Shown here: positions 1 through 64,000 of the stretch, in pieces
Layout: the number at the start of each line of letters is the position of its first letter
Position numbering within the stretch: the first letter of the stretch is position 1
Assembly: GCF_000013045.1 (NCBI RefSeq)
Contig: NC_007677.1
Span: 2,356,001 to 2,420,000, forward strand
Direction: 5' to 3'
Length of the DNA stretch: 64,000 nucleotides
Source of the DNA: Salinibacter ruber DSM 13855
GTDB taxonomy: Bacteria; Bacteroidota; Rhodothermia; Rhodothermales; Salinibacteraceae
The notes under the pieces: generated by a model
The model's database searches: none
Told to the model about the DNA's origin: nothing
The model's input: only the letters and a program-made list of their open reading frames with translations
Program-made: the position numbers and the translations under genes

Positions 1-873
1 GAGCTCGTGGACGCCCTTCAGGCGGTCGACGCGCCGCTTTTTCTAACGCTCGATCTGCCGGAGGAGCCGACGCGGTCGACCGGCCAGGATACCACGACGG
101 CCGATACCACGAGCACCCCGTCCCGCTACTACAACCCGGACCTGCAGGTCCCGTCGCACGAAACGGTCGCCGAGGAGGAAGAGAACCTTGAGCTCCGCCA
201 CGCCATGGAGCGGCAGGACTACCTGGAGACGGCCGCCACCCTGCACGACGCCGGGCTTGAATTCGGCTTCACCACCCGCGAGGCCGACCCGGGCGACGTC
301 CGCGGCAACCTCCGCACCATGATCGACCAGGGCCTCCCCGAACAGACGGCCCTCGCCGCCCTCACGACCCGCCCCGCCGCCCAGCTGGGCCTGGACGACC
401 GCCTCGGGACCGTGGAGGCGGGCAAGATTGCCAACCTGGTCGTCACCGACGGGTCGTACTTCGCGGAGGACACAAAGGTCACGCACGTCTTCGTAGACGG
501 CCGGCTGTACGACTACAGCGCCGACGGCTCCGACGAGGGGGAGGTCAGCGGCGACGTGTCCGCGGTCCTCGGGACGTGGTCGTACACGCTTGACACCCCG
601 CAGGGCGAGCTCTCCGGCGAGGTCACGATTGAGGGCGACCAGTCGGGCCTGGACGGCACCTTCGTCGGTCCCCAGGGCGACGAACAGCCGCTCCAGTCGG
701 TGTCGTTCGACGGCACCACCCTCTCGTTCACGGTGGACTCCCCGCAGGGCGGCTCCGTGTCCGTCTCGGTGACGGTCGAGGGCGACACCTTCGACGGCTC
801 CGCCTCCACGTCCGGCGGCTCGTTCCCCATCTCTGGGGAGCGCACCAGCGGTCCGAATGCGACTCAGAAGTAG
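1..873 (+). CDS. Amidohydrolase-family protein, C-terminal part (5' end outside window)
   Basis: The reading frame is open from the first base, so this is the 3' end of a larger gene; 290 residues are visible. The central part carries the usual end of a cyclic-amidohydrolase barrel, with a TTRPAAQLGLDDRLGTVEAG stretch followed by a VFVDGRLYDY strand that closes the composite beta domain. The Asp that normally ligates metal near the end of the barrel appears replaced: GFTTREADPGD sits where the next gene has INSDIPGE. After the barrel comes a beta-rich tail of about 105 residues with two related Gly/Ser-rich units. It is followed after 77 bp by a second and then a third amidohydrolase-like gene, so the three probably form one operon. 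Substrate unknown. The loss of the Asp is seen in sequence; the lack of hydrolase activity is inference. Confidence 0.8.
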   Translation, partial: ELVDALQAVDAPLFLTLDLPEEPTRSTGQDTTTADTTSTPSRYYNPDLQVPSHETVAEEEENLELRHAMERQDYLETAATLHDAGLEFGFTTREADPGDVRGNLRTMIDQGLPEQTALAALTTRPAAQLGLDDRLGTVEAGKIANLVVTDGSYFAEDTKVTHVFVDGRLYDYSADGSDEGEVSGDVSAVLGTWSYTLDTPQGELSGEVTIEGDQSGLDGTFVGPQGDEQPLQSVSFDGTTLSFTVDSPQGGSVSVSVTVEGDTFDGSASTSGGSFPISGERTSGPNATQK

Positions 874-950
874 TGTAAGCCCCCACGCCCCGCGCCGAAC
901 TCTGCGCGCCCCCTCCGACGATACTCTGCGTTCCGGTTCTACGATCTTCC

Positions 951-2378
951 ATGCCTTCTGCTTTCCCCTCTCCCTATCGTTCCGTCTTCGGCGTCCTTGC
1001 CGCCATGCTGCTGTGGGCCGCGCCCACGCAGGCCCAGGACCAGCTCCGGGGCGACGCCCCGGACGACTGGCTCATTCAGGACGCCACCGTGCTGACCGTC
1101 ACGAACGGCACCATTGAGAACGGCGACATCCTCGTCCGCGACGGCGACATCGCCCGGGTTGGACAGGACCTCTCCGCCCCGAGCGGCGTCGAGACGTACG
1201 ACGCCAGCGGCGAGTACGTGATGCCCGGCATCGTGGAGGCCCACCAGCACATGGCCATCAGTGACGTCAACGAGGCCACCAACCCCGTCACCGCCGAGGT
1301 CGGCGTGGGCGACGTGCTCAACCCCTACGACATCGGCATCTACCGCGCGCTGGCGGGGGGCGTGACGACCGCCCACGTGATGCACGGCTCCGCCAACCCC
1401 ATCGGCGGCCGCAACGAGACGATCAAGCTGCGCTACGGGGTCACGAACCCGGACCGCCTGCAGATGGACGGCGCGCCCCGGACGATCAAGTTTGCCCTCG
1501 GGGAGAACCCGACGGGGCTGTACGGCCAGGGGCGCGACCAGGTGCCCCGCACCCGCATGGGCGTGGAGCAGGTCATCCGGACGGCCCTCACCAAGGCCGA
1601 GCGCTACATGGAGGCGAAGCAGGCCTACCAGGACGGGGAGCGGGCCCGGCCGCCGGCCCACAGCGAGCGGATGGAAGTGCTCGCCCGGGTCCTCCGGGGC
1701 GACATTCTGGTACAAACCCACGGGTACCGCGCCGACGAGATGCTCATGCTCATGGACGTCTTTGAGGACTTCGGCATTCAGGACCTCGTCTTCCACCACG
1801 CGAACGAGGGCTTCAAGATTGCCCCCGAACTGGCGGCCTTCGGGGACAACGGCGCCGGCGCAACGGTCTTCTCGGACTGGTGGTCGTACAAGTTTGAGGT
1901 CTACTACTCCACCGCCTACAACGCCGCCGTCCTCGCGGAGAACGGCGTCAACGCGTCCATCAACTCCGACATTCCGGGGGAGCAGCGCGACCTGTACCTC
2001 CAGGCCGCCAAGACGCAACGGTACGGCGACCTCTCGGACACCCAGGCCCTCCGCCTCATCACCATCAATCCGGCCCGGCAGCTCGGCATCGCCGACCGTG
2101 TGGGGTCGATTGAGGAGGGCAAGGCCGCCGACCTGGCCCTCTTCAGCGAGCACCCGCTATCGGTCTACACCGAACCGCAGCGGACCTACGTCGACGGGGT
2201 CGTGCGCTTCGACCACGAGGAGGACCCCGACGACATGCGGCTCCGCGTGGACCCGGAAGGGACCGTCAACCTGGCGCGGGACGGCTGGAGCCGCCACGCC
2301 GCCCACAGCTGCCTGAAGGGCGTGGCCCAGCTGCGCGCCACCCGCAACGGCGTATCCCTCGAAAACACGGGCCGGTAA
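951..2378 (+). CDS. Secreted amidohydrolase, imidazolonepropionase-like, metal site intact
   Basis: This 475-residue protein has an N-terminal signal peptide ending near AAPTQAQ. It then has the amidohydrolase pattern: a small beta domain, the first metal motif in GIVEAHQHMA (H-x-H), a Lys in TIKFALGENPTG, single His ligands in ILVQTHGYRADEM and LVFHHANEGFK, and the terminal Asp in INSDIPGEQRD. All metal ligands therefore appear present. The C-terminal NPARQLGIADRVGSIEEGKAA stretch is typical of the family. Substrate cannot be read from sequence; related secreted enzymes act on peptide-like or cyclic amide bonds. It lies 77 bp after one amidohydrolase-like gene and 49 bp before another, both of which look ligand-poor, so it may supply the active subunit. 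The ATG at 951 is chosen because it starts the signal peptide. Confidence 0.9.
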   Translation: MPSAFPSPYRSVFGVLAAMLLWAAPTQAQDQLRGDAPDDWLIQDATVLTVTNGTIENGDILVRDGDIARVGQDLSAPSGVETYDASGEYVMPGIVEAHQHMAISDVNEATNPVTAEVGVGDVLNPYDIGIYRALAGGVTTAHVMHGSANPIGGRNETIKLRYGVTNPDRLQMDGAPRTIKFALGENPTGLYGQGRDQVPRTRMGVEQVIRTALTKAERYMEAKQAYQDGERARPPAHSERMEVLARVLRGDILVQTHGYRADEMLMLMDVFEDFGIQDLVFHHANEGFKIAPELAAFGDNGAGATVFSDWWSYKFEVYYSTAYNAAVLAENGVNASINSDIPGEQRDLYLQAAKTQRYGDLSDTQALRLITINPARQLGIADRVGSIEEGKAADLALFSEHPLSVYTEPQRTYVDGVVRFDHEEDPDDMRLRVDPEGTVNLARDGWSRHAAHSCLKGVAQLRATRNGVSLENTGR

Positions 2379-2427
2379 GTCCTGCCCCCCTGCCTCTCTG
2401 ATCGCCTGCTGACCAACACGTTTGCTC

Positions 2428-3771
2428 ATGCTTTCTCCCTTCTGCCCGCGGCCCCAGCGCGTCTTCGCGGGGCTGACCCTGCTCGTTGCCCTCCTGCTGG
2501 CCCTGCCCGCCCACGCCCAGAAGCAGCCCGGCTTTCAGGGGCCGTTTGCCCTGACGAACGCCCAGGTGATCGTCGCCCCCGGCGACACCCTCGACGACGG
2601 CACGGTCGTCATCCGTGACGACTCAATTGCCGCCGTGGGCCCGAACGTGTCGGTGCCGTCCGACGCCCAGGCGTTCGACCTTTCGGGCCAGATGGTATAC
2701 CCCGGATTCATCGACAGCGGCACGCACCTCGGCCTCGCGGAGATCGGCTCCCTTCCGGAGACCCAGGACTTTAACGAGATTGGCGACCTCACGGCCCACA
2801 TGAACGCCCTCACGGCCGTCAACCCCAGCACCGTGCACGTGCCCACGACGCGGGCTCACGGGATCACCTCCGTCATCACGGAGCCGGAGAACGGGATTCT
2901 GCCGGGCACGGCCGCCCTCATCGGCCTGCACGGCTACACCCCCGAGCAGATGCACCTGGGCGACGTGACGCTCACGAAGCTGAACTTCCCGTCCGTCGGC
3001 CGGCAGGGGCCGTCGGACGACCGGTCGCCCGAGACGATCCAGAAAGAGGCGGAGAAGGCCCTCACCCAGCTCAACGACCTCTGGGCGCAGGCCGAGCGGT
3101 ACGCCCGGATCGACTCGGCGGTGGCGGAGCAGCCGGAGGCGCGGCGTCAGCCCGAGTTCGTGCCCGCCATGGAGGGCCTGCTTCCGGTGATCCGCGGCGA
3201 GCAGCCCCTCATGATCTCCGCCAACGCGGCGGCCGACATCTCGAAGGCCCTCGACTGGGCGGAGGAGCGCGGCGTGCTCGACCAGCTGATTCTGAGCGGG
3301 GCCCTGGAAGGGTGGCGCGTCGCCGACGAGATTGCGGCGGCCAACGTGCCGGTCCTGGTCGGCTCCATCATGCAGCCCCCGAGCCGCGAAAGCGACCGCT
3401 ACGACAAGGCGTACCGCACCCCCTCCCTGCTCCACGACGCTGGCGTGACCGTGGCGCTCCGCTCCGGCAAGACCGAAAACGTGCGGAATCTCGTCTTCCA
3501 CGCCGGCTTTGCCGCCGCCCACGGCCTCGGCAAGACGGAGGCCCTCCGCGCCATTACGACCACCCCGGCGCGCATCTTCGGGGTCGCGGACCAGGTGGGG
3601 ACCATCGAGGCCGGCAAGCGGGCCAACCTCTTCGTCGCCGACGGCGATCCGCTTCAGCCCGCCACCGACGTGCAGCACCTCTTCATCGACGGGTACAAGC
3701 TGCCGCTCGAAAACCGGGCCACGAAGCTGTACGACGAGTTCCGGAACCGGAATCCGGGACTGACGAAGTAG
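2428..3771 (+). CDS. Secreted amidohydrolase-like protein lacking metal ligands (probable pseudoenzyme)
   Basis: This 447-residue protein starts at the ATG at 2428; an in-frame TTG lies two codons upstream. It has a signal peptide ending LLALPAHAQK. The fold signature of the amidohydrolase family is clear at both ends, with GFIDSGTHLGL near the start of the barrel and TPARIFGVADQVGTIEAGKR before the closing beta domain. However, the H-x-H motif reads S-G-T-H, the two single-His segments read ISANAAAD and LILSGALEG, and the final Asp segment reads LRSGKTEN. Every expected ligand position is therefore changed while the frame is intact. Paired with the intact enzyme 49 bp upstream, it may be a non-catalytic partner or binding subunit. 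The substitution pattern is visible; the partner role is inference. Confidence 0.85.
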   Translation: MLSPFCPRPQRVFAGLTLLVALLLALPAHAQKQPGFQGPFALTNAQVIVAPGDTLDDGTVVIRDDSIAAVGPNVSVPSDAQAFDLSGQMVYPGFIDSGTHLGLAEIGSLPETQDFNEIGDLTAHMNALTAVNPSTVHVPTTRAHGITSVITEPENGILPGTAALIGLHGYTPEQMHLGDVTLTKLNFPSVGRQGPSDDRSPETIQKEAEKALTQLNDLWAQAERYARIDSAVAEQPEARRQPEFVPAMEGLLPVIRGEQPLMISANAAADISKALDWAEERGVLDQLILSGALEGWRVADEIAAANVPVLVGSIMQPPSRESDRYDKAYRTPSLLHDAGVTVALRSGKTENVRNLVFHAGFAAAHGLGKTEALRAITTTPARIFGVADQVGTIEAGKRANLFVADGDPLQPATDVQHLFIDGYKLPLENRATKLYDEFRNRNPGLTK

Positions 3772-3897
3772 CGGCCGCCGTTCGGGGCGGAGGGTCAACC
3801 AGTTCAGTACCTCAAGCTTGGAACGGCCAGGGAATCGGCCTCCAGGGATGTACGTCGAGGCCCCCGGGACGTACGAGCCGAGTCACTCGTCGATGCG

Positions 3898-4995
3898 TTA
3901 CCCGATTTCAAGCATCCGCTCCACGGCCTCCAGGGCACCGAGGCGCACCTCTTCCTCGATCTCGATCTTGTACTGGTTGTTCGCCAGATTGCGGTAGGTG
4001 TCCTCCAGGGTAATCTGGTTCATGTGCGGGCACCGCTGCCAGCACATCCGCAGCAGGTTCTTGTCCGGGTTGGCACCCATGATGTTGTCGCCCATCGAGC
4101 ACTCCGTGAGCAGGAGGTAGCTCTCCGCGTCCGTGTTCTCGACGTAGTCGATCATGGACGAGGTGCTGCCGGAGTGGTCGGCCTCCTCCACGACCTCCGG
4201 GCTGCACTCAGGGTGGGCCAGCACCACGGTGTCGGGGTGCTCCTCGCGGGCCTGCTGCACGTCCTCCACCTGAAACATCTCGTGGACCACGCAGCGCCCC
4301 TCCCACCCGATCAGGTCAGCGTCGGCGGCCTCGGCCGGGGCCCCGTCGCCGCTCGTGGGCGCGCCGTCGCCCCCCACATCCTTCCGCTCGCGCTTCTGGG
4401 GGAAGAGCACGTCCTTTCCGGTCTCCTGGGCCACGTTCTGGGCCAGGAACTCGTCCGGGATGAAGATGACGGTGTCCGAGTCGAGCGACTCCACGACCTG
4501 CGCCGCGTTGCTGGAGGTGCAGCAGACGTCGCTCTCGGCCTTCACGTCGGCGTAGGTGTTGACGTACGTCACGACCGGCAGCCCGGGGTAGCGCTCGCGC
4601 AGGCGCCGCACGTCCTCCGCCGTGATGCTCTCGGCCAGCGAGCAGCCCGCCTCCTCCGCGGGCAGAAGCACCGTCTTGTCCGGGTTCACGATCTTGGCCG
4701 TCTCGGCCATGAAGCGCACGCCGCAGAACACGATCGTATCCGCCTCCGCCTCGGCGGCGCGCCGACTCAGCTCCAGCGACGAGCCGGTGTAGTCCGGAAT
4801 CGTGTGGAAGAGGGCCGGCTCCATGTAGTTGTGGCCCAGGATCACCGCGTTCTGCTCCTGTTTGAGCGCGTTAATCTCGGCGGCCATCTCGGCCTTGTTG
4901 CGGAGCTCCGGGTCGCTGGGCCGATCTTCGAGGCGCTCCTCGAGGATGTCGTAGAGCGCGTCGGGGTCGGTCAGGGTGGCAGCGTCGTTCATCAT
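3898..4995 (-). CDS. nadA: Quinolinate synthase A
   Basis: NadA condenses iminoaspartate with dihydroxyacetone phosphate to make quinolinate, the second step of de novo NAD synthesis, and needs one [4Fe-4S] cluster. The 365-residue product has the family motifs ILGHNYMEPA, FCGVRFMAETA, GCSLAES (Cys118), HPECSP (Cys264) and RCPHMNQ (Cys322). The three cysteines match the cluster ligands known from the family. Residues about 206-228 are an extra Gly/Ala/Asp-rich loop not usual in NadA. It is the last gene of a nadB-nadC-nadA cluster transcribed leftwards, starting 53 bp after nadC. Two adjacent Met codons (4995, 4992) are possible starts. Function is secure from motifs and neighbours. Confidence 0.96.
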   Translation of the reverse strand: MMNDAATLTDPDALYDILEERLEDRPSDPELRNKAEMAAEINALKQEQNAVILGHNYMEPALFHTIPDYTGSSLELSRRAAEAEADTIVFCGVRFMAETAKIVNPDKTVLLPAEEAGCSLAESITAEDVRRLRERYPGLPVVTYVNTYADVKAESDVCCTSSNAAQVVESLDSDTVIFIPDEFLAQNVAQETGKDVLFPQKRERKDVGGDGAPTSGDGAPAEAADADLIGWEGRCVVHEMFQVEDVQQAREEHPDTVVLAHPECSPEVVEEADHSGSTSSMIDYVENTDAESYLLLTECSMGDNIMGANPDKNLLRMCWQRCPHMNQITLEDTYRNLANNQYKIEIEEEVRLGALEAVERMLEIG

Positions 4996-5048
4996 GGCGG
5001 TAGGCTACGTGTGTCGGGGATGGATCGGGATGCGGCGGCAGGACCGTC

Positions 5049-5984
5049 TCAGTGGATCCGCATGCTAAGGTCGAGCGTCTCGGGCGAATGTGTGAGCGCC
5101 CCCACGGAGATGGCGTCGACGCCCGTTTCGGCGATGGTCGGGACCGTGTCGAGCGTCACCCCGCCGGAGGCCTCCAGGGGCACGCGCCCGTCGGTGCGGG
5201 CCACCGCCTGACGAAGCGTTTCGGGCGGCATGTTGTCGAGCAGGATGAAGTCGGGCGCGAGGGCAAGGGCCTCGTCCAGTTCGTCGAGGGTCTTCACCTC
5301 GACCTCGATCGGGTAGTCGTCGCCGTGCGCATCGCGGGCGCGGCGCACCGCCTCGGGGATTCCCCCGGCCCCGTCGATGTGGTTGTCCTTGATGAGGACC
5401 ATGTCGTAGAGCCCCATGCGGTGGTTGCGGCCGCCCCCGTGCCGCACCGCATACTTGTCGGGGCGACGGTGCCCCGGAAGGGTCTTGCGGGTGTCGAGGA
5501 TGTCCGCCTCGGTGTGCGAAACGGCGTCGACGAAGCGGCGCGTCCGGGTCGCGATGCCGGACAGGCGGCCGACGAAGTTGATCGCCGGGCGCTCGGCGGT
5601 GAGGAGCGCCCGCCCGGGCCCCTCCACGGTGGCGAGGAGCTGTCCGGCCTCGACCCGTTCCCCCTCGTCCACCGACGGTACGAACTGCAGGGCCGGGTCC
5701 ACGAGCCGACACAGCGCGTCGGCCAGCGGCAGCCCCGCAATCACGCCGTCCTCTTTCGCCACGAGCCGGCCGTCCAGGGGGGTGTCGGCCGCCAGGGCGG
5801 CCGTGCTCGTGACGTCCCGGCGCGACGGCGCCTCCCCCTCGAAGTCCCACTCGCCATTGGGGTCTACGTCCTCCGCGATGCTGAGCCGCAGGAGCGAGAG
5901 CACGGAAGGGCGACGAAGCGCGTCCGGCAGCGCGCGCCGGGCCCGCTCTCGGGGCGACGCGACGGTCGTGGGGTCGGTGCTCAC
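5049..5984 (-). CDS. nadC: Nicotinate-nucleotide diphosphorylase (quinolinate phosphoribosyltransferase)
   Basis: NadC converts quinolinate and PRPP into nicotinate mononucleotide with loss of CO2. The protein shows the family segments INFVGRLSGIATRTRRFVDA, ILDTRKTLPGHR, KYAVRHGGGRNHR, VLIKDNHI and LEASGGVTLDT, which contain the phosphate- and substrate-binding Arg, Lys and His residues. The open frame extends 41 codons further upstream, but that part overlaps nadB and is Arg-rich shadow sequence. The GTG at 5984, 44 bp after the nadB stop, gives a 311-residue protein of normal family length, so it is taken as the start. It is the middle gene of the nadB-nadC-nadA operon. No substitution of key residues was noticed. 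Confidence 0.95.
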   Translation of the reverse strand: MSTDPTTVASPRERARRALPDALRRPSVLSLLRLSIAEDVDPNGEWDFEGEAPSRRDVTSTAALAADTPLDGRLVAKEDGVIAGLPLADALCRLVDPALQFVPSVDEGERVEAGQLLATVEGPGRALLTAERPAINFVGRLSGIATRTRRFVDAVSHTEADILDTRKTLPGHRRPDKYAVRHGGGRNHRMGLYDMVLIKDNHIDGAGGIPEAVRRARDAHGDDYPIEVEVKTLDELDEALALAPDFILLDNMPPETLRQAVARTDGRVPLEASGGVTLDTVPTIAETGVDAISVGALTHSPETLDLSMRIH

Positions 5985-6027
5985 AGTGTTGCGGGATCGA
6001 ACAGTCGTACAGCATGCGAGGGGGCGC

Positions 6028-7524
6028 CTAAGAGGCCGGCGGGGAGTCCGAGCGTTCCATGTAGTGGCACCCCACGGAGGTCTCATTCGCCTTGGCCGCC
6101 TCGGCAATCAGGCGGGCCGCCGTGCAGGCCGATCGGAGTTCGTGGACGCCGCGCCGGGCACTGGGGTCCGTCCAGGCGTCAACGTCCGCCTCCACGGCGT
6201 GCAGGGCGTCGAGGGCCCGTTGGAGGCCGTCGGGCGTGCGGCGAAGGCCCACGTGCTCGTCCATGACCCGCTGGAGGCGCTCAACGGACGCGTCGAGGGC
6301 CGCGTCGGACGGCGGCGATCCGGCCGTCGTCGAAAGGGAGACCTCCTGGTCGGTTGGCGTCGCCCCCGCGGCATCGGTCCCCGCCCGCAGCCCCCACACC
6401 AGTCCCTCCAGGAGCGACGTGGAGGCGAGTCGGTTCGCCCCGTGGACGCCCGTTCGGGCACACTCGCCCACGGCATAGAGCCGACCGAGCGACGCCCGCC
6501 CATGGGTGTCTACGTCGACGCCGCCACAGAGAAAGTGTTCGGCGGGCACCACCGGGATGCCGGTCGACGGGTCCACCCCGTGCTCCGCGCACATCGCCGC
6601 GAGGTCCGGAAAGGTCCCGGCAAAGTCGAACGACGAGACGTCGAGCACGACGCGCCCGGTGCGTTCGTGCGCCTGCTCCACGGCGCGGGCCACCACGTCT
6701 CGGGGGGCCAGCTCGGCATCTTCGTGGACCGCGGGCATGAAGCGCTCCCCGTTCGCGTCGCGGAGGACCGCGCCCTCGCCCCGCACCGCCTCGCTCACCA
6801 GAAACGGATCGCCGTCCGCCACGCAGACGGTCGGGTGAAACTGCACGAACTCCATGTCGGCCGTCGCGGCCCCGGCGCGGTGCGCCATCGCGATGCCGTC
6901 CCCCGTCGCCCCCCCGGGGTTCGTGGAGCGGCTGTAGAGCGCCCCGATGCCGCCGGTGGCGAGGACAGTGGCGCCGGCGTAGTGGTGCCGCACCGCGTCC
7001 CCCGACTTGAGGAGGGCGCCGTGGATGTCGCCGTCCCGCTCCAGCAGATCAATGGCGGCGGTGTCTCCCCGAATCTCCACGCGGTCGTGGGCGGCGAGGT
7101 GGCTCAGGAACGGCTCGTGAATGTGCCGCCCCGTCGACGCGTCGACGTGCAGGATGCGGTCTTCGGAGTGGGCGGCCTCGCGTCCGTAGTGAAACGACGC
7201 GCCGTCGCCCCCGGTGTCGAAGTCCACGCCGAGCGTGTCGATGAGCACGTCCCGCACGGCGGCGTCGGCGTTCTGCACGAGCACGTCGAGGGCCTCGGGG
7301 TCGCTCGTGCCGCTGGAGGCCGTGTGGATGTCCTCCTTGAACTGGCGGGGCGCTTTGCGGGCCACCGCGATGCCGCCCTGCGCCCACCACGTGGAGGCCC
7401 CTTCGGGCTGCGTCGCCTTCGTGGCCAGGGTGACGGAGGCGCCGTCGCGGGCGGCCCCGAGCGCGGCGGACAGGCCCGCGATGCCGGAGCCCAGCACGAG
7501 AATGTCGGTCGTAGAATGCGTCAT
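6028..7524 (-). CDS. nadB: L-aspartate oxidase
   Basis: NadB is the FAD flavoenzyme that oxidises L-aspartate to iminoaspartate for quinolinate synthase. The ATG at 7524 gives 498 residues beginning directly with the FAD-binding Rossmann segment VLGSGIAGLSAAL. Further family signatures are GASTWWAQGGIAV, the substrate-site region MEFVQFHPTV, FLVSEAVRGEGA and the C-terminal YAVGECARTGVHGANRLAS motif. The frame continues 38 codons upstream, but that extension has no coding character for this family. It is the first gene of the nad operon, and any promoter must lie in the 7525-7744 gap; I recognised no operator or riboswitch there. The product acts in the cytoplasm. Confidence 0.96.
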   Translation of the reverse strand: MTHSTTDILVLGSGIAGLSAALGAARDGASVTLATKATQPEGASTWWAQGGIAVARKAPRQFKEDIHTASSGTSDPEALDVLVQNADAAVRDVLIDTLGVDFDTGGDGASFHYGREAAHSEDRILHVDASTGRHIHEPFLSHLAAHDRVEIRGDTAAIDLLERDGDIHGALLKSGDAVRHHYAGATVLATGGIGALYSRSTNPGGATGDGIAMAHRAGAATADMEFVQFHPTVCVADGDPFLVSEAVRGEGAVLRDANGERFMPAVHEDAELAPRDVVARAVEQAHERTGRVVLDVSSFDFAGTFPDLAAMCAEHGVDPSTGIPVVPAEHFLCGGVDVDTHGRASLGRLYAVGECARTGVHGANRLASTSLLEGLVWGLRAGTDAAGATPTDQEVSLSTTAGSPPSDAALDASVERLQRVMDEHVGLRRTPDGLQRALDALHAVEADVDAWTDPSARRGVHELRSACTAARLIAEAAKANETSVGCHYMERSDSPPAS

Positions 7525-7744
7525 CGGGGAAGGGGCACTTGTGCTACCGGACAGGGGCGCGCCGCGGCCCGCCTTTGCCAGGCAGACAGCGACGGCGTGG
7601 GCACTGCTTCGGCCCGGTGGGACCGTTTCTAAGCCCAAAAAGAGCGCCTGATCCGCACACGCAGGGACGGGACGCCGATGTTACCCACTCCCTACACGAT
7701 CCACGACATCCTCCTGACAGGGCCCGGGCTCCGTCCGCAGGGGA

Positions 7745-8170
7745 TCAAAGGATATGTTCAGGGCGAGGGGGTGGGGACGGAAAGGGGCGAACGCTGACTT
7801 CCGCGGAGGGATCGCTCTCTCCGCCCTCCCCCACCGCGGTGACCCGGTAGTAGTAGCGCGTCCCGGTGTCAACCGCGTCGTCCGTCAGTGTGGGCTGCCC
7901 GAGCGGGGTGTCCCCGTTCACCGGGGTCCCGTTGGCCCCCGAAAATGAGCTGGTGCTCCGGTAGACATTGTACCCCGATGCATCTGCCCCGCCGTCCCAC
8001 GTCAGGCTGACGCTCCCGTCCTGGGTGGTCGCCTGGACACTCGTGGGCGGCGACGGCGGCTCCGGGGACGTTCCTCCACCGTCGCACCCCGGCAAGAGAA
8101 GAAGCCCAGTCCCAATGGCCGTCAGAACCCCTATTCGTACGACGGCCGGAAACAGCGAGCGGTTAATCAT
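7745..8170 (-). CDS. Small FN3-domain lipoprotein
   Basis: The 141-residue product begins with a lipoprotein signal peptide whose lipobox is LLPGC followed by DGGG, predicting lipidation and export. A Pro-rich linker leads into one fibronectin type III domain (about residues 40-130). The domain shows the typical strands SVSLTWDGG, GYNVYRSTS and TRYYYRVTAV. An in-frame TTG three codons upstream is less likely than the ATG at 8170. It lies 45 bp downstream of the secreted endonuclease gene on the same strand and may be its surface partner. FN3 domains bind protein or carbohydrate; no enzymatic residues are visible. Function otherwise unknown. Confidence 0.8.
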   Translation of the reverse strand: MINRSLFPAVVRIGVLTAIGTGLLLLPGCDGGGTSPEPPSPPTSVQATTQDGSVSLTWDGGADASGYNVYRSTSSFSGANGTPVNGDTPLGQPTLTDDAVDTGTRYYYRVTAVGEGGESDPSAEVSVRPFPSPPPRPEHIL

Positions 8171-8215
8171 GAAACCCAAGACAGCTTGTGGACCAGACGG
8201 CGTGGAGAGTCTGCC

Positions 8216-11200
8216 TCACCGGACGAGCACGACCTTCTCGACGTGTTGCTTCTCGTCGGTCGACACGCGCAGGAAGTACGTCCCGCTGGCCAGCCGACGC
8301 TGTGACGCGTCCGTTCCCTCCCAATTCACCCGATGGGGACCGGCCTCTTGACGCCCTTCCGCCAGGGTGCGAACCCGCCGTCCCAAAAGATCGAACACGG
8401 CAACCGTCACGTCCTGCGTCTCCGGCAGAGCGTACTTCAGGGTGATCTGGTTGCGGAATGGATTGGGCGCTGGGGCCTGTACCGTGAGGCTCTCCGGAAG
8501 ACGCTCACGGGTCTCCGACGTCACGTAGGACGAGCGCCCCACCAGGAGCTGAATGCGAGACGGATCGGGGCCCGCCGCAAGCGTCAACGGCCCGTCGGTC
8601 CGGAGGTCGTGGGAACGACCGTTCGCCGGATCAACGAGGGCCACGTCCACTTGTGGCGACTGCGGGAGCGATTCCGCACGCAGTGTCACCGGTCCTGTCG
8701 TGTCGGCCCGGAGCTCGAGGGTATACGTCTGGCCCCCCGTTCCCGTGGGCCGTACATCTCGCGCCAACCGGCCCTGCCGCTCGGGGGCCGCGCCTGCGAA
8801 TGGCGCCCGGGCGGACAGGGACAGACTTGCAAACCGTGACGGCGGGGCCGCAAGGTCTTGTGCGTCTTTCCCGTCGGCGGCCGCGGGATGCTCTCCCACT
8901 TCTACACGGGCCGTCGCGCGCCCCTTGCGCTCGGCAACCAGTTCGACCGCACGGGTCGTCCGGGACTCATTGGCGGCATTCGCAGTCGTGCCCTCGGAGG
9001 ACGAGAGCGGTATCGTGAGCTGGTCCAGCCCCTGGTCGTTGAGGACGTAAAAGGCCTCCCCTTCCGCTGCCGACACAAAAGTCGACGCCTCCCGAAAGGA
9101 GCCGCTGTCCCAGTCCCACAAGGCCTGAAGCGTCCCCTCGTTGGCACTCTGCACGGCGCTCCACGGAACGTTTCGGGGCAGTGGGTTGGAGATGATGTTC
9201 CACCCGTCGTGCAGCGGGATTGTGGTCGCCCCGTTCTGCACGTCCACCGTGGGAATTGTCGTTTGGACCGACCAGTCACTCGTGCTCAGGACCCAGAACC
9301 CGCGGCCGGGCCGAAAGTCAAACTGATCGCTGCCGTCGAACTTAATGAAGGGCTCCTGGTCACTGCCGTCGTCCCAGTACGCCTGCCACCCGACGCCCGC
9401 CTCGCCGGAGAGCGTCGACGCGAGGGCCTGGTCAACCTGGCCCGGCAGGGCCACGAGGCGGTAGCTGTCCCCGGTGCTCGGGTCGCCGAACGAGCGCGTC
9501 ACGTCGACGGTCGTCTCCCCAGGAAGCTCCGCCGTCAGATCGCCGGCGTCGAGACCAAGAAGCTGATACCCCTCGTCCGGCTCATCCGCGTCCGGCCCCG
9601 CCCCATTGAACTGCCCGAGGACCCCCTGAAAGGTGGCACGGTCCGGGATCGGCTCCCCCTCAAGTTCCGATCCACTGGGAATTCGAAGCGTGAGGGAGCC
9701 CGTGCCGTCCTGGATCATGTAGTTCCCCGCGCTGCTGCCCGCCCGAAACGTGTCGTCCCCGTCGGCGTCGATGGAAACGTTTTCCACCCGCACGAGCTCT
9801 GCCTCGTGATTCTCGCCGCTGGCGGCAATGTCTCCAAGCGTGAGGGTCGTCGGGGCCGGGAGCGACTCGTCCTGAGCGATGATTTCGAAGCCATCGTCAG
9901 GCACGTCGGTCAACTCCAGCAGCCCGTTAAAATAGGTGAGCGTTCCCGTCACTTCTAGTCGGGTGCCCTTCTCGATGGAGCTGCCGAGGGCCTGCCCAAA
10001 GACCCCCTGGGATTCGAAGATGTAGAGCCCGCCGGTCTGGTCTTGAATGTACGGGCCGTCGTCTCCGACACGGGTCACAACGCCCTCCACGGACACCGTA
10101 CGGCCGCCGCCCTGCTCCCGGGCATTCTGAATAGAGATCACCTCGGGGCCCGGGACCTCTTCGCCGTAGGCTCGGTCGGCGAGGGTGGAGTCGAGCACAA
10201 ACGGGTTCGGAATGTTGCCCTGGTAGCTGCCCTGAGAAAGCGTTCGACGGAGCTCCGTCGCATCCACAGGATCCTCTTCGTGCCACTCCAGAAGCGTTTC
10301 CCGCTGGGTTTCCAAGAACGACAAGTCCGCTCGGTTCGGGTACGCCATGGCGAAGTAGAAGGCCGCACGCGCCACGTCTCCTTTCTTGCTATGGCGCGGC
10401 TCGAAGCGGCGGTTGTCCCGTTCAGCAGGACTGCTGTCAAGCTCACTCCAGAGCTCCAACCCATTTTGCGGAGTGGTCGATCGAGACTCGTCCTCAAAGT
10501 ACCAACTGTCGGTGTCCGAGTCTGGGATCTCCCCAAAGGCGTAATTGCTTCGCGCCGAGTTGACCGCATCGTGTGCGGGGGCCAGGATGTGCATGTCGCT
10601 CAGGGCCGGCTCGTTCTCGGCGCCTTTGCTGCGGGGCCAGATGTGCTCGGTATTTACACCCTGATCGAGTGCCTGATCACTGGCGTCTCCTCCGTCCGGG
10701 TCGACGACCACCTGGAGCCCACTGTAAATGGCCTCGACGGTATCTTGCTCGTTGTAGACGCGGCGGTACAGCGTGTCGCGGGCCGGGCCGTATCCAATCG
10801 TGGGCGGATCGCCGTACCGTTGCCGGAGCGAGTCGAGGAGCACGTTGGCGCTATCGCCCGCAACGATCGGTCCTTGGGCCGCCGGGCCGTCCAGAATCCA
10901 AAGCGTAAAGCGGCTGGGAGACGAGATGCCCCCGTCCTCGGACGACAGCGCAACCTCTAGCCGCTCCACCCCCTCCTGCTCAGAATCGTCCACCGGCTCC
11001 AGGGTAAGGGTCTGTGGCGACGGATCCGTTCCGGAAAACGTAAGCGTCTGCGGGCTCTGAAAGCCCATGACGTCCGTCCCATCCGCGGTGCTGGACGGCC
11101 CTACTTCTGCCGTCACCGAGACCGTCCTGTCCGTTTCTTTGTTGAAGACCTGAACCTGCACCGACACAGGGCCGTCCCCTTCTTCCGCCTGGGCGAACAG

Positions 11201-11950
11201 GCGATTGAAGGAAAACGACAGCGACGGTTGCAGGTCGCTCTCGCGAACCGGAATGAACTGATACCCCTCGTCGGGCTCATCCCCCCCCGGGCCTTCTCCG
11301 TTGAACTGCCCAAGGACGCCTTCAAAGTCAAACACTCCGCCCGGAATCGGGGCGCCGCCGATCGCCGTCTCGCTGCCATCCTGTACTCGAAATTCAAGGG
11401 GCTGTCCGTCCCCGTCCTCTACCGTATAGGTTGTCCCGTTCTCGAAGGCGCCGGACGCACTGAGAAACCGCAATCCCTCAACACGGAGCAGCTCACTTTC
11501 GTAGTCTTCCCCGTTCTGAGCCAACTCCGGAAGGGTCACCGTCTGTGGGCTCGGTGGGGAGCCCTGCCCCTGCACCGTGTAGTCGGTGAGGTCCTCGTTG
11601 TTGATCTGAAAAAGCCCGTTGAAGGCCGAGGTGGTTCCGGTTACCTTCACCGTGGTCCCCGGCTGAATGGTGCCGTCCGCAATGTCGCTCTGAAACGCGC
11701 TGCTGTTTGATCCGCTCGTCTGGCGGAGGACGATGGCGCTGGCCCCGGTCGGGCCGCTGTCGTCTTGAACGCGGGCATACGACCCGTACGCTCGCGTCAC
11801 CGTACCCTCCACCGTCACTTCTGTCCCTAGCGGCTCATCGCGTGCCTCGTTGATCGTGATAGGGTCCTGCGCCTGAACGGCCTCCGGCCATGCGCCAACG
11901 AGGAGCAGCGATAGGGCGGCTAGAAAGACCCAGCGCGGCAGGCATGCCAT
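8216..11950 (-). CDS. Secreted multidomain endonuclease I protein with OB-fold modules and T9SS sorting domain
   Basis: This is a 1244-residue exported protein; the ATG at 11950 is preferred over a GTG six codons upstream. Domains in order are: signal peptide ending EAVQAQ; OB-fold module (about 30-245, with VTVEGTVTRAYGSYARVQD and VLGQFNGEGP); Calx-beta-like domain (245-360); endonuclease I/NucM-type domain (370-600) with the His motif NTEHIWPRS, SDMHILAPA and an Asn-rich SARSNYAFGE; second OB-fold module (605-815, ending VLGQFNGAGP); a beta domain seen in surface proteins (815-990); and a C-terminal sorting domain with FDLLGRRVRTL and GTYFLRVSTDEKQ. NucM/EndA enzymes cut DNA and RNA non-specifically outside the cytoplasm. 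The T9SS tail predicts secretion to the surface or medium. A terminator-like hairpin upstream suggests its own promoter in 11951-12120. Confidence 0.88.
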   Translation of the reverse strand: MACLPRWVFLAALSLLLVGAWPEAVQAQDPITINEARDEPLGTEVTVEGTVTRAYGSYARVQDDSGPTGASAIVLRQTSGSNSSAFQSDIADGTIQPGTTVKVTGTTSAFNGLFQINNEDLTDYTVQGQGSPPSPQTVTLPELAQNGEDYESELLRVEGLRFLSASGAFENGTTYTVEDGDGQPLEFRVQDGSETAIGGAPIPGGVFDFEGVLGQFNGEGPGGDEPDEGYQFIPVRESDLQPSLSFSFNRLFAQAEEGDGPVSVQVQVFNKETDRTVSVTAEVGPSSTADGTDVMGFQSPQTLTFSGTDPSPQTLTLEPVDDSEQEGVERLEVALSSEDGGISSPSRFTLWILDGPAAQGPIVAGDSANVLLDSLRQRYGDPPTIGYGPARDTLYRRVYNEQDTVEAIYSGLQVVVDPDGGDASDQALDQGVNTEHIWPRSKGAENEPALSDMHILAPAHDAVNSARSNYAFGEIPDSDTDSWYFEDESRSTTPQNGLELWSELDSSPAERDNRRFEPRHSKKGDVARAAFYFAMAYPNRADLSFLETQRETLLEWHEEDPVDATELRRTLSQGSYQGNIPNPFVLDSTLADRAYGEEVPGPEVISIQNAREQGGGRTVSVEGVVTRVGDDGPYIQDQTGGLYIFESQGVFGQALGSSIEKGTRLEVTGTLTYFNGLLELTDVPDDGFEIIAQDESLPAPTTLTLGDIAASGENHEAELVRVENVSIDADGDDTFRAGSSAGNYMIQDGTGSLTLRIPSGSELEGEPIPDRATFQGVLGQFNGAGPDADEPDEGYQLLGLDAGDLTAELPGETTVDVTRSFGDPSTGDSYRLVALPGQVDQALASTLSGEAGVGWQAYWDDGSDQEPFIKFDGSDQFDFRPGRGFWVLSTSDWSVQTTIPTVDVQNGATTIPLHDGWNIISNPLPRNVPWSAVQSANEGTLQALWDWDSGSFREASTFVSAAEGEAFYVLNDQGLDQLTIPLSSSEGTTANAANESRTTRAVELVAERKGRATARVEVGEHPAAADGKDAQDLAAPPSRFASLSLSARAPFAGAAPERQGRLARDVRPTGTGGQTYTLELRADTTGPVTLRAESLPQSPQVDVALVDPANGRSHDLRTDGPLTLAAGPDPSRIQLLVGRSSYVTSETRERLPESLTVQAPAPNPFRNQITLKYALPETQDVTVAVFDLLGRRVRTLAEGRQEAGPHRVNWEGTDASQRRLASGTYFLRVSTDEKQHVEKVVLVR

Positions 11951-12125
11951 GACATCAGGGAAAAACACTTGAAAGATAGGGGGGAACGGAGGACTGCATG
12001 AACATACGGGCCGCTTGCAACGTCTCGTGATCTTCTGCCGTGAGTCGCCGGAGCACGACGGGCTTGGGGCCCACCTTCACAGTTCAAGAAAGGCCTCTTC
12101 TGTTACCAAGCACCCGTCATTCTCG

Positions 12126-12158
12126 AAAAAGGGACGGCCCCCACGCGGGGCACCGCCC
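12126..12158 (-). terminator. Probable rho-independent terminator after the OB-fold lipoprotein
   Basis: Read leftwards, an imperfect GC-rich hairpin with a GCGT loop (12131-12158) is followed immediately by five T residues (12126-12130). It lies about 45 bp past the stop of the lipoprotein gene and before the endonuclease gene start at 11950. It therefore probably separates two transcripts. The stem has a bulge on each side, so efficiency is uncertain. Confidence 0.55.
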
Positions 12159-12203
12159 ATTTTCTTCGACGGTCCGACGGGGCGAGTAACAGGGATGTCT
12201 GCC

Positions 12204-14534
12204 CTATTCCAGATCCCCATCAATGAGCGGGAGCGTCTGATACCCCTCATCCGGTTCGCGTGCACCACCAAAGCCTCCGTTAAACTGGCTCAGCACGCCT
12301 TCGAACGTGACGGATCCACCCGGGATCGGCTCTCCGACGTAAAAGGAGTTGTCCGAAATCCGGAGGGTGACCGTGTCCCCACTTGAGTCGGTGGCGTCGT
12401 AGTTGGTGCCACCCTGGAAGTTGGAATCCCCCTTACCGTCAACGGTCAGCCCAGAGATTGTAATGAGCTCCGACTCGTAGTCCTCCCCGCCGCCGTTCAG
12501 CAGATCGCTGACCGAAACAGACTGAGGACTGGGGAGGCCAACTCCCGTCTGACCCACAGTATACTGCACGTTCGAGGAAATCTGCAGAAGGCCGCTGAAG
12601 GCCCCAAGCTCTCCAGAGACCTGAATGCGGTCGCCTGGGTTCGGATCAATGCCTCCATCTCGCGCATCATCGGCCAAGTCGCCGTTGCGTACAACGATGC
12701 CACTGGCCCCGGTCGGGCCGCTCTCATCTTGGATGAAGACATTCTGACCATCCACTCGCGTGACAACCCCGAGCGTAAACACGCTCGTACCGTTCGACTC
12801 CTGACGAACCTGATTGATCGTATCACTCAGGTCCCCGTCAACAAGCGGAAGGAGCTGGTATCCCTCGTCCGGCCCGCGTGCCCCTCCGAAGCCTCCGTTG
12901 AACTGGCTCAGGACCCCTTCAAAGGCGACAGCTCCACTCGGAATCGTCTGGCCGGCGTAGAACGAGTTGTCCGAAATCCGAAGGGTGATCGTGTTTCCGT
13001 TCGAATCGGTCGCGTCGTAGTTCGTACCGCCCTGGAAGGTGGAATCCCCTCTGTCATCGATCGCTAGTCCCGAGACTGTAATGAGCTCCGACTCGTAGTC
13101 CTCCCCGCCGCCGTTGAGCAGGTCACCTGCCGAGACGGACTGTGGACTGGGGAGCCCAGCGTCTGTCTGGATGACGCTGTATTGCACGTTCGAAGAAATC
13201 TGCAGAAGGCCGCTGAAGGCCCCAAGCTCTCCGGAGACCTCAATTTGGTCGCCCGGATTCGGATCAATGCCTCCATCTCTCACGTCATCGGCCAGGTCAC
13301 CGTTGCGTACAACGATGCCACTGGCCCCAGTTGGGCCACTCTCGTCCTGGATGAAGACGTTCTGGCCGTCGACCCGCGTGACCACCCCGGCGGTCGAGAC
13401 CGACGAGCCGTTTGACTCCTGGCGCACTTCATTGATCGTAGCGACCTCAGGGGCTATCACGTCGTCCAGGTCGATTCCCAATAACTGATACCCCTCATCC
13501 GGCTCGTCGCCGCCACCGCCCTCACCGTTGAATTGCCCAAGAACGCCCTGGAACGTGCCCCGATCGGGAATCGACTCTCCAACAAGGCCGGACCCGCCCG
13601 TCACGAGAAGGGTGGAGGAAGCGTCCTGCGTACTGATGTCGTACAGCCCGGCGGGAACCCCGCCCTGAAACGTCTGATCCCCGCCGGCGTCGATGGCAAA
13701 GTTCTCAACTCGAATGAGCTCGCTTTCGTACTCTTCGCCGTTGTTTACCACCTCTCCGAGCGACACCTCTTGTGGGGCCGGCAGCGCGTTCCCTGACGAG
13801 AACACCTCCGTCTGCGGCCCGTCGCTCACGCCGCTGACCTGGAACACCCCGTTAAAGTACCCCACCGCACCGTCGACGCGGACCGAGTCGCCCTTGCTTG
13901 CCTGACTGGCAAAGTCACTGTCGAACACAAAGAAGGCACCCGTGCCATCCTGTACGTACACCCCATCCGACTCCACACGAGTGACGAGGCCGTCAGCAAC
14001 GGTTCGCCCACCGCTCGGGCGGTTTCGGGATTCTTCCGCAGTGAACGGCGCATCGTCCTCCTCGATTGTGAGGGTAAAGCTGCTGGCCCCGTCGTCAATC
14101 TCGGGAGCGAGCGTGTCCGCCGGGCTCAGTGTGAACGCGAGGCTTTCCGTGTCCTCCAAAAATCCAGTGCTGTCGACGGGCTCGTCGACGATGGTGAGCG
14201 GGATGGAAACCGTGCCCCCGCTTGTGGCCGAGCGCGGGAAGGTGACCGTTGTGTCACCCGTCAGCCCCGTCACGTCGTCGCCCAGCGCGGCGGTGCTCTG
14301 CGAGGCATTGACCGAGAGGTTGAGCCGCACCTCCTCAAACCCTGGGTCGTCGGCCGTAATTTCAAGGGCATAGGTCTCGTCTTCCCCCTCAACCAACGTG
14401 GCCGTGGACTCCACGAATCCGACAGAGGTGCTGTCCCCCAGATCGTCGGGAACGCCGCCCCCGCTGTCGCAGCCAGCAAGGACAAGACCGCCGATCACAA
14501 GAACAGGCAAGAGTGCGCTGAGAAAACGTCGCAT
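12204..14534 (-). CDS. Lipoprotein with Calx-beta domain and three OB-fold (DUF5689-like) modules
   Basis: The 776-residue product starts with a lipoprotein signal peptide with lipobox VLAGC. A Calx-beta-like region (about 35-165) follows, and then three modules of about 200 residues. Each module has two OB-type halves: a first half with GVVTRVDGQNVFIQDESGP-type strands and a second half ending VLGQFNG or VLSQFNG with a DEGYQ motif. Modules two and three are almost identical over about 206 residues (DNA period 618 bp). The same module occurs twice in the endonuclease encoded just downstream. OB folds commonly bind nucleic acid or oligosaccharide; no catalytic residues are seen. It is 80 bp downstream of another surface lipoprotein gene and is probably co-transcribed with it and the receptor. 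A nucleic-acid-binding role is inference from the neighbour. Confidence 0.85.
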   Translation of the reverse strand: MRRFLSALLPVLVIGGLVLAGCDSGGGVPDDLGDSTSVGFVESTATLVEGEDETYALEITADDPGFEEVRLNLSVNASQSTAALGDDVTGLTGDTTVTFPRSATSGGTVSIPLTIVDEPVDSTGFLEDTESLAFTLSPADTLAPEIDDGASSFTLTIEEDDAPFTAEESRNRPSGGRTVADGLVTRVESDGVYVQDGTGAFFVFDSDFASQASKGDSVRVDGAVGYFNGVFQVSGVSDGPQTEVFSSGNALPAPQEVSLGEVVNNGEEYESELIRVENFAIDAGGDQTFQGGVPAGLYDISTQDASSTLLVTGGSGLVGESIPDRGTFQGVLGQFNGEGGGGDEPDEGYQLLGIDLDDVIAPEVATINEVRQESNGSSVSTAGVVTRVDGQNVFIQDESGPTGASGIVVRNGDLADDVRDGGIDPNPGDQIEVSGELGAFSGLLQISSNVQYSVIQTDAGLPSPQSVSAGDLLNGGGEDYESELITVSGLAIDDRGDSTFQGGTNYDATDSNGNTITLRISDNSFYAGQTIPSGAVAFEGVLSQFNGGFGGARGPDEGYQLLPLVDGDLSDTINQVRQESNGTSVFTLGVVTRVDGQNVFIQDESGPTGASGIVVRNGDLADDARDGGIDPNPGDRIQVSGELGAFSGLLQISSNVQYTVGQTGVGLPSPQSVSVSDLLNGGGEDYESELITISGLTVDGKGDSNFQGGTNYDATDSSGDTVTLRISDNSFYVGEPIPGGSVTFEGVLSQFNGGFGGAREPDEGYQTLPLIDGDLE
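12205..13440 (-). repeat. 618-bp in-frame tandem duplication within the OB-fold lipoprotein gene
   Basis: Two adjacent units (about 13440-12823 and 12822-12205) encode nearly the same 206 residues. Both carry GVVTRVDGQNVFIQDESGP, GELGAFSGLLQISSNVQY and GGGEDYESELIT. Scattered silent and conservative changes show that the duplication is not brand new. The reading frame is preserved across the junction. Confidence 0.9.
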
Positions 14535-14614
14535 AGGTCGTTGGGGCGTAAAACTAGTAGCACGATGAGGGTACAGAACTTCGCACGGCGTAACCGCCGA
14601 GGCATGGTCATTCG

Positions 14615-15607
14615 TTACCGACCCACAACCCGGACGTCATCCACCTGCTGCTCTTCGGACGATCCCGGTCCCGTTCCGCTAGAGGTGTACTTGAAGGCCA
14701 CGTACACCTCGTCGGCCTGAAACTGGGCGTCGGACAGGTCGATTTCGCCCGACGCGACAAAGCCTTCCCCCTCCGACGCGAGGCTCTGAACACGGTCGGT
14801 GATGTCGGTCCAACTGAAGTTCTCCGGATTCCCCGATCCGTCGTAGTCGGTCGACACCTTCACCTCTAGCGGCTGCTCCTCTCCGCCATCGTCAAAGCGT
14901 TTCCTGTTCCGGAAGGTGAGCGTCTCGCCTTCAAAGTTGTTGAAGTTAATCGCCGGGCTAATGAGCCACGAGTTGGAGGCCTCGCTTCCGCCGAAGGCGT
15001 TTGCCACCGCGTAACTGTTGTTTTCGAAGTTGCCTGTTCCCCACCCATTGCCGTTTGTGACATTGAAGACCGACATCGGATCCAGGCTTCCGTCTTCAAA
15101 ATCCTTGAAGAAGATCTCGATGGCGCCGATCGAAATCGTCAACCGATCTGTCCCTTCCACAGAGGCATTGGTGACATTCTGAAAAACGAAGACGCCATCC
15201 TCTTTGGGCTCGTTGTCTTCTTCGTCCGCGATGTCGAGCGTCAAGGTCTGGGTGTTGCCCGTAGTCGCCGTGTCGGGAAAAACCACGCGACCGGCCACGT
15301 ACCCACTTCCCACATTGCGGCTGGATTCGAGCCCGAAGTCCGAGGGGCTCGTGCTACTCGTCCCATCGGCGTAAAGCACCTCTGCGGAGACGGTGTCGTT
15401 GGGGGGATTGGTGACCGTGACCTCGATAGTCACCGTCCCAGACTCCTCAGTGATGGAGATGTTGTCTGTGGCGAACGACACCGTGGCGTTGCTCTCTCCC
15501 GTGGCCTCAGTGGGCGGCGTCCCACTGTCAAGTCCATCGCAGCCGGTGATGAGGAGGGCGCCAGCGAGAAGTAGGGCCGGAAGGCGGAGGAGTTGAAGCG
15601 TGTTCAT
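14615..15607 (-). CDS. Lipoprotein with Calx-beta-like and choice-of-anchor J domains
   Basis: This 330-residue lipoprotein has signal sequence and lipobox LLITGC. Residues about 40-165 form a Calx-beta-like domain (VTIEVTVTNPPNDTVSAE). The C-terminal half (about 168-330) is a choice-of-anchor J type jelly-roll, recognised by FFKDFEDGSLDP, NSWLISPAINF and DIDD-like acidic turns, ending VDDVRVVGR. Such domains bind carbohydrate or protein and are common on surface proteins of Bacteroidota. It lies 58 bp downstream of the Oar-like receptor and 80 bp upstream of the OB-fold lipoprotein on the same strand, so it probably belongs to the receptor operon. It may play the part of a substrate-capturing lipoprotein, as SusD does elsewhere, but it is not SusD-related. 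That role is inference. Confidence 0.82.
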   Translation of the reverse strand: MNTLQLLRLPALLLAGALLITGCDGLDSGTPPTEATGESNATVSFATDNISITEESGTVTIEVTVTNPPNDTVSAEVLYADGTSSTSPSDFGLESSRNVGSGYVAGRVVFPDTATTGNTQTLTLDIADEEDNEPKEDGVFVFQNVTNASVEGTDRLTISIGAIEIFFKDFEDGSLDPMSVFNVTNGNGWGTGNFENNSYAVANAFGGSEASNSWLISPAINFNNFEGETLTFRNRKRFDDGGEEQPLEVKVSTDYDGSGNPENFSWTDITDRVQSLASEGEGFVASGEIDLSDAQFQADEVYVAFKYTSSGTGPGSSEEQQVDDVRVVGR

Positions 15608-15665
15608 AATGGGGGCAGTCGGAGAGATTCAGGAGCGCGGAGGGAGTAAGACGAGACGCGGAGCG

Positions 15666-18600
15666 CTAAAACGTGTACTTGACACTCAGCCGGGCGCGCC
15701 AGCGGGACGGAATGTCCGAGGTGAAGAACTGCTCACCGTTCAGGCGCTCACGGACGGTTTCTTCCTCGAACGAGACGCGCGGCTTGCCCACGTCGTCTTC
15801 CGTGATCACCCGCCCGTTCTCGATCGTGCCCACCTGGTCGGGGCGGACGTAGCCCTCAAAGGCCCAGGCCGTGACGTTGTTGAAGCTGGTGTTCTGGATC
15901 CGCCCCCAGTCTTCGTTGAGCAGGTTCAGGAAGTTGTTGACCTCGGCAATGAATTCAATCCGCTGCCCATTGAAGGTTTGGATGCTCTGCGAGATCTGCA
16001 CGTCGAGGATGTTCTGCCAGGGGGCGCGCGCCGTATTCCGCTCAATCACCGAGCCGCGAGCATCGCTCAGCGCATCGTCTCCCTCGATGAAGGCATTCAT
16101 CAAGTCCCAGTTGTCGCTCTCCAGGACGATGTCCGACTCGTTCTCGGGCACGTACACGAGGTCATTGAACGACTGCGTGTCACCGTTGGCGTTGCCGTCG
16201 TAGATCCAGCTAAACGGCTCCCCAGAGCGCCCCTCGTAAATGAGCCCGATGGTCGTCCCGAAGCGGTCGCCGTACGTGAGTGTGTAGTTCAGCGTCCCGA
16301 GGATGCGGTGCCGGATCTCGTAGTCCGCCGTGCCCACGCGCGGGTCGTTGATGTCCTTGTTTTCATTGAACTGCCAGTTGGAGATGGCCCGGCTGGAGGA
16401 TCCGTTGTTGACGTTCGTGGCCCGTGTGTAGGTGTACGCGACCGATCCACCGATCCCCGTTCGCACGTTGCGCTGAAGCTCGCCCGTCAGGCTGTACTGG
16501 TAGCCGTCGTTTGTATTCTCGAGGAGGATCGCGTTGGTAAAGCGCTCGCTCACGCGGTTGACGTCCCCGCCCGGCGTGCCGTAGAACGGCCGTCCATACT
16601 TCGACCCTTGGATCGGGTAGCGGCCGTCGCTGGTGCCTCCCGGTTCCGGCGCCTCGAGGTTGATGTTGCGGAAGGTGACGTCGTTGATTGTGTTCGAATA
16701 GAGGCCCTCCACCGTGCCCACGACACCGAGCGGCAACTCCTGGTCCACCGCCAGGTTTAGGCGAAAGGTCTGCGGGTACTTGAAGTCGTCGGACGCCAGG
16801 TTAATCTCTGTCGTCTGCACCGGCGCGAGGAGCTCGCTGCAGCGTTCACTGTCCGGGGTTTCCTGACAGAAGGGCGCGTTTCGGGGAAGCGGCTGGCCCG
16901 TGGGGTTGTCGCCGATGTTGGTCGGCACAAATCGACGTCCATTTTCCGGCGCATTCTCGCCGTAGAAGTCGCTTTCTTGGTCGAAGGTTGCGTCGATCCG
17001 GTTGACGTCGGCCCCGGTGTTGCTGTACTGGTTGGAGATGAAAACGTAAGGCGGGTCCCCACTGAAGATGCCAATCCCTCCCCGAATCTGAGTCGAGAGG
17101 TCACTGCCCAGGAACGCCCGGTCATAGTTGAACCCGAGCCGGGGCGACCAGAGCGGGTTTCCACTCGCCACATTGCTCGTGCTCCGGCCGAAGGCCTCGA
17201 ACGCCGTGGGGTTGAAGGTCGGGTCGTCCGGCAGCACCGGCACGTCCACACGCAGGCCCAGTGTCAGCTGGAGATTTTCGAGGGCCTGCCACTCGTCCTG
17301 CACGTAGCCGCCAAACTGGAAGGCCGAAAAGTCCGCCTCCGGCCGGTCGGTGCCGGCCGCCTCGGTGGCGTAGCTGAACCGGTACTCCGACGGCTGGCCG
17401 CGTCGCAGCGCCTCGGTGGCCGAGATGGTGTCGCCGTCCGCCACGAATTCCTCAAACGTGTAGGACCCGAAGAAGTCCTGAATGAATAGGTTGCTGAACT
17501 GGTAGAACTTGTTGCTCGTCCCCACTGTCAGCGTATGGTCGCCAACGGTGTAGGAGAGGTTGTTGGTGAACTCGAACAGGTCTTGATCGAGGCGATTGGC
17601 CTGGCTGAACCGACCGATGCCGGCCCCGATCTCATCCCCTCCCCCAAGATCAAGCGCAATCTCGGGGAACGCGGCGTCTTGTACGTCCCGCTCATCCCGG
17701 ATGCGGGTGTAGACGAACCGTGCCTCGTTGAAGATGTCGTTGTCGAAGCTGCTGTTGAGCTGGGCCGTGAGGGAATTTTGGCGGCTCTGGAAGACGTACT
17801 GCCGGTTGGCAAAGCTGAAGCTGCCTTCACTCCGGTCGATGCCCTGATCGTCCGTCGCGTTAACGTAGTTGTTGCGGAGCGTCAGGCGGTGATTGTCGTT
17901 GACGTTCCAGTCCAACTTCACCAGCAGCTTCTCGTCGTCCTGTCGCTGCGTAAGCGGCGAGATGCCGCCGGGATTGTAGCCGTATGTGTCCTGAAAGATC
18001 GACCGGAGCTCAGTAAATGTATCACGAGATTCGCGGAAGACATTGGTCCCTTCCAGATCTTCTCCCACCCGCGTGTCGAGCGGCGAGCTCTCTCGCTTCA
18101 ACTCGCCACTGATGAAGAAGAACAGTTCGTCCTCGATGATGGGCCCGCCGAGGGTGCCCACGTAGAACGCCTGATTGAACTCCCCCGTCCCCACCCCTTC
18201 GAGGTCGCCGGTGAAGTCCTCAGTGCCACCTTGGAATCGGAACGACCCTTCAAACTCGTTCGAGCCACTCTTCGTGATAGCGTTGATTTGCCCCCCCGTG
18301 AAGCCACTGGAGCGCACGTCGTATGGAGCGATGTTGATGTTGAACTCCTCGATGGCGTCGAGGCTTATGGGCTCGGCCCCCGCCTGGCTGCCGGGCACCG
18401 CGTCGCCCAGTCCGAAGACATCGTCGAGGGTTGCGCCGTCAATCTGAATGTTGTTGTAGCGGCTATTTGCGCCTCCGATGCTGCCGTCGCCCTGGGCCTG
18501 CGGCACGAGCCGCGTGAAGTTGGTGAGGCTGCGGCCGATGGCAGGGAGCTCCTCAATCTGCTCGGTCGATACGTTCGTGGCGGCGCCCGTCCGGTCCTTG

Positions 18601-19001
18601 TCGATCACCGCTCCGGACTGTCGCCCGACAACCTCCACCTCTTCCATCTGTGCCGTCTTCGGCTCGAGGGCAAAGTTGAGCTCTCGGGACTCGTCGAGCT
18701 GCAGCCGAATGCCTTCCCGCCGGATGGTCTGGTATCCCACGAACGACGCGGAAATGGTGTACGGCCCTCCGACCCGCATGCCCTGGATGTTGAACCTACC
18801 GTTCGTGTTCGTGGCGGTGCCGTACCGCGTGCCGGTCGGCTGGTGAACGGCAACGACGTTGACGCCCGGCAGCACATCTTCATTTTCATCCACGACGGTG
18901 CCCGTGATTGAGGCCGTCGTCCCCTGCCCCGCACTGTCCGCAACGGGCAGCAGGCAAAAGACGAGAACAGGCAAGAGCCAGCGCGTGACGATAGACTTCA
19001 T
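15666..19001 (-). CDS. Oar-like TonB-dependent outer-membrane receptor
   Basis: The product has 1111 residues from the ATG at 19001; an ATG at 19016 would add five. A signal peptide ends near ADSAGQG. It is followed by a carboxypeptidase-regulatory-like beta domain (GTVVDENEDVLPGVNVVAV, about 25-110) and a plug domain (about 120-250) with QINAITKSGSNEFEGSF. A long beta-barrel follows, ending in the aromatic KYTF signature of outer-membrane proteins. This layout matches Oar-type receptors, which import or export large substrates with TonB energy. No SusD homologue follows; instead two modular lipoproteins do. About 200 bp upstream and again about 90 bp upstream lie sequence boxes shared with the receptor gene at 20514-24029. 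Substrate unknown; nucleic-acid fragments are a guess from the neighbouring nuclease. Confidence 0.9.
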   Translation of the reverse strand: MKSIVTRWLLPVLVFCLLPVADSAGQGTTASITGTVVDENEDVLPGVNVVAVHQPTGTRYGTATNTNGRFNIQGMRVGGPYTISASFVGYQTIRREGIRLQLDESRELNFALEPKTAQMEEVEVVGRQSGAVIDKDRTGAATNVSTEQIEELPAIGRSLTNFTRLVPQAQGDGSIGGANSRYNNIQIDGATLDDVFGLGDAVPGSQAGAEPISLDAIEEFNINIAPYDVRSSGFTGGQINAITKSGSNEFEGSFRFQGGTEDFTGDLEGVGTGEFNQAFYVGTLGGPIIEDELFFFISGELKRESSPLDTRVGEDLEGTNVFRESRDTFTELRSIFQDTYGYNPGGISPLTQRQDDEKLLVKLDWNVNDNHRLTLRNNYVNATDDQGIDRSEGSFSFANRQYVFQSRQNSLTAQLNSSFDNDIFNEARFVYTRIRDERDVQDAAFPEIALDLGGGDEIGAGIGRFSQANRLDQDLFEFTNNLSYTVGDHTLTVGTSNKFYQFSNLFIQDFFGSYTFEEFVADGDTISATEALRRGQPSEYRFSYATEAAGTDRPEADFSAFQFGGYVQDEWQALENLQLTLGLRVDVPVLPDDPTFNPTAFEAFGRSTSNVASGNPLWSPRLGFNYDRAFLGSDLSTQIRGGIGIFSGDPPYVFISNQYSNTGADVNRIDATFDQESDFYGENAPENGRRFVPTNIGDNPTGQPLPRNAPFCQETPDSERCSELLAPVQTTEINLASDDFKYPQTFRLNLAVDQELPLGVVGTVEGLYSNTINDVTFRNINLEAPEPGGTSDGRYPIQGSKYGRPFYGTPGGDVNRVSERFTNAILLENTNDGYQYSLTGELQRNVRTGIGGSVAYTYTRATNVNNGSSSRAISNWQFNENKDINDPRVGTADYEIRHRILGTLNYTLTYGDRFGTTIGLIYEGRSGEPFSWIYDGNANGDTQSFNDLVYVPENESDIVLESDNWDLMNAFIEGDDALSDARGSVIERNTARAPWQNILDVQISQSIQTFNGQRIEFIAEVNNFLNLLNEDWGRIQNTSFNNVTAWAFEGYVRPDQVGTIENGRVITEDDVGKPRVSFEEETVRERLNGEQFFTSDIPSRWRARLSVKYTF

Positions 19002-19086
19002 GATGGAGCGTTCCATTTGTGAACCAGGCTTGATGGCGGTGCGACGCTTCCCGTAAGAACATTTGGCGGGAAGACGATCTTTTCAG

Positions 19087-19103
19087 GCCTTGTACACCAA
19101 AGG
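19087..19103 (-). promoter_or_regulatory. Receptor leader box B (copy 1)
   Basis: The plus-strand sequence GCCTTGTACACCAAAGG lies about 86 bp upstream of the receptor start at 19001. It matches GCCTTGCAGACCAAGG at 24119-24134, which lies 90 bp before the second receptor. In both leaders this box sits 111-112 bp from box A. The role, whether operator or RNA structure, is unknown. Confidence 0.45.
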
Positions 19104-19197
19104 CCCCCTGTTGACATTCTCAGGGTACGAGACGCTTCCCCGATTTTCCAGCGCCAATTGTTAAGAACTCATGCCCTGCCTCTTCTTTGCTTAGGGC

Positions 19198-19217
19198 TAA
19201 TGGTTTGGTAATATGGT
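19198..19217 (-). promoter_or_regulatory. Receptor leader box A (copy 1)
   Basis: Read leftwards this is ACCATATTACCAAACCATTA, about 197 bp before the receptor ATG. The core ATTAC(C/G)AAACCATTA is repeated upstream of the second receptor at 24231-24248 at nearly the same distance. In both it is followed by a C-rich then A-rich stretch. It may be a promoter or activator site; no transcription start can be proved from sequence. The rest of the 19017-19369 gap shows no gene. Confidence 0.45.
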
Positions 19218-19369
19218 GCCTGATTTCCAACAAAACAAGGCTCAAGCCGAGAGGTGGTTTGGAAAAGACGTGTGTCGGCAGGCGTTTGTAGGACGACCAC
19301 TTCGGAGGTCCTTCAGGGCCCGGCTCCATGGTGATCCCTTCTTCCCACAGGGGACAGCCCTTCCCATAG

Positions 19370-20389
19370 CTAGCGCCGGCCGTTGGATCGAGCCTTCGTC
19401 TTGAGCGAGAGGGTCCAGACGTTCCGCTGCTCGTTGGCAATGCGGAGCGTGTGGGGATCGTCCCAGGTCACCGCCTCGGCCTGTTGGGATTGGTCGGCGG
19501 GCAGGGCAATGCGCCGGGGTTTGGTCGAGAGCCAGTGCGTCTCGTCGTCAGGGCGCAGCCCAGGACTACTCCCTCGCTTCCGCTCGGGGCGCGGAAAGAG
19601 CCAGACCGACGCGTAGCCCAGCACGGCGAGCCGGTCCCCACTCGGGCTGAGGGCGGCGGCCGTGGGCGGCGGAATCGTGTCGTGGCGGTCCACAAGCGTC
19701 AAGGTGTTCACCCGGTGCGTGTGCTCGGTGTCCAGCCGGTACAGCTTGGTTCCGGGCTGGGATACGTTAATCTGTTGCCCCTTTCGGTGCTTGGTCAACA
19801 CGTACAGTGTGCCGTTGTCCACGAACAGGCTTTCCGCGTCAAAGTCCCACTCTCGGGCCGGAACGGTCTCCTGATCCGGGTACTGGATGGGTAGGTGCTT
19901 GACCGGTCGAGTCCGGCGGTCGTACTGGAAGGGCTCTCGGATGACATAGATGCCCAGGTCGCGCCGGGCGTTGCCGTTGTTGCCAATGTCCCCCAGGTAC
20001 AGCGTACTGTCCTCCACCGCGATGTCCTCGTAGTCGATGTGGGCGGCCGCCCCGAGCTGGACGCCCGGCCACGGTGGATTGGCGCTGCTGTCGGCCTCGG
20101 CGCCCGCCGCGTAGTCGCCGGCGTGCCAGGGGGCCACGTGTACCGCCCCGGTGCTGTCGATGGCGAAGAGGCGGGGGCGATCCCCGCTGTCGTTGTGCAC
20201 CCACCACACGTTCTCCTGCCACCGGCTCCGGACGATGCCGCTCGTCTCATCGATCAGGGTATGGGCCACACGGCCGGTACGATTCAGGACGGTGCTGTCG
20301 GGAGACTGGGCGTCTCCCGGACGCGGAAGGCCCACAGTCAGCAGAATCAGTGCAGAAGCAAGACAAGAAAGTCGGTGGGGTCTGGTCAT
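19370..20389 (-). CDS. Secreted propeller-like protein of unknown function
   Basis: The ATG at 20389 gives 339 residues with a signal peptide ending GLPRPGDAQS; the frame runs 105 codons further upstream without protein-like character. The mature part has repeated short beta motifs: WWVHNDSGDRPRLFAID, IDYEDIAVEDSTLYLGDIGN, ESLFVDNGTLYVLTKHR and LSPSGDRLAVLGYASVWLF. This is suggestive of a beta-propeller. The conserved DSGD and YEDIA-D motifs resemble secreted metal-binding propellers of the phytase or esterase-like kind, but I cannot assign an activity. It lies 124 bp downstream of the second Oar-like receptor on the same strand with a strong terminator in between, so it may be transcribed separately. 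Confidence 0.75.
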   Translation of the reverse strand: MTRPHRLSCLASALILLTVGLPRPGDAQSPDSTVLNRTGRVAHTLIDETSGIVRSRWQENVWWVHNDSGDRPRLFAIDSTGAVHVAPWHAGDYAAGAEADSSANPPWPGVQLGAAAHIDYEDIAVEDSTLYLGDIGNNGNARRDLGIYVIREPFQYDRRTRPVKHLPIQYPDQETVPAREWDFDAESLFVDNGTLYVLTKHRKGQQINVSQPGTKLYRLDTEHTHRVNTLTLVDRHDTIPPPTAAALSPSGDRLAVLGYASVWLFPRPERKRGSSPGLRPDDETHWLSTKPRRIALPADQSQQAEAVTWDDPHTLRIANEQRNVWTLSLKTKARSNGRR

Positions 20390-20437
20390 TGCGACGTGTT
20401 TGCTGGAAGGTGTCGCGATGCCATTCGAGTAGGCACT

Positions 20438-20478
20438 CCAAAACACGAAACGGGTGGCCGTCTTTCGACGACCACCCG
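20438..20478 (-). terminator. Rho-independent terminator of the second receptor gene
   Basis: The stem CGGGTGG/CCACCCG (20451-20457 with 20472-20478) is extended by CGTC/GACG around a four-base loop. Read leftwards it is followed by a T-rich tail (TTTCGTGTTTT). It begins about 35 bp after the stop codon of the receptor gene at 20514. This is the clearest terminator in the window. Confidence 0.7.
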
Positions 20479-20513
20479 TCTCGACACTATCGGCTTTCAA
20501 TCTTATCCCCAGG

Positions 20514-23500
20514 TTAGAACGTGTACTTGACACCGAGACGCACCTGGTAGAGCGTGCTGTACGTCTGAGTTCCCGATTGTACGTCGAACGATTCCTCCAA
20601 GTTCGTTTCGGGGTTCTCCGTTCCGAGGGCCGACTGGTACACTGGCGTCGGGTTACCGTCCCCGTCCTCGTCTGTGAAGCGAACAAAGTTGACCGGACTG
20701 ACAAGTCCAGCCTGCTGGTACCGATAGCCCCACTCGGTGCCGAAGATGTCTCCGAGCATGGAGGAGAAGTTGAAGACGTTGGCTGTGAGAGTAAGCTGCT
20801 GTTTACGGCCTACAAGTTCGCCAGAGAAGTTAAGGGCAAACTGCAGGTCCACGACACCTTCGAACGGGGTTCGATCCCCGTTGCGGGTGGCGTACTCGCC
20901 GCGATTCTCACTCAAGTAGTCAACGTTTTCAATGAAGCGGTCAAGATCCTGTGCCTGCTGCTGCGGCGTTCGGATGACATCGCCGTTGCCGTCTTTGATC
21001 GGAGCAAACTGGAGGTTGCTGGCGTCCTCTGGAATGTAGAAGAGCGGCGGGCCACCTTCGTCTCCGATCATGGTTTCTGCTGCGCCTCCACCAATCGTGT
21101 AAGAGAAAGGCCGACCCGACTGCCCGTTGTAGAAGAGCGACAGGTTTGTGGAGACGTTCTCCGTGAGTTCCTGACGGTACCCCAGCGACAACTGGATCCT
21201 GTGTCCGAGAGAGAAAGGAGAACGACCAAGAGTCAGGTTGTTCGTGGTGCTCGCATGAGGATTGTCACCCCAGTTCGAACCCACCGTGTCGCCAAACTGG
21301 TTGAGGCCTCTCGAATCTCCGTAGGTATAGGACACTTGCCCGCGGACAGTACCACCTTCCCACACAGGAGTGGGTGCCTTGCGCAACCGGCCTGTGACCG
21401 TGTAGCTGTACCCTTTGTCGGTGTTATCCAGCAGATAGACATCACCATAACGGGGATCAACACCAATATCTGTGTTGGGGTCCCGCGGCTGTGTGTAAAT
21501 CGGACGGTCGTCGTTTGTCTGGCCAGCGTCAAGGTTCGCGTTCGGCTGTTTCAAGTTCACGTTCTTCACGATCACATCATTGAGTTTGCTGGAATACTGG
21601 CCTTCCAGTGTGCCCGTGAACCCGAACGGTAACTCATGATCGATCCCCAGAGTGGTGCGCAGCACACGGGGGTACGTGAAGTCGTTCCGGAAAAGGGTTA
21701 GGTTACCAGTCGGCGTGAGTTCATCTACCGAAGACGGTGGTGTCGCACCAAATGCCCCTCCTCCAAAGATTCCCGCGTCGTCGAACTGCGTCAATCCGTT
21801 CTGTGGACGGCGAAGCGGAACCGGACCCGCGAAGCTACCTCCCGCGGCGACAGCTGCACTCTGACCGTTGTTCGTGAATGCATTTCCCGGCCACAGCTGA
21901 GGAAGACGGCTGGTGAAGACCCCTGTACCGCCACGAACCTGCGTGTTTCGCTCCTCGGTGAACGAGTAATTAAAGCCGAATCGGGGCGACCAGAACACCT
22001 GCCAGTCTGGCATCTCGCCCGCCGTTGCACCATTCAAGTCGTAACCAGCATCGCTGACGGCTGGAAGGAGCTCGGCGTTGGCACTGGGATGAGCACCTGG
22101 GTCATCCAGAATCTTCGGGAGGTCGGCTCGAAGGCCGAAGGTGAGATTCAAACCTTCAATCGGCTCCCACTTATCTTGCACGAAAAACCCAAGCTTTACT
22201 GACTGGAATTCAGCTCGTAGTGCCGTGTTGTCGTTCGCGATGTAGTTGAACGGCGTATCTGGGTCATTGTCGACGAGCGAATACTGATGGAGATAGAAGT
22301 CTGTCTGCGTCGACGGATCCGGATACTGTGCCTGGCAGATGGGACCGGGTTCCTGAATGCCGAACTGTCCCTGCTTCTGCTCCGCATAGTGGCACACCGT
22401 CTCCGCGAAGTCGGATACGTTAGCAAAATCATACGACCCAGGTCCGAAGATCGCGAACCGATTGTCAATGTCGTACAGTTCGTTGTGTGTTCCCACCGTC
22501 AGCGTATGGTCACCGATGAAGATATCGGTTTCATTTGTGAAGGTGAAAACATTTTGCTCTAAGAAGTTCGGATAGGAGAACGGTTCGGAGCCGAGACTGA
22601 TATCTCCTCCGCCATCGGTGATACTGATGCTCGGGAACGGCTCTCCGTCTACACCACGATCATCTTCGACGTTCTGGAAGGTCGCAGTGGTTTTCGTAGC
22701 GACGTTACCGCCAAAGGTCCCGTTCCACCGCAGCATGGCGTTATGCTGTGTGCTCGGGAATACCTCCGAATTGTTCTGAAAGTTGATTCCACTTCGAGTG
22801 CTCTGAAAACGATCTTTGTTGAAGTTATCGTTGTACCAGTACCGGGCCGTTAACTTGTGATTACTATTGAGGTTGAAGTCAAGTCGGCCCAGGAATTTGT
22901 CAGCATCCAGGATATCGGACTTGCTTCCCGGCGTACCTGGGTCGTACCCGGTATTCCGCTCCATGAAGTCCCTGATTTCAAAGACGCTGTCAAGTGTGTT
23001 GTTATCGGGGTTCCCGCCCCGAAGCGGCGTATTTCCTTCGTATCCCTGCTGGAGCGGCTTGCCTTCGTTCTCGCGCCGGATATCAGTGTTGACGAAGAAG
23101 AACAGGCGATCCTTAATGATCGGTCCCCCCAGCGAGAAGACGTAGCGGTCGGACGATGTGGAAGAAGGAATGCCATCCACAAGTGTCTCTCCTTCGACAT
23201 TCAGTTCTCCCTGTGTCAGGTTGGCACCCCGGCGATAGTACTCAAACGAACCATCGAACTGATTCGTCCCGCTTTTTGTGGTGAAGTTGATGGCCCCTCC
23301 CACGAATCCAGACTTTGTCACCTCATAGGGCGAGACTTCAACCGACATCGCCTCCACTGCACTGAGGCTGATGGGCGACGCCCCGCTCTGTCCGCCCGGA
23401 GTACCTTGCGCGGAGAGTCCATAAACGTCGTTGGTAACAGCGCCGTCGACGTAAATTGAGTTGAATCGGTTCCACTGTCCAGCGATTGAGATGGCCGGAC

Positions 23501-24029
23501 CATCGTCGTTGGAGTTCACGACGTACGACTGTGGTGTCAGCCGTGCCACGTCCGCGATGCTACGGCTCATCGTGGGCTGTTCCTCTAGCTCTGCCGAACT
23601 AACGTTCGTGACGAGTCCATCGCGTTCCGACGACAGTATGCCGGTCGTGTTCGCGACAACTTCTACCTCATCCATCTCGGCAGTGCTCTCCTGAAGCGCG
23701 AAGTCAAGACTCAGCGTCTGGCCTAAATCCAGCGTCACCCCTTCTTCCCGTTTCGACTGATACCCGACGAACGATACGGTAATACGGTAGGGCCCACCTG
23801 GACGCATGTTGGAGAGAGCGTATCGGCCGTTTGCATTGGCTGAGGCCCCATATTGCGTTCCTGACGGTACGTGTACCGCCAGCACATTAGCACCTGGGAG
23901 GGACTGTCCGTCTGCGTCAGTCACCTGTCCTCGGATAGTCGCGGTCGTAGCCCCCTGGCCAAACGTCGCAGATGGCCAGAAGAGTAGTCCAAGAACGAGT
24001 ACGAGTGGTATTGTAACCCAACGTTTCAT
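20514..24029 (-). CDS. Oar-like TonB-dependent outer-membrane receptor, lower G+C
   Basis: The ATG at 24029 gives 1171 residues starting with a signal peptide (to about ATFGQG). A carboxypeptidase-regulatory-like domain (IRGQVTDADGQSLPGANVLA, 25-105), a plug (about 115-250, with GGAINFTTKSGTNQFDGSF) and a beta-barrel ending VRLGVKYTF follow. It is a diverged paralogue of the receptor at 15666-19001 with the same N-terminal domain order. Codon third positions and local composition are visibly less GC-rich than in the rest of the window. That may mean a different age of acquisition or relaxed codon selection. The leader shares two boxes with the other receptor. No lipoprotein gene follows directly; a secreted propeller-like gene does. 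Substrate unknown. Confidence 0.9.
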   Translation of the reverse strand: MKRWVTIPLVLVLGLLFWPSATFGQGATTATIRGQVTDADGQSLPGANVLAVHVPSGTQYGASANANGRYALSNMRPGGPYRITVSFVGYQSKREEGVTLDLGQTLSLDFALQESTAEMDEVEVVANTTGILSSERDGLVTNVSSAELEEQPTMSRSIADVARLTPQSYVVNSNDDGPAISIAGQWNRFNSIYVDGAVTNDVYGLSAQGTPGGQSGASPISLSAVEAMSVEVSPYEVTKSGFVGGAINFTTKSGTNQFDGSFEYYRRGANLTQGELNVEGETLVDGIPSSTSSDRYVFSLGGPIIKDRLFFFVNTDIRRENEGKPLQQGYEGNTPLRGGNPDNNTLDSVFEIRDFMERNTGYDPGTPGSKSDILDADKFLGRLDFNLNSNHKLTARYWYNDNFNKDRFQSTRSGINFQNNSEVFPSTQHNAMLRWNGTFGGNVATKTTATFQNVEDDRGVDGEPFPSISITDGGGDISLGSEPFSYPNFLEQNVFTFTNETDIFIGDHTLTVGTHNELYDIDNRFAIFGPGSYDFANVSDFAETVCHYAEQKQGQFGIQEPGPICQAQYPDPSTQTDFYLHQYSLVDNDPDTPFNYIANDNTALRAEFQSVKLGFFVQDKWEPIEGLNLTFGLRADLPKILDDPGAHPSANAELLPAVSDAGYDLNGATAGEMPDWQVFWSPRFGFNYSFTEERNTQVRGGTGVFTSRLPQLWPGNAFTNNGQSAAVAAGGSFAGPVPLRRPQNGLTQFDDAGIFGGGAFGATPPSSVDELTPTGNLTLFRNDFTYPRVLRTTLGIDHELPFGFTGTLEGQYSSKLNDVIVKNVNLKQPNANLDAGQTNDDRPIYTQPRDPNTDIGVDPRYGDVYLLDNTDKGYSYTVTGRLRKAPTPVWEGGTVRGQVSYTYGDSRGLNQFGDTVGSNWGDNPHASTTNNLTLGRSPFSLGHRIQLSLGYRQELTENVSTNLSLFYNGQSGRPFSYTIGGGAAETMIGDEGGPPLFYIPEDASNLQFAPIKDGNGDVIRTPQQQAQDLDRFIENVDYLSENRGEYATRNGDRTPFEGVVDLQFALNFSGELVGRKQQLTLTANVFNFSSMLGDIFGTEWGYRYQQAGLVSPVNFVRFTDEDGDGNPTPVYQSALGTENPETNLEESFDVQSGTQTYSTLYQVRLGVKYTF

Positions 24030-24118
24030 GATGGACGAAGGGGTTGTTAGAGCAAATGCGAATAGAAAGAGTGCCAACACTAAAGTCCACGGCGGCCATT
24101 TTTCGGACCGCTCAATGT

Positions 24119-24134
24119 GCCTTGCAGACCAAGG
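24119..24134 (-). promoter_or_regulatory. Receptor leader box B (copy 2)
   Basis: The plus-strand sequence GCCTTGCAGACCAAGG lies 90 bp upstream of the receptor ATG at 24029. It is the counterpart of the box at 19087-19103 and keeps the 111-112 bp spacing to box A. Function unknown. Confidence 0.45.
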
Positions 24135-24230
24135 TTTGGTTAGACACTAATCGGACGATACGAACCATCTCCTGCTTTTGCTACCCTTCTTTTTTAAGAT
24201 ATCGTGCCTCGCACGTCTTTAATGTTGGGA

Positions 24231-24248
24231 TAATGGTTTCGTAATGGT
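24231..24248 (-). promoter_or_regulatory. Receptor leader box A (copy 2)
   Basis: Read leftwards this is ACCATTACGAAACCATTA, a direct repeat of ACCATTA with an 11-bp period, about 202 bp before the receptor start. It is shared with the leader of the other receptor (19198-19217). The remaining gap 24249-24434 up to the next gene shows no reading frame that I can support. Confidence 0.45.
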
Positions 24249-24434
24249 CGGCTACGCCTTGATACAAGTTTTTCAAGATCCGCGCCGGCTCGACGAGACG
24301 TGCGACGACGTTACCGCACCGCTCAGGGCACCGCCCTGGCGCGTTGGGGACCCCGCCAGTCCTGTTTCTGAGAACGACCGGCGTGAACGCGACTGACAGC
24401 CGGTCTACGGTGCGCGATGCGCTCCAGCGGTGCC

Positions 24435-25127
24435 CTAGAGCGCCCCCGGCACCAGCAGCGTCGCCACGAGGCCCGAGAGGACCACGCCGTCGAACGTGCC
24501 CGCCCCGCCGATGCTGGCCATGCCGGTGCCGAGCTGGGCGATATCGTCGAGGTGCAGCAGGTCGGCCCCGATGAGCGGCCCGAGCACGCCGGCCGCAAAG
24601 GCGATCGGCGGCGCCCATTCGGGGGCCAGCACCAGCCCCGAGAGCGCCGCCGCGAGGGCCGGGATCAGGGGCTGCATGGCGATGCCCCGCCGGGGCACCG
24701 GCGTGGCGAAGGAGTAGCAGAGGCCGACGTTGAGCCCCAACGCAATCCCCAATGCCCCGAGGGCGGCGGGGGCCTCCAGGGCCATGCGCGCAACCTGGTA
24801 CCCGGCGAGGACAGTGGGAATGAGGCAGCCCCCTACGTTGACCGCAACCACCGTGTAGGCCCGATGCCGCACGGGCCGCCCCAGAAGACGGTGGAGCCCG
24901 AGGAGCCGGGTCGGCCGGTACTCGACGCGTTCGGTCTGCTGAACCCGCGCCACCGGAATGTTGATCGCCCCGCCGACGAAAATGCCGACGGCCACCCCCA
25001 GCGCGCTCAGGGGCCCGAGCCCCAGCTTCGTGAGGGCGGTGAGGAAGGCGTTGGCCAGCACGAACGGGAGCGCCAGCACCAGGCCGAACATCAGAAGCGA
25101 AAGGCACCCCGTCGGAGCCGTGCGCAT
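24435..25127 (-). CDS. DUF1614-type integral membrane protein
   Basis: The 230-residue hydrophobic protein has about seven membrane segments, for example LSLLMFGLVLALPFVLANAF and LGVAVGIFVGGAINIPVA. It ends with the conserved block GMASIGGAGTFDGVVLSGL that marks the DUF1614 family. No transporter or enzyme function has been established for that family as far as I know. A polar stretch around residues 60-85 separates the first two helices from the rest. It lies 14 bp downstream of the lipoprotein gene at 25142-25939 on the same strand, and the two are probably co-transcribed. No catalytic residues stand out. Confidence 0.8.
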   Translation of the reverse strand: MRTAPTGCLSLLMFGLVLALPFVLANAFLTALTKLGLGPLSALGVAVGIFVGGAINIPVARVQQTERVEYRPTRLLGLHRLLGRPVRHRAYTVVAVNVGGCLIPTVLAGYQVARMALEAPAALGALGIALGLNVGLCYSFATPVPRRGIAMQPLIPALAAALSGLVLAPEWAPPIAFAAGVLGPLIGADLLHLDDIAQLGTGMASIGGAGTFDGVVLSGLVATLLVPGAL

Positions 25128-25141
25128 GTGGGTCGGGCAGT

Positions 25142-25939
25142 TCAGTTCAACAATTCGACCGGACCGTGCTCCCCCTTGTCAGAGCGGACCTGCACGCTGT
25201 CGACCTCAATCTCCGACACCTGTTCCAGAGCATCTTTTTCCAAGAGATCCGGGTACTGGGCCATCTGGTCTGCGGCCAGCGTGTCGGCCGTGTAGTTGTG
25301 GTAGTCCGCGACGCGGACGCCGGTGCGGCGACGCACGTCATAGGCCGCCCGAAACCGGGTGCCGGCCTCCTCGTCGGGCCCCTGCCCGTAGGCGTAGGCC
25401 AGGTAGTCCATCGCGTAGGTGTCCGTGCGAAACCAGTACACGAACACATCCTGCCAGTCGGCCCCGCCGCCCTCCTGCCGGAAGGTCACTTCCACGCGGT
25501 GGTACGGCACGCCGTCGATCGTGTCGCGGCCGCTGTAGGACGGCTGCACAGCCGGGTCGCCGAGGGGCGCGGGCAGCAGGGTGAAATACGCCACCGAGTT
25601 GACGGTCGTCTCCACCGCACTCTGCTCGGACGGCGAGAGCGTGACCGTGTCCCCCTCGACCGCCCGGTAGGGCCCGTCGTTCGTGAGGCCCTCCACGACG
25701 GGGCGCCCCAGCGGGTCGGCGTAGGCGCGCCGGTAGTGAAAGGCGCCCCCGTCCTGCCGGAGGCGGTACGCGTCGCCCCGGAAATCGAACGTCACCAGGG
25801 CCCGGTCGAGCACCGGGGCGCCGTGGGCGGCCCGGGCGCTGTCGATCACGGCCTCGGCGGACGGCGACGGGGCCGGGGCCCCGCAGGCCCCGAGGAGAAG
25901 CATGAGGGCCGCAGTGGGCAAAAGAGCAAGATGGCGCAT
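25142..25939 (-). CDS. Lipoprotein of a DUF6503-like family
   Basis: The 265-residue product has a lipoprotein signal with lipobox LLGAC and a short Pro/Ser linker. Its body opens with an AEAVIDSARAAHG helix followed by a beta-rich domain (LVTFDFRGDAYRLRQD, FHYRRAYADPLGR, YHRVEVTFRQEGG, VYWFRTDTYAMDYLAYAYG). The pattern of a small helix followed by a LolA/outer-membrane-lipoprotein-like open barrel is typical of a group of Bacteroidota lipoproteins. I believe these correspond to DUF6503, with moderate certainty. They may bind a hydrophobic ligand. It overlaps no neighbour and precedes the DUF1614 gene by 14 bp. Confidence 0.65.
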   Translation of the reverse strand: MRHLALLPTAALMLLLGACGAPAPSPSAEAVIDSARAAHGAPVLDRALVTFDFRGDAYRLRQDGGAFHYRRAYADPLGRPVVEGLTNDGPYRAVEGDTVTLSPSEQSAVETTVNSVAYFTLLPAPLGDPAVQPSYSGRDTIDGVPYHRVEVTFRQEGGGADWQDVFVYWFRTDTYAMDYLAYAYGQGPDEEAGTRFRAAYDVRRRTGVRVADYHNYTADTLAADQMAQYPDLLEKDALEQVSEIEVDSVQVRSDKGEHGPVELLN

Positions 25940-26144
25940 GCGAGACAGGGGGAGCGTGCAGTCGGAGGGCAGTGGGCGGCATGTCTAATCGTCCATGGGG
26001 AGTGGAGTTGCACCGGGACGGTCGGGGGACGTACGGCCGTCTCCGTTCCGTCTCGCCTCGAACCGCGCACCGGGGCGGTGCGTAGGGAAGACCTTGCCGA
26101 GTTGAGTACGGCCCTGAGACGCCTCCTGCATCACGTTCCTCCCC

Positions 26145-26576
26145 ATGCCCCTACCGAACGCGCTGCCGGTCCGGGTGCTGACCGTCCTGGCCGGGGTGTG
26201 GATGAGCGGAATGGTTCTTGGCGCCTGCTCGGGCCCGGGGTCCACCGGCCGGTCGTCTGAGGGGGAGCCGGGCACCCGCATCTACCACGTGCAGCTTCGG
26301 CTCACGGAGGACAAGGGCCGGGCGACCGAGGCCCTCGGGCGGGCCAGCCGGTGGTGGCGCGAGCGCCCCCCGGCGGAGCGGCCCCCGCTCGTTCAGGGGA
26401 CATCGTCCTCCGGAAGGCCCGTCACCATCACGTGGAAGGCGCCCCTCTACCGCGTGCGGCTCGGCCCCTTCGCCACCGAGACGCAGGCCGAGGCCGTGCT
26501 CGACGCCGCCCGCCCGGCGTTCCCGGAGGCCTTCGTCGCCCCCAACCGCGCGGCGGCGCCGGCCCAGAAGCGCTGA
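26145..26576 (+). CDS. Small SPOR-like lipoprotein
   Basis: The 143-residue product has a signal peptide with lipobox VLGAC. It then has a compact domain containing RIYHVQLRLTEDKGRATEAL and the typical SPOR ending LYRVRLGPFATETQAEAVLD. SPOR domains bind denuded peptidoglycan glycan strands, so this protein probably sits in the inner leaflet of the outer membrane contacting the wall. An insertion separates the first strand-helix from the YRVRLGPF strand (about residues 65-100). It is followed 41 bp later by a nitrilase-family gene on the same strand. Function in division or envelope maintenance is inference. Confidence 0.7.
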   Translation: MPLPNALPVRVLTVLAGVWMSGMVLGACSGPGSTGRSSEGEPGTRIYHVQLRLTEDKGRATEALGRASRWWRERPPAERPPLVQGTSSSGRPVTITWKAPLYRVRLGPFATETQAEAVLDAARPAFPEAFVAPNRAAAPAQKR

Positions 26577-26617
26577 CCCCACCCTCGCGTTCTCTGTGTT
26601 ATCCATCGCCCACGACC

Positions 26618-27469
26618 ATGACCATTGCCCTCGTGCAGCACGCCGTGTCGCCCGCCTCTCCCCCCAGGGTCGATCGCGGGGTGCGGGCGGTGCAGGCGGC
26701 TGCCGACGCCGGGGCCGACCTCGTCGTCTTCCCCGAGCTCTCGTTCACGCCCTTCTACCCCCGCGTGCCCGTGGCGGAGCGGCGCCGGAGCGCCCGTGAC
26801 CTGGCCGAGCCGGTGCCGGGCCCCACGACCGAAGCCCTTGCCGAGGCGGCCGCCGACGGTGGCGTGGTCGTGGTCTTTAACCTGATGGAGCGGGATGGGG
26901 AGCGCACGTTCGACACCTCGCCCGTCCTCGATGCCGACGGCACGCTGCTCGGGCGGACGCGCATGATGCACATCACCGCGTACGAGAACTTCCACGAGCA
27001 GGGCTACTACGACCCGGGCGACACCGGCGCGCCGGTCTACGACACGGCCGCCGGGCGGATTGGTGTGGCCGTCTGCTACGATCGCCACTACCCCGAGTAC
27101 CTGCGGGCGCTGGCGCTGCAGGACGCCGACCTCGTGGTGGTGCCGCAGGCCGGAACCGTCGGGGAGTGGCCCGACGGGATGTACGAGGCCGAGCTTCGGG
27201 TGGCTGCGCTCCAGCACGGGTTCTTTGCGGCGCTCGCCAACCGCACGGGACCCGAGGGCGACATGCAATTTGCGGGCCGCTCCTTCGTCACGGATCCCTT
27301 CGGTGAGGTGGTGGCGCAGGCGCCGGGGGCCGAAGAGACAATCCTGCACGCGTCACTCGATCTTTCCCGGACCGCCGACGCCCCCGCCCGCCGGCTGTTT
27401 CTGCGCCACCGCCGCCCGGACCAGTACGAACGGGGAGCCGTGGCCACTGGGCTCCGTTCACAGGACTGA
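26618..27469 (+). CDS. Carbon-nitrogen hydrolase (nitrilase superfamily) with catalytic Lys replaced
   Basis: The 283-residue product is a complete nitrilase-fold protein. The catalytic Glu is Glu40 in VVFPELSF and the nucleophile is Cys152 in IGVAVCYDRHYPEY. The Lys of the Glu-Lys-Cys triad normally lies in a Y-R-K-x-H segment; here the aligned segment is GRTRMMHI, so Met115 occupies its place. The region YENFHEQGYYDPGDTGAPVY and the WPDGMYEAELRV helix are close to N-carbamoylputrescine amidase-like relatives. The start is the first ATG in good context, 41 bp after the SPOR lipoprotein gene; the frame is open further upstream but overlaps it. It is cytoplasmic. Substrate and activity are uncertain because of the missing Lys. 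Confidence 0.85.
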   Translation: MTIALVQHAVSPASPPRVDRGVRAVQAAADAGADLVVFPELSFTPFYPRVPVAERRRSARDLAEPVPGPTTEALAEAAADGGVVVVFNLMERDGERTFDTSPVLDADGTLLGRTRMMHITAYENFHEQGYYDPGDTGAPVYDTAAGRIGVAVCYDRHYPEYLRALALQDADLVVVPQAGTVGEWPDGMYEAELRVAALQHGFFAALANRTGPEGDMQFAGRSFVTDPFGEVVAQAPGAEETILHASLDLSRTADAPARRLFLRHRRPDQYERGAVATGLRSQD

Positions 27470-27496
27470 GCGCACGGCCCCTGCTTCGCTTTGCGG

Positions 27497-27973
27497 CTAG
27501 ACGTAGACGCCGAGGTACCGATTCCAGAGCATGAGGACGAGCATGACGACCCAGAGCAGGTGTCCCACCCCGGTTCCAATGGCCACCTTCTTCCGCGCCG
27601 CATCGGCCGCGTCGGCCCCGAGCGACGCGCCCCCGCCTCCCGTCACGAAGGCCTGGAGCGTATTCCAGCCCGGCCGGATGACGAAGAGCTGATCGGCCGC
27701 AAACAGCACGATCAGGGTGACGGACGTGTGGTAGAGCGGCCCGTAGGCGGCGAAGTGCCCGCCCGCCACGAACGCACCGAGCGAGAACACGAGGGTCAGC
27801 ACCGCGAAGATGTTCATCTGCCACACGGTGGACGCCCCGTCGTTCGCGAGCGCGATTCCGGCCTCGCCGCCCTGGTCGAGCACCGTGCGGGCCCGCCCGG
27901 CAAGGCGGAGGCCCAGCCCGAACCACGCGGCGGCCGTGATAATGTGGAGCGTGACGAGAATGGAGAAGATCAT
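27497..27973 (-). CDS. Four-helix integral membrane protein
   Basis: The 158-residue product has about four membrane spans, starting MIFSILVTLHIITAAAWFGL. Further spans follow at about 55-75, 82-100 and 130-152. A single His in the first helix (TLHIITAAAWFGLGL) resembles the CopD/DUF2269 group of small membrane proteins. Conserved heme or copper ligands are not certain. It stands alone between a convergent nitrilase gene (27-bp gap) and a divergent DUF2905 gene. No function can be assigned. Confidence 0.65.
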   Translation of the reverse strand: MIFSILVTLHIITAAAWFGLGLRLAGRARTVLDQGGEAGIALANDGASTVWQMNIFAVLTLVFSLGAFVAGGHFAAYGPLYHTSVTLIVLFAADQLFVIRPGWNTLQAFVTGGGGASLGADAADAARKKVAIGTGVGHLLWVVMLVLMLWNRYLGVYV

Positions 27974-28138
27974 GGAAGCGACGGATGGTCAGTTTAAATC
28001 GTGCTCGGTGCCCTCTCACGGGCGGTCCAAGGGAGAGTTTTGTCGCCCCCCTTCGTCGTCTCGAACCGGGCCCGAACGAGAAGGCCCAACTCAGGTTGAA
28101 ACGAACCGCTGCGAGCACACACCAAAGCCCCCTCCCGC

Positions 28139-28366
28139 ATGGACGCCAGCACCCTCGGCCGCGGACTGATGTACCTGGGCGGCGGGCTCGTCGTTCTGGG
28201 CGGGCTCGTCGTGCTTCTCGGACGGGCCCTCGACCTGGGCCACCTTCCGGGCGACCTGGTCTACCGGGGCGACGGCGTCCGGGTCTACGTGCCGATCGCC
28301 ACCATGGTGGTGTTAAGCGTCGTGCTCACGCTTCTCGTGAACCTGGCCCTCCGCCTCTTCCGGTAG
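28139..28366 (+). CDS. DUF2905-family small membrane protein
   Basis: This 75-residue protein has two membrane helices: YLGGGLVVLGGLVVLLGRAL and VPIATMVVLSVVLTLLVNLAL. Between them is the conserved loop LGHLPGDLVYRGDGVRVYVP, which marks the DUF2905 family. It has no known function. The start ATG is close to the divergent gene at 27973 (165-bp gap). Short length and position are normal for the family. Confidence 0.85.
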   Translation: MDASTLGRGLMYLGGGLVVLGGLVVLLGRALDLGHLPGDLVYRGDGVRVYVPIATMVVLSVVLTLLVNLALRLFR

Positions 28367-28479
28367 GCCCCCAACGGATCTTCTCGGCACGACGGTGATT
28401 GCAGATTTACCCGTTGGGGCCAGGAGCCTTGTTCTCGACGAATCCCTCTCGTTCTTCCCTCCTCGGCTCGACCTGCGTC

Positions 28480-30411
28480 GTGCGGTTCCGGCCCACCGAG
28501 CGCCCGCCGTTCTCGTTCTGGCCCGTCGCCCTTCTCGGCCTCGTGGTCTTCGGGGCGAGCCCGGCCCTCCACGCCGCCCAGGGGCAGTCCTCCATCACCG
28601 GGGCAAAGGTTGCGTGCACGGAGGGCACCGCGGGCCCGTACCCGTGCAAGGACGCCGACCTGCTTTCGGTCCTGTCGATTGAGGCCCTCGGCGGCACCGC
28701 CGACACGGACCTCAACGACGTGTGGGGCTGGACCGACCCCCAGACCGGGACCGAATATGCCCTGGTGGGCCGCACCGACGGCACTGCGTTCGTCGACGTC
28801 AGCAGCCCCACGGAGCCGGTCTACGTGGGCACACTTCCCTCCCACACGACGGCGAGCGCCTGGCGCGACGTGAAGGTATACGCCGACCACGCCTTCATCG
28901 TCAGCGAGGCGCCCGGGCACGGCATGCAGGTGTTCGACCTTGCGCGTCTCCGGGACGTGAGCGCGGACGAGCGCCCCAAGATGTTCGACGCGACCGCCCA
29001 CTACGACGGAGGCGAGTCGGTCCGCCTCGAAACGGCGCACAACGTGGCCGTCAACACCGACACGGGATTTGCCTACATCGTGGGCGGGGACGCGTCCGGG
29101 GCGGCCCCGACTTGCGGCGGGGGCCTCCACATGGTGAACGTCCAGTCTCCCGCCACTCCCACCTTCGCCGGGTGCGGTCCCGGCGTCGCCACAGACGCCA
29201 ACGGATCCGCCCGCTTCTCCGGGCCGTCGTCTGCCGCGCGCCTAGGCCCCAACGCCCGTCAATCCGGATCAGCGCGCGCCAAGGACGCCGGGTACACCCA
29301 CGACGCGCAGTGCGTCACGTACCGGGGGCCGGATCCCGAGCACCGGGGCGACGAGATCTGCATCAACGCCAACGAGACCGTCGTCAACATCGCGGACGTG
29401 ACCGACAAGGACGCCCCAGTGACCATCGCCGAGGCGACGTATCCAGACGTCGGGTACGTCCACCAGGCGTGGCTTACAGACGATCACCGCTACCTCTACG
29501 TCGACGACGAGCTGGACGAACGGGACGGGCTCGTCGACCGCACGCGCACCCTCGTCTTTGACGTGACGGACCTGGACGCCCCTACGCGCGCGGCAACCTT
29601 CTTTGGAGCAACCGGCGCCATCGACCACAACCAGTACATTGCCGGCTCGTACGCCTACCAGGCCAATTACACGAGCGGGCTCCGGGTCCTGGACGTGGCC
29701 GCGCCCGAGGCCCCGGAGGAGGTGGCGTACTTCGATACCTACCCGGCCGACGACGCGCCCCAGTTTCGGGGCGCGTGGAGCACCTACCCGTTCTTTGACC
29801 GCAACATCGTGCTCGTGAGCAGCATCGGGCAGGGGCTGTTCGTGGTACAGCCACGGCCGGCCCCCTTCCTGTCGTTCACGGTCACACGCCGGGGCCGGAG
29901 CGCACAGCTCCAGTGGACCCCCTCCGCGGCCGCCCAGACCGCACGGACGGAGGTCGAGCACAAGACGCCCGGGGCGGGCGCCTGGGAGCGCCGGAGAGCC
30001 ATTGCGGGACGCCCCGACGCGCAGAAGCACGACGTCTCCGTCGGCGACCTGTCGCCGGGCACCCACCGGTTTCGGCTGCGACACGTCCCGACGGACGGGC
30101 CGGCCCGCACGAGCCGGATTCAATCCGTAACGATTCTGCCGTCCGCCGCGGCCGTGGTGAACGGCCCCACCCCCAATCCGACCCGCGGCCGGTCCGTGAT
30201 CCGACTCACGCTCCGCGAGCCCCAAGACCTCCGCGTGGCCCTGTACGACGAAGCCGGGCGCCGCGTCCGGCGGCTCCACGACGGCCGCGCCGCGGCGGGC
30301 GTGATCCACCGATTCCGCGTCCGTGCCGCCCGGCACGCCAGCGGCACGTACTTTCTCCGCATTCGGGGAGAGTCGGTGCGGGCCTCGCGCAAAATTGTCG
30401 TCGTGCAGTAG
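28480..30411 (+). CDS. Secreted LVIVD/choice-of-anchor B protein with T9SS sorting domain
   Basis: Start: a GTG at 28480 gives a clean signal peptide (FWPVALLGLVVFGASPALHA); the frame extends 27 codons further to a TTG. The 643-residue product has propeller-like repeats such as EYALVGRTDGTAFVDVSSPT, AHNVAVNTDTGFAYIVGGD, VHQAWLTDDHRYLYVDDELD and SGLRVLDVAAPEAPEEVAYF. These match the choice-of-anchor B family. After about residue 465 come an FN3-like domain and then a C-terminal T9SS sorting domain with YDEAGRRVRRLHDG and GTYFLRIRGESVRA. It is therefore probably exported through the type IX system and anchored or released at the surface. No enzyme motif is seen. It lies 113 bp after the DUF2905 gene, and a promoter is likely in that gap. 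Confidence 0.82.
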   Translation: MRFRPTERPPFSFWPVALLGLVVFGASPALHAAQGQSSITGAKVACTEGTAGPYPCKDADLLSVLSIEALGGTADTDLNDVWGWTDPQTGTEYALVGRTDGTAFVDVSSPTEPVYVGTLPSHTTASAWRDVKVYADHAFIVSEAPGHGMQVFDLARLRDVSADERPKMFDATAHYDGGESVRLETAHNVAVNTDTGFAYIVGGDASGAAPTCGGGLHMVNVQSPATPTFAGCGPGVATDANGSARFSGPSSAARLGPNARQSGSARAKDAGYTHDAQCVTYRGPDPEHRGDEICINANETVVNIADVTDKDAPVTIAEATYPDVGYVHQAWLTDDHRYLYVDDELDERDGLVDRTRTLVFDVTDLDAPTRAATFFGATGAIDHNQYIAGSYAYQANYTSGLRVLDVAAPEAPEEVAYFDTYPADDAPQFRGAWSTYPFFDRNIVLVSSIGQGLFVVQPRPAPFLSFTVTRRGRSAQLQWTPSAAAQTARTEVEHKTPGAGAWERRRAIAGRPDAQKHDVSVGDLSPGTHRFRLRHVPTDGPARTSRIQSVTILPSAAAVVNGPTPNPTRGRSVIRLTLREPQDLRVALYDEAGRRVRRLHDGRAAAGVIHRFRVRAARHASGTYFLRIRGESVRASRKIVVVQ

Positions 30412-30558
30412 CGCCGCCGGGACGCCCGGCACGTCCGTCGCCCCCCTCCTTGCACCCTCCCTGGCGGCTTCCTTTCTTTCGTACGCCCCCACGCCCCGCC
30501 CAGACCGCTGCCCCAACGGGCCTGCGGCAGCTCCTTCCTCGCATTCGCCTTCGATCTT

Positions 30559-31842
30559 ATGTCCACGTCGCTCGACAACTCCATCCTGACCGTCATCCTC
30601 GGTGGCGGCAAGGGCACCCGCCTCTACCCCCTCACCAAGCTCCGCGCCAAGCCGGCCGTGCCCCTCGCCGGGCGCTACCGACTGATCGACGTGCCCGTCT
30701 CCACGAGCATCAACTCGGGCATCACCCGCATCTTCGTCCTCACCCAGTACAACTCGGCCAGCCTCAACCGCCACCTGGCGCGGGCCTACCAGTTCGACCG
30801 CTTCAGCAACGGCTTCGTGTCGATTTTGGCGGCCGAGCAGACCCCCTCGTCGAAAGACTGGTTCCAGGGCACCGCCGACGCGGTGCGGCGCAGCCTGCCC
30901 CACATCGAGGGCCACCGGCACCGCCACGTGCTCATCCTCTCGGGGGACCAACTCTACTCGATGGACTACCGCAAGATGCTGGCCCACCACCGGGAGACCG
31001 ACGCGGACGTCACGCTCGGCACCATTCCGGTGGCGGCCGACGACGCCACGTCCTTCGGCATCCTGAAGACCGACGACGAGCACATCATCACCGAATTTCA
31101 CGAGAAGCCCGACCGCGATGAACTCGACGGCCTGGAGAGCCCGGTCGGCCCTGGCCTCGAAGACGAAGGCCGCGTCTACCATGCCTCGATGGGGATGTAC
31201 ATCTTCGACCGCGAGCCCCTGCACGAGCTGCTCAACGCCAACCCGAACGACCACGACTTCGGCAACCAGATCATCCCGAAGGCGATCGACAAGATGCGGG
31301 TGGCGAGCTACCCGTTCTCCGACTACTGGAGCGACATCGGCACCATCCGCTCCTTCTACGAGGCGAACCTGATGCTGGCGGAACCGGAGCCGCCCTTCAG
31401 CCTCTACGACCCGAATCGCCCCCTCTACACCCGCGCCCGGATGCTGCCCCCGGCGAAGGTCCAGAACTCGACCGTCCAGGATTCGCTAATCACGGAGGGC
31501 AGCCTCGTCGAAAACAGTCAAATCTCCAAGTCCGTCGTCGGCATTCGCTCGTACGTCGGCCCGGACACCACCCTCAAGAACACGGTCATGATGGGGGCCG
31601 ACCACTTCCGGTGGCACGACATGGAGGAGCGCGGCTTCGTGGAGGGCCCGGCCAACCCCGGAATCGGAGAGAACTCCTACGTCGAGGGCGCCATCATCGA
31701 CAAGAACGTCTCCATCGGCAAGCGGTGCATCATCAAGAACCGGGACAACGTGCAGGAGGCCGAGGAGGACCTCTACCACATCCGCGACGGGATCGTCGTC
31801 ATCCCCAAAAACACGCGCATCCCGGACGACACCATCATATAA
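30559..31842 (+). CDS. glgC: Glucose-1-phosphate adenylyltransferase
   Basis: GlgC makes ADP-glucose from glucose-1-phosphate and ATP, the committing step of bacterial glycogen synthesis. The 427-residue product shows the nucleotide-binding loop [57 protein letters not shown] and [19 protein letters not shown] left-handed beta-helix of hexapeptide repeats follows ([20 protein letters not shown] and onward). Length and motif order match the family. It is followed 136 bp downstream by an ADP-glucose glycosyltransferase gene on the same strand, so the two form a glycogen or alpha-glucan unit. Allosteric control is expected from the family; no regulatory DNA site was recognised. Confidence 0.95.
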
Positions 31843-31978
31843 GCACGGGAGCACGGGTGCGTGGGGGTGAGCGTGTGGCCGGGGGCGCCCTCCCCGGTCC
31901 ATGCCCCCGCGCCCTCTCAATCCCCCCGTGGCAACAAGCTCTTCCCCTTCCCTCTTTGCGGACCGACCCCCCAAACCG

Positions 31979-33208
31979 ATGAGAATTGCGATCCTCACCA
32001 ACGAGTACCCGCCCAACGTCTACGGCGGGGCCGGCGTGCACGTGGAGTACCTGACCCGCGAGCTGGCGAAGCTTGAGGACGGCCGGCACGAGATCGAGGT
32101 GCTCTGCTTCGGCGCGCAGGACGAGACGCACGACAACCTGCGGGTTCGCGGGATCGACCCGGACATGGAGGTCCCCCACCAGGACGAGCGCCACGCCAAG
32201 TTCATGGACGCGATGGCGCGCGACCTGGTTATGGCCGGCTCCGTGGCCGACGCCGACATCATCCACGGACACACCTGGTACTCGCACCTGGCCGGCTGCC
32301 TCGCCAAGCAACTGACCGGCGGCCAACTGGTGCTCACCACCCACTCCCTGGAGCCGCACCGCCCCTGGAAGCGCGAGCAGCTCGGCCGCGGCTACGACGG
32401 CTCCTCTTGGGTGGAGCAGACCGCCTACGAGACCGCGGACGGCGTCGTGGCGGTCTCCGGCGCGATGGAGGACGACGTGCAGTCGCTCTACGACGTGAGC
32501 GGCGCGGACACGCAGGTCATCCACAACGGCATCGACATCGAGCAGTACCGCCCGCGCCCCGACCGGTCGACGCTGGAGGACTACGGCGTGGACCCCGACC
32601 GGCCGTTCGTGCTGTTCGTGGGCCGCATTACGCGCCAGAAGGGGATCCTGCACCTCGTGGAGGCGATCCGCCACTTCGACCCCGACATTCAGGTTGTCCT
32701 CTGCGCGGGCGCCCCGGACACCGAGGAGATTGGGGCGGAGATGGAGGCGCGGGTGGAGGCCGTCCGCGCCGAGACCGAGAATCGCATCGTGTGGCTCGCC
32801 GAGATGCTGCCGCGGGAGGACGTGATTACGATGTACACCCACGCCTCGGTCTTCGTCTGCCCCAGCGTGTACGAGCCGTTCGGCATCATCAACCTGGAGG
32901 CGATGGCCTGCGAGACGCCCATCGTGGCCTCGCGCGTCGGCGGCATCCCCGAGATCGTGGTGCCCGACGAGACGGGCCTGCTGGTGGACGTGGACCCGAC
33001 CGGCGGGGACGACGTGGAGCCCGCCGCCCCCGAGGCCTTTGCCCACGGGCTGGCCGACGGCGTGAACGCCCTCATGCGCGACCCGGACCGGCGCGAGCAG
33101 ATGGGCACGGCGGCGCGGCGGCGCGTGGAGGCGCAGTTCAGCTGGACCGCCATTGCGGAGCAGACGCTCGGCTTCTACAAGTCGCTGGTGGACGACGGGC
33201 ACTCCTGA
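31979..33208 (+). CDS. GT4-family ADP-glucose glycosyltransferase (Corynebacterium-type glycogen synthase / GlgM-like)
   Basis: The 409-residue protein begins MRIAILTNEYPPNVYGGAGV, a start highly typical of the actinobacterial-type glycogen synthase group (GlgA/GlgM, GT4) rather than the GT5 GlgA of enteric bacteria. Other family motifs are HTWYSHLAGCLAK, HNGIDIEQYRP, LFVGRITRQKGI and the E-x7-E donor site CPSVYEPFGIINLEAMACE. Members of this group either extend alpha-1,4-glucan or, as shown for mycobacterial GlgM, make maltose-1-phosphate from ADP-glucose. Sequence alone does not decide. It lies 136 bp after glgC, the donor-producing gene. The start ATG is at 31979; the upstream in-frame extension is non-conserved. 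Confidence 0.88.
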   Translation: MRIAILTNEYPPNVYGGAGVHVEYLTRELAKLEDGRHEIEVLCFGAQDETHDNLRVRGIDPDMEVPHQDERHAKFMDAMARDLVMAGSVADADIIHGHTWYSHLAGCLAKQLTGGQLVLTTHSLEPHRPWKREQLGRGYDGSSWVEQTAYETADGVVAVSGAMEDDVQSLYDVSGADTQVIHNGIDIEQYRPRPDRSTLEDYGVDPDRPFVLFVGRITRQKGILHLVEAIRHFDPDIQVVLCAGAPDTEEIGAEMEARVEAVRAETENRIVWLAEMLPREDVITMYTHASVFVCPSVYEPFGIINLEAMACETPIVASRVGGIPEIVVPDETGLLVDVDPTGGDDVEPAAPEAFAHGLADGVNALMRDPDRREQMGTAARRRVEAQFSWTAIAEQTLGFYKSLVDDGHS

Positions 33209-33245
33209 CGGCCGTACGCCCCGGGCCCGTGTCGCGTCGCGGTCG

Positions 33246-33280
33246 GGGGGTGGCGGCCCGCCGCCTTCGGGCCCCGCCCC
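33246..33280 (+). terminator. GC-rich hairpin after glgC-glgM
   Basis: The arms GGGTGGCGGCCCG and CGGGCCCCGCCCC face each other about 40 bp past the glycosyltransferase stop. There is no T tract, so this is at best a weak intrinsic terminator. It also marks the point where GC-rich chromosomal sequence ends and AT-richer cassette-like sequence begins. Confidence 0.3.
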
Positions 33281-33290
33281 GTCGTCGTCC

Positions 33291-33395
33291 CGCCAGTACT
33301 ATACAGCGCTTCTCCGAGATATTGTGCAGGAAGATTTAGAGCGTGAGGATTTAGAAGCTGCAGAGGCCGTGGAGAATGGCAAAAACGACGCATAA
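33291..33395 (+). pseudogene. 3' fragment of an unknown gene ending in an attC-like repeat
   Basis: A protein-like frame (YYTALLRDIVQEDLERED and onward, with acidic helix character) runs for about 34 codons and stops with the TAA inside CATAAC at 33391-33396. Composition shifts sharply at its left edge from GC-rich spacer to AT-rich coding-like sequence. No convincing start codon with a full domain exists, so it looks like the tail of a truncated gene. Its stop lies inside the left end of the first inverted repeat, just as the toxin gene stop lies inside the second. I cannot name the family. Confidence 0.35.
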
Positions 33396-33582
33396 CACCG
33401 TCCACTGCACCTGATCCCGGGCTGCTGCCACTATCAATCGGATTCGATAAAGCGGTTCGACTTCGCTGACTGAGAGTGATGACGCAGACGGGTGGACACC
33501 TCGTCGTACGTTACAGTTCGAGCGGCACCAATCGGAACTAAACGGTTTCTCGCCCGGGTCAGGTGAGCGTCCACGTCATGTG
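33389..33582. repeat. attC-like long imperfect inverted repeat, copy 1
   Basis: The left arm has CGCATAAC (33389-33396) and CACCTGATCCCGGGC (33408-33422). The right arm has GCCCGGGTCAGGTG (33552-33565) and GTCATGTG (33575-33582). The inner arms pair over 14 bp with one unpaired T on the left strand only; the outer ends pair at 6 of 8 positions. The right end AGCGTCCACGTCATGTG closely matches the end of copy 2. The interior (33423-33551) has no gene I can support. Geometry (outer box, spacer, inner box with an extrahelical base, variable centre) resembles integron attC sites. Confidence 0.5.
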
Positions 33583-33671
33583 CGCGTGGAAGCAGAATTG
33601 CTATGGAGCTTTCGCGGATGGGGTTCGTTCATGTACTCCAGACTGACGTTGAATCGAAAAGGTCGGTCCTG

Positions 33672-33896
33672 ATGGATATCCAGTGGAAGGATCACATTGA
33701 AAGCTCCCCGGAGGTGCTGAAGGGAAAGCCTCGCGTTAAGGGGACCCGAATTCCCGTGAGTCTCATCCTTGGATATTTGGCTTCCGGATCCTCACCGGAC
33801 GAGATCATCAAGGAGTTTCCGGACCTGACGGCCAAAGACATTTCTGCCTGTCTGGTGTACGCGCGCGATCTTTCCGACTTCGAAGTCGCGGCGTAA
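33672..33896 (+). CDS. DUF433 antitoxin-like protein
   Basis: From the ATG at 33672 the product has 74 residues. An in-frame ATG at 33603 would add 23 less conserved residues. The DUF433 signature is clear: a short beta-hairpin then PEVLKGKPRVKGTRIPVSLI followed by the GSSPDEIIKEFPDLTAKDI helices, a winged-helix-like DNA-binding fold. DUF433 proteins are usually the antitoxin partner of DUF5615 PIN-like toxins, and that gene follows after 3 bp. By analogy it neutralises the toxin and represses the operon. The gene is less GC-rich than the flanking chromosome and sits between two attC-like repeats. Confidence 0.88.
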   Translation: MDIQWKDHIESSPEVLKGKPRVKGTRIPVSLILGYLASGSSPDEIIKEFPDLTAKDISACLVYARDLSDFEVAA

Positions 33897-33899
33897 CTT

Positions 33900-34268
33900 A
33901 TGCAGTTCTTCGCAGATCACTGTGTGCCGCGTTCGATTGGCGACACGCTGGAGTCAGAAGGACACGAGGTCATTCGATTATCGGCCCGGCTTCGGGTTGA
34001 TGCTGAGGATTCGGCTGTCATCGAAGAGGCCCAGAAGATCGGGGCGATCCTTTTATCGCTCAACGGGGACTTTGCGGATCTCCTTCGGTATCCGCCGGAG
34101 GAGTATGGAGGCATCGTTGCACTCCAAGTCCGGAACCGCCCCGAGGCGATTCCCTCAATCATGGATAGGCTACTCGAATATTTGGGGCAACATCCCGATC
34201 GATCGCACTACGTCGGGAAGCTTTTACTGGTCGAAGCCCATCGTATCCGTGTTCGGAGCGGCACATAA
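33900..34268 (+). CDS. DUF5615 PIN-like toxin protein
   Basis: This 122-residue protein starts 3 bp after the DUF433 gene, so the two are translated together. It begins MQFFADHCVPRSIGDTLES, with an early Asp typical of the first acidic residue of PIN-like nucleases. It contains SAVIEEAQKIGAILLSLNGD, where DUF5615 proteins carry a D-x-D-F segment, and then FADLLRYPPEEYGGIVALQV. The usual first Asp of that second motif reads Asn here (LNGDF), a possible weakening of the acidic site. Predicted role: an RNA-cleaving toxin held in check by the DUF433 protein. The TAA stop lies within the ACATAAC end of the second inverted repeat. Lower G+C than the surroundings. Confidence 0.85.
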   Translation: MQFFADHCVPRSIGDTLESEGHEVIRLSARLRVDAEDSAVIEEAQKIGAILLSLNGDFADLLRYPPEEYGGIVALQVRNRPEAIPSIMDRLLEYLGQHPDRSHYVGKLLLVEAHRIRVRSGT

Positions 34269-34453
34269 CCCCCGCTGGAGGAGGCGGAAGGCTTTTGCCC
34301 TCATTGGTTGAGGTTTGTTGAATAGGATCGCCTTCGCTAATCGGAAGTGGCAATGCCGACGGCTGAGCACTTCGTCCGGCACCGTTATTTATATCGGTCA
34401 GCGCTTCGGTTGGCGTTTTCACGCCCTCCGCACCTCAGCTTCCACGTTATGTG
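34262..34453. repeat. attC-like long imperfect inverted repeat, copy 2
   Basis: The outer ends CACATAAC (34262-34269) and GTTATGTG (34446-34453) pair perfectly over 8 bp. After spacers of 4 and 6 bp, the inner arms at 34274-34292 and 34423-34439 pair over 15 of 17 positions, with two extra bases on the left strand only. The right end AGCTTCCACGTTATGTG matches copy 1 at all but two positions. The toxin gene stop is inside the left end. The 130-bp centre contains small local hairpins and no gene I can support. Confidence 0.55.
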
Positions 34454-34654
34454 GCATGCAATTCCGTTGATCGGAGTTGTCACGGTCGGACTCGGCGTCT
34501 CGAGGCGAACGACGAGCTGGGAAAAGGGCTCGCGCCTGCGGCAGCGGCCGGCGTCGTGGTCGCGCGGTTCGTTGCGGGGCCGGAGATGATGGACGCCGCC
34601 CAGCGGGCCTCCCAGGAGGGCCGGACGGCGGGGCGGGCATGGCCGGAACGGTGA
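34451..34654 (+). other. Possible small reading frame after the second repeat
   Basis: A 67-codon frame runs from an ATG overlapping the repeat end to a TGA. The first 20 residues are Cys/Arg-rich and unconvincing. The second part (LGKGLAPAAAAGVVVARFVA, then GPEMMDAAQRASQEGRTAG) looks more protein-like and could be the tail of a truncated gene. I do not recognise it. The rest of 34655-34740 shows nothing. Confidence 0.2.
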
Positions 34655-34740
34655 GGAGGCCCTCCGCTCCGCATCGGTGCACGTGCGGATCGCCCCCATC
34701 GCACGCCCCACACATCCCTCCGCCCGCAGGCCACCACGAA

Positions 34741-35004
34741 TCAAGCGGGCGCGGGGGGAACGGGATCGTCGCCCGCGTCCGCCCCCGAGGGCGACGGGGC
34801 GCCAGTCTCGGTCTCGGCCCGCGCCTCCGCCCACGTGTCGTTGCTCATGAGGAGCCGCTTCGCCTCGGCGAGGGACACGTCGAGCGTGTCCAGGATCAGG
34901 CGGAGGGCCTCCAGGCGCGAGTGGCCGTCCCGGCGCAGCCGGCGGAAGGTCGTCTCAATCTCTTCGTCGCCCGGCGGGGACAGGCGGTCGGGGTCCGTAG
35001 TCAT
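34741..35004 (-). CDS. Small protein coupled to the P1-family peptidase
   Basis: The 87-residue acidic protein starts at the ATG at 35004, which overlaps the stop of the upstream peptidase gene in an ATGA arrangement, so translational coupling is likely. Residues about 13-60 form two or three helices (DEEIETTFRRLRRDGHSRLE, then LRLILDTLDVSLAEAKRLL) that look like a small helical domain. The last 30 residues are a low-complexity acidic/Pro tail typical of halophile proteins. I do not recognise a family. Its only clue is the tight link to the peptidase. Confidence 0.65.
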   Translation of the reverse strand: MTTDPDRLSPPGDEEIETTFRRLRRDGHSRLEALRLILDTLDVSLAEAKRLLMSNDTWAEARAETETGAPSPSGADAGDDPVPPAPA

Positions 35005-36185
35005 GGGCGGGGCGCGTCCGATTCGGTCGTGTCGATGCGGCCGGCCTCGCGGAGGATCGTGCGGAGGCGGGCCAGCGGCAGGGCCTTCCGTGTGTGGCCG
35101 TCGCGGCCCGTCACCGTCGTGGCGGCCGTGAGCGCGTTGTAGACGGCCTCCTCCGTCGCCTCCACGGTGGCCAGGAAGAGCGGGCTCATCTGGTCGTTCG
35201 GGAGCAGCGAGTCGGGGCGGGGGGCCGCCGCCCCGGTGCGGCGGTTCTGCGTCGAGAAGGCCACGACGAAGTCGCCGGAGCCGTTGCTCGCGTAGCTGCC
35301 GGTGCGGGCCAGCCCCAGCATCGCCCGCTTGGCCATCCGCTCCAGGTTGCGGGGCGAAACGGGGGCGTCGGTCGCCAGCACGATCATGCAGGACCCCGCG
35401 TCGTCGGGCCCCGGCGCCTCTTCGCCCCCCTCCCCCTCGACGACGGAGCGGAAGTCGTAGCGGCCCAGCCGCTCCCCCACCGGCACGCCGTCGATGCGGA
35501 GCACGCCGCCGTAGTTGGCCTGGACGAGCGCCCCCACGGTGTGCGTGCCGTGCTTCTCGGGGAGCACGCGCGAACTCGTGCCGATGCCCCCCTTCCACCC
35601 GAGGGCGCTGGTGCCGGTGCCCGCCCCCACGCTCCCCTCCGCCACGTCCCCGCCCGACGCCGACTCGATGGCCCCAATGACATCTTCTCGCGTCACGTGC
35701 TGCCCGCGGATGTCGTTCAGGTAGCCGTCGTTCGTCTCCCCCACCACGGCGTTCACCGACCCCACGTCCTCGTGGCCGGGCCGGTCGAGGGTCCAGGCCA
35801 CCGTAGCGTCCACGGCCGTGCCCACATCGAGCGTGTTCGTGAGCACGATGGGCGTCTCGATCGTGCCCAGCTCTCGCACCTGCAGAAAGCCCGCGGCCTT
35901 GCCGAAGCCGTTGCCCACGTGCACCGCCGCCGGCACCTTCTCGCGGAAGAGGTCGCCCCCGTGCGGGCGAACCGCCGTTACGCCGGTGCGCACCGAGTCG
36001 CCTTCCATCCGCGTGCGGTGGCCCACCTGCACCCCCGCCACGTCGGTGATCGCGTTGAGGCTCCCGGGCGAAAAGAGCCCGGGGGCGACCCCGAGGTCCC
36101 GCAGGCGGACGGACTCGGACTGGGCCGGCGCGGTCATGGGGACGAGGCAGAACAGGAGCGAGACGACGAGGCAACGAAGCGACAT
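35001..36185 (-). CDS. Secreted P1-family (DmpA-like) aminopeptidase
   Basis: The ATG at 36185 gives 394 residues and a signal peptide MSLRCLVVSLLFCLVPMTAP. The mature part opens with the family segment LRDLGVAPGLFSPGSLNAIT and the VQVGHRT motif. The self-cleavage/nucleophile region is DDAGSCMIVLATDAPVSPRN, where DmpA-type enzymes have Gly-Ser and the Ser becomes the N-terminal nucleophile of the beta chain. It is followed by GLARTGSYASNGSGDFVVAF. These N-terminal-nucleophile hydrolases release N-terminal L- or D-amino acids or cleave beta-peptides. Export is predicted from the signal. The downstream small gene overlaps by 4 bp. It is divergent from the ECF sigma factor gene, separated by 163 bp. 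Confidence 0.9.
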   Translation of the reverse strand: MSLRCLVVSLLFCLVPMTAPAQSESVRLRDLGVAPGLFSPGSLNAITDVAGVQVGHRTRMEGDSVRTGVTAVRPHGGDLFREKVPAAVHVGNGFGKAAGFLQVRELGTIETPIVLTNTLDVGTAVDATVAWTLDRPGHEDVGSVNAVVGETNDGYLNDIRGQHVTREDVIGAIESASGGDVAEGSVGAGTGTSALGWKGGIGTSSRVLPEKHGTHTVGALVQANYGGVLRIDGVPVGERLGRYDFRSVVEGEGGEEAPGPDDAGSCMIVLATDAPVSPRNLERMAKRAMLGLARTGSYASNGSGDFVVAFSTQNRRTGAAAPRPDSLLPNDQMSPLFLATVEATEEAVYNALTAATTVTGRDGHTRKALPLARLRTILREAGRIDTTESDAPRP

Positions 36186-36348
36186 ACCGGTCAACAAAGG
36201 AGCCAGAGCAGAACACGCGGCCACATGTCGTCGAAATCTTATCCCCGTGTTAGACTTCTGTGATAACTCCACGCCGGGGCCAAGGTAGACTTAAGGGACG
36301 ACGGAGACAAGGACTCGCGCTTTTTTCCACCGGTCCCGCCCGATTCTT

Positions 36349-36924
36349 ATGGAACTGCCCCAGCCCTGCACCGCCAGCGACCCGACGATTGAGGCCCTCA
36401 AGGCCGGCAACGAGCACGCGTTCCGGTGCCTGTTCGAACAGGAGCGCGAACGGCTCCGCCGCTTCGTGGTCAAGCTGGTCGAGGACGCCGACGAAGCGGA
36501 AAACATCGTCCAGGAAACTTTCGCCGAGGCCTACCGCCAGATCGAGGACTTTCGGGGCGAGGCGTCGGTGTCGACCTGGCTGTTTTCCATCGCGAAGCAC
36601 CTGGCGTACGGCCACCTCCGCACGAGCGACCGGCACAACTACCTCGAGCACGAGACCATCGAGTTTCTGCAGGTCGACCGGGACGACTCCGTCAGCGGGA
36701 CGCAGCGGGAGGTGGAACGGTCCGAGCGGAAGCAGATCGTGCACGACGCCCTTCAGGAGCTGCCGGACCACTACCGACGCGTGGTGCAGCTGCGCGATCT
36801 GGAGGAAAAGTCCACCGCGGAGGCGGCCGAGCAGCTCGACCTCACGGAGATCAACGTGCGGGTCCGGCTCCACCGCGCCCGGAAGGCCCTCCGCGAACAC
36901 CTCTGTGAACGGATGGAGTGTTAA
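36349..36924 (+). CDS. ECF-type RNA polymerase sigma factor
   Basis: The 191-residue product has sigma region 2 (about 20-90: AFRCLFEQERERLRRFVVKL, DADEAENIVQETFAEAY, STWLFSIAKHLA). It is followed by a short linker and region 4 (about 125-180: LQELPDHYRRVVQLRDLEEK, STAEAAEQLDLTEINVRVRL and HRARKALREHL). Regions 1 and 3 are absent, which defines the extracytoplasmic-function group. No anti-sigma gene follows directly; the neighbours downstream are small unknown genes on the other strand. Its regulon cannot be read from this window. The start is the ATG following a 163-bp divergent gap. Confidence 0.92.
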   Translation: MELPQPCTASDPTIEALKAGNEHAFRCLFEQERERLRRFVVKLVEDADEAENIVQETFAEAYRQIEDFRGEASVSTWLFSIAKHLAYGHLRTSDRHNYLEHETIEFLQVDRDDSVSGTQREVERSERKQIVHDALQELPDHYRRVVQLRDLEEKSTAEAAEQLDLTEINVRVRLHRARKALREHLCERMEC

Positions 36925-37021
36925 ATCGGGGATGCGGAACGAATCCGTGGGGGGTGGTCTCCCGGGACCGCCTCCCCTCACGCAGGAATCGCTCCACCAT
37001 GGCCCCTTCTCCGCATCTCCC

Positions 37022-37279
37022 CTAGCCCTCCGCCTCCTTCAGGTCGGAGAGCAGCTCCTTGGGCTCTACGACCATTTCCGACACGCCACAAGTCTGGAGG
37101 TGAGACGTGCTCGTGTCGTCAACGGCCTCCGAACCGGGCCCCTGCACGTGCCCGGTGGGGGCGTGTACGGGCTGAACTGCTGACGTGCGGGTGGGGGCGC
37201 CGGAAACAGCCCCGAGGCCTCGTCTCGTTGGGGAGCGGCCCCTGCTCGTGTCTACGAGGGAGTCGGCCGCTTTAGGCAT
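37022..37279 (-). CDS. Possible small protein overlapping the upstream gene
   Basis: An 85-codon frame starts at the ATG at 37279, eight bases before the stop of the gene at 37272-37763, suggesting coupling. The middle is low-complexity (Ser, Thr, Pro, Gly). The last 20 residues (TCGVSEMVVEPKELLSDLKE and on) have a coding look with consistent G or C third positions. No family recognised. It may equally be a spurious frame, and comparison across strains would settle it. Confidence 0.35.
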   Translation of the reverse strand: MPKAADSLVDTSRGRSPTRRGLGAVSGAPTRTSAVQPVHAPTGHVQGPGSEAVDDTSTSHLQTCGVSEMVVEPKELLSDLKEAEG

Positions 37280-37763
37280 TCGTCCCCGAGCGCTCGTGGG
37301 CCTCGGCAAACGCGTCGGCCTCGTCGGCGTCTCGGAAGAGGGTGATCCGCGGGTACCGCGGATTGCCAATCCATGCGTGATGGGCGGACACGTCATCCTC
37401 CACGAGCACGCGATCGGCCTCCGCGTCCTCGAACACCGCGACGGACCCGTCCATTCCCGTGTCGGCGAGGGCGTCGCGGAGCGCCTCCACGGAGCGGTAC
37501 CGCCCCACCTCGTCGCCGTCGTCGGGCTCGGCCACCTCGGCCCGGGCGGAATGGGCCTGGATCGAAAGCCACTCCCCCGACGCGGCCCGGACCACCACGA
37601 ACAGGCCCGGGGCGGGCTGGGCCTCGGTTGCGTTCGGGTCCGGTCCTGTAGGAGAGCGGACGGTCTGCCCCGTCTCCGTTTCCGGGTCGTTGCCGCGGTG
37701 GGTACCAACGTCACTCAGGTCGTCGGGAAGGTCGGCCATGGGCACAGTAGAGGGGGGCTTCAT
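37272..37763 (-). CDS. Small acidic protein of unknown function under a palindromic operator
   Basis: The 163-residue product starts at the ATG at 37763. The first 60 residues are hydrophilic and low in order. The C-terminal 100 residues contain FVVVRAASGEWLSIQAHSA, RYRSVEALRDALADTGMDG, SVAVFEDAEADRVLVEDDVS and RYPRITLFRDADEADAFAEA. They look like a small alpha/beta domain. There is no signal peptide or membrane segment, so it is probably cytoplasmic. Its start codon is directly abutted by a perfect 9-bp inverted repeat (37764-37783), suggesting tight transcriptional control. The gene is divergent from a T9SS-sorted surface protein gene. No family recognised. Confidence 0.7.
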   Translation of the reverse strand: MKPPSTVPMADLPDDLSDVGTHRGNDPETETGQTVRSPTGPDPNATEAQPAPGLFVVVRAASGEWLSIQAHSARAEVAEPDDGDEVGRYRSVEALRDALADTGMDGSVAVFEDAEADRVLVEDDVSAHHAWIGNPRYPRITLFRDADEADAFAEAHERSGTNA

Positions 37764-37783
37764 TTGTATTTCACGAAATACAA
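37764..37783. promoter_or_regulatory. Perfect 9-bp inverted repeat touching a start codon (putative operator)
   Basis: TTGTATTTC-AC-GAAATACAA is a perfect palindrome with a two-base centre. It directly adjoins the ATG of the minus-strand gene at 37763 and lies about 107 bp upstream of the plus-strand gene start at 37890. It is AT-rich in a very GC-rich genome. The two-base centre is too short for an RNA loop, so a dimeric repressor site is the likelier reading. Confidence 0.6.
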
Positions 37784-37889
37784 CATTATGATTACACCGT
37801 CGTCGCCCTGAAAGCAGGGCCCCACGGACCGCTTGGGAGTCCATCCGGTGGGACCATCGGGAGTTGGGGGAACGCCCACAACACAACGC

Positions 37890-39650
37890 ATGGTCATGGC
37901 CCGCGTCGTCTGTCTTGTTTTCCTGATCGGGACGATCGGGGCCGGGATCGGGCCCCGGCTCGTGGACGCACAGGCGAAGCGTACGCTCTCGGCGGGGGCG
38001 CCGGGCGAAACGGTGATCAATCTATTCGAGACCCTCGACCCGAGTTCCTCGATCGACGGCGTTCGGCTGGACCTTCCGGAACGCTGGACGGTCCGAGATG
38101 CTCACCTCCTCCGATACGGGACGTCGCCCGTCCCGGTTCGCCTCCAGTCCGGCCGCGAACCGGGCGTCGTGTTTCTGGCGCTCAATTCGTCCATTCAGGG
38201 CCCGCACGAGCTGGTAGTGCAAGTGAAACCGGGCGACCACACGGGCACATACCAGTGGCACCTCACCCCGTTTACGACGCCCCTCTCTGCCCACGTCCCG
38301 GCCCGAGACTCGGTAAACCGACGGATGCGCCGTACGGACCGTCTCACGCGGACCGTGGAGGTCAATCCGCCGCCTCGCCCCCGTGGCCCGAATCAGGCCC
38401 TCGCCCTGACCGACGCAGCGGCGCCGTCCCGCCTCCAGGTGCCGCCCGACCGTGCCCCGAGCCGGCGCCGCTCGTTTACCGTCGAGTTCTGGGTACGAAC
38501 CCACGGCCTCGACCGGGTCATTCTGTCCTCGTGGACGGGCAACGAGGCGGCGCCCTACCCGCTTGAGTTTGTAACCGACTCGGGCGGGCGTCTCCGGTTT
38601 TACTGCGGGCGGGGCGGGCGCCACCAGGCCCTCCGCAGCACGAGCCCCGTCGCCGACGGCCAGTGGCACCACGCCGCCGTCGTCCACGACGCGACCGCGT
38701 CTGTGCTCCGCCTCCTGCTGGACGGGACGGTGGTCGACTCGGCCCGGGCCCGGGCCCTGCCCGCACAGTCGGGCGCCCTGCCCCTCGCCCTCGGGGGGCG
38801 CCGGCGGGCCGGCCCCGAACGGGCCCCCTCATCTTCCGACCAACGCTTCGTCGGGCGGCTCGACGAGCTCCGGATCTGGCCGAGCGCCCGCTCCGCGTCC
38901 GCAATCCGCCGGACGCAGAGCCGTCCCTTCCCCCCCGCCGGCGACGCGGAGCCCTTTCGCCTCAGCTTCGAGGAGGACGCGCCGCAATCCGGCCTCGATG
39001 CGGCAGAGGGGGCCCGGCGGGTTCCCTCCCACCTGTCGTTCCGGCCGCCTCTACGGCGGCTGCGGGCCCGTACCGACGGGCAGTCCGTCACGCTTCGGTG
39101 GAACGCGCAGGGGGTTGCCGACGGAACAAAAAGCGGGGCCACGAACGCCGGGGAGTTTGTCGTCGAGCGCTCCCCCGACGGCACGTCTTTTACGCCCGTC
39201 GACCGTGTCTCCCCGGCCGAGGCCGCGTCCTCCTCTTCCGGGGCGGGACAGGCGTTCACGTACACGGACGACGGGGTCTCGGGGCAGGTCGTCTTCTACC
39301 GGGTCCGATACGTTCCGTCCGCCTCGGGCGTGGAGCGCAGCACGAGCACGATCAAGATCGGGCTGGGGGGCGAGCCGGCCCCTGAGCGCGCGGTCGACCT
39401 CGTCGGCAACTTCCCGAACCCCTTCGAAACGTCCACCACGATTGCGTACCAGGTCGAGTCGTCTCGGCCCGTCACCCTCACGATCTGGAACCTGTCCGGG
39501 AAGCGCATCGCCACCCTCGCAGACGGCGTGCACGAGCCCGGCTACTACGAGCAGACGCTGACCGCGGACGGGCTGCCCAGCGGAACGTACTTCGCCCGCC
39601 TCGAAACGCCCGAGGGCATCCAGTCGGCCCGGATGGTGCTTCTGAAGTAG
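37890..39650 (+). CDS. Secreted LamG-domain protein with T9SS sorting domain
   Basis: Start at the ATG at 37890 (a second Met follows at 37896), giving a signal peptide with CLVFLIGTIGAGIGPRLVDA; 586 residues. The middle (about 165-360) is a concanavalin-like LamG domain with SFTVEFWVRTHG, DGQWHHAAVVHD and FVGRLDELRIWPSA. An FN3-like stretch follows (RARTDGQSVTLRWNAQ, FVVERSPDGTSFTPVD, VFYRVRY). The end is a classical type IX sorting domain: NFPNPFETSTTIAYQV, WNLSGKRIATLADG and LPSGTYFARLETPEG. It is predicted to be secreted across the outer membrane and to bind polysaccharide or protein. No catalytic residues. The divergent small gene shares the upstream palindrome region. Confidence 0.85.
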   Translation: MVMARVVCLVFLIGTIGAGIGPRLVDAQAKRTLSAGAPGETVINLFETLDPSSSIDGVRLDLPERWTVRDAHLLRYGTSPVPVRLQSGREPGVVFLALNSSIQGPHELVVQVKPGDHTGTYQWHLTPFTTPLSAHVPARDSVNRRMRRTDRLTRTVEVNPPPRPRGPNQALALTDAAAPSRLQVPPDRAPSRRRSFTVEFWVRTHGLDRVILSSWTGNEAAPYPLEFVTDSGGRLRFYCGRGGRHQALRSTSPVADGQWHHAAVVHDATASVLRLLLDGTVVDSARARALPAQSGALPLALGGRRRAGPERAPSSSDQRFVGRLDELRIWPSARSASAIRRTQSRPFPPAGDAEPFRLSFEEDAPQSGLDAAEGARRVPSHLSFRPPLRRLRARTDGQSVTLRWNAQGVADGTKSGATNAGEFVVERSPDGTSFTPVDRVSPAEAASSSSGAGQAFTYTDDGVSGQVVFYRVRYVPSASGVERSTSTIKIGLGGEPAPERAVDLVGNFPNPFETSTTIAYQVESSRPVTLTIWNLSGKRIATLADGVHEPGYYEQTLTADGLPSGTYFARLETPEGIQSARMVLLK

Positions 39651-39765
39651 CGGTGCGGGCCGGCACATGCTCCGCCCCTTCCGTGAAACAGGTCGGGTGG
39701 CGTCCCCCGTTCCACCGCGCAGATTCGCTCCGACATCCTGATCACACGAGACGATACCGACCGTC

Positions 39766-40446
39766 ATGGACCTCACGTACTTCGGGCACTCCACCTTCCA
39801 GATCGAGACGGAGGACGTCACGCTGCTCTTCGATCCGTTCTTCGAGGAAAACCCGCACACCGAGACCGATCCGGGAACGCTCGCCCCCGACGTGCTCCTG
39901 ATCACGCACGCCCACTTCGACCACTTCTCCGACGTCGAGGCGGTGCTGGAGGCCAGCGACCCGCTCGTCATCAGCAACTTCGAGATTACGCAGTACGTCC
40001 AGGAGGAGTACGGCCACGACGCGATTCAGCCGCTGAATGAGGGCGGCAGTGTGGAGTTCGACTGGGGCTACGTCGAGTCCACCCACGCGCGGCACAGCTC
40101 GTCCTTCCCGGACGGCTCCTACGGCGGCGTGCCCAACGGCTTCGTCCTGGAGCTGGGGGACGACGTGGTCTACAACACCGGCGACACGGCCCCCTTCGCC
40201 GAGATGAAGTGGGTGGGCGACCTGTGGGACGTGGACGTGATGCTGGCCCCGGTCGGCAACGTCTTCACGATGGGCATCTACGGCGCGCTCCACTCCACGG
40301 AAATGGTGGAGCCGGAGCTGGTCATCCCCCTCCACTACGACACCTTCCCGCCCCTCGAAACGGACCTCGACGCGTTCGAGGACGCCTTCGACGAGGCCGG
40401 GTACGACACGCGCGTGTTCGGGGCCGGCGAGACGGCTGCGCTGTAA
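39766..40446 (+). CDS. UPF0173-type metallo-beta-lactamase-fold hydrolase
   Basis: The 226-residue protein starts with the family signature MDLTYFGHSTFQIET. It contains the metal motif ITHAHFDHFSD (H-x-H-x-D-H), a further His region ESTHARHSS, the bridging Asp region YNTGDTAPFAEM and the final His in VIPLHYDTFP. Order and length match UPF0173, a branch of the metallo-beta-lactamase fold whose substrate is not established. No signal peptide, so it is cytoplasmic. It lies 115 bp after the LamG gene and 120 bp before a phosphoesterase on the same strand. The enzyme class is secure from the motifs; the substrate is not. Confidence 0.92.
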   Translation: MDLTYFGHSTFQIETEDVTLLFDPFFEENPHTETDPGTLAPDVLLITHAHFDHFSDVEAVLEASDPLVISNFEITQYVQEEYGHDAIQPLNEGGSVEFDWGYVESTHARHSSSFPDGSYGGVPNGFVLELGDDVVYNTGDTAPFAEMKWVGDLWDVDVMLAPVGNVFTMGIYGALHSTEMVEPELVIPLHYDTFPPLETDLDAFEDAFDEAGYDTRVFGAGETAAL

Positions 40447-40566
40447 CGACCGCCTCGTGCATTCCTCCGCCCTCGGCCGTACGATGGACGGCGGGCCGCT
40501 CCCCTGCGGTCCGCGGTCGGCCGTCCGGTCGACGACGCTCCGTCTCATTCTGTTCTATACCGTCGC

Positions 40567-41091
40567 GTGACCACGCTCGGCATTGTCTCGGACACCCACG
40601 GCTACTTCCATCCCAACCTGGCGGACGACCTGTCGGGGGTGGACCGCATTCTGCACGCCGGGGACGTGGGCGACCCCGCCATTCTGGACGGGCTGGAGGC
40701 GGTGGCCCCGGTCACGGCCGTCTGGGGCAACATCGACGATGCCTCCCTTCGCCGTCGGCTCGCCGAGCACGAACGGTTCACGGTGGCCGGGCTCGACGTG
40801 TGGATGACCCACATCGCCGGCCGGCCCGGGCGCTGGCAGGACGGAATGGGCACGAAGCTGGAGGCCACCCCGCCCGACGTGCTGGTGTGCGGGCACAGCC
40901 ACATCCTCCAGGTGGAGCGGGTGGCGGCCCTCGACGACATGCTCTACGTCAACCCCGGTGCCGCGGGCAAACAAGGCTTCCACCAGACGAAGACGTGCCT
41001 CCGGCTGGCCGTGGAGGACGGCCGGGCCACGGAGGCGGCGGTGGTGCACCTCGACCCCGACGCGTCGCCGGCCCAGGCCCCAGACCCATGA
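40567..41091 (+). CDS. YfcE/MJ0936-type metallophosphoesterase
   Basis: This 174-residue protein begins with a GTG start and has the calcineurin-like ligands in order: IVSDTHG (Asp-x-His), HAGDVGD (Gly-Asp), VWGNIDD (Gly-Asn), MTHIAG (His) and VCGHSHI (Gly-His-x-His). Length and motif spacing fit the small YfcE/MJ0936 phosphodiesterase group, which hydrolyses phosphodiesters in vitro with divalent metals; the natural substrate is unclear. The TGA stop overlaps the ATG of the next gene by 4 bp, so the two are coupled. An alternative downstream start is not needed because the first strand begins at residue 3. Confidence 0.92.
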   Translation: MTTLGIVSDTHGYFHPNLADDLSGVDRILHAGDVGDPAILDGLEAVAPVTAVWGNIDDASLRRRLAEHERFTVAGLDVWMTHIAGRPGRWQDGMGTKLEATPPDVLVCGHSHILQVERVAALDDMLYVNPGAAGKQGFHQTKTCLRLAVEDGRATEAAVVHLDPDASPAQAPDP

Positions 41092-41732
41092 CGACGCGCG
41101 ACCCGCGCCATCGAGGCCGTCGCTACGACGGGGCCGTCGGGCGACGCGAGTTGACCCGGTGGATCATCCGGGGCATTCGCGTGCTCGCCGTGCCCACCGC
41201 GGCGCTGAGCCTGCTGTTGGCCGTGGACATCGTCCTGCCCGGGACGGCGGAGACCGGCATTACGTACCGCCGGGCCCTCGCCCCCAATTGGCTCGCCCCG
41301 GACGGGGTGGAGATTTCGGTCGGCTGGCCCGACCGCCCCAACTGCCTCGACGAGCGCCCCGATACGGGCCGCCGCCTCCTCTTCACCACCCGCCCCGGCT
41401 GCGCGGGATCCGTGGCGGTGAGCCTCGACTTCGGGCGCCGGGTGACGGGCAACGACACCCTGCGGGTCGTCCGGACCCCAATGTTCGGCCGGGTCCGCGC
41501 GGTCCAGCGGCCGGCCGACGGCCGGCAGGACCGGCGTCCGCTCTGGGGCCTCGGCGCGTACGTGGTGGTCGGCCTCGTGCCCCTCCTGAGCTTTGGCCGC
41601 GGGTTCGGGGTGCTCGGGGGGCCCCGCGAGGCCCCTCGCTACCACTTCGCCTACCTCCTCCCGGCCCTCGCCGCCGAGGCACTCTACGCGTGGCTTCTCG
41701 TGCAGGCGGTTGGCGGCTCGGCCCTGCCCTGA
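41088..41732 (+). CDS. Membrane protein of unknown function
   Basis: The 214-residue product starts at the ATG that overlaps the phosphoesterase stop (ATGA). After a basic N-terminus there is a membrane helix (VLAVPTAALSLLLAVDIVL), then an extracytoplasmic-looking domain of about 100 residues with paired Cys (RPNCLDERPDTG, FTTRPGCAGS) and a strand-rich SVAVSLDFGRRVTGND segment. Two C-terminal helices follow (GLGAYVVVGLVPLLSFG and FAYLLPALAAEALYAWLLV). The two Cys may form a disulfide. I do not recognise a family. Translation coupling suggests expression together with the phosphoesterase. Confidence 0.65.
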   Translation: MTTRDPRHRGRRYDGAVGRRELTRWIIRGIRVLAVPTAALSLLLAVDIVLPGTAETGITYRRALAPNWLAPDGVEISVGWPDRPNCLDERPDTGRRLLFTTRPGCAGSVAVSLDFGRRVTGNDTLRVVRTPMFGRVRAVQRPADGRQDRRPLWGLGAYVVVGLVPLLSFGRGFGVLGGPREAPRYHFAYLLPALAAEALYAWLLVQAVGGSALP

Positions 41733-41737
41733 CGCCC

Positions 41738-43027
41738 TCAGTCGTGGTGCTCGGCGCGCTCGGCCCGCGTCCGGTCGAAGAGCTCGGCCAGAAGCGACCG
41801 GTGGGCCGCCGTGAAGGGCGTGTCGCGGCGCCCCATCACGTGCTCGGCAACCTCGCAGGCCTTCTCGAGCCGGTACGTCGTGAGGCCGGAGGCGCCCCCC
41901 CACGAGAACGGCGGCACGTAGCGCGGCGGAAAGTCGCCCCCAAACAGGTTGCCGTTCGTGCCGACGACCGTTCCGGTGTTGAACATGGTGTTGATGCCGC
42001 ACTTGGAGTGGTCGCCCATGAAGAGCCCGGCGAACTGGCGGCCGGTGTCGACGAAGCGCTCCGCGTCCGGCGCGTAGGCGGACACCGTTCCGTAGTCGTT
42101 CTTGAGGTTCGAGTTGTTGGTGTCTGCGCCCAGGTTGCACCACTGCCCGAGGACCGAGTGGCCCAGGAAGCCCGGATGGCTCTTGTTCGAAAAGCCCTGC
42201 AGGAGGGCGTCGTGCACCTCCCCCCCGATCTTGCACCAGGTTCCGGTGGCGGTGCCTTCCAGGTTCGCCCCGGTTTTGACGTGCGTCTTCGGCCCGATGT
42301 AGCACGGCCCGCGCACCACGGCCCGCTCGTGGACGGTCGCGTCCGGGCCGAGGACGATGGCCCCGTCCTCCGCGTTGAGTAGGGCCCCGGGCTTGACCGT
42401 AGTGTCCTTCCCCAGATGAATCTGTTCGTCGCGGACGCCGACGACGCTCTCGTGCACCGTGGCGTGGGGCCGCTCCGCAAGCGGCGCCCCGGAGGGCGCG
42501 TCGACGAGCCCTTCCGCGTCGCGGGCGAGGGCGGGCCGCAGGGTATCGAGCAGATCCCAGGGCCGCCGCAGGAGCGTCGCGTCGTTGAGGGTCGTGACCG
42601 GCAGCCCATCGAACGAGCCCGCCGTCAGGGCGGGGCGGGCAAGCAGATCGTCGGGCAGGCGGGCCGCCGCGTCGGGCACCCACGCCGCCACCAACGTGTC
42701 GTCTTGTACGAAGGCGCGGGGGCCGTCCTGGGCCGGCGCCGCCTCCAGTTGGCGGCGCGCCGCGCCGCCCTCCGCCACGTACCGCCCGTTGAGGAACAGC
42801 ACGTCGCCCCCGTCCGGCAGCGCGTTGACGACCGCTTCCGGGTGGGCGTGGCGCGTCACCTCGGCGACCAGCGGGCGGGCATGGAGCACCAGCCCGGCGG
42901 GCTCGAACGCGTCCGCGGCGGTCGCCAGCACGGTGCGCCCCGCCAGTCGCAGGTCGTACGCGGCCCGCGTTTCCACGAACGGACGGAGGCCGGCAACGTG
43001 ATCGTCCTCGAAGAGACAGAGGTGCAT
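41738..43027 (-). CDS. GlmU-family sugar nucleotidyltransferase/acetyltransferase-like protein (Bacteroidota type)
   Basis: The ATG at 43027 gives 429 residues. The N-terminal half begins MHLCLFEDDHVAGLRPFVET and carries RPWDLLDT, characteristic of a Bacteroidota-type GlmU-like family (TIGR03991). The C-terminal half is a left-handed beta-helix with hexapeptide repeats: HLGKDTTVKPGALLNAEDGA, GPCYIGPKTHVKTGANLEG, KIGGEVHDALLQGFSNKSH and GTVVGTNGNLFGGD. By family it is proposed to act in UDP-GlcNAc formation, but several classical nucleotidyltransferase loop residues are not obvious, so substrate is uncertain. Convergent with the membrane gene at 41088 (5-bp gap) and divergent from transaldolase (221 bp). 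Confidence 0.82.
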   Translation of the reverse strand: MHLCLFEDDHVAGLRPFVETRAAYDLRLAGRTVLATAADAFEPAGLVLHARPLVAEVTRHAHPEAVVNALPDGGDVLFLNGRYVAEGGAARRQLEAAPAQDGPRAFVQDDTLVAAWVPDAAARLPDDLLARPALTAGSFDGLPVTTLNDATLLRRPWDLLDTLRPALARDAEGLVDAPSGAPLAERPHATVHESVVGVRDEQIHLGKDTTVKPGALLNAEDGAIVLGPDATVHERAVVRGPCYIGPKTHVKTGANLEGTATGTWCKIGGEVHDALLQGFSNKSHPGFLGHSVLGQWCNLGADTNNSNLKNDYGTVSAYAPDAERFVDTGRQFAGLFMGDHSKCGINTMFNTGTVVGTNGNLFGGDFPPRYVPPFSWGGASGLTTYRLEKACEVAEHVMGRRDTPFTAAHRSLLAELFDRTRAERAEHHD

Positions 43028-43248
43028 AGCAGTAGGGGCCTGTGTGGAACGTGTGACGGGCACGCATCCGTGCGCCGCCTGCAATCTAGAAAACAAACGC
43101 GGCGATGTCACGACGAAGGACGCCCCCCGCTCGCGTCTCGTGGGCGCGGCCCCTAAACTCCGCCGCCGATCGCTCGTTAGGGGCTTTTCCCTCACAGTGG
43201 GGGATCTCTTCCGTGCTGTTATGCCCACTGATCAACGCCGCTTCCACC

Positions 43249-43923
43249 ATGCAGTTTTTCGTCGACACGGCCGACCTGGACGAGATCCGCGAGGCAAGCG
43301 ACATGTGCATTCTTGACGGCGTGACCACGAACCCCTCGCTCGTCAAGGAGCAGGGCAACGTCGACTTCCACGAGCACGTCTTCGCCATCTGCGAGATTGT
43401 AGACGGGGACGTCTCCGCCGAGGTGACGGCGACGGACTTCGACGGCATGATGGAGGAGGGCCGTCGGCTGCATCAGATCCACGAAAACGTGGTCGTAAAA
43501 ATTCCCCTGATCAAGGACGGCATCAAGGCCCTGCGGGCCCTCGACGAGGAGGCCATTGAGACAAACTGCACCCTCTGCTTCTCCCCCACCCAGGCCACCC
43601 TCGCCGCCAAGGCCGGAGCCGATTACATCAGCCCCTTCATCGGGCGCATCGACGACATCTCGTCCGACGGCATCGGTCTGGTTGAGGACATTGTGCAGAT
43701 CTACGACACCCACGACTTCGACACCGACGTGCTGGCAGCCTCCATCCGCCATCCCACCCACGTGAAGCGCGCGGCCCTGGCCGGGGCCGACGTGGCGACG
43801 ATGCCGTTCGAGACGCTCCTTAACCTGCTGGAACACCCCCTCACCGATCGAGGGCTGGAGCGCTTTCTGGCGGACTGGGAGGAGTACAAGGACGCCCGCA
43901 AGGCCGAGGCCGGCCTCGCGTAG
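43249..43923 (+). CDS. tal: Transaldolase (small FSA/TalC-type)
   Basis: The 224-residue protein begins MQFFVDTADLDEIREASDMC. It has the small-transaldolase motifs LDGVTTNPSLVK, the Schiff-base Lys in ENVVVKIPLIKDGIKAL, TNCTLCFSPTQATLAAKAGA, YISPFIGRIDDIS and AASIRHPTHVKRAALAGADV. It transfers a dihydroxyacetone unit in the non-oxidative pentose-phosphate pathway, or acts as a fructose-6-phosphate aldolase. The two activities are not separable from motifs alone. The start is fixed by the conserved first strand; the frame is open further upstream. Monocistronic in appearance: the next gene starts 142 bp later. Confidence 0.93.
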   Translation: MQFFVDTADLDEIREASDMCILDGVTTNPSLVKEQGNVDFHEHVFAICEIVDGDVSAEVTATDFDGMMEEGRRLHQIHENVVVKIPLIKDGIKALRALDEEAIETNCTLCFSPTQATLAAKAGADYISPFIGRIDDISSDGIGLVEDIVQIYDTHDFDTDVLAASIRHPTHVKRAALAGADVATMPFETLLNLLEHPLTDRGLERFLADWEEYKDARKAEAGLA

Positions 43924-44065
43924 GCCCCACGGCGGCCCCGTCCCCCTTCCTGCCTTCATCCCGGGCCCCCTGTTCACGCCCTCGTGGTCCCCGCCACGGC
44001 TGCGCTTCCGTGTCCCGGCCGGCCCCGCCCTTTCCCGCTCACGACCTGCGACCCGTACGCCCTAC

Positions 44066-45460
44066 ATGAAATTTCTCGCTCTCGGAGACACCGACGGCAT
44101 CGGCGCAAGCTGCCACTTTCTCGACCTCAACGGCAGCGGCATCGCCCTCGACGCGGGCACCGACCCGCAACGCGACGGCCCCGACTCGCTCCCTCGGTTC
44201 GACTGGGTGGGGGACCGGGCCGACAGCTACGTCGACCACACGCTCGTCACGCACGCCCACCACGACCACATGGGCAGCCTGCCGGTCCTGGTGCGCCGCT
44301 TTCCCCACGCCATGGCGCACATGACCGACGCGACGAAGAAGCTGCTCGACATTCTGCTGCCGGCCTCGGCCCGCCTCCAAGAAAAGCGACGGGACCGCGG
44401 CGAGACCACGCACGAGCCGCTCTTCACCGAGGATGAGCTGGAGGCCCTGCACCACCTCTACCTCACACACGACCTCGGGCAGGGGTTCGACCTGACGGGG
44501 CCGAAGGGACAATCGTCCGTCACGGGGCGCTTTTTCTCGGCCGGGCACATTCTCGGCTCGGCAGGCGTCGAGCTCCAGTTTGAGGAGTGGGGCCGCGACC
44601 GGCGGGTCTTCTACACGAGCGACACGAACATGCAGGCCCAGACCATTATTCCGGGGGGCGAGTACCCGGACAGCACAGACGTGCTGATCCTGGAATCAAC
44701 CCAGGGGGCCGAGCCCGAGGCCGCGGCCACCAGCCGCCCCGAGGAGCGCGATCGGTTTCGGAAGACGCTCTCGCAGGTGCTCGCCCGGGGGGGCACGGCG
44801 CTGATTCCCGTGTTCGTGATGGGGCGGGCGCAGGAGATTTTGGTGCTGCTCGGCCAGCTCAAGCGGGAGGGCGCCATCCCCGCCGACGTGCCCATCTACA
44901 CGGCCGGCTCCATGCGGGCCATTGCGGGGGTGTACGACGACACCCGCAACACCACCCCCCGCGTCGACGCCAGCGACGAGGTCTACGCCGTCGACCAGGA
45001 GCGGGTGCCCTACGAGTCGGAGGCGAAGCGCGAGATCCTGGAGGGCCCTGGCATCATGGTCGTCAGCAGCGGCATGATGATCGAGCCGACCCTGTCGAAC
45101 GTCCTGGCCCGGCGCATGGTCGAGAACGAGGACGACGCCGTGCTGCTGGTGGGCCACCCGGCGGAGGGGACGCCCGCGCGCCGCCTGCAGGACGCCGCCG
45201 TCGAGGGGGACGGGGCCCCGGTGATGCTGGCGGACGGGCACGGCCCACAGCCCGTGTACTGCACCGTCGAGCGCTTTCGCTTTTCCGGCCACAGCGACCG
45301 GCGCGAGCTTCTTTCCCTGGTCGAACGGATGACCCCCGAGACGGTGCTCCTCATCCACGGCGATCCCGACGCCAAGGATTGGATGGCCGAGCACATCAAG
45401 GAGGCCCACCCGGAGACGGAGGTGCACCGCCCCGACTGGGGCAGCGTGCTCGAAGTTTAG
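44066..45460 (+). CDS. Beta-CASP metallo-beta-lactamase RNA-processing nuclease-like protein
   Basis: The 464-residue protein has the MBL metal sites THAHHDHMGS, FSAGHILGSAG and YTSDTN. A beta-CASP region follows (TALIPVFVMGRAQEILVLLG, VPIYTAGSMRAIAGVY, GIMVVSSGMMIEPTLSNVLA), ending with the metallo-hydrolase His segment FSGHSDRRELLSL and LIHGDP. This is the architecture of the CPSF73/RNase J-related family, enzymes that cut or trim RNA. The insert around residues 95-130 (Lys/Arg-rich LQEKRRDRGE) may contact nucleic acid. It is not RNase J itself, whose order and length differ. The preceding gap holds no recognised site. Function in RNA metabolism is inferred from the family. Confidence 0.9.
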   Translation: MKFLALGDTDGIGASCHFLDLNGSGIALDAGTDPQRDGPDSLPRFDWVGDRADSYVDHTLVTHAHHDHMGSLPVLVRRFPHAMAHMTDATKKLLDILLPASARLQEKRRDRGETTHEPLFTEDELEALHHLYLTHDLGQGFDLTGPKGQSSVTGRFFSAGHILGSAGVELQFEEWGRDRRVFYTSDTNMQAQTIIPGGEYPDSTDVLILESTQGAEPEAAATSRPEERDRFRKTLSQVLARGGTALIPVFVMGRAQEILVLLGQLKREGAIPADVPIYTAGSMRAIAGVYDDTRNTTPRVDASDEVYAVDQERVPYESEAKREILEGPGIMVVSSGMMIEPTLSNVLARRMVENEDDAVLLVGHPAEGTPARRLQDAAVEGDGAPVMLADGHGPQPVYCTVERFRFSGHSDRRELLSLVERMTPETVLLIHGDPDAKDWMAEHIKEAHPETEVHRPDWGSVLEV

Positions 45461-45727
45461 TCGGCCGGGGGCCGGCCCTGCACCGGCCGGTCGCGTTCCG
45501 GAACGACACGATTCTAAAACACCGGGGACCGTGTGACGGGCCGCGCGTGGACGTAACCTCTTGGAAACACCGCGGCGAGCGCCGAGCACTGTCGTCGGTT
45601 GCCCATTGGTACGTACGACGAAGATTCAGCGAAAGAGGCCGGCGGGCGACGATCCGTTCCGTCCTGCGTCGCCTCCCCGCCCCCATGCACGCCCGCCTTC
45701 CCCTCTCGGATTACGCCCCGGCTCCAC

Positions 45728-48685
45728 ATGCCTGCCCCTTCCGCCCCCCCCGCCCAGACGCTCCCGCTCGCGGAGGCCCTTCGGCCGCGCATCTCGGGCA
45801 CGATCCACACCGACGAGATGACGCGGGCCCTCTACGCGACGGACGCGAGCATGTATGCGATGTCGCCCGTCGCCGTCCTCGTCCCCGAGACGAAAGCGGA
45901 CGTGCAGACGGCCCTGACGGTCGCACACGAGCAGGGCGTGCCCGTTCTGCCCCGCGGGGGCGGGTCTTCGCTCGCCGGGCAGGGCGTCAACGAGGCCCTG
46001 GTGGTCGACTTTACGAACCACCTCAACCGCATCCGCGAGATTGATCCAGAGGCCCGGACGGCCCGCGTGGAGCCCGGCGTGACGCTCGCCGAGCTCAACC
46101 GCGCCGCCGCCGAGCACGGCCTCATGGTGGGCCCCGACCCCGCGAGCGCCAACCGCGCCACCCTGGGCGGCATGCTGGCGAACAACTCGACCGGCACCCA
46201 CTCCATCGCGTACGGCAACTTCATCCACCACGTCCGCGAGGCCGAGGTCCTGCTGGCCGACGGCACCGCCACCACCGTCGGCCCCACCGACCCGGCTACC
46301 TGGCAGGACAAGATGCGAGACGACGGGCTGGAGGGCGCCATCTACCGCGGCCTGAAGGCGCTGCTGGCCGACGGCGGACGCGAGACGATCCGGGAGGACA
46401 CCCCGAGCCACTGGCGTCGCAACAACGGCTACCGCCTGGAGGCGCTGTTGGACGAGGCGCCCAACCTTGCCAAGCTGCTCTGCGGCAGCGAGGGCACCCT
46501 GGCCGTCACCACCGAGTTGACCTGCGACCTCGTGGAGAAGCCCGCCACCACCGGCCTCGGCGTGGTTCACTTCGAGTCGCGTGACGACGCGCTGCGGGCC
46601 GTAACGACCGTCCTCGACACCGACCCGTCGGCCGTGGAGCTGTTCGACGGCGTCGCCATCGAGCGCACCCTGCAGACGCCCGGCTACGCCGAGCGCCTCA
46701 CGTTTCTGGAGGGCACGCCCGGCTCGGTGCTCATTACCGAGTACGCCGGCGACACGGACGCCGAGGTCGACGCGGCCCTCGACGCCCTCGAACAGACAAT
46801 GGCGGAGGCGAGCCGCGGCTACGCCACCGTGCGCGTGACCGAGCCGGACGCCATCAAAAACGTCTGGTCCATCCGCAAAGAAGGACTGGGCCTGCTCATG
46901 GGCGTAGAGGGCGACTACAAGCCGTGGGCCTTCATCGAGGACGCCTCGGTGCCCGTCGAGAACCTGGCCGACTACATCGACGAGCTCTCCACGTTCGTCG
47001 ACGCCACCGACACGCGGGCCGCCTATTACGCCCACGCCTCCGCCGGATGCCTCCACGTGCGCCCCTTCGTCAACACCAAGGACGAGACGGAGGTCGAGAA
47101 GATGACGGACATCGCGAAGGAGTCGCTCGACCTCGTCACGAAATACGGGGGCGTCGTCTCCTCCGAGCACGGCGACGGCATTGCGCGGGGCTGGGCCAAC
47201 CCCCACATCCTCGGCGAGGACCTGTACGAGCTCTGCCGGGAGACGAAGGCGCTCTTCGACCCGGAGGGCATTCTCAATCCCGGCAAGGTCGTCGACGCGC
47301 CGCCGATGGACGAGAATCTGCGGATGGGCCCGACGTACGAGACCGCGCCGTTCCGCACCGAGCTCGACTTTTCCGAGGACGGCGGCTTCACCGGGGCCAT
47401 CGAGAAGTGCAACGGCAACGGCGCGTGCCGCAAGCTCCGGGCCGGCACCATGTGCCCCAGCTTTATGGCCACGCGGGAGGAGCCGGACTCCACCCGGGGG
47501 CGGGCCAACGCGCTCCGGAGCGCCCTGGCCGGGGACCTCTCGGAGGACGCCATGACGGGCGACGACATGCACGAGGTGATGGACCTCTGCGTCCAGTGCA
47601 AGGCCTGCAAGACGGAGTGCCCGTCGAACGTCGACATGGCCAAGATCAAGACCGAGTGGCTCCACCACTATTGGGACGACAACGGGGTGCCGCTCCGGAC
47701 TCGCCTGTTCGCCCGCCAGCCCGACGCGGCCCGGTGGATTAGCGGCACGCCTCTCGCGTCGCTCGTCAACTGGGCGAGCGGCCAGTCCGCCCTCCGGCAG
47801 GTGGGGGAAGCGCTCCTGGGCGTCAGTGCGGAGCGGCCCCTTCCGCCGTTCGCCCGCGAAACGTTCCGCCAGTGGTTCCAAAACCAGCAGCCCCCTGTCG
47901 GCGGGGACGGGGCGAGGGGGCCGCGCGTCGTCCTCTTCCCGGACGCGTTCAACGCCTACCACACGCCGGCCCCGCTCCGGGCGGCCACCCGCGTCCTGCA
48001 AGCCACCGGGCACCGGGTTGAGCTACCCCCGGCGGCCGTCGGGAGCGCGCGCACGCTCCTGTCGAAGGGGCTCGTTCCACAGGCCAAGCGCCGTGCGCGC
48101 CGGACAGTCGATGCGCTGCACGCCTACGCCGAAGCGGGGGTGCCCGTGGTGGGACTGGAGCCCAGTTCCATCCTCACCCTCCGGGACGAGTTTCTGGACC
48201 TGCTCCCCAACGATGCACGCGCCGAGGCCGTCGCGGACGCCGCCTATACCTTTGCGGAGTACCTGGCCGAGCGGGCCGAGGACGGGGCCCTCGACACGGC
48301 ATCGTGGCGGGGCAGCGGCGATGTGCTGCTGCACGGACACTGCCACCAGAAGGCCTTGATCGGCACGGCGGCGACCGAGCAGGCCCTGTCCCGGGCCGGG
48401 TACGACGTGACTGCCGTCGACGCCGGGTGCTGCGGCATGGCGGGGGCCTTCGGCTACGAGGCCGAGCACGTGGGCGTCTCAAAGCAGATGGCCGAGCTCC
48501 GGCTCGCCCCGGCCGTCCGCCAAACCGATGCGGACACCCAGGTGGCCGCCCCCGGCTTCTCGTGCCGCTCCCAGATCAAGGACGTCACGTCCCGCACGGC
48601 CCAGCATCCCGCCGGGCTGCTCTGGAACGCGATCGAACACGACCGCTCTCCAGAGGCCGCCCGTTCGTCCCGGCCCGCCCGCTAG
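45728..48685 (+). CDS. YdiJ-like FAD/Fe-S 2-hydroxyacid dehydrogenase fusion
   Basis: The product from the ATG at 45728 has 985 residues. Domains in order: FAD-binding type 4 (about 30-215, with PVLPRGGGSSLAGQGVNEA and GPDPASANRATLGGMLANNS), FAD-linked oxidase C-terminal domain (about 250-530, ending SSEHGDGIARGWAN and FDPEGILNPGK) and a ferredoxin-like region. That region has two Cys clusters, CNGNGACRK near 560 and CVQCKACKTECPS near 621. CCG-type domains follow, with HGHCHQKAL near 869 and DAGCCGMAGAFG near 900. E. coli YdiJ has the same layout and oxidises D-2-hydroxyglutarate; others oxidise D-lactate or glycolate. Electrons probably go to quinone at the membrane. Substrate not decided by sequence. 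The 45461-45727 gap shows no other gene. Confidence 0.9.
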   Translation: MPAPSAPPAQTLPLAEALRPRISGTIHTDEMTRALYATDASMYAMSPVAVLVPETKADVQTALTVAHEQGVPVLPRGGGSSLAGQGVNEALVVDFTNHLNRIREIDPEARTARVEPGVTLAELNRAAAEHGLMVGPDPASANRATLGGMLANNSTGTHSIAYGNFIHHVREAEVLLADGTATTVGPTDPATWQDKMRDDGLEGAIYRGLKALLADGGRETIREDTPSHWRRNNGYRLEALLDEAPNLAKLLCGSEGTLAVTTELTCDLVEKPATTGLGVVHFESRDDALRAVTTVLDTDPSAVELFDGVAIERTLQTPGYAERLTFLEGTPGSVLITEYAGDTDAEVDAALDALEQTMAEASRGYATVRVTEPDAIKNVWSIRKEGLGLLMGVEGDYKPWAFIEDASVPVENLADYIDELSTFVDATDTRAAYYAHASAGCLHVRPFVNTKDETEVEKMTDIAKESLDLVTKYGGVVSSEHGDGIARGWANPHILGEDLYELCRETKALFDPEGILNPGKVVDAPPMDENLRMGPTYETAPFRTELDFSEDGGFTGAIEKCNGNGACRKLRAGTMCPSFMATREEPDSTRGRANALRSALAGDLSEDAMTGDDMHEVMDLCVQCKACKTECPSNVDMAKIKTEWLHHYWDDNGVPLRTRLFARQPDAARWISGTPLASLVNWASGQSALRQVGEALLGVSAERPLPPFARETFRQWFQNQQPPVGGDGARGPRVVLFPDAFNAYHTPAPLRAATRVLQATGHRVELPPAAVGSARTLLSKGLVPQAKRRARRTVDALHAYAEAGVPVVGLEPSSILTLRDEFLDLLPNDARAEAVADAAYTFAEYLAERAEDGALDTASWRGSGDVLLHGHCHQKALIGTAATEQALSRAGYDVTAVDAGCCGMAGAFGYEAEHVGVSKQMAELRLAPAVRQTDADTQVAAPGFSCRSQIKDVTSRTAQHPAGLLWNAIEHDRSPEAARSSRPAR

Positions 48686-48731
48686 CGCACCGCAGCGGGC
48701 GGGTCGGATTTCCGGCGTCCGGTCGGCACTG

Positions 48732-50411
48732 CTAGTTCTGCTGGATCGTCGGCGCGGCCGTCTTGTGGTAGGCCGCCAGGTCCTGCGAGGACGGCCACAG
48801 CGACATGGCCTCCTGGAAAATCGGATCGGCCCGGTTCAGGATGGGCCGCGCCACCCCGCGCCCGTAGATTAGGCGCGCCAGGTACCCCTTCACCCGGGTG
48901 GCCACGAACGCCTGCTCGTCCTGGGCCGTCTGCGCCGCGTAAACGCGCTCCGCGGTGTCGACCGAGTCCGGATTTTCCGTGATCTGGACGCCGTTCTTCT
49001 CCGCAAACGACCAGAAGGAGTCCATCATGTTCTCCGACGGCTCGAAGGAGGACTGGAACTCCTCGGGGCGGTCCTGCCACGTCTCGCGGAGGTCGGTCTC
49101 GTTCTCCGTAAACCACTTGCGGGCAAAGGCATAGTCGAGCCCGCTCTGCACGAGGTGGGTCAACGCCGCGGTGTCCGGCTGTACCACGTAGTCCGGAAGG
49201 ATGCCCCCGCCGCCGAATACCGTCCGGCCGTGATCGGTCTGGTAGGCAAGCGAGTCCGAAATGCTCTCGCGGTACTCGTTGAGGTGATAGGTCGCCTGGT
49301 TGATCGTGGAGAATTTCTCCTCGTAGTAATCCTCCCGCTCGCCCCGCTCGTAGGGCGACTGGATGAGGCGGCCCGCCGGCGTGTAGTAGCGGCCCACGGT
49401 CATCTGCAGCACGCTCTTGTCGCCGAGGTCGAACTGCTTCTGAATCAGCCCCTTGCCGAACGTGCGCCGGCCTACAAGGAAGGCCCGGTCGTGGTCCTGT
49501 AGCGCCCCACTCAGGATTTCGCTCGCCGACGCCGACCCGCGGTTCACGAGGACGATGATGGGCTGGTCCGCGAGCATGCCCCCGGGCCGCGCCGAGATGG
49601 TCCGGTTCATCTGCTCGCTCCGGCCCTTCGTCTCTACGATCGTCATCTTCTCCCCGAGCATCTCGTTCGCAATCTGCCAGGAGGAGCGCATCACGCCGCC
49701 CGGGTTGCCCCGAAGGTCGAGGACGAGCCGCTCCATGCCCTGGTCGAGCAGCGTCGACGCCGCCTCCCGAAACTCGTCGTGCGTCTTCATGGTGAACCGG
49801 GTGATGTTGATGTACCCGGTTCGGTCGTCGACCATGTAGGGCGACCGCACGGACTGCGTCTCGATCTCTTCCCGCGTGAGGGTGAAGTCGAGGCGATCGT
49901 CCATCGTGGGACGATAGACCGTGATCTGCACCTCCGTCCCGATCTCGCCCTTCAGGCTGTTCTGAATCTCGTTGGACGAGAGCCCAACGGCGGACGAGTC
50001 TTCAATCCCGACGATGCGATCGCCGGCCATCACGCCCATTTCTTCACTGGGCCCCCCAGCGACCGGCGAGATGACACGCGCCGTGTCGTTCGGCACCTCG
50101 AAGACGATGCCGATGCCCCCGAAGGAGCCCTGATACTGGTCCTTCACGTCTTCGGCCCGATCGGCGGGGATGTAGGTGGAGTGCGGATCGAGGCTGCTGA
50201 CCATCCCCTCAATGCCCTCCTCCGCCACGTCGGCCGCGTCCAGCGGGTCCACGTACTCCTTGTTCATGACGACGAGAGCCTGCCGCATCTTGTCGAGCTG
50301 CGTGCCCAGATCGTCATCGGTCAGGTACGTGTCGATCTGCACGCCGAGCACCGCCCCGAAGGCGATGAGAAGAACGGCCGGGAGAATGTGGTACTTGCTG
50401 AGACGCTTCAT
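48732..50411 (-). CDS. S41-family carboxy-terminal processing protease
   Basis: The 559-residue protein has an N-terminal membrane anchor or signal (ILPAVLLIAFGAVLGVQIDT). It then has a helical segment, a PDZ domain (about 90-180: FGGIGIVFEV, AGDRIVGIEDSSAVG) and the S41 protease core. The core shows VLDLRGNPGG, the nucleophile segment VNRGSASASEILSGALQDHD and the general-base Lys in GRRTFGKGLIQKQF. A C-terminal extension of about 180 residues (from YGRTV-like sequence on) is longer than in short Ctp proteins and resembles Bacteroidota S41 enzymes. Location is periplasmic, acting on exported or misfolded proteins at their C-termini. It is divergent from the gene at 50700 across a 288-bp gap that is AT-rich by local standards and probably contains both promoters. 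Confidence 0.93.
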   Translation of the reverse strand: MKRLSKYHILPAVLLIAFGAVLGVQIDTYLTDDDLGTQLDKMRQALVVMNKEYVDPLDAADVAEEGIEGMVSSLDPHSTYIPADRAEDVKDQYQGSFGGIGIVFEVPNDTARVISPVAGGPSEEMGVMAGDRIVGIEDSSAVGLSSNEIQNSLKGEIGTEVQITVYRPTMDDRLDFTLTREEIETQSVRSPYMVDDRTGYINITRFTMKTHDEFREAASTLLDQGMERLVLDLRGNPGGVMRSSWQIANEMLGEKMTIVETKGRSEQMNRTISARPGGMLADQPIIVLVNRGSASASEILSGALQDHDRAFLVGRRTFGKGLIQKQFDLGDKSVLQMTVGRYYTPAGRLIQSPYERGEREDYYEEKFSTINQATYHLNEYRESISDSLAYQTDHGRTVFGGGGILPDYVVQPDTAALTHLVQSGLDYAFARKWFTENETDLRETWQDRPEEFQSSFEPSENMMDSFWSFAEKNGVQITENPDSVDTAERVYAAQTAQDEQAFVATRVKGYLARLIYGRGVARPILNRADPIFQEAMSLWPSSQDLAAYHKTAAPTIQQN

Positions 50412-50699
50412 AGAATCGGCGGAGAGATCCGTGTCAAACGACAGCGCGCGAACGGTGTGGAGTGCCGAAAGGATCCTTCGACCTCATCCCCCACGAGCGG
50501 CCTCTGGGGAGGCCCCTGGTGATGACATCAACCTTTTTCTCATATTTAAGCCAGACGGCTTTGTTGCGGACTTGGCCGTGGTGTTACCGACCAGAGAACG
50601 TTTTCCGGGAATCCGCTTATCAAATGATGCTTATTCGTGCGAAAAGTACGACCCATCCTTCCCAAGACCAGGAGCGGGGCCCTGTCCCCCGCAACCAGA

Positions 50700-51230
50700 A
50701 TGACGGACGCAAAGGCGGACCAGTACTACTATATTTTCGACAGTCGCACGCACCGTCCGCTCGTGCTGGACCGGGCGACGGGGGAGCACTACGCCTCCGG
50801 ATCCGACCCGCGAGGGCCGCTCATCGAGCACGTTTCGGCCCGGCGGGGCCCCGAGGTCCTGCGCCGGTTCGCACGCTGGTGTGCCCGGCAGGTGGACCCC
50901 AGTGCGGCGTCCGCCCACACCGCCGCCGGTCGGCTCTGGGCCGCCGCCCAGCGCGACGCCCCGGAGGCGTGGCAGCGCGTGCGGCACGAGACCGCCGACG
51001 CGGCCCTGCTGGCCATGTCACTCGGCCTGCCCCAGCGCGAGCCCCCGGCCGCCCGGCTTCTCACCCTACAGGCCTGCACGCACCCGGAGGCGCAGCAGGC
51101 GGCCCGCGATGCCGCACACATGAGCGAACGGTGGGCCGAGTTCAGCGCCTCTTCCGCCTCGGCGGAGGAGGCAGAAGCAATGCGGGCGCGCCACGTCGAT
51201 TGGCTTCTCGACCGGGTGTCCACTCCGTAG
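50700..51230 (+). CDS. Helical protein of unknown function
   Basis: The 176-residue product begins MTDAKADQYYYIFDSRTHRP. An in-frame extension of 21 codons upstream is basic and unlike the body, so the ATG at 50700 is chosen. The body is alpha-helical, Ala- and Arg-rich (WCARQVDPSAASAHTAAGRL, LLTLQACTHPEAQQAARDAA), with a Cys in each of two helices. It ends with RARHVDWLLDRVSTP. There is no signal peptide or membrane segment. I do not recognise the family. It resembles small Bacteroidota/Rhodothermota-specific proteins by composition only. Confidence 0.6.
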   Translation: MTDAKADQYYYIFDSRTHRPLVLDRATGEHYASGSDPRGPLIEHVSARRGPEVLRRFARWCARQVDPSAASAHTAAGRLWAAAQRDAPEAWQRVRHETADAALLAMSLGLPQREPPAARLLTLQACTHPEAQQAARDAAHMSERWAEFSASSASAEEAEAMRARHVDWLLDRVSTP

Positions 51231-51245
51231 ATTGAGGAACCGCGT

Positions 51246-51291
51246 CGGTTTCTCCAACCGGGCCGTCCGGACCGGTCGTATGCGTTTTTTT
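51246..51291 (+). terminator. Possible terminator after the 50700-51230 gene
   Basis: The stem CGGTT/AACCG (51246-51260) and an adjoining CCGG-rich hairpin are followed by a run of seven T residues at 51285-51291. The gap of about nine bases between stem and T run is long. The converging pcm gene ends at 51353. Confidence 0.35.
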
Positions 51292-51352
51292 ACCATTGGG
51301 GCCGGGATGCGGCCCGGCGCACGCGCTCGGCGGGTGGGACCGACGCCCCGCC

Positions 51353-52045
51353 TCATCCGCCCCCCTCGTCCTCGTCGACCAGGGGCACGAAGCGGAACGA
51401 GTGAAATTCCTCCTGCTCGTAGTCGTGGGGGCCCGAACCGGTACGGCGGACGCGCGTCATGGTCTGCCCCTCACGCCCCCCAATCGGAATGACGAGCCGC
51501 CCCCCTGGGCCGTCGTCCTCCCCGGACGGCTCACGGAGCTGGTGGAGAAGCGGAGCGGGTATCTCGGGCGCCCCCGCGGTCACCACGATCCCGTCGTAGG
51601 GCGCAAAGGCGGGCCACCCCCGCGTTCCATCCCCGTGCCGCGTTCGCACGTCGTAGCCGAGCCCGTCGAGCACGGATCGGGCCCGCCGGAGCAGGTCGTC
51701 GTGGCGCTCGATCGAATAGACTCGCGCCCCCATCTCGCACAGCACGGCGGCCTGAAACCCACTGCCCGTGCCCACCTCCAGGATGCGATCGTCCGGCTGC
51801 ACGCCCAGCAACGCGGTCTGGTACGCCACCGTGAAGGGCTGGGAGATGGTCTGGTTGAGCCCAATCGGGAGGGCCTCGTCGGCGTAGGCCCGATCGCGGA
51901 GGGCCGGGTCCACGAAGGCATGCCGGGCCACCGCCCCGACCGCCGACAGGACCCGCTCGTCGTGGATGCCCCGCTCGCGAAGGGTCTCAACAAGTCGTTC
52001 GCGTTGGTGGCGGTATTTCCGGTCGTCCGAGGGGGTGGCAGTCAT
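51353..52045 (-). CDS. pcm: Protein-L-isoaspartate O-methyltransferase
   Basis: The 230-residue enzyme repairs isoaspartyl residues in aged proteins using S-adenosylmethionine. Motifs: VARHAFVDPALRDRAYADEA, IGLNQTISQPFTVAYQTALL, the SAM-binding loop ILEVGTGSGFQAAVL, VYSIERHDDL and the GIVVTAGAPEIPAPLLHQL strand. An acidic insert (about residues 180-190) and an acidic tail fit a halophile. It starts 65 bp downstream of the cdaA gene on the same strand, so it may belong to a folP-cdaA-pcm transcript. Isoaspartate formation is a known stress for long-lived proteins. Key residues look intact. Confidence 0.95.
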   Translation of the reverse strand: MTATPSDDRKYRHQRERLVETLRERGIHDERVLSAVGAVARHAFVDPALRDRAYADEALPIGLNQTISQPFTVAYQTALLGVQPDDRILEVGTGSGFQAAVLCEMGARVYSIERHDDLLRRARSVLDGLGYDVRTRHGDGTRGWPAFAPYDGIVVTAGAPEIPAPLLHQLREPSGEDDGPGGRLVIPIGGREGQTMTRVRRTGSGPHDYEQEEFHSFRFVPLVDEDEGGG

Positions 52046-52110
52046 GGCGGCAGCAAGGAAACAGGTCGTAGGAGGGCGGCGCCTTTTCTCTCAGGCCGAG
52101 GCGGGTTCTT

Positions 52111-52911
52111 TCAGGCCGAGGCGGGGACCGTCGCACTTGCCTGGGAGGTGGACTGCCCCGTGAGGGCGCTCGTGAGGTACGTCCGCAGTTCCTCCGGGGT
52201 GATGTTGGAGATGAGGGCCCCGTCGCGCGAGACGCTGATGTCGCCGGTCTCCTCCGATACGACCACCACGAACGCGTCGGTCTGCTCGGTGAGGCCCACG
52301 GCGGCCCGGTGGCGAAGGCCGAGCTGGGGGCTCAGCTTCATGCTCGTGGAGACGGGCAGAATGCAGCGGGCGGCCTCCACGCGGCGGTTGTTGATGATGA
52401 CGGCCCCGTCGTGCAGGGGGTTCTGGCCGTAAAAGATCGTGAGCAGCAGGTCGCGCGAGACCTCCGCCTCCAGCAGCTCGCCCGTCTCGACGTAGCTCCG
52501 AAGGCCCGTGCTCCGCTGGAAGGCCATGAGGGCCCCGATCTGCTGCTGGCTCATCTCCTCCACCGCCCCCACCGTTTCGTCAATGATCTGACGCTGGTCG
52601 GTCGTGCGGACGAAGCGCCGCACGATCGGGTTTTTGCCCAGCAGCAGCAGCAGCCGGCGGATCTCGGGCTGAAAAATGATGATGACCGCCAGCACAAAGA
52701 CTTGGTTGAAGTAGCTAAAGACGGTCGTCAGCACCGTCATGTCGGCCAGCTCCACCACGAACTGAATCAGGAAGAGCGCCCCGAGGCCAAGGGCAATCTG
52801 CACGGCAATCGTCCCGCGCATGAGCCGGTAGAGCTGGTACAGGATGTAGGCGACGACGACAATCTCGATGGCGTCGCCAATCCCGAAGCCGATAATCTCG
52901 AAGACCTTCAC
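52111..52911 (-). CDS. cdaA: Membrane-bound diadenylate cyclase CdaA
   Basis: CdaA makes cyclic di-AMP from two ATP. The 266-residue protein has three N-terminal membrane helices (to about residue 80) and a DisA_N catalytic domain with the signature Asp-Gly-Ala at 168-170 (NPLHDGAVIINN) and Arg-His-Arg at 200-202 (LGLRHRAAVG). Both are needed for catalysis. In Firmicutes it is paired with a CdaR regulator; here no CdaR is present, and folP lies directly upstream (60 bp), an arrangement I know from other Bacteroidota. c-di-AMP controls potassium and osmolyte transport, which is relevant for a halophile that accumulates KCl. The protein ends in an Ala/Ser-rich tail. Confidence 0.95.
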   Translation of the reverse strand: MKVFEIIGFGIGDAIEIVVVAYILYQLYRLMRGTIAVQIALGLGALFLIQFVVELADMTVLTTVFSYFNQVFVLAVIIIFQPEIRRLLLLLGKNPIVRRFVRTTDQRQIIDETVGAVEEMSQQQIGALMAFQRSTGLRSYVETGELLEAEVSRDLLLTIFYGQNPLHDGAVIINNRRVEAARCILPVSTSMKLSPQLGLRHRAAVGLTEQTDAFVVVVSEETGDISVSRDGALISNITPEELRTYLTSALTGQSTSQASATVPASA

Positions 52912-52971
52912 GGAGGAATTCGGCCGGATGCGAGGGGAGGAACGGAACCGGGAATGCCGGCGGCACGCGCG

Positions 52972-53889
52972 CTACCGTTGACGGAGGGTGACCCCGAGCA
53001 CCTTGAGCATCTCGACGGTGGGGGCAATGTCGTGGGTGCGCACGATGGTGGCCCCCCGCGCTACGGCCGCCGCCGTCGCCCCGAGCGACCCGAAGAGCCG
53101 CTCGTCCACAGGCGCGGGGTCGTCGGGCGTGCCCAGCGTGGCCCCGATCGTGCTCTTGCGGGAGACGCCCACGAGCACGGGGCAGTTGAGGGTGAGAAGC
53201 TCGTCGATCTCGTTGAGCAGGCGGAAGTTTTCGGCGTCGGATTTCCCGAAGCCGAAGCCCGGGTCGATGATCACCTGCTCCACGCCGGCCTGCTCGGCGG
53301 TCTCCACCGTCCGGGCCAGTGCGTCGCGCACCTGGGCCGTCACGTCGTCGTACTCGCGGGGCCGCGTGAGGTCGCCGGGCTCGCCCATCGAGTGCATGAC
53401 CATGAGGGGCGCCTTCCAGTCGGCCGCGGCCGCGGCCATCTCGGGATCGTGCCGCAGGCCGGTGACGTCGTTCACGATGTCCGCCCCCGCGGCGAGGGAC
53501 GCCCGGGCCACGTCGGGCTTGTAGGTGTCGACCGACACCACCGCTTCGGGGAACCGATCCGTGAGGGCGTCGATGACGGGCACCACCCGGTCGCGCTCGT
53601 CTTCTTTCGAGACGGGATCCGCCCCGGGCCGGGTCGACTCGCCCCCTACGTCGATGATGGAGGCCCCCTCACTCAACATCTCGGCGGCCCGCGACAGTGC
53701 CTTCTCGACGGTCACGTACTGGCCGCCGTCGGAAAAGGAGTCGGGGGTCACGTTCAGGACCCCCATCACGTGAGCCCCCGCAGCCTCCGGGCTCCCGGGC
53801 CGGCAGTCGAGCGTGTAGTCGTCCCCGCCGAGCACGAACCGGTCGGTGGGAAAATCGTCAGGATTCAGCGACGGGGTTGAGCGCGACAT
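52972..53889 (-). CDS. folP: Dihydropteroate synthase
   Basis: FolP joins p-aminobenzoate to the pterin diphosphate in folate synthesis. The ATG at 53889 gives 305 residues; an ATG at 53898 would add three. Motifs: GVLNVTPDSFSDGG, IIDVGGESTRPGA, SVDTYKPDVARASLAAGADI, VNDVTGL, IIDPGFGFGKSDAENFRLLN and VLVGVSRKSTIG, followed by TIVRTHDIAPTVEMLKVL. All substrate-binding motifs are present and length is normal. The first 35 residues are an extra hydrophilic extension. It precedes cdaA by 60 bp on the same strand. The 53890-54078 gap up to the divergent GH3 gene probably holds both promoters. Confidence 0.96.
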   Translation of the reverse strand: MSRSTPSLNPDDFPTDRFVLGGDDYTLDCRPGSPEAAGAHVMGVLNVTPDSFSDGGQYVTVEKALSRAAEMLSEGASIIDVGGESTRPGADPVSKEDERDRVVPVIDALTDRFPEAVVSVDTYKPDVARASLAAGADIVNDVTGLRHDPEMAAAAADWKAPLMVMHSMGEPGDLTRPREYDDVTAQVRDALARTVETAEQAGVEQVIIDPGFGFGKSDAENFRLLNEIDELLTLNCPVLVGVSRKSTIGATLGTPDDPAPVDERLFGSLGATAAAVARGATIVRTHDIAPTVEMLKVLGVTLRQR

Positions 53890-54078
53890 GCGGGGCATCG
53901 GAGGAGCAGGGGGACGCGTTTCAAGAAGCGGAGAGCCACGAACACTTGTTGGGGCAAGGTATACACAGAGCGCTGTCGGAACGAGATCCATCGTCTATTT
54001 TTGTGGAAACTTTCCGGCCGGCCCGTGTATCCTGCGGGGAGTCTCACGAAGCGGCTTTCACGACCTGCTTTTTCGTTG

Positions 54079-55620
54079 ATGGACGACATCGTACGCTCGG
54101 CCCTGCAGTGGATGGGTCCCCTTCGGCGGGTCAAGGAGTTCAAGGCTCGCCCCGTCGCCACGCAGCGCTCTTTGCTTCGCCGCCTGCTTCGCCGCGCCGT
54201 CGACACCGAGTGGGGACGCCGGTTCGGGTTTTCCGAAATCGCCGAGGCGTCCGATGTCGTACAGGCCTACCAGGAGCGCGTGCCGCTGCACACCCACGCG
54301 GACATCGCCGACGACGCGGAGCGGATTCGAAACGGCGCCGCCGACGTGATGTGGCCCGGCACCGTCACCAACTTCGCCGTCTCCAGCGGCACGGTCTCCG
54401 ACGGCAAGGTGATCCCCATCAGCGACGAGACGATCGACCACAACCGGTCGTTCAGCGTGGGCACCGGCCTAAACTACCTCAAGGAGAGCCTCGACCCGAG
54501 CTTCTTCGGCGGCAGCCACCTGACCCTGCCGGGGCGCGTGGAGGAGGATCCCAATTACCCGGGCACGAAGGCGGGGGAGATCAGCGGCATCCTCGCAGAA
54601 AATGCCCCTGGGTTCTTCCGGGCCCTCTTTCAGGCCGTCCCCAACGAGGTGACCTTCCTCCCCAGTTGGGAGGAGAAGCTTCAGGCGGTCGCCGAGCGGA
54701 CGGTCGACAAGGACATCCGCCTCCTCGTGATGGTGCCCACCTGGGCCCTCAACCTGTTCGACCTGCTGATCGACCTGCACAACGAGCGACACGGCGATAC
54801 GGCCACGACCGTGGGCGAGGTGTGGCCCAACCTGCAGGTGTTCATCTCGGGCGGGGTCGCCCTTCGGTCGTACCGCGACCTGATCGAGGAGAAGATCGGG
54901 CACGACATCGACTTCGTGGAGACCTACGGCGCCTCCGAGGGCTTTTTCTCCTTCCAGGACGAGCTCGACGACCCCTCGATGCTGCTACACCTCGACAACG
55001 GGGTCTTCTACGAGTTCGTGCCCCTCGACGAGCGCGGCGACGACGCCCCGACCCGCCACACGATCGCCGACGTGGAGCCCGGCGTGCGCTACTCCCTATA
55101 CGTGACCTCTTGCAGTGGGCTCTGGGCCTACGAGGTGGGCGATGTCCTCCGGTTTACACAGACCTTCCCGCACAAGATTACCGTGGCGGGCCGCACGAGC
55201 GACATGATCGACGAGTACGGCGAGGCCATCTACGGAGACGAGGTCCGCACCGCCCTGAAGGCCGCCTGCGAAGCCACCGGGGCGCACGTCTCCGACTACC
55301 ACGTGGCCCCGCGCCCCGCGACCAACGGCACGCAGCCGGGCCACGAGTGGCTCGTCGAGTTTGAGCGCCCCCCAGATGCCCTGGCGGCCTTCGAACGCGC
55401 CCTCGACGAGCACCTGCAGGAGGTAAACCGGCACTACTACATCCGCCGGGAGGGCGACGCCCTCGACGGCCCGGACGTGTCGTCCCTTCCGGAAGGGACG
55501 TTTTATCGCTGGCTCCAAGCGACCAACGACGACATCAGCGGCCAGACGAAGGTCCCGCGCATGAGCGACACCCGCGAGGTCGCCGACGGCGTGCTTGCGG
55601 CCGCTGAGCGGGATCGGTGA
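54079..55620 (+). CDS. GH3-family acyl-adenylate/amino-acid conjugating enzyme-like protein
   Basis: The 513-residue product matches the GH3 auxin-responsive promoter family, adenylate-forming enzymes. Visible features: an N-terminal helical segment with RRLLRRAVDTEWGRRFGF, the Ser/Thr/Gly-rich phosphate-binding loop TNFAVSSGTVSDGKVIPIS, the YGASEGFFSFQ motif of adenylate formation, YRDLIEEKI, and YEVGDVLRFTQTFPHKITVA with the hinge Asp/Arg-type motif GRTSDMIDEYGEAIYGDEV. Plant GH3 enzymes conjugate hormones to amino acids. Bacterial members are widespread in Bacteroidota, but I know of no established substrate. Start at the ATG at 54079 because upstream sequence is unlike the family. It is divergent from folP. 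Confidence 0.88.
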   Translation: MDDIVRSALQWMGPLRRVKEFKARPVATQRSLLRRLLRRAVDTEWGRRFGFSEIAEASDVVQAYQERVPLHTHADIADDAERIRNGAADVMWPGTVTNFAVSSGTVSDGKVIPISDETIDHNRSFSVGTGLNYLKESLDPSFFGGSHLTLPGRVEEDPNYPGTKAGEISGILAENAPGFFRALFQAVPNEVTFLPSWEEKLQAVAERTVDKDIRLLVMVPTWALNLFDLLIDLHNERHGDTATTVGEVWPNLQVFISGGVALRSYRDLIEEKIGHDIDFVETYGASEGFFSFQDELDDPSMLLHLDNGVFYEFVPLDERGDDAPTRHTIADVEPGVRYSLYVTSCSGLWAYEVGDVLRFTQTFPHKITVAGRTSDMIDEYGEAIYGDEVRTALKAACEATGAHVSDYHVAPRPATNGTQPGHEWLVEFERPPDALAAFERALDEHLQEVNRHYYIRREGDALDGPDVSSLPEGTFYRWLQATNDDISGQTKVPRMSDTREVADGVLAAAERDR

Positions 55621-55868
55621 GGGCATTCCTGCAAGGATCCCCCACAAGTGGTCCCGCCGCTGCCCCTGGAACAACCGGTCACGTCGCTCGTGATGGTTTT
55701 TCGGAATGCAAATCGGATCCTCCGCAGACTCGGTGCCGGTTGAGTTTCGGCGTACTTTAATCCCGGTTGGAAGCGCACGCCGCCCCGACTGCCCCCCGAT
55801 CGTTCCCGGGGACGTGCCGTTCTCACCATCACTGCCACCGCTCATCACCCACAACCCGACAGGACCAT

Positions 55869-56708
55869 ATGCAAGTTTCTCGCGAACAACGGATGCTGGA
55901 CCAGTACCTCCAGGAGATCGGGAAAATCGATCTGCTTGAGCCGGAGGAGGAGGTCGAGCTGGCACGACGCATCGAAGATGGTGACGAAGAGGCCCTTCAC
56001 AAGCTCTGTCGCGCCAACCTGAGATTCGTCGTCTCGGTCGCGAAGAAGTATCAGGGACAGGGCCTGTCGCTGGCCGACCTCATCAACGAGGGCAACTACG
56101 GCCTCATCAAGGCCGCCAAGCGGTTCGACGAGACCCGCGGCTTCAAGTTTATCTCCTACGCCGTCTGGTGGATTCGGCAGGCCATCCTGCAGGCCCTCGC
56201 CGAGCAGAGCCGCGTGGTGCGTCTGCCGCTCAACCGCATCGGCACCATCTCGAAGATCCGGAAGGCCAGTGCCCGCCTGCAGCAGGACCTCGACCGCAAG
56301 CCCAACATCGAGGAGCTGGCCGAGGAGCTTGAGATCGACGTCCAGAAGGTGCGGGAGGCGATGAAGCACACCAGCCGCCACCTGTCGATGGACGCGCCCT
56401 TCAACGAGGAGGACGACAACAGCCTCCTCGACGTGCTGCCGGACGAGGACAACGACTCCCCGGACGAGGAGATGCTCTCCGAGTCGGTCAAGATTGACAT
56501 CGAGCGTGCCCTCAGCGCCCTGCACGACCGGGAGGCGGAGATCACGCGCCTGTACTTCGGCATCGGGCGCGAGCACCCGCTCACCCTCGAGGAGATCGGT
56601 AAGCGCTTCGACCTCACGCGAGAGCGTGTCCGTCAGATCAAGGAGAAGGCCCTCCGGAAGCTTCGCCAGCGACACAGCAAACAAGACCTCCAGCCCCATA
56701 CTGATTAA
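55869..56708 (+). CDS. rpoD: Primary RNA polymerase sigma factor RpoD (short Bacteroidota type)
   Basis: This 279-residue protein begins [20 protein letters not shown] and lacks the long region 1.1 of proteobacterial RpoD, as in other Bacteroidota. It has region 1.2 and region 2 ([40 protein letters not shown] and [13 protein letters not shown]), region 3 ([20 protein letters not shown]) and region 4 with the helix-turn-helix [20 protein letters not shown]. Bacteroidota primary sigma recognises TTTG/TAnnTTTG rather than the E. coli boxes, which is why promoters are hard to call here. The 55621-55868 gap contains the promoter region; I cannot place the boxes with confidence. Start chosen at the conserved MQVSREQ. 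Confidence 0.96.
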
Positions 56709-56849
56709 CGCTAATACGGCTCCTCCTCCCGATTCATCCTTGCGATGAACGGTCCGGGCGCGTCCCGACTCCTGTCGGGGTGCGCCCGTTTTCGTTGGGG
56801 GCCGTTGTCACGACCTGTTGGCGCCGACCGAGTTTTCCTCCGTACACTC

Positions 56850-57581
56850 ATGTCGATTCCATTTTTCTCAGCCCGTTGCGTCCTCCGGGCGACGGCCCGA
56901 AACCGGGTGGTCGTGGGCTACGCGGTCGACCCGGCCCGGGTGGCGCCCTTTCTTCCGGACGGCCTCTCTCCCGTTCGGGACGACGGGACGACCCCCATCA
57001 GCCTCGTGGGGGTCGAGCTGACGAACCTGCGGGTCCTTGGCGTCGGGGGGCCCGGGGGGCAGCGGGTGCCGGTGGTAGAGCTTCGAGTGCACGTCCGGCC
57101 GGACGGGGCCCCGTCCGGCCCGGCGGGCACCTGGACGGCGCAGGCCTACGTGCCGCGGCGTCTCGTGGCCTGGGGCGCTCGGTTGCTCTATGGGGAGCGG
57201 GTAGCGACAACGTCCATGCAGCCCATCCGGCGGGAGCCGGTCGACCAGGTGGAGGTGACGTACCGCTTCGACTGGAAGGGACGCGAGCAACGGGTGCGGG
57301 CACGGGGCGAGCAGCCTCCTGTGATGCCGGCTCCCGGCGCCCGGGCCCATGCCCTCCTCCGCCCCCGCTGGCGATACAGCACCGCACGGGACGGCACGCT
57401 ACTGCGGACCCGCGTCGAGCGCCCGGCCGTCCCCATCTGCCGCGTGCAGGAGCACCACGTGACCGTGCAGTGGTCGGCCGCCTACGGGGACATCGGAGCC
57501 CTCCTCCAGGACCAGTCTCCCTCTCATGTCCTTCTCGCCCCCCGGACGCCCGTGACCGTGCACGGGCCGGCCCGGACGTAG
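56850..57581 (+). CDS. DUF2071 (YqjF-like) protein
   Basis: The 243-residue product begins MSIPFFSARCVLRATARNRV. It has the DUF2071 pattern: VGYAVDPARVAPFLPDGLSP, ISLVGVELTNLRVLG, VVELRVHVRP, YVPRRLVAWGARLLYGE and the basic WRYSTARDGTLLRTRVERPA. The fold resembles acetoacetate decarboxylase, but the catalytic Lys of that enzyme cannot be placed here, and no activity is known for the family. Start chosen by the conserved beginning; the frame runs 35 codons further upstream. It lies 141 bp after rpoD and probably has its own promoter. Confidence 0.82.
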   Translation: MSIPFFSARCVLRATARNRVVVGYAVDPARVAPFLPDGLSPVRDDGTTPISLVGVELTNLRVLGVGGPGGQRVPVVELRVHVRPDGAPSGPAGTWTAQAYVPRRLVAWGARLLYGERVATTSMQPIRREPVDQVEVTYRFDWKGREQRVRARGEQPPVMPAPGARAHALLRPRWRYSTARDGTLLRTRVERPAVPICRVQEHHVTVQWSAAYGDIGALLQDQSPSHVLLAPRTPVTVHGPART

Positions 57582-57810
57582 CGACCGGCCTCCGTGGTTG
57601 CATTTTGCCCCCTCTGTTAATACACTCTTTATCCGAAGGAAGAAAATTCCATCCACGCGCGTTCACCCTTCCGGACCACTTTCGAGGAACTGCTCGTCTC
57701 CGATCACAGCTGAATGGGCTGGAAGCCCTTTTCGCGACGTCTGTCCTTCGTACTGGGTGGGTGACTGCCCTTCTGATCGCCGCTGGCCTCGTCTCTCCCC
57801 GCTTCCACTC

Positions 57811-59310
57811 ATGCTTCTCCCTCCTCGCTTCCGTGCCCTCTGCCTGACTCTCGCCATGTTTATGGGTGCCGGACTGTGGGCCCCGTCGCTCGTGCAGGCG
57901 CAGGGGTTCGGGGTCTACGAGCAGGGCTCGTGCGCGATGGCCCGGGCGGGCGCCGCCGTCGCGGACGGCTGCGGGGACGGGTCGTCGATTTATTTCAACC
58001 CCGCTCACGTCGCAGGCACCGACGGGTTCACCGCATCGTTCGGGACGACCGTGATCGACGTCGGGGGGAACTTTACCTACGATCCCGGCGCTCAGACGTC
58101 GGCGACGGTCGATGAGGTAGACTTGGACAATGACCCTCTTCCGGTCCCGCATGCTTATCTCACCTACGGGCTGACGGAGAAAATCGGGCTCGGGCTCGGG
58201 ACATACGTGCCGTACGGTTTGGAAACCCGATGGCCTACGCGGCTGTCGGACGAGACCGTCTTTGACGGAGCGTTTGAGGGATTCGACAATCAGCTCCAGG
58301 CCATCTACGTGCAGCCTACAGTGTCGTACCAGGTGACGCCGAATCTGAGTATCGGCGCCGGGCCGGTGGCCGTGATTTCGTCCGTAGAGTTGAATCAGCT
58401 TCAAGACCTCTCACCACGGACCGTCCGGAATCCACAAACCGGAGAACCAGTTCCTGACCCCGCGAATCCGGATGAGAACTTGCAATTTTCTCAGCTCGGG
58501 ATTCCCTTCCACACGGCCTTCGCTCGGTCAAAGCTGGATGCAAACAACGAGTTCGGGTTGGGGGCCAACATTGGCGTGTCCTACCAGGCCTCCGACCGAG
58601 TGACACTTGGCGTGCGTTACACGACGCCCATTATCGTAGAGTACGAGGGTGAGGCGACATTTGAGCAGGAAGAGACGGGGCTTATCTTTCCTGCTACCAG
58701 CCCGCTTGCCCAAGATCTGGACGACGATGATGCACCAGACCCTACACCAGCAGACGGGCTTTTGGCCTCACAGTTCTCTGGAGACGGCGTACTGACGAGC
58801 CAGTCCGTCAAGACCGAGATCACCTTCCCGATGCAACTCGTCGCCGGCGTCAGCGTCCAGGCAACCGAAAAGCTCATGCTGCTGGCCGACTACCAGTTCA
58901 CGGGCTGGTCAAGCTTCGACAAGCTTCCGCTCGAATTCGGGCAGTTGGAAGACCGCACTCGCCCCGAAGATTACGAGGACACGCATGGCGTCCGGGTTGG
59001 CGCGGAGTACGACCTCCTCGCCCCCCTCACCGTCCGAGCCGGCTATCTGTTCAACACCGCCGCCGCCCCCGACAAGTCAGTAACCCCCTTGCTTCCGGAA
59101 TCTGAGCGCAATCAGTTTACCGTCGGATTTGGCTGGCGCGTCACCGACGCGGTGGCGTTCAACGTATCCTACCAGCGGCTTCAGCAGAACGACCGCCGGG
59201 GCCGCGTTCGCGGGGCCCTTCCGGACGAGGACCTCTCGACCGACCTCAATCAAGGCCTCTTTAGCTTCAACGCGAATCTCATTGGCGCGACCTTTACACT
59301 GCATCTCTAG
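57811..59310 (+). CDS. FadL/OmpP1-type outer-membrane channel
   Basis: The 499-residue protein has a signal peptide ending GLWAPSLVQAQGFG. It then has the FadL N-terminal hatch signature GVYEQGSCAMARAGAAVADG, DGSSIYFNPAHVAG and ASFGTTVID, and a long beta-barrel of alternating strands that ends LIGATFTLHL. FadL channels move fatty acids and other hydrophobic molecules laterally through the barrel wall into the outer membrane. Compared with E. coli FadL it is slightly longer, with an acidic loop around residues 305-320 (DLDDDDAPDPTPADG). It is followed after 5 bp by a GDSL lipoprotein gene, a tight operon. Together they suggest uptake of products released from esters. Confidence 0.9.
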   Translation: MLLPPRFRALCLTLAMFMGAGLWAPSLVQAQGFGVYEQGSCAMARAGAAVADGCGDGSSIYFNPAHVAGTDGFTASFGTTVIDVGGNFTYDPGAQTSATVDEVDLDNDPLPVPHAYLTYGLTEKIGLGLGTYVPYGLETRWPTRLSDETVFDGAFEGFDNQLQAIYVQPTVSYQVTPNLSIGAGPVAVISSVELNQLQDLSPRTVRNPQTGEPVPDPANPDENLQFSQLGIPFHTAFARSKLDANNEFGLGANIGVSYQASDRVTLGVRYTTPIIVEYEGEATFEQEETGLIFPATSPLAQDLDDDDAPDPTPADGLLASQFSGDGVLTSQSVKTEITFPMQLVAGVSVQATEKLMLLADYQFTGWSSFDKLPLEFGQLEDRTRPEDYEDTHGVRVGAEYDLLAPLTVRAGYLFNTAAAPDKSVTPLLPESERNQFTVGFGWRVTDAVAFNVSYQRLQQNDRRGRVRGALPDEDLSTDLNQGLFSFNANLIGATFTLHL

Positions 59311-59315
59311 TTCTC

Positions 59316-60557
59316 ATGGCTTTTCGCCGCTTTCTCGCCGGGGCGTTGCTCCTCGTTCTGCCGCTGTTGTCGGGATGTGACGACGAGACACTCACGGCCC
59401 CGCAGACCCAAAACGACCTGTTTTCGAGCTACGTCTCCATCGGCAACAGCATTACTGCCGGCTTCCAGTCGGGGGGCATCAGCACCCAGACCCAATTGGA
59501 GTCGTACGCGGAGCTGCTCTCCAAACAGATGGGGACATCTTTCGGCATCCCCGAATTGGCGACACCCGGCTGTCCCCCCCCGTTCGTGAGTTTCTTCAAC
59601 GAGGACGGGGTTCCAGCTCCCCAACGTCCTGTAGAAACCACTCAGGTAACGTGTGGCTTCCGCAATCCTGCATCTCCCCTCACGCTGAACAACGTTGCCG
59701 TACCGGATGCGCAGACGCTCGATGTCTTGAGCAACCAGACGAGCTCGACGAACGCCCTCACACAGTTTATTCTGGGCGGTCGAACACAAATCGAAGCAGC
59801 CCTCGACGCCGACCCTACATTCGCCACAGTTTGGATTGGAAATAACGACGTGCTCGACCCCGCCCTTCAGGGCACGGCCAACGTCACGCCGCCGAACACT
59901 TTCAGAAGCCAATACACAAACGTCCTCGATTCGCTCACCTCAAGCCCAAATTTTCAAGGCGGCGTCCTGGTCGGCGTGGCAAACGTGGCCTTTACCCCGT
60001 TCTTCTCGCCGGGCCCCGTGTACTTTGGCCTCGACCAGCAGGGTCAGTTCCCTCAAAACTTCAACGTGGCCTCCAACTGCGACACGCAGGATCCTAATAC
60101 AAACCTCACTCCCCTCGTGCCGTTGGAATACGGATTCTCCCTGATTGGACAGGCAATCCAAAATCCTGGACAGACCGTCACGCTCGACTGCCAAGCCGCG
60201 AACACGCCGGTGCTAGCGCTCACGGAGGTGTCGACCCTGGCGGGGACGGTGCAGCAGTATAATGCGTTTATTCAGCAGCAGGCGCAGCAGCGTGGCCTGG
60301 CCTACCTCAACCCAAACGGCGTCCTTTCGGCCCTCTATAGGAATGATGACGGCGACCAGGACCCGAGGAACGACCTAATACCGAAGTTTCCGGATCGCGA
60401 CTCCGAGCAGCCGTTCGGACGATTCTTTAGTCTCGACGGGGTGCACCCGAGTTCGGCCACGCACCGAGTCATTACGAATCGCCTTATCGACACCATCAAC
60501 GATCAGTACGGCACCTCGCTGCAGAAGATCGAGGCACCGGAGGTCCCTGCCCCTTAA
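59316..60557 (+). CDS. SGNH/GDSL-family lipoprotein hydrolase
   Basis: This 413-residue lipoprotein has signal and lipobox LLSGC. The SGNH motifs are visible: block I is SYVSIGNSITAGFQSG (Gly-Asn-Ser in place of Gly-Asp-Ser), block III is VWIGNNDVLDPAL (Asn), and the final block is LDGVHPSSATHRVI (Asp and His of the triad). Several Cys (PGCPPPF, QVTCGF, SNCDTQD, LDCQAAN) may form disulfides at the cell surface. Such enzymes cleave esters of lipids, acyl sugars or acetylated polysaccharides. It begins 5 bp after the FadL-type channel and is probably translated with it; the channel could take up released acyl chains. The exact substrate is unknown. Confidence 0.88.
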   Translation: MAFRRFLAGALLLVLPLLSGCDDETLTAPQTQNDLFSSYVSIGNSITAGFQSGGISTQTQLESYAELLSKQMGTSFGIPELATPGCPPPFVSFFNEDGVPAPQRPVETTQVTCGFRNPASPLTLNNVAVPDAQTLDVLSNQTSSTNALTQFILGGRTQIEAALDADPTFATVWIGNNDVLDPALQGTANVTPPNTFRSQYTNVLDSLTSSPNFQGGVLVGVANVAFTPFFSPGPVYFGLDQQGQFPQNFNVASNCDTQDPNTNLTPLVPLEYGFSLIGQAIQNPGQTVTLDCQAANTPVLALTEVSTLAGTVQQYNAFIQQQAQQRGLAYLNPNGVLSALYRNDDGDQDPRNDLIPKFPDRDSEQPFGRFFSLDGVHPSSATHRVITNRLIDTINDQYGTSLQKIEAPEVPAP

Positions 60558-60564
60558 GGGCAGA

Positions 60565-61551
60565 TCAACGGCTCGTGTCCGTAGCCGCCGCATCTGTCGT
60601 CGAAGTGTCAGCCCCCATCGTGTCGGGCTCCGCCGGCAGGATCGTGTCGACGTCCGGCTGCGGGGTCACGGTCGTGTCGGACGACGGCACGGTGGCCGGC
60701 GCCGACGTGGTGTCCGTCGCGCTCGTATCGGCGGCCTCAATTACGATGGATCCGTTCTGGGTGCGCAGCTCGACGGTCGGCCCGCCGTCCCCCGTCTGGG
60801 CGTCGTAGCGCGCCCCGGCATTGATGGGAGCAAACTGCTCGTTGGTGAAGGAGAGCCCTCGGGTCCGAATCGTGCCCGCGTCCGTCTGGGCGTCAATCTG
60901 AACCGTCTCGTCCGGCGGGAGGCGGAGCCGCAGGTCTCCGTTCGCCGTCTCGATGCGGTGCGTGCCCCCCGTCGGCAGAGACTGAAAGCCGACCGCCACG
61001 TCCCCGTTCTTGATCCGCACCTCCGCGGCCCCCGCGGCCCCCTGCACGGTCACGTCACCGTGCGCGTGAGAAACGGTCAGCGCCCCCTCCACGCCCGCCA
61101 CGTGGACCGGTCCGCTGAGCCGATCAACGCGGAGGGCCGTCCGGCGCGGCACCCGGCCCCGCACGTCAACGGCGGCGTAGTCCTCCTGGTCGGCCGCCAG
61201 GGTATAGGCGTACTCGGCGTCGGTGCCACTCTCCGTAATCGAGATGCCCTCCACGACCGACTGCCCGGCCTCACGGGTGTCCCCACGGCCGCGGCGCACG
61301 AACGAGAGGTCCGCGGTCGTCTGCTCCGCCCCCGTCAGCCGGACCGAGCCGCGCAGTCCCTCCACGACCAGGGGCCGGTCGCTGGGGGCCACGGCCCGGG
61401 CCACCGTGTCGACCACCTCCACGGGGCCAAGCCGCAGCACCCCGTCCTCCGACCGTGCGACCTCCGACTCTTGACCGCGCTGGCACCCCCCTCCGAGCAC
61501 CGCGAGTCCGAGCATCCCGAATATGGCGAGTGCCGTCGACGACCATCGCAT
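60565..61551 (-). CDS. Surface lipoprotein with DUF4097-like beta-helix
   Basis: The 328-residue protein has a signal peptide with lipobox LGGGC. The body is a row of short strands with regular turns: VVEGLRGSVRLTGAEQTTAD, VDRLSGPVHVAGVEGALTVS, HAHGDVTVQGAAGAAEVRIK, GDVAVGFQSLPTGGTHRIET and ANGDLRLRLPP. This matches the DUF4097 putative adhesin fold. The last 60 residues are a Thr/Ala/Asp-rich tail without structure. It follows ftsX by 49 bp on the same strand and may be co-transcribed, although no functional link to division is visible. No enzyme motif. It is convergent with the GDSL gene (7-bp gap). Confidence 0.72.
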   Translation of the reverse strand: MRWSSTALAIFGMLGLAVLGGGCQRGQESEVARSEDGVLRLGPVEVVDTVARAVAPSDRPLVVEGLRGSVRLTGAEQTTADLSFVRRGRGDTREAGQSVVEGISITESGTDAEYAYTLAADQEDYAAVDVRGRVPRRTALRVDRLSGPVHVAGVEGALTVSHAHGDVTVQGAAGAAEVRIKNGDVAVGFQSLPTGGTHRIETANGDLRLRLPPDETVQIDAQTDAGTIRTRGLSFTNEQFAPINAGARYDAQTGDGGPTVELRTQNGSIVIEAADTSATDTTSAPATVPSSDTTVTPQPDVDTILPAEPDTMGADTSTTDAAATDTSR

Positions 61552-61600
61552 GGTACGTATCTATCACTTGAAAGACTGAGCGCGAAGAGGACCCGTGGAC

Positions 61601-62476
61601 CTAGTGAAGCTCGATGTTTTGGATGAACCGACGGGCGGCAAAGTAGGACCCGAGCCACCCGAGCAGAACGCCGCTCCCCACGAGGCCACCGAAGAACAGG
61701 AGCTCCGTGTAGAGCGACAGGGGGGTCTGATCGATCTGCTGAAAAAACAGCCGGTAGAGCCCCCACACCACGCCCCCCGCAATCGCTCCTCCGGCGAACC
61801 CCTGTACGATCCCCTCGACGAGGAAGGGCCGCCGCACGAAGCGGTCCGTGGCCCCCACCAGCTTCATCGTTCGAATGAGGAGCCGCCGGGCGTAGATGGT
61901 GAGCCGGATCGTGTTGGCCACGAGGAAGACGGCCGCGAGCACGACAATGCCCCCCAGTGACAGCCCGATGGCGTTGATGAGTTGCCGGTTCTGTGCGACC
62001 CGCGTGAGCAGGTCCCGGTTTAGGACGACCTCCTCCGTCCCTCGCCACCCGTCGATGACGTCCGCGGCGCGGGCCATGCTGTCCGGATGGGCGTGGCTCG
62101 GGGCCATCTCGATCTTGATCGAGGCGGGCAGAAACGTCGGGTCCTCGAAGGCGGAGGCCCCCTCCCCAAACTCCTCCCGAAAAATCCTGGCGGCCTCCTC
62201 GTGGGAGATGAACTCGGTCTGCGCGACCCCCGGCATCGTCTGAACCCGAGCGTGGAGGGCCTCCTGAACGTCGTCGGTCGCGTCCTGCTCGATAAAGACC
62301 TCCATCTGGCTGGCCTGCTCGCGCAACATCTCCGACACGACCGAGGCCTCGTACCCCACAATGCCGAACACGCCCACCAGCACTAGGGCGACGGCAATGG
62401 CGCTCGTGGAAGCGACGGCCGAGAACGTGGCGCGTCGGAGGTTGGCAAAGCCTTCCCGGATGAAGTACGGCAGCAC
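61601..62476 (-). CDS. ftsX: Cell-division protein FtsX
   Basis: FtsX is the membrane subunit of the FtsEX complex that activates peptidoglycan hydrolases at the septum. The GTG at 62476 gives 291 residues with the family start LPYFIREGFANLRRATFSAV. One membrane helix follows (about 20-42), then an extracytoplasmic domain (about 43-170: QMEVFIEQDATDDVQEALHA, FISHEEAARIFREEFGE), then three more helices (about 175-275), and the end FAARRFIQNIELH. An upstream in-frame ATG at 62566 would add 30 residues not typical of the family. The FtsE ATPase gene is not next to it here. The 62477-62896 gap upstream holds a hairpin but no gene. Confidence 0.9.
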   Translation of the reverse strand: MLPYFIREGFANLRRATFSAVASTSAIAVALVLVGVFGIVGYEASVVSEMLREQASQMEVFIEQDATDDVQEALHARVQTMPGVAQTEFISHEEAARIFREEFGEGASAFEDPTFLPASIKIEMAPSHAHPDSMARAADVIDGWRGTEEVVLNRDLLTRVAQNRQLINAIGLSLGGIVVLAAVFLVANTIRLTIYARRLLIRTMKLVGATDRFVRRPFLVEGIVQGFAGGAIAGGVVWGLYRLFFQQIDQTPLSLYTELLFFGGLVGSGVLLGWLGSYFAARRFIQNIELH

Positions 62477-62726
62477 GGCAGGAGGGGTCGAGTGTGAAGG
62501 AATATGGCCGTAGCGGTAACCTACGAAGACCGGGTCGGAAAGGACAAGCGGAGGCGCACAGGACAATCGCGGGCACGAAACCCGCCGTGCCCCGCTTAAC
62601 CTGGAGCTCTTCTGACAATTGTGGGCGCCTCCTCACCCGGCCGGATGAGTCCGGGCGATGCAAAGACCGACGGTCATGCCCTTGCGGAGCTGACTGGCAC
62701 AGCCAATCGGGGTGGAGACGACAAAC

Positions 62727-62748
62727 GAGGGCGCTGTTTTGCGCCCTC
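62727..62748. terminator. Hairpin between pheA and ftsX
   Basis: GAGGGCGC and GCGCCCTC pair perfectly around the six-base loop TGTTTT. Read leftwards it lies about 150 bp beyond the pheA stop, and its tail (GTTTGTC) is only weakly T-rich. It may end the pheA transcript. Nothing else recognisable lies in 62477-62896, and I could not fit a leader peptide or known riboswitch. Confidence 0.4.
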
Positions 62749-62896
62749 CGCCTCGGGAGGCAGCAATACGAGAATCAGTCGGGACGAACGGGCAGTTGAT
62801 GCGGTGGGCCTGCGGGGGCCAGAAACGCGTCTGGGGCCCGGGCCGCGCTCCGGAGCGCCCCGCCCTGGCCGCTTCCGTTTGCCGCCGGACGGGCAC

Positions 62897-63757
62897 CTAC
62901 CGATCGGCCCCCTCGGGATACGTCGCCCCGCGGGGGTAGGAGCCGAGCACCTGAAGCTCCATCGTGATTTCCCGGAGGTGGTCCAGCGCCCGGGCCACCG
63001 CCTCGTCCTCCAGGTCGCCGTGCACGTCGAGATAAAATCGGTAGCGGCCCGGCTGCCCCACCAGGGGCCGGCTTTCGATCTTGGCCAGGTCCAGCTCGCG
63101 GAGCGCGAACACGGCGAGGCTCTTGAAGAGGGCCCCCGGCACATTGTCCTGCAGGACGAACGTGATGGACGTCTTCGGCTCGCCGGCGCCCACCGGGGGC
63201 GCGTCCGTGTCCGCCGGGGCAAGCACGAGAAAGCGGGTAAAGTTCTGTTCGTTGTCCTGGAGCCCCTCGGCGAGGACCTCAAGGCCGTAGCGCTCGGCGG
63301 CCCGTCGGGAGGCCACCGCCGCCGTTGTCGGGGCGCCGGTCTCCGCCACAACCCGGGCCGCCCCGGCCGTGTCCGGCGTGGCCTCCGGCGTCGCGCCCGG
63401 AACGTGGGCCCGGAGCCAGTCCCGACACTGCCCGAGCGCCTGCTGGTGGGACCGTACGACCTCCAGCCCGTCAATCGTCGCCCCCTCCGGCGCCATGAGA
63501 CAGTGGTGAATGCGCAGCTGGAGCTCCCCGATGATCGTCACCGCGTGTGTGCGAAGATGATCGTAGTTGACGCGGACGCTGCCGAACACCGCGTTTTCGA
63601 TGGGCACCACCGCACGGCCCACCGCGTCCTCCTCGACGGCCTCGAAGACATCCTCGAACGTAGCGGACGGATGCACCTCGGCGGCATCGAAGACGCACCG
63701 GACGGCTTCCTCGCTGAAGGCACCGGGCTCTCCCTGAAAGGCAACGTGAGGGGCCAT
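62897..63757 (-). CDS. pheA: Prephenate dehydratase with ACT domain
   Basis: The enzyme converts prephenate to phenylpyruvate for phenylalanine synthesis. The 286-residue protein starts MAPHVAFQGEPGAFSEEAV. It has the dehydratase motifs VVPIENAVFGSV, RIHHCLMAPEGA, VRSHQQALGQCRDWLRAH and the catalytic Thr-Arg-Phe in NEQNFTRFLVLA. A C-terminal ACT domain (about 195-275) carries the phenylalanine-binding segments PGALFKSLAVFALRELDLAK and IESRPLVGQPGRYRFYLDVH, so feedback inhibition by phenylalanine is expected. No chorismate mutase domain is fused, so it is the monofunctional type. The gene stands alone with 420 bp before ftsX and 243 bp of non-coding sequence upstream. Confidence 0.95.
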   Translation of the reverse strand: MAPHVAFQGEPGAFSEEAVRCVFDAAEVHPSATFEDVFEAVEEDAVGRAVVPIENAVFGSVRVNYDHLRTHAVTIIGELQLRIHHCLMAPEGATIDGLEVVRSHQQALGQCRDWLRAHVPGATPEATPDTAGAARVVAETGAPTTAAVASRRAAERYGLEVLAEGLQDNEQNFTRFLVLAPADTDAPPVGAGEPKTSITFVLQDNVPGALFKSLAVFALRELDLAKIESRPLVGQPGRYRFYLDVHGDLEDEAVARALDHLREITMELQVLGSYPRGATYPEGADR

Positions 63758-63851
63758 CGTCGTGTGTAGACCGCTGCAGGCAAAGACGTGAGACCGGAAA
63801 GAAATGAATCAGCAGTCCCACGCCCGCAATGGCCCTGCGTTCCGTTCCGCA

Positions 63852-63897
63852 CCGGAAAAAGGAAACGCCTGACCGGACCGGTGGCCCGACCAGGCGT
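63852..63897 (-). terminator. Probable rho-independent terminator of a gene beyond the right edge
   Basis: ACGCCTG (63865-63871) pairs with CAGGCGT (63891-63897), with further GC pairing inside. Read leftwards the stem is followed by TTTCCTTTTT. This would end a minus-strand transcript entering from beyond 64000. The remaining bases 63898-64000 show no gene I can support. Confidence 0.5.
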
Positions 63898-64000
63898 CAC
63901 GATGCGCTTACAGGTCTCGTCCGGCGGCGCGAGCAGTTTCGTCACTGCCCCCCGCCAGACGCCCTCCAACGGGAGCAAACAGAAGGCGTCGGAGACGTAC

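Follow-up and report, generated by a model that had tools for sequence, protein, structure and literature searches.

The genome of Salinibacter ruber DSM 13855 carries a five-gene locus that may form a cell-surface system by which extracellular DNA is captured, cut and imported with TonB coupling, chiefly as a source of phosphorus. We put the probability of this reading at about one half. Each part belongs to a known family, and the combination is a new variant. Nuclease secretion occurs in Bacteroidota, some of which undergo transformation although they have no pili. To our knowledge, no outer-membrane importer of DNA or DNA fragments is firmly established in Bacteroidota. Two new links provide concrete genes for testing: a receptor lineage that lies near three kinds of phosphodiesterase, and a lipoprotein domain pair in common with an essential transformation operon of Riemerella. 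The recurrent pairing of a pore with a DNA- or nucleotide-cutting enzyme points to DNA as food or as a supply of new genes. For Salinibacter, this bears on extracellular DNA as saltern phosphorus and on the acquisition of archaeal genes.

We propose that DNA would be held at the outer membrane by two surface lipoproteins, through OB-fold and jelly-roll modules, and by the nuclease's own OB modules. After export via the type IX secretion system (T9SS) and retention at the surface, the endonuclease I protein would cut this DNA. Powered by TonB, the receptor OAR1 would then carry the cut products inward across the outer membrane, where they would most likely serve as a supply of phosphorus and nucleotides. 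DNA would be the substrate and its use nutritional.

A receptor, three lipoproteins and a nuclease in one row

All five genes are encoded on the minus strand of the window, the 64,000-nucleotide stretch of contig NC_007677.1 to which all coordinates refer, and their domains were assigned with Pfam and NCBIfam. OAR1 (15666..19016, 1116 aa) is an Oar-type TonB-dependent receptor with CarboxypepD_reg (PF13620, 1.6e-21) and OMP_b-brl_4 (PF25183, 1.4e-50) domains. It is followed by a choice-of-anchor-J/DUF5017 lipoprotein (14615..15607, 330 aa; NF038128, 60.8 bits against a cut-off of 30) with the lipobox ITGC and a weak N-terminal Calx-beta match. Next comes a DUF5689 lipoprotein (12204..14534, 776 aa; lipobox LAGC), in which a Calx-beta domain is combined with three predicted OB-fold modules (three stretches of PF18942). 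The row ends with an endonuclease I protein (8216..11968, 1250 aa counted from the first GTG) that bears a T9SS type A sorting domain, and with an FN3 lipoprotein (7745..8179, 144 aa; PF00041); the intergenic gaps along it are 58, 80, 235 and 36 bp. The first-pass annotation had described these five genes on one strand, and each was found where it had been placed.

The row resembles a SusCD polysaccharide utilisation locus in that a TonB-dependent receptor, surface lipoproteins and a secreted hydrolase stand together. It differs in that the domain search found neither a SusD domain nor a glycosidase in the five genes, as had been claimed from the sequence, and in that the Oar-type receptor scores far under the SusC cut-off (TIGR04056, 63.5 bits against 368). 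Assignment to the SusCD loci was therefore rejected.

The nuclease has an intact active site and a predicted type IX export route

Within the endonuclease I protein, OB modules (residues ~35-250 and ~607-815) flank the nuclease domain on both sides, a Calx-beta domain occupies residues ~251-365, and the sorting domain (1168-1247) lies in the C-terminal region. The protein matched PF18942 (3.2e-11) and TIGR04183 (38.4 bits, cut-off 23), which bears out the earlier claim that the nuclease protein carries OB modules and a T9SS sorting signal. The nuclease domain itself (residues ~366-606; 10151..10873, minus strand) matched PF04231 at 2.4e-23 (83.6 bits against a cut-off of 25), and this is the single PF04231 gene in the whole S. 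ruber genome.

A fold search with the model of the nuclease domain (mean pLDDT 70; modelling poor over 104-156) returned 7 significant matches, all to endonuclease I of the Vvn/EndA fold (Vvn 1oup, V. cholerae EndA). E441, H442, N470, R473 and N475 were invariant across 10 nuclease homologues, and VNSARSN falls opposite VNGDRSN in the alignment with Vvn (1oup; motif VNxxRSN). From Vvn, we take E441/H442 to be the catalytic Glu-His and N470 the metal-binding Asn. The conserved residues, with E441, H442 and N470 intact, and the fold match rule out the broken active site that had been named as a threat to the first reading. We count both the fold and the residues in favour of DNA import.

The protein has a signal-peptide-like N-terminus in addition to its T9SS tail, and the genome encodes the T9SS core protein SprA (SprA_N, 8e-86), which we also count for DNA import. 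By its type A sorting domain, together with SprA in the genome, the nuclease is a predicted T9SS cargo. These features bear on whether OAR1 might instead be an exporter that aids secretion of its neighbours. Myxococcus Oar, which shares the CarboxypepD_reg and TonB-dependent barrel architecture, is required for secretion of the protease PopC, and this secretion has been reconstituted in E. coli (PMC6434023). Because that Oar exports a protease, import by OAR1 cannot be assumed. However, PopC, unlike the nuclease, has no signal peptide (PMC6434023), and the N-terminus and T9SS tail of the nuclease, with SprA present, also argue against export through OAR1, which we consider very unlikely.

Two bodies of work bear on the use of DNA that we favour. 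F. johnsoniae secretes endonuclease I exoproteins (EndA1/EndA2) that likewise carry accessory domains, including FN3, and that are induced upon phosphate depletion, a point for DNA import; they differ in being listed as orphans, without a receptor or DUF5689 lipoprotein (PMC8115612). Saltern communities draw phosphorus from extracellular DNA, which we count in favour, and Salinibacter made up 6.6% of the starting community (PMC8443641). The abstract of that study indicates that the DNA is used by haloarchaea rather than by Salinibacter, and this we count against our reading (PMC8443641).

Predicted OB modules resemble nucleic-acid-binding folds

Modelling of the DUF5689 lipoprotein (mean pLDDT 67) gave a Calx-beta domain spanning 34-161 (Z 13.8), followed by predicted OB folds that span 162-247 and 363-457 (Z 11.0 and 10.7). 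The closest folds to the OB modules were HIN domains, aminoacyl-tRNA synthetase anticodon-binding domains and telomere proteins, with Teb1 among the matches. The OB fold is a general one, and these matches, which we count for DNA import, support DNA binding by the predicted modules without proving it. Searching PDB sequences with the DUF5689 lipoproteins yielded no useful match. The modules are strongly acidic, with 31-38 acidic versus 7-9 basic residues per 200-216, and this counts against DNA import. Such acidity is normal for salt-in halophile proteins and atypical of DNA binders.

NCBIfam ties the OB modules to ExeM/NucH nucleases, and in other systems both ExeM-type nucleases and endonuclease I take part in turning over biofilm DNA. 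Both points favour a role in which the secreted nuclease would remove DNA from the matrix or from viscous lysate, the lipoproteins would serve only as anchors, and OAR1 would import something else. This role appears unlikely given that no complete Salinibacteraceae copy read has the nuclease without the receptor and lipoproteins, and that the receptor-phosphodiesterase pairing recurs in distant families.

Gene order is conserved in Salinibacteraceae

The order of receptor, lipoprotein, DUF5689 lipoprotein, nuclease and FN3 lipoprotein is kept in four further Salinibacteraceae loci (L073, L074, L075 and L076), with FN3 lipoprotein orthologues in the same place in each; L073 and L074 are near-identical, which leaves about three independent copies besides the S. 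ruber locus. OAR1 orthologues hold the matching position in these four and in L077, a shortened locus whose contig stops inside the nuclease gene. L078 has the nuclease homologue alone. For Salinibacteraceae, this conserved order, a further point for DNA import, rules out a chance scatter of homologues, the non-syntenic pattern that the first-pass annotation had named as telling against its grouping.

A search across 146 genomes from the class placed every full-length homologue of the nuclease protein in Salinibacteraceae. No match to the full protein was found in 4 of 8 same-genus genomes (G191, G195, G300 and G334), so the locus is accessory. Directly upstream of OAR1 lies a second Oar-type receptor, OAR2 (20514..24080, minus strand), which is a possible but unproven member of the system; tandem receptors were also seen in L073, L074, L075 and L077.

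Receptors of the OAR1 lineage recur beside phosphodiesterases

A profile search with OAR1 found strong relatives in many Bacteroidota. A phosphodiesterase was encoded within 6 kb of an OAR1-lineage receptor in 34 of 50 Bacteroidota loci, 11 of the 34 having first been found via DUF5689 or the nuclease and hence not being independent. When loci were chosen by receptor score alone, 23 of 39 had a phosphodiesterase within 6 kb. Three kinds of enzyme make up the 34: endonuclease I (6, all in Salinibacteraceae), a DUF5689-EEP nuclease fusion (14) and PF01663 (14). We count the 34 of 50 for DNA import, and the 16 loci with no phosphodiesterase nearby, which include same-order genomes G003, G151 and G227, against it. 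The co-occurrence across Bacteroidota that was proposed as a check at first pass holds widely for an OB-fold protein, the receptor and a nuclease, although the last can be of a type other than NucM.

There are about 2 PF01663 genes in each genome. By our own rough estimate, PF01663 adjacency is expected by chance in ~1% of cases, and the observed rate is far above this. As a partial control, we found that PF01663 also adjoins Oar receptors outside the OAR1 lineage; therefore, this part of the pairing is not specific to the lineage. The substrate of these phosphodiesterases need not be nucleotides. Both points count against DNA import.

In a tree of 62 receptors, those of Salinibacteraceae group together (support 99) inside a class-level group (100), which also holds receptors from family f14 (probably Balneolaceae) that are linked to PF01663, as well as partnerless receptors of families f2 and f10. 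The tree requires 10 changes of partner versus 31.5 for shuffled labels, a contrast that close relatives inflate. The loci closest in plan outside the family (L065, L070, L244, L246 and L247) run from an Oar receptor of the OAR1 lineage to a DUF4397 lipoprotein and a DUF5689-EEP protein. They share with S. ruber the receptor lineage, a small lipoprotein in most, and DUF5689 fused to a secreted nuclease; they differ in the EEP fold of that nuclease and in lacking a choice-of-anchor-J lipoprotein. One Oar lineage might be a general importer of nucleic acids or oligonucleotides in Bacteroidota that repeatedly recruits unrelated phosphodiesterases, and in Salinibacter might also admit transforming DNA, an extension that we regard as doubtful. 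If true, it would give an entry route for the haloarchaeal genes of the Salinibacter genome.

The lipoproteins match a Riemerella transformation operon

Natural transformation of R. anatipestifer, which has no pili, requires both a PF13620 outer-membrane protein and an adjacent protein with DUF5689 and DUF5017; this adjacency is also stated for Flavobacteriaceae (PMC8459023). The operon (RA0C_RS04915-RA0C_RS04920) resembles the S. ruber locus in having a CarboxypepD_reg receptor beside a DUF5689 and choice-of-anchor-J lipoprotein, often with a nuclease gene adjacent. In S. ruber, the two domains lie on two neighbouring lipoproteins by the TonB-type receptor; in L073, L074 and L076, the orthologue of the DUF5689 lipoprotein carries both, and in L075, DUF5689 is found on the first lipoprotein instead. 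We base the Riemerella link on the published adjacency and on the M949_1556 lipoprotein family, as members of which the flavobacterial homologues score (above cut-off in L052 and L105).

With a local profile, a DUF5689 or choice-of-anchor-J protein was found to adjoin 44 of 45 flavobacterial-type receptor hits (one receptor, in L110, being split in two), a figure that arises by construction because the loci were mostly chosen via DUF5689 hits. This does not apply to the EEP nuclease gene, which lies within 2.5 kb of 28 of the 45, divergently in 26 of the 28. In L106, L112 and L115, an extra choice-of-anchor-J lipoprotein sits between the receptor and the DUF5689 protein, as in S. ruber.

This match raises a serious rival purpose to the putative use of DNA for phosphorus and carbon. 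The interpretation first given for the locus is partly supported, and both the Riemerella match (PMC8459023) and Myxococcus Oar export (PMC6434023) had been missed. As proposed for Riemerella, the lipoproteins could bind dsDNA, the nuclease could make ends, and OAR1 could admit DNA to the periplasm, for onward handling by ComEC and DprA. We consider such a transformation gate possible, with the odds clearly against it. The shared domain pair, known from transformation and not from nutrition, counts for it and against DNA import as food; the frequent EEP neighbour and the intervening lipoprotein of L106, L112 and L115 also favour it, as does the presence of ComEC, DprA and DUF1343 in the S. ruber genome. 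However, ComEC and DprA are near-universal, so that their presence carries little weight and does not imply competence, and we found no report of Salinibacter competence in the literature searched. The pairing of OAR1 relatives with PF01663 phosphodiesterases fits nucleotide scavenging instead.

The receptors also differ in family. A flavobacterial family profile, standing in for the RA0C_RS04915 sequence, gave N-terminal-domain matches but none full-length in the S. ruber genome, and hhalign aligned 167 columns of it with the OAR1 family. Because the match is limited to this N-terminal domain, OAR1 was rejected as an orthologue of the Riemerella-type receptor. The S. ruber locus further differs in its nuclease, an endonuclease I joined to OB modules and a T9SS tail and encoded on the strand that carries the other genes, and in its additional FN3 lipoprotein.

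Base composition and signals of the locus

A promoter scan of the locus region gave fewer sites than shuffled sequences, and the count of terminators there was about equal to expectation. The locus is lower in both GC and GC3 than the neighbouring nad genes, whose identity was read from their translations.

Neighbours of the Oar receptors

OAR1, the first gene of the putative DNA-capture locus, stands in tandem with a second Oar-type receptor (window 20514-24080), whose GC of 0.555 and GC3 of 0.64 are far below those of its neighbours. Receptors are also arranged in tandem in the window's family (L073, L074, L075 and L077) and at the distant loci L240, L259, L262, L266 and L269.

A predicted protein (window 19370-20704) is encoded upstream of OAR1 in the window, whereas in L073 and L074 it lies downstream of the FN3 gene. 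A homologue of this protein gave a weak phytase-like signal, under the cut-off. Genes of the PF01663 nucleotide pyrophosphatase/phosphodiesterase family number only about two per genome, yet they adjoin Oar receptors from several subfamilies (loci L238, L239, L240, L249, L252, L254, L256 and L259; genomes G061, G069, G167, G022, G104, G112 and G176).

Variation in the nuclease and lipoprotein genes

The C-terminal part of the nuclease protein, about 435 residues (window 8216-9530), is found again in many other proteins of the window's family, one of them encoded on the small second contig (G000:C2:4993-6294). At L033 (3799-7680), endonuclease I, Calx-beta, DUF5689, an EEP nuclease and a T9SS tail are joined in a single chain, and the folds of its two nucleases are unrelated. 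At L132 (4904-9970), which belongs to a distant lineage (G041), the gene next after a plug-type TonB receptor encodes a DUF5689-endonuclease I-T9SS protein. In some flavobacterial loci, the DUF5689 lipoprotein has a lamin-tail domain instead of choice-of-anchor-J (for example, L055 9871-11250).
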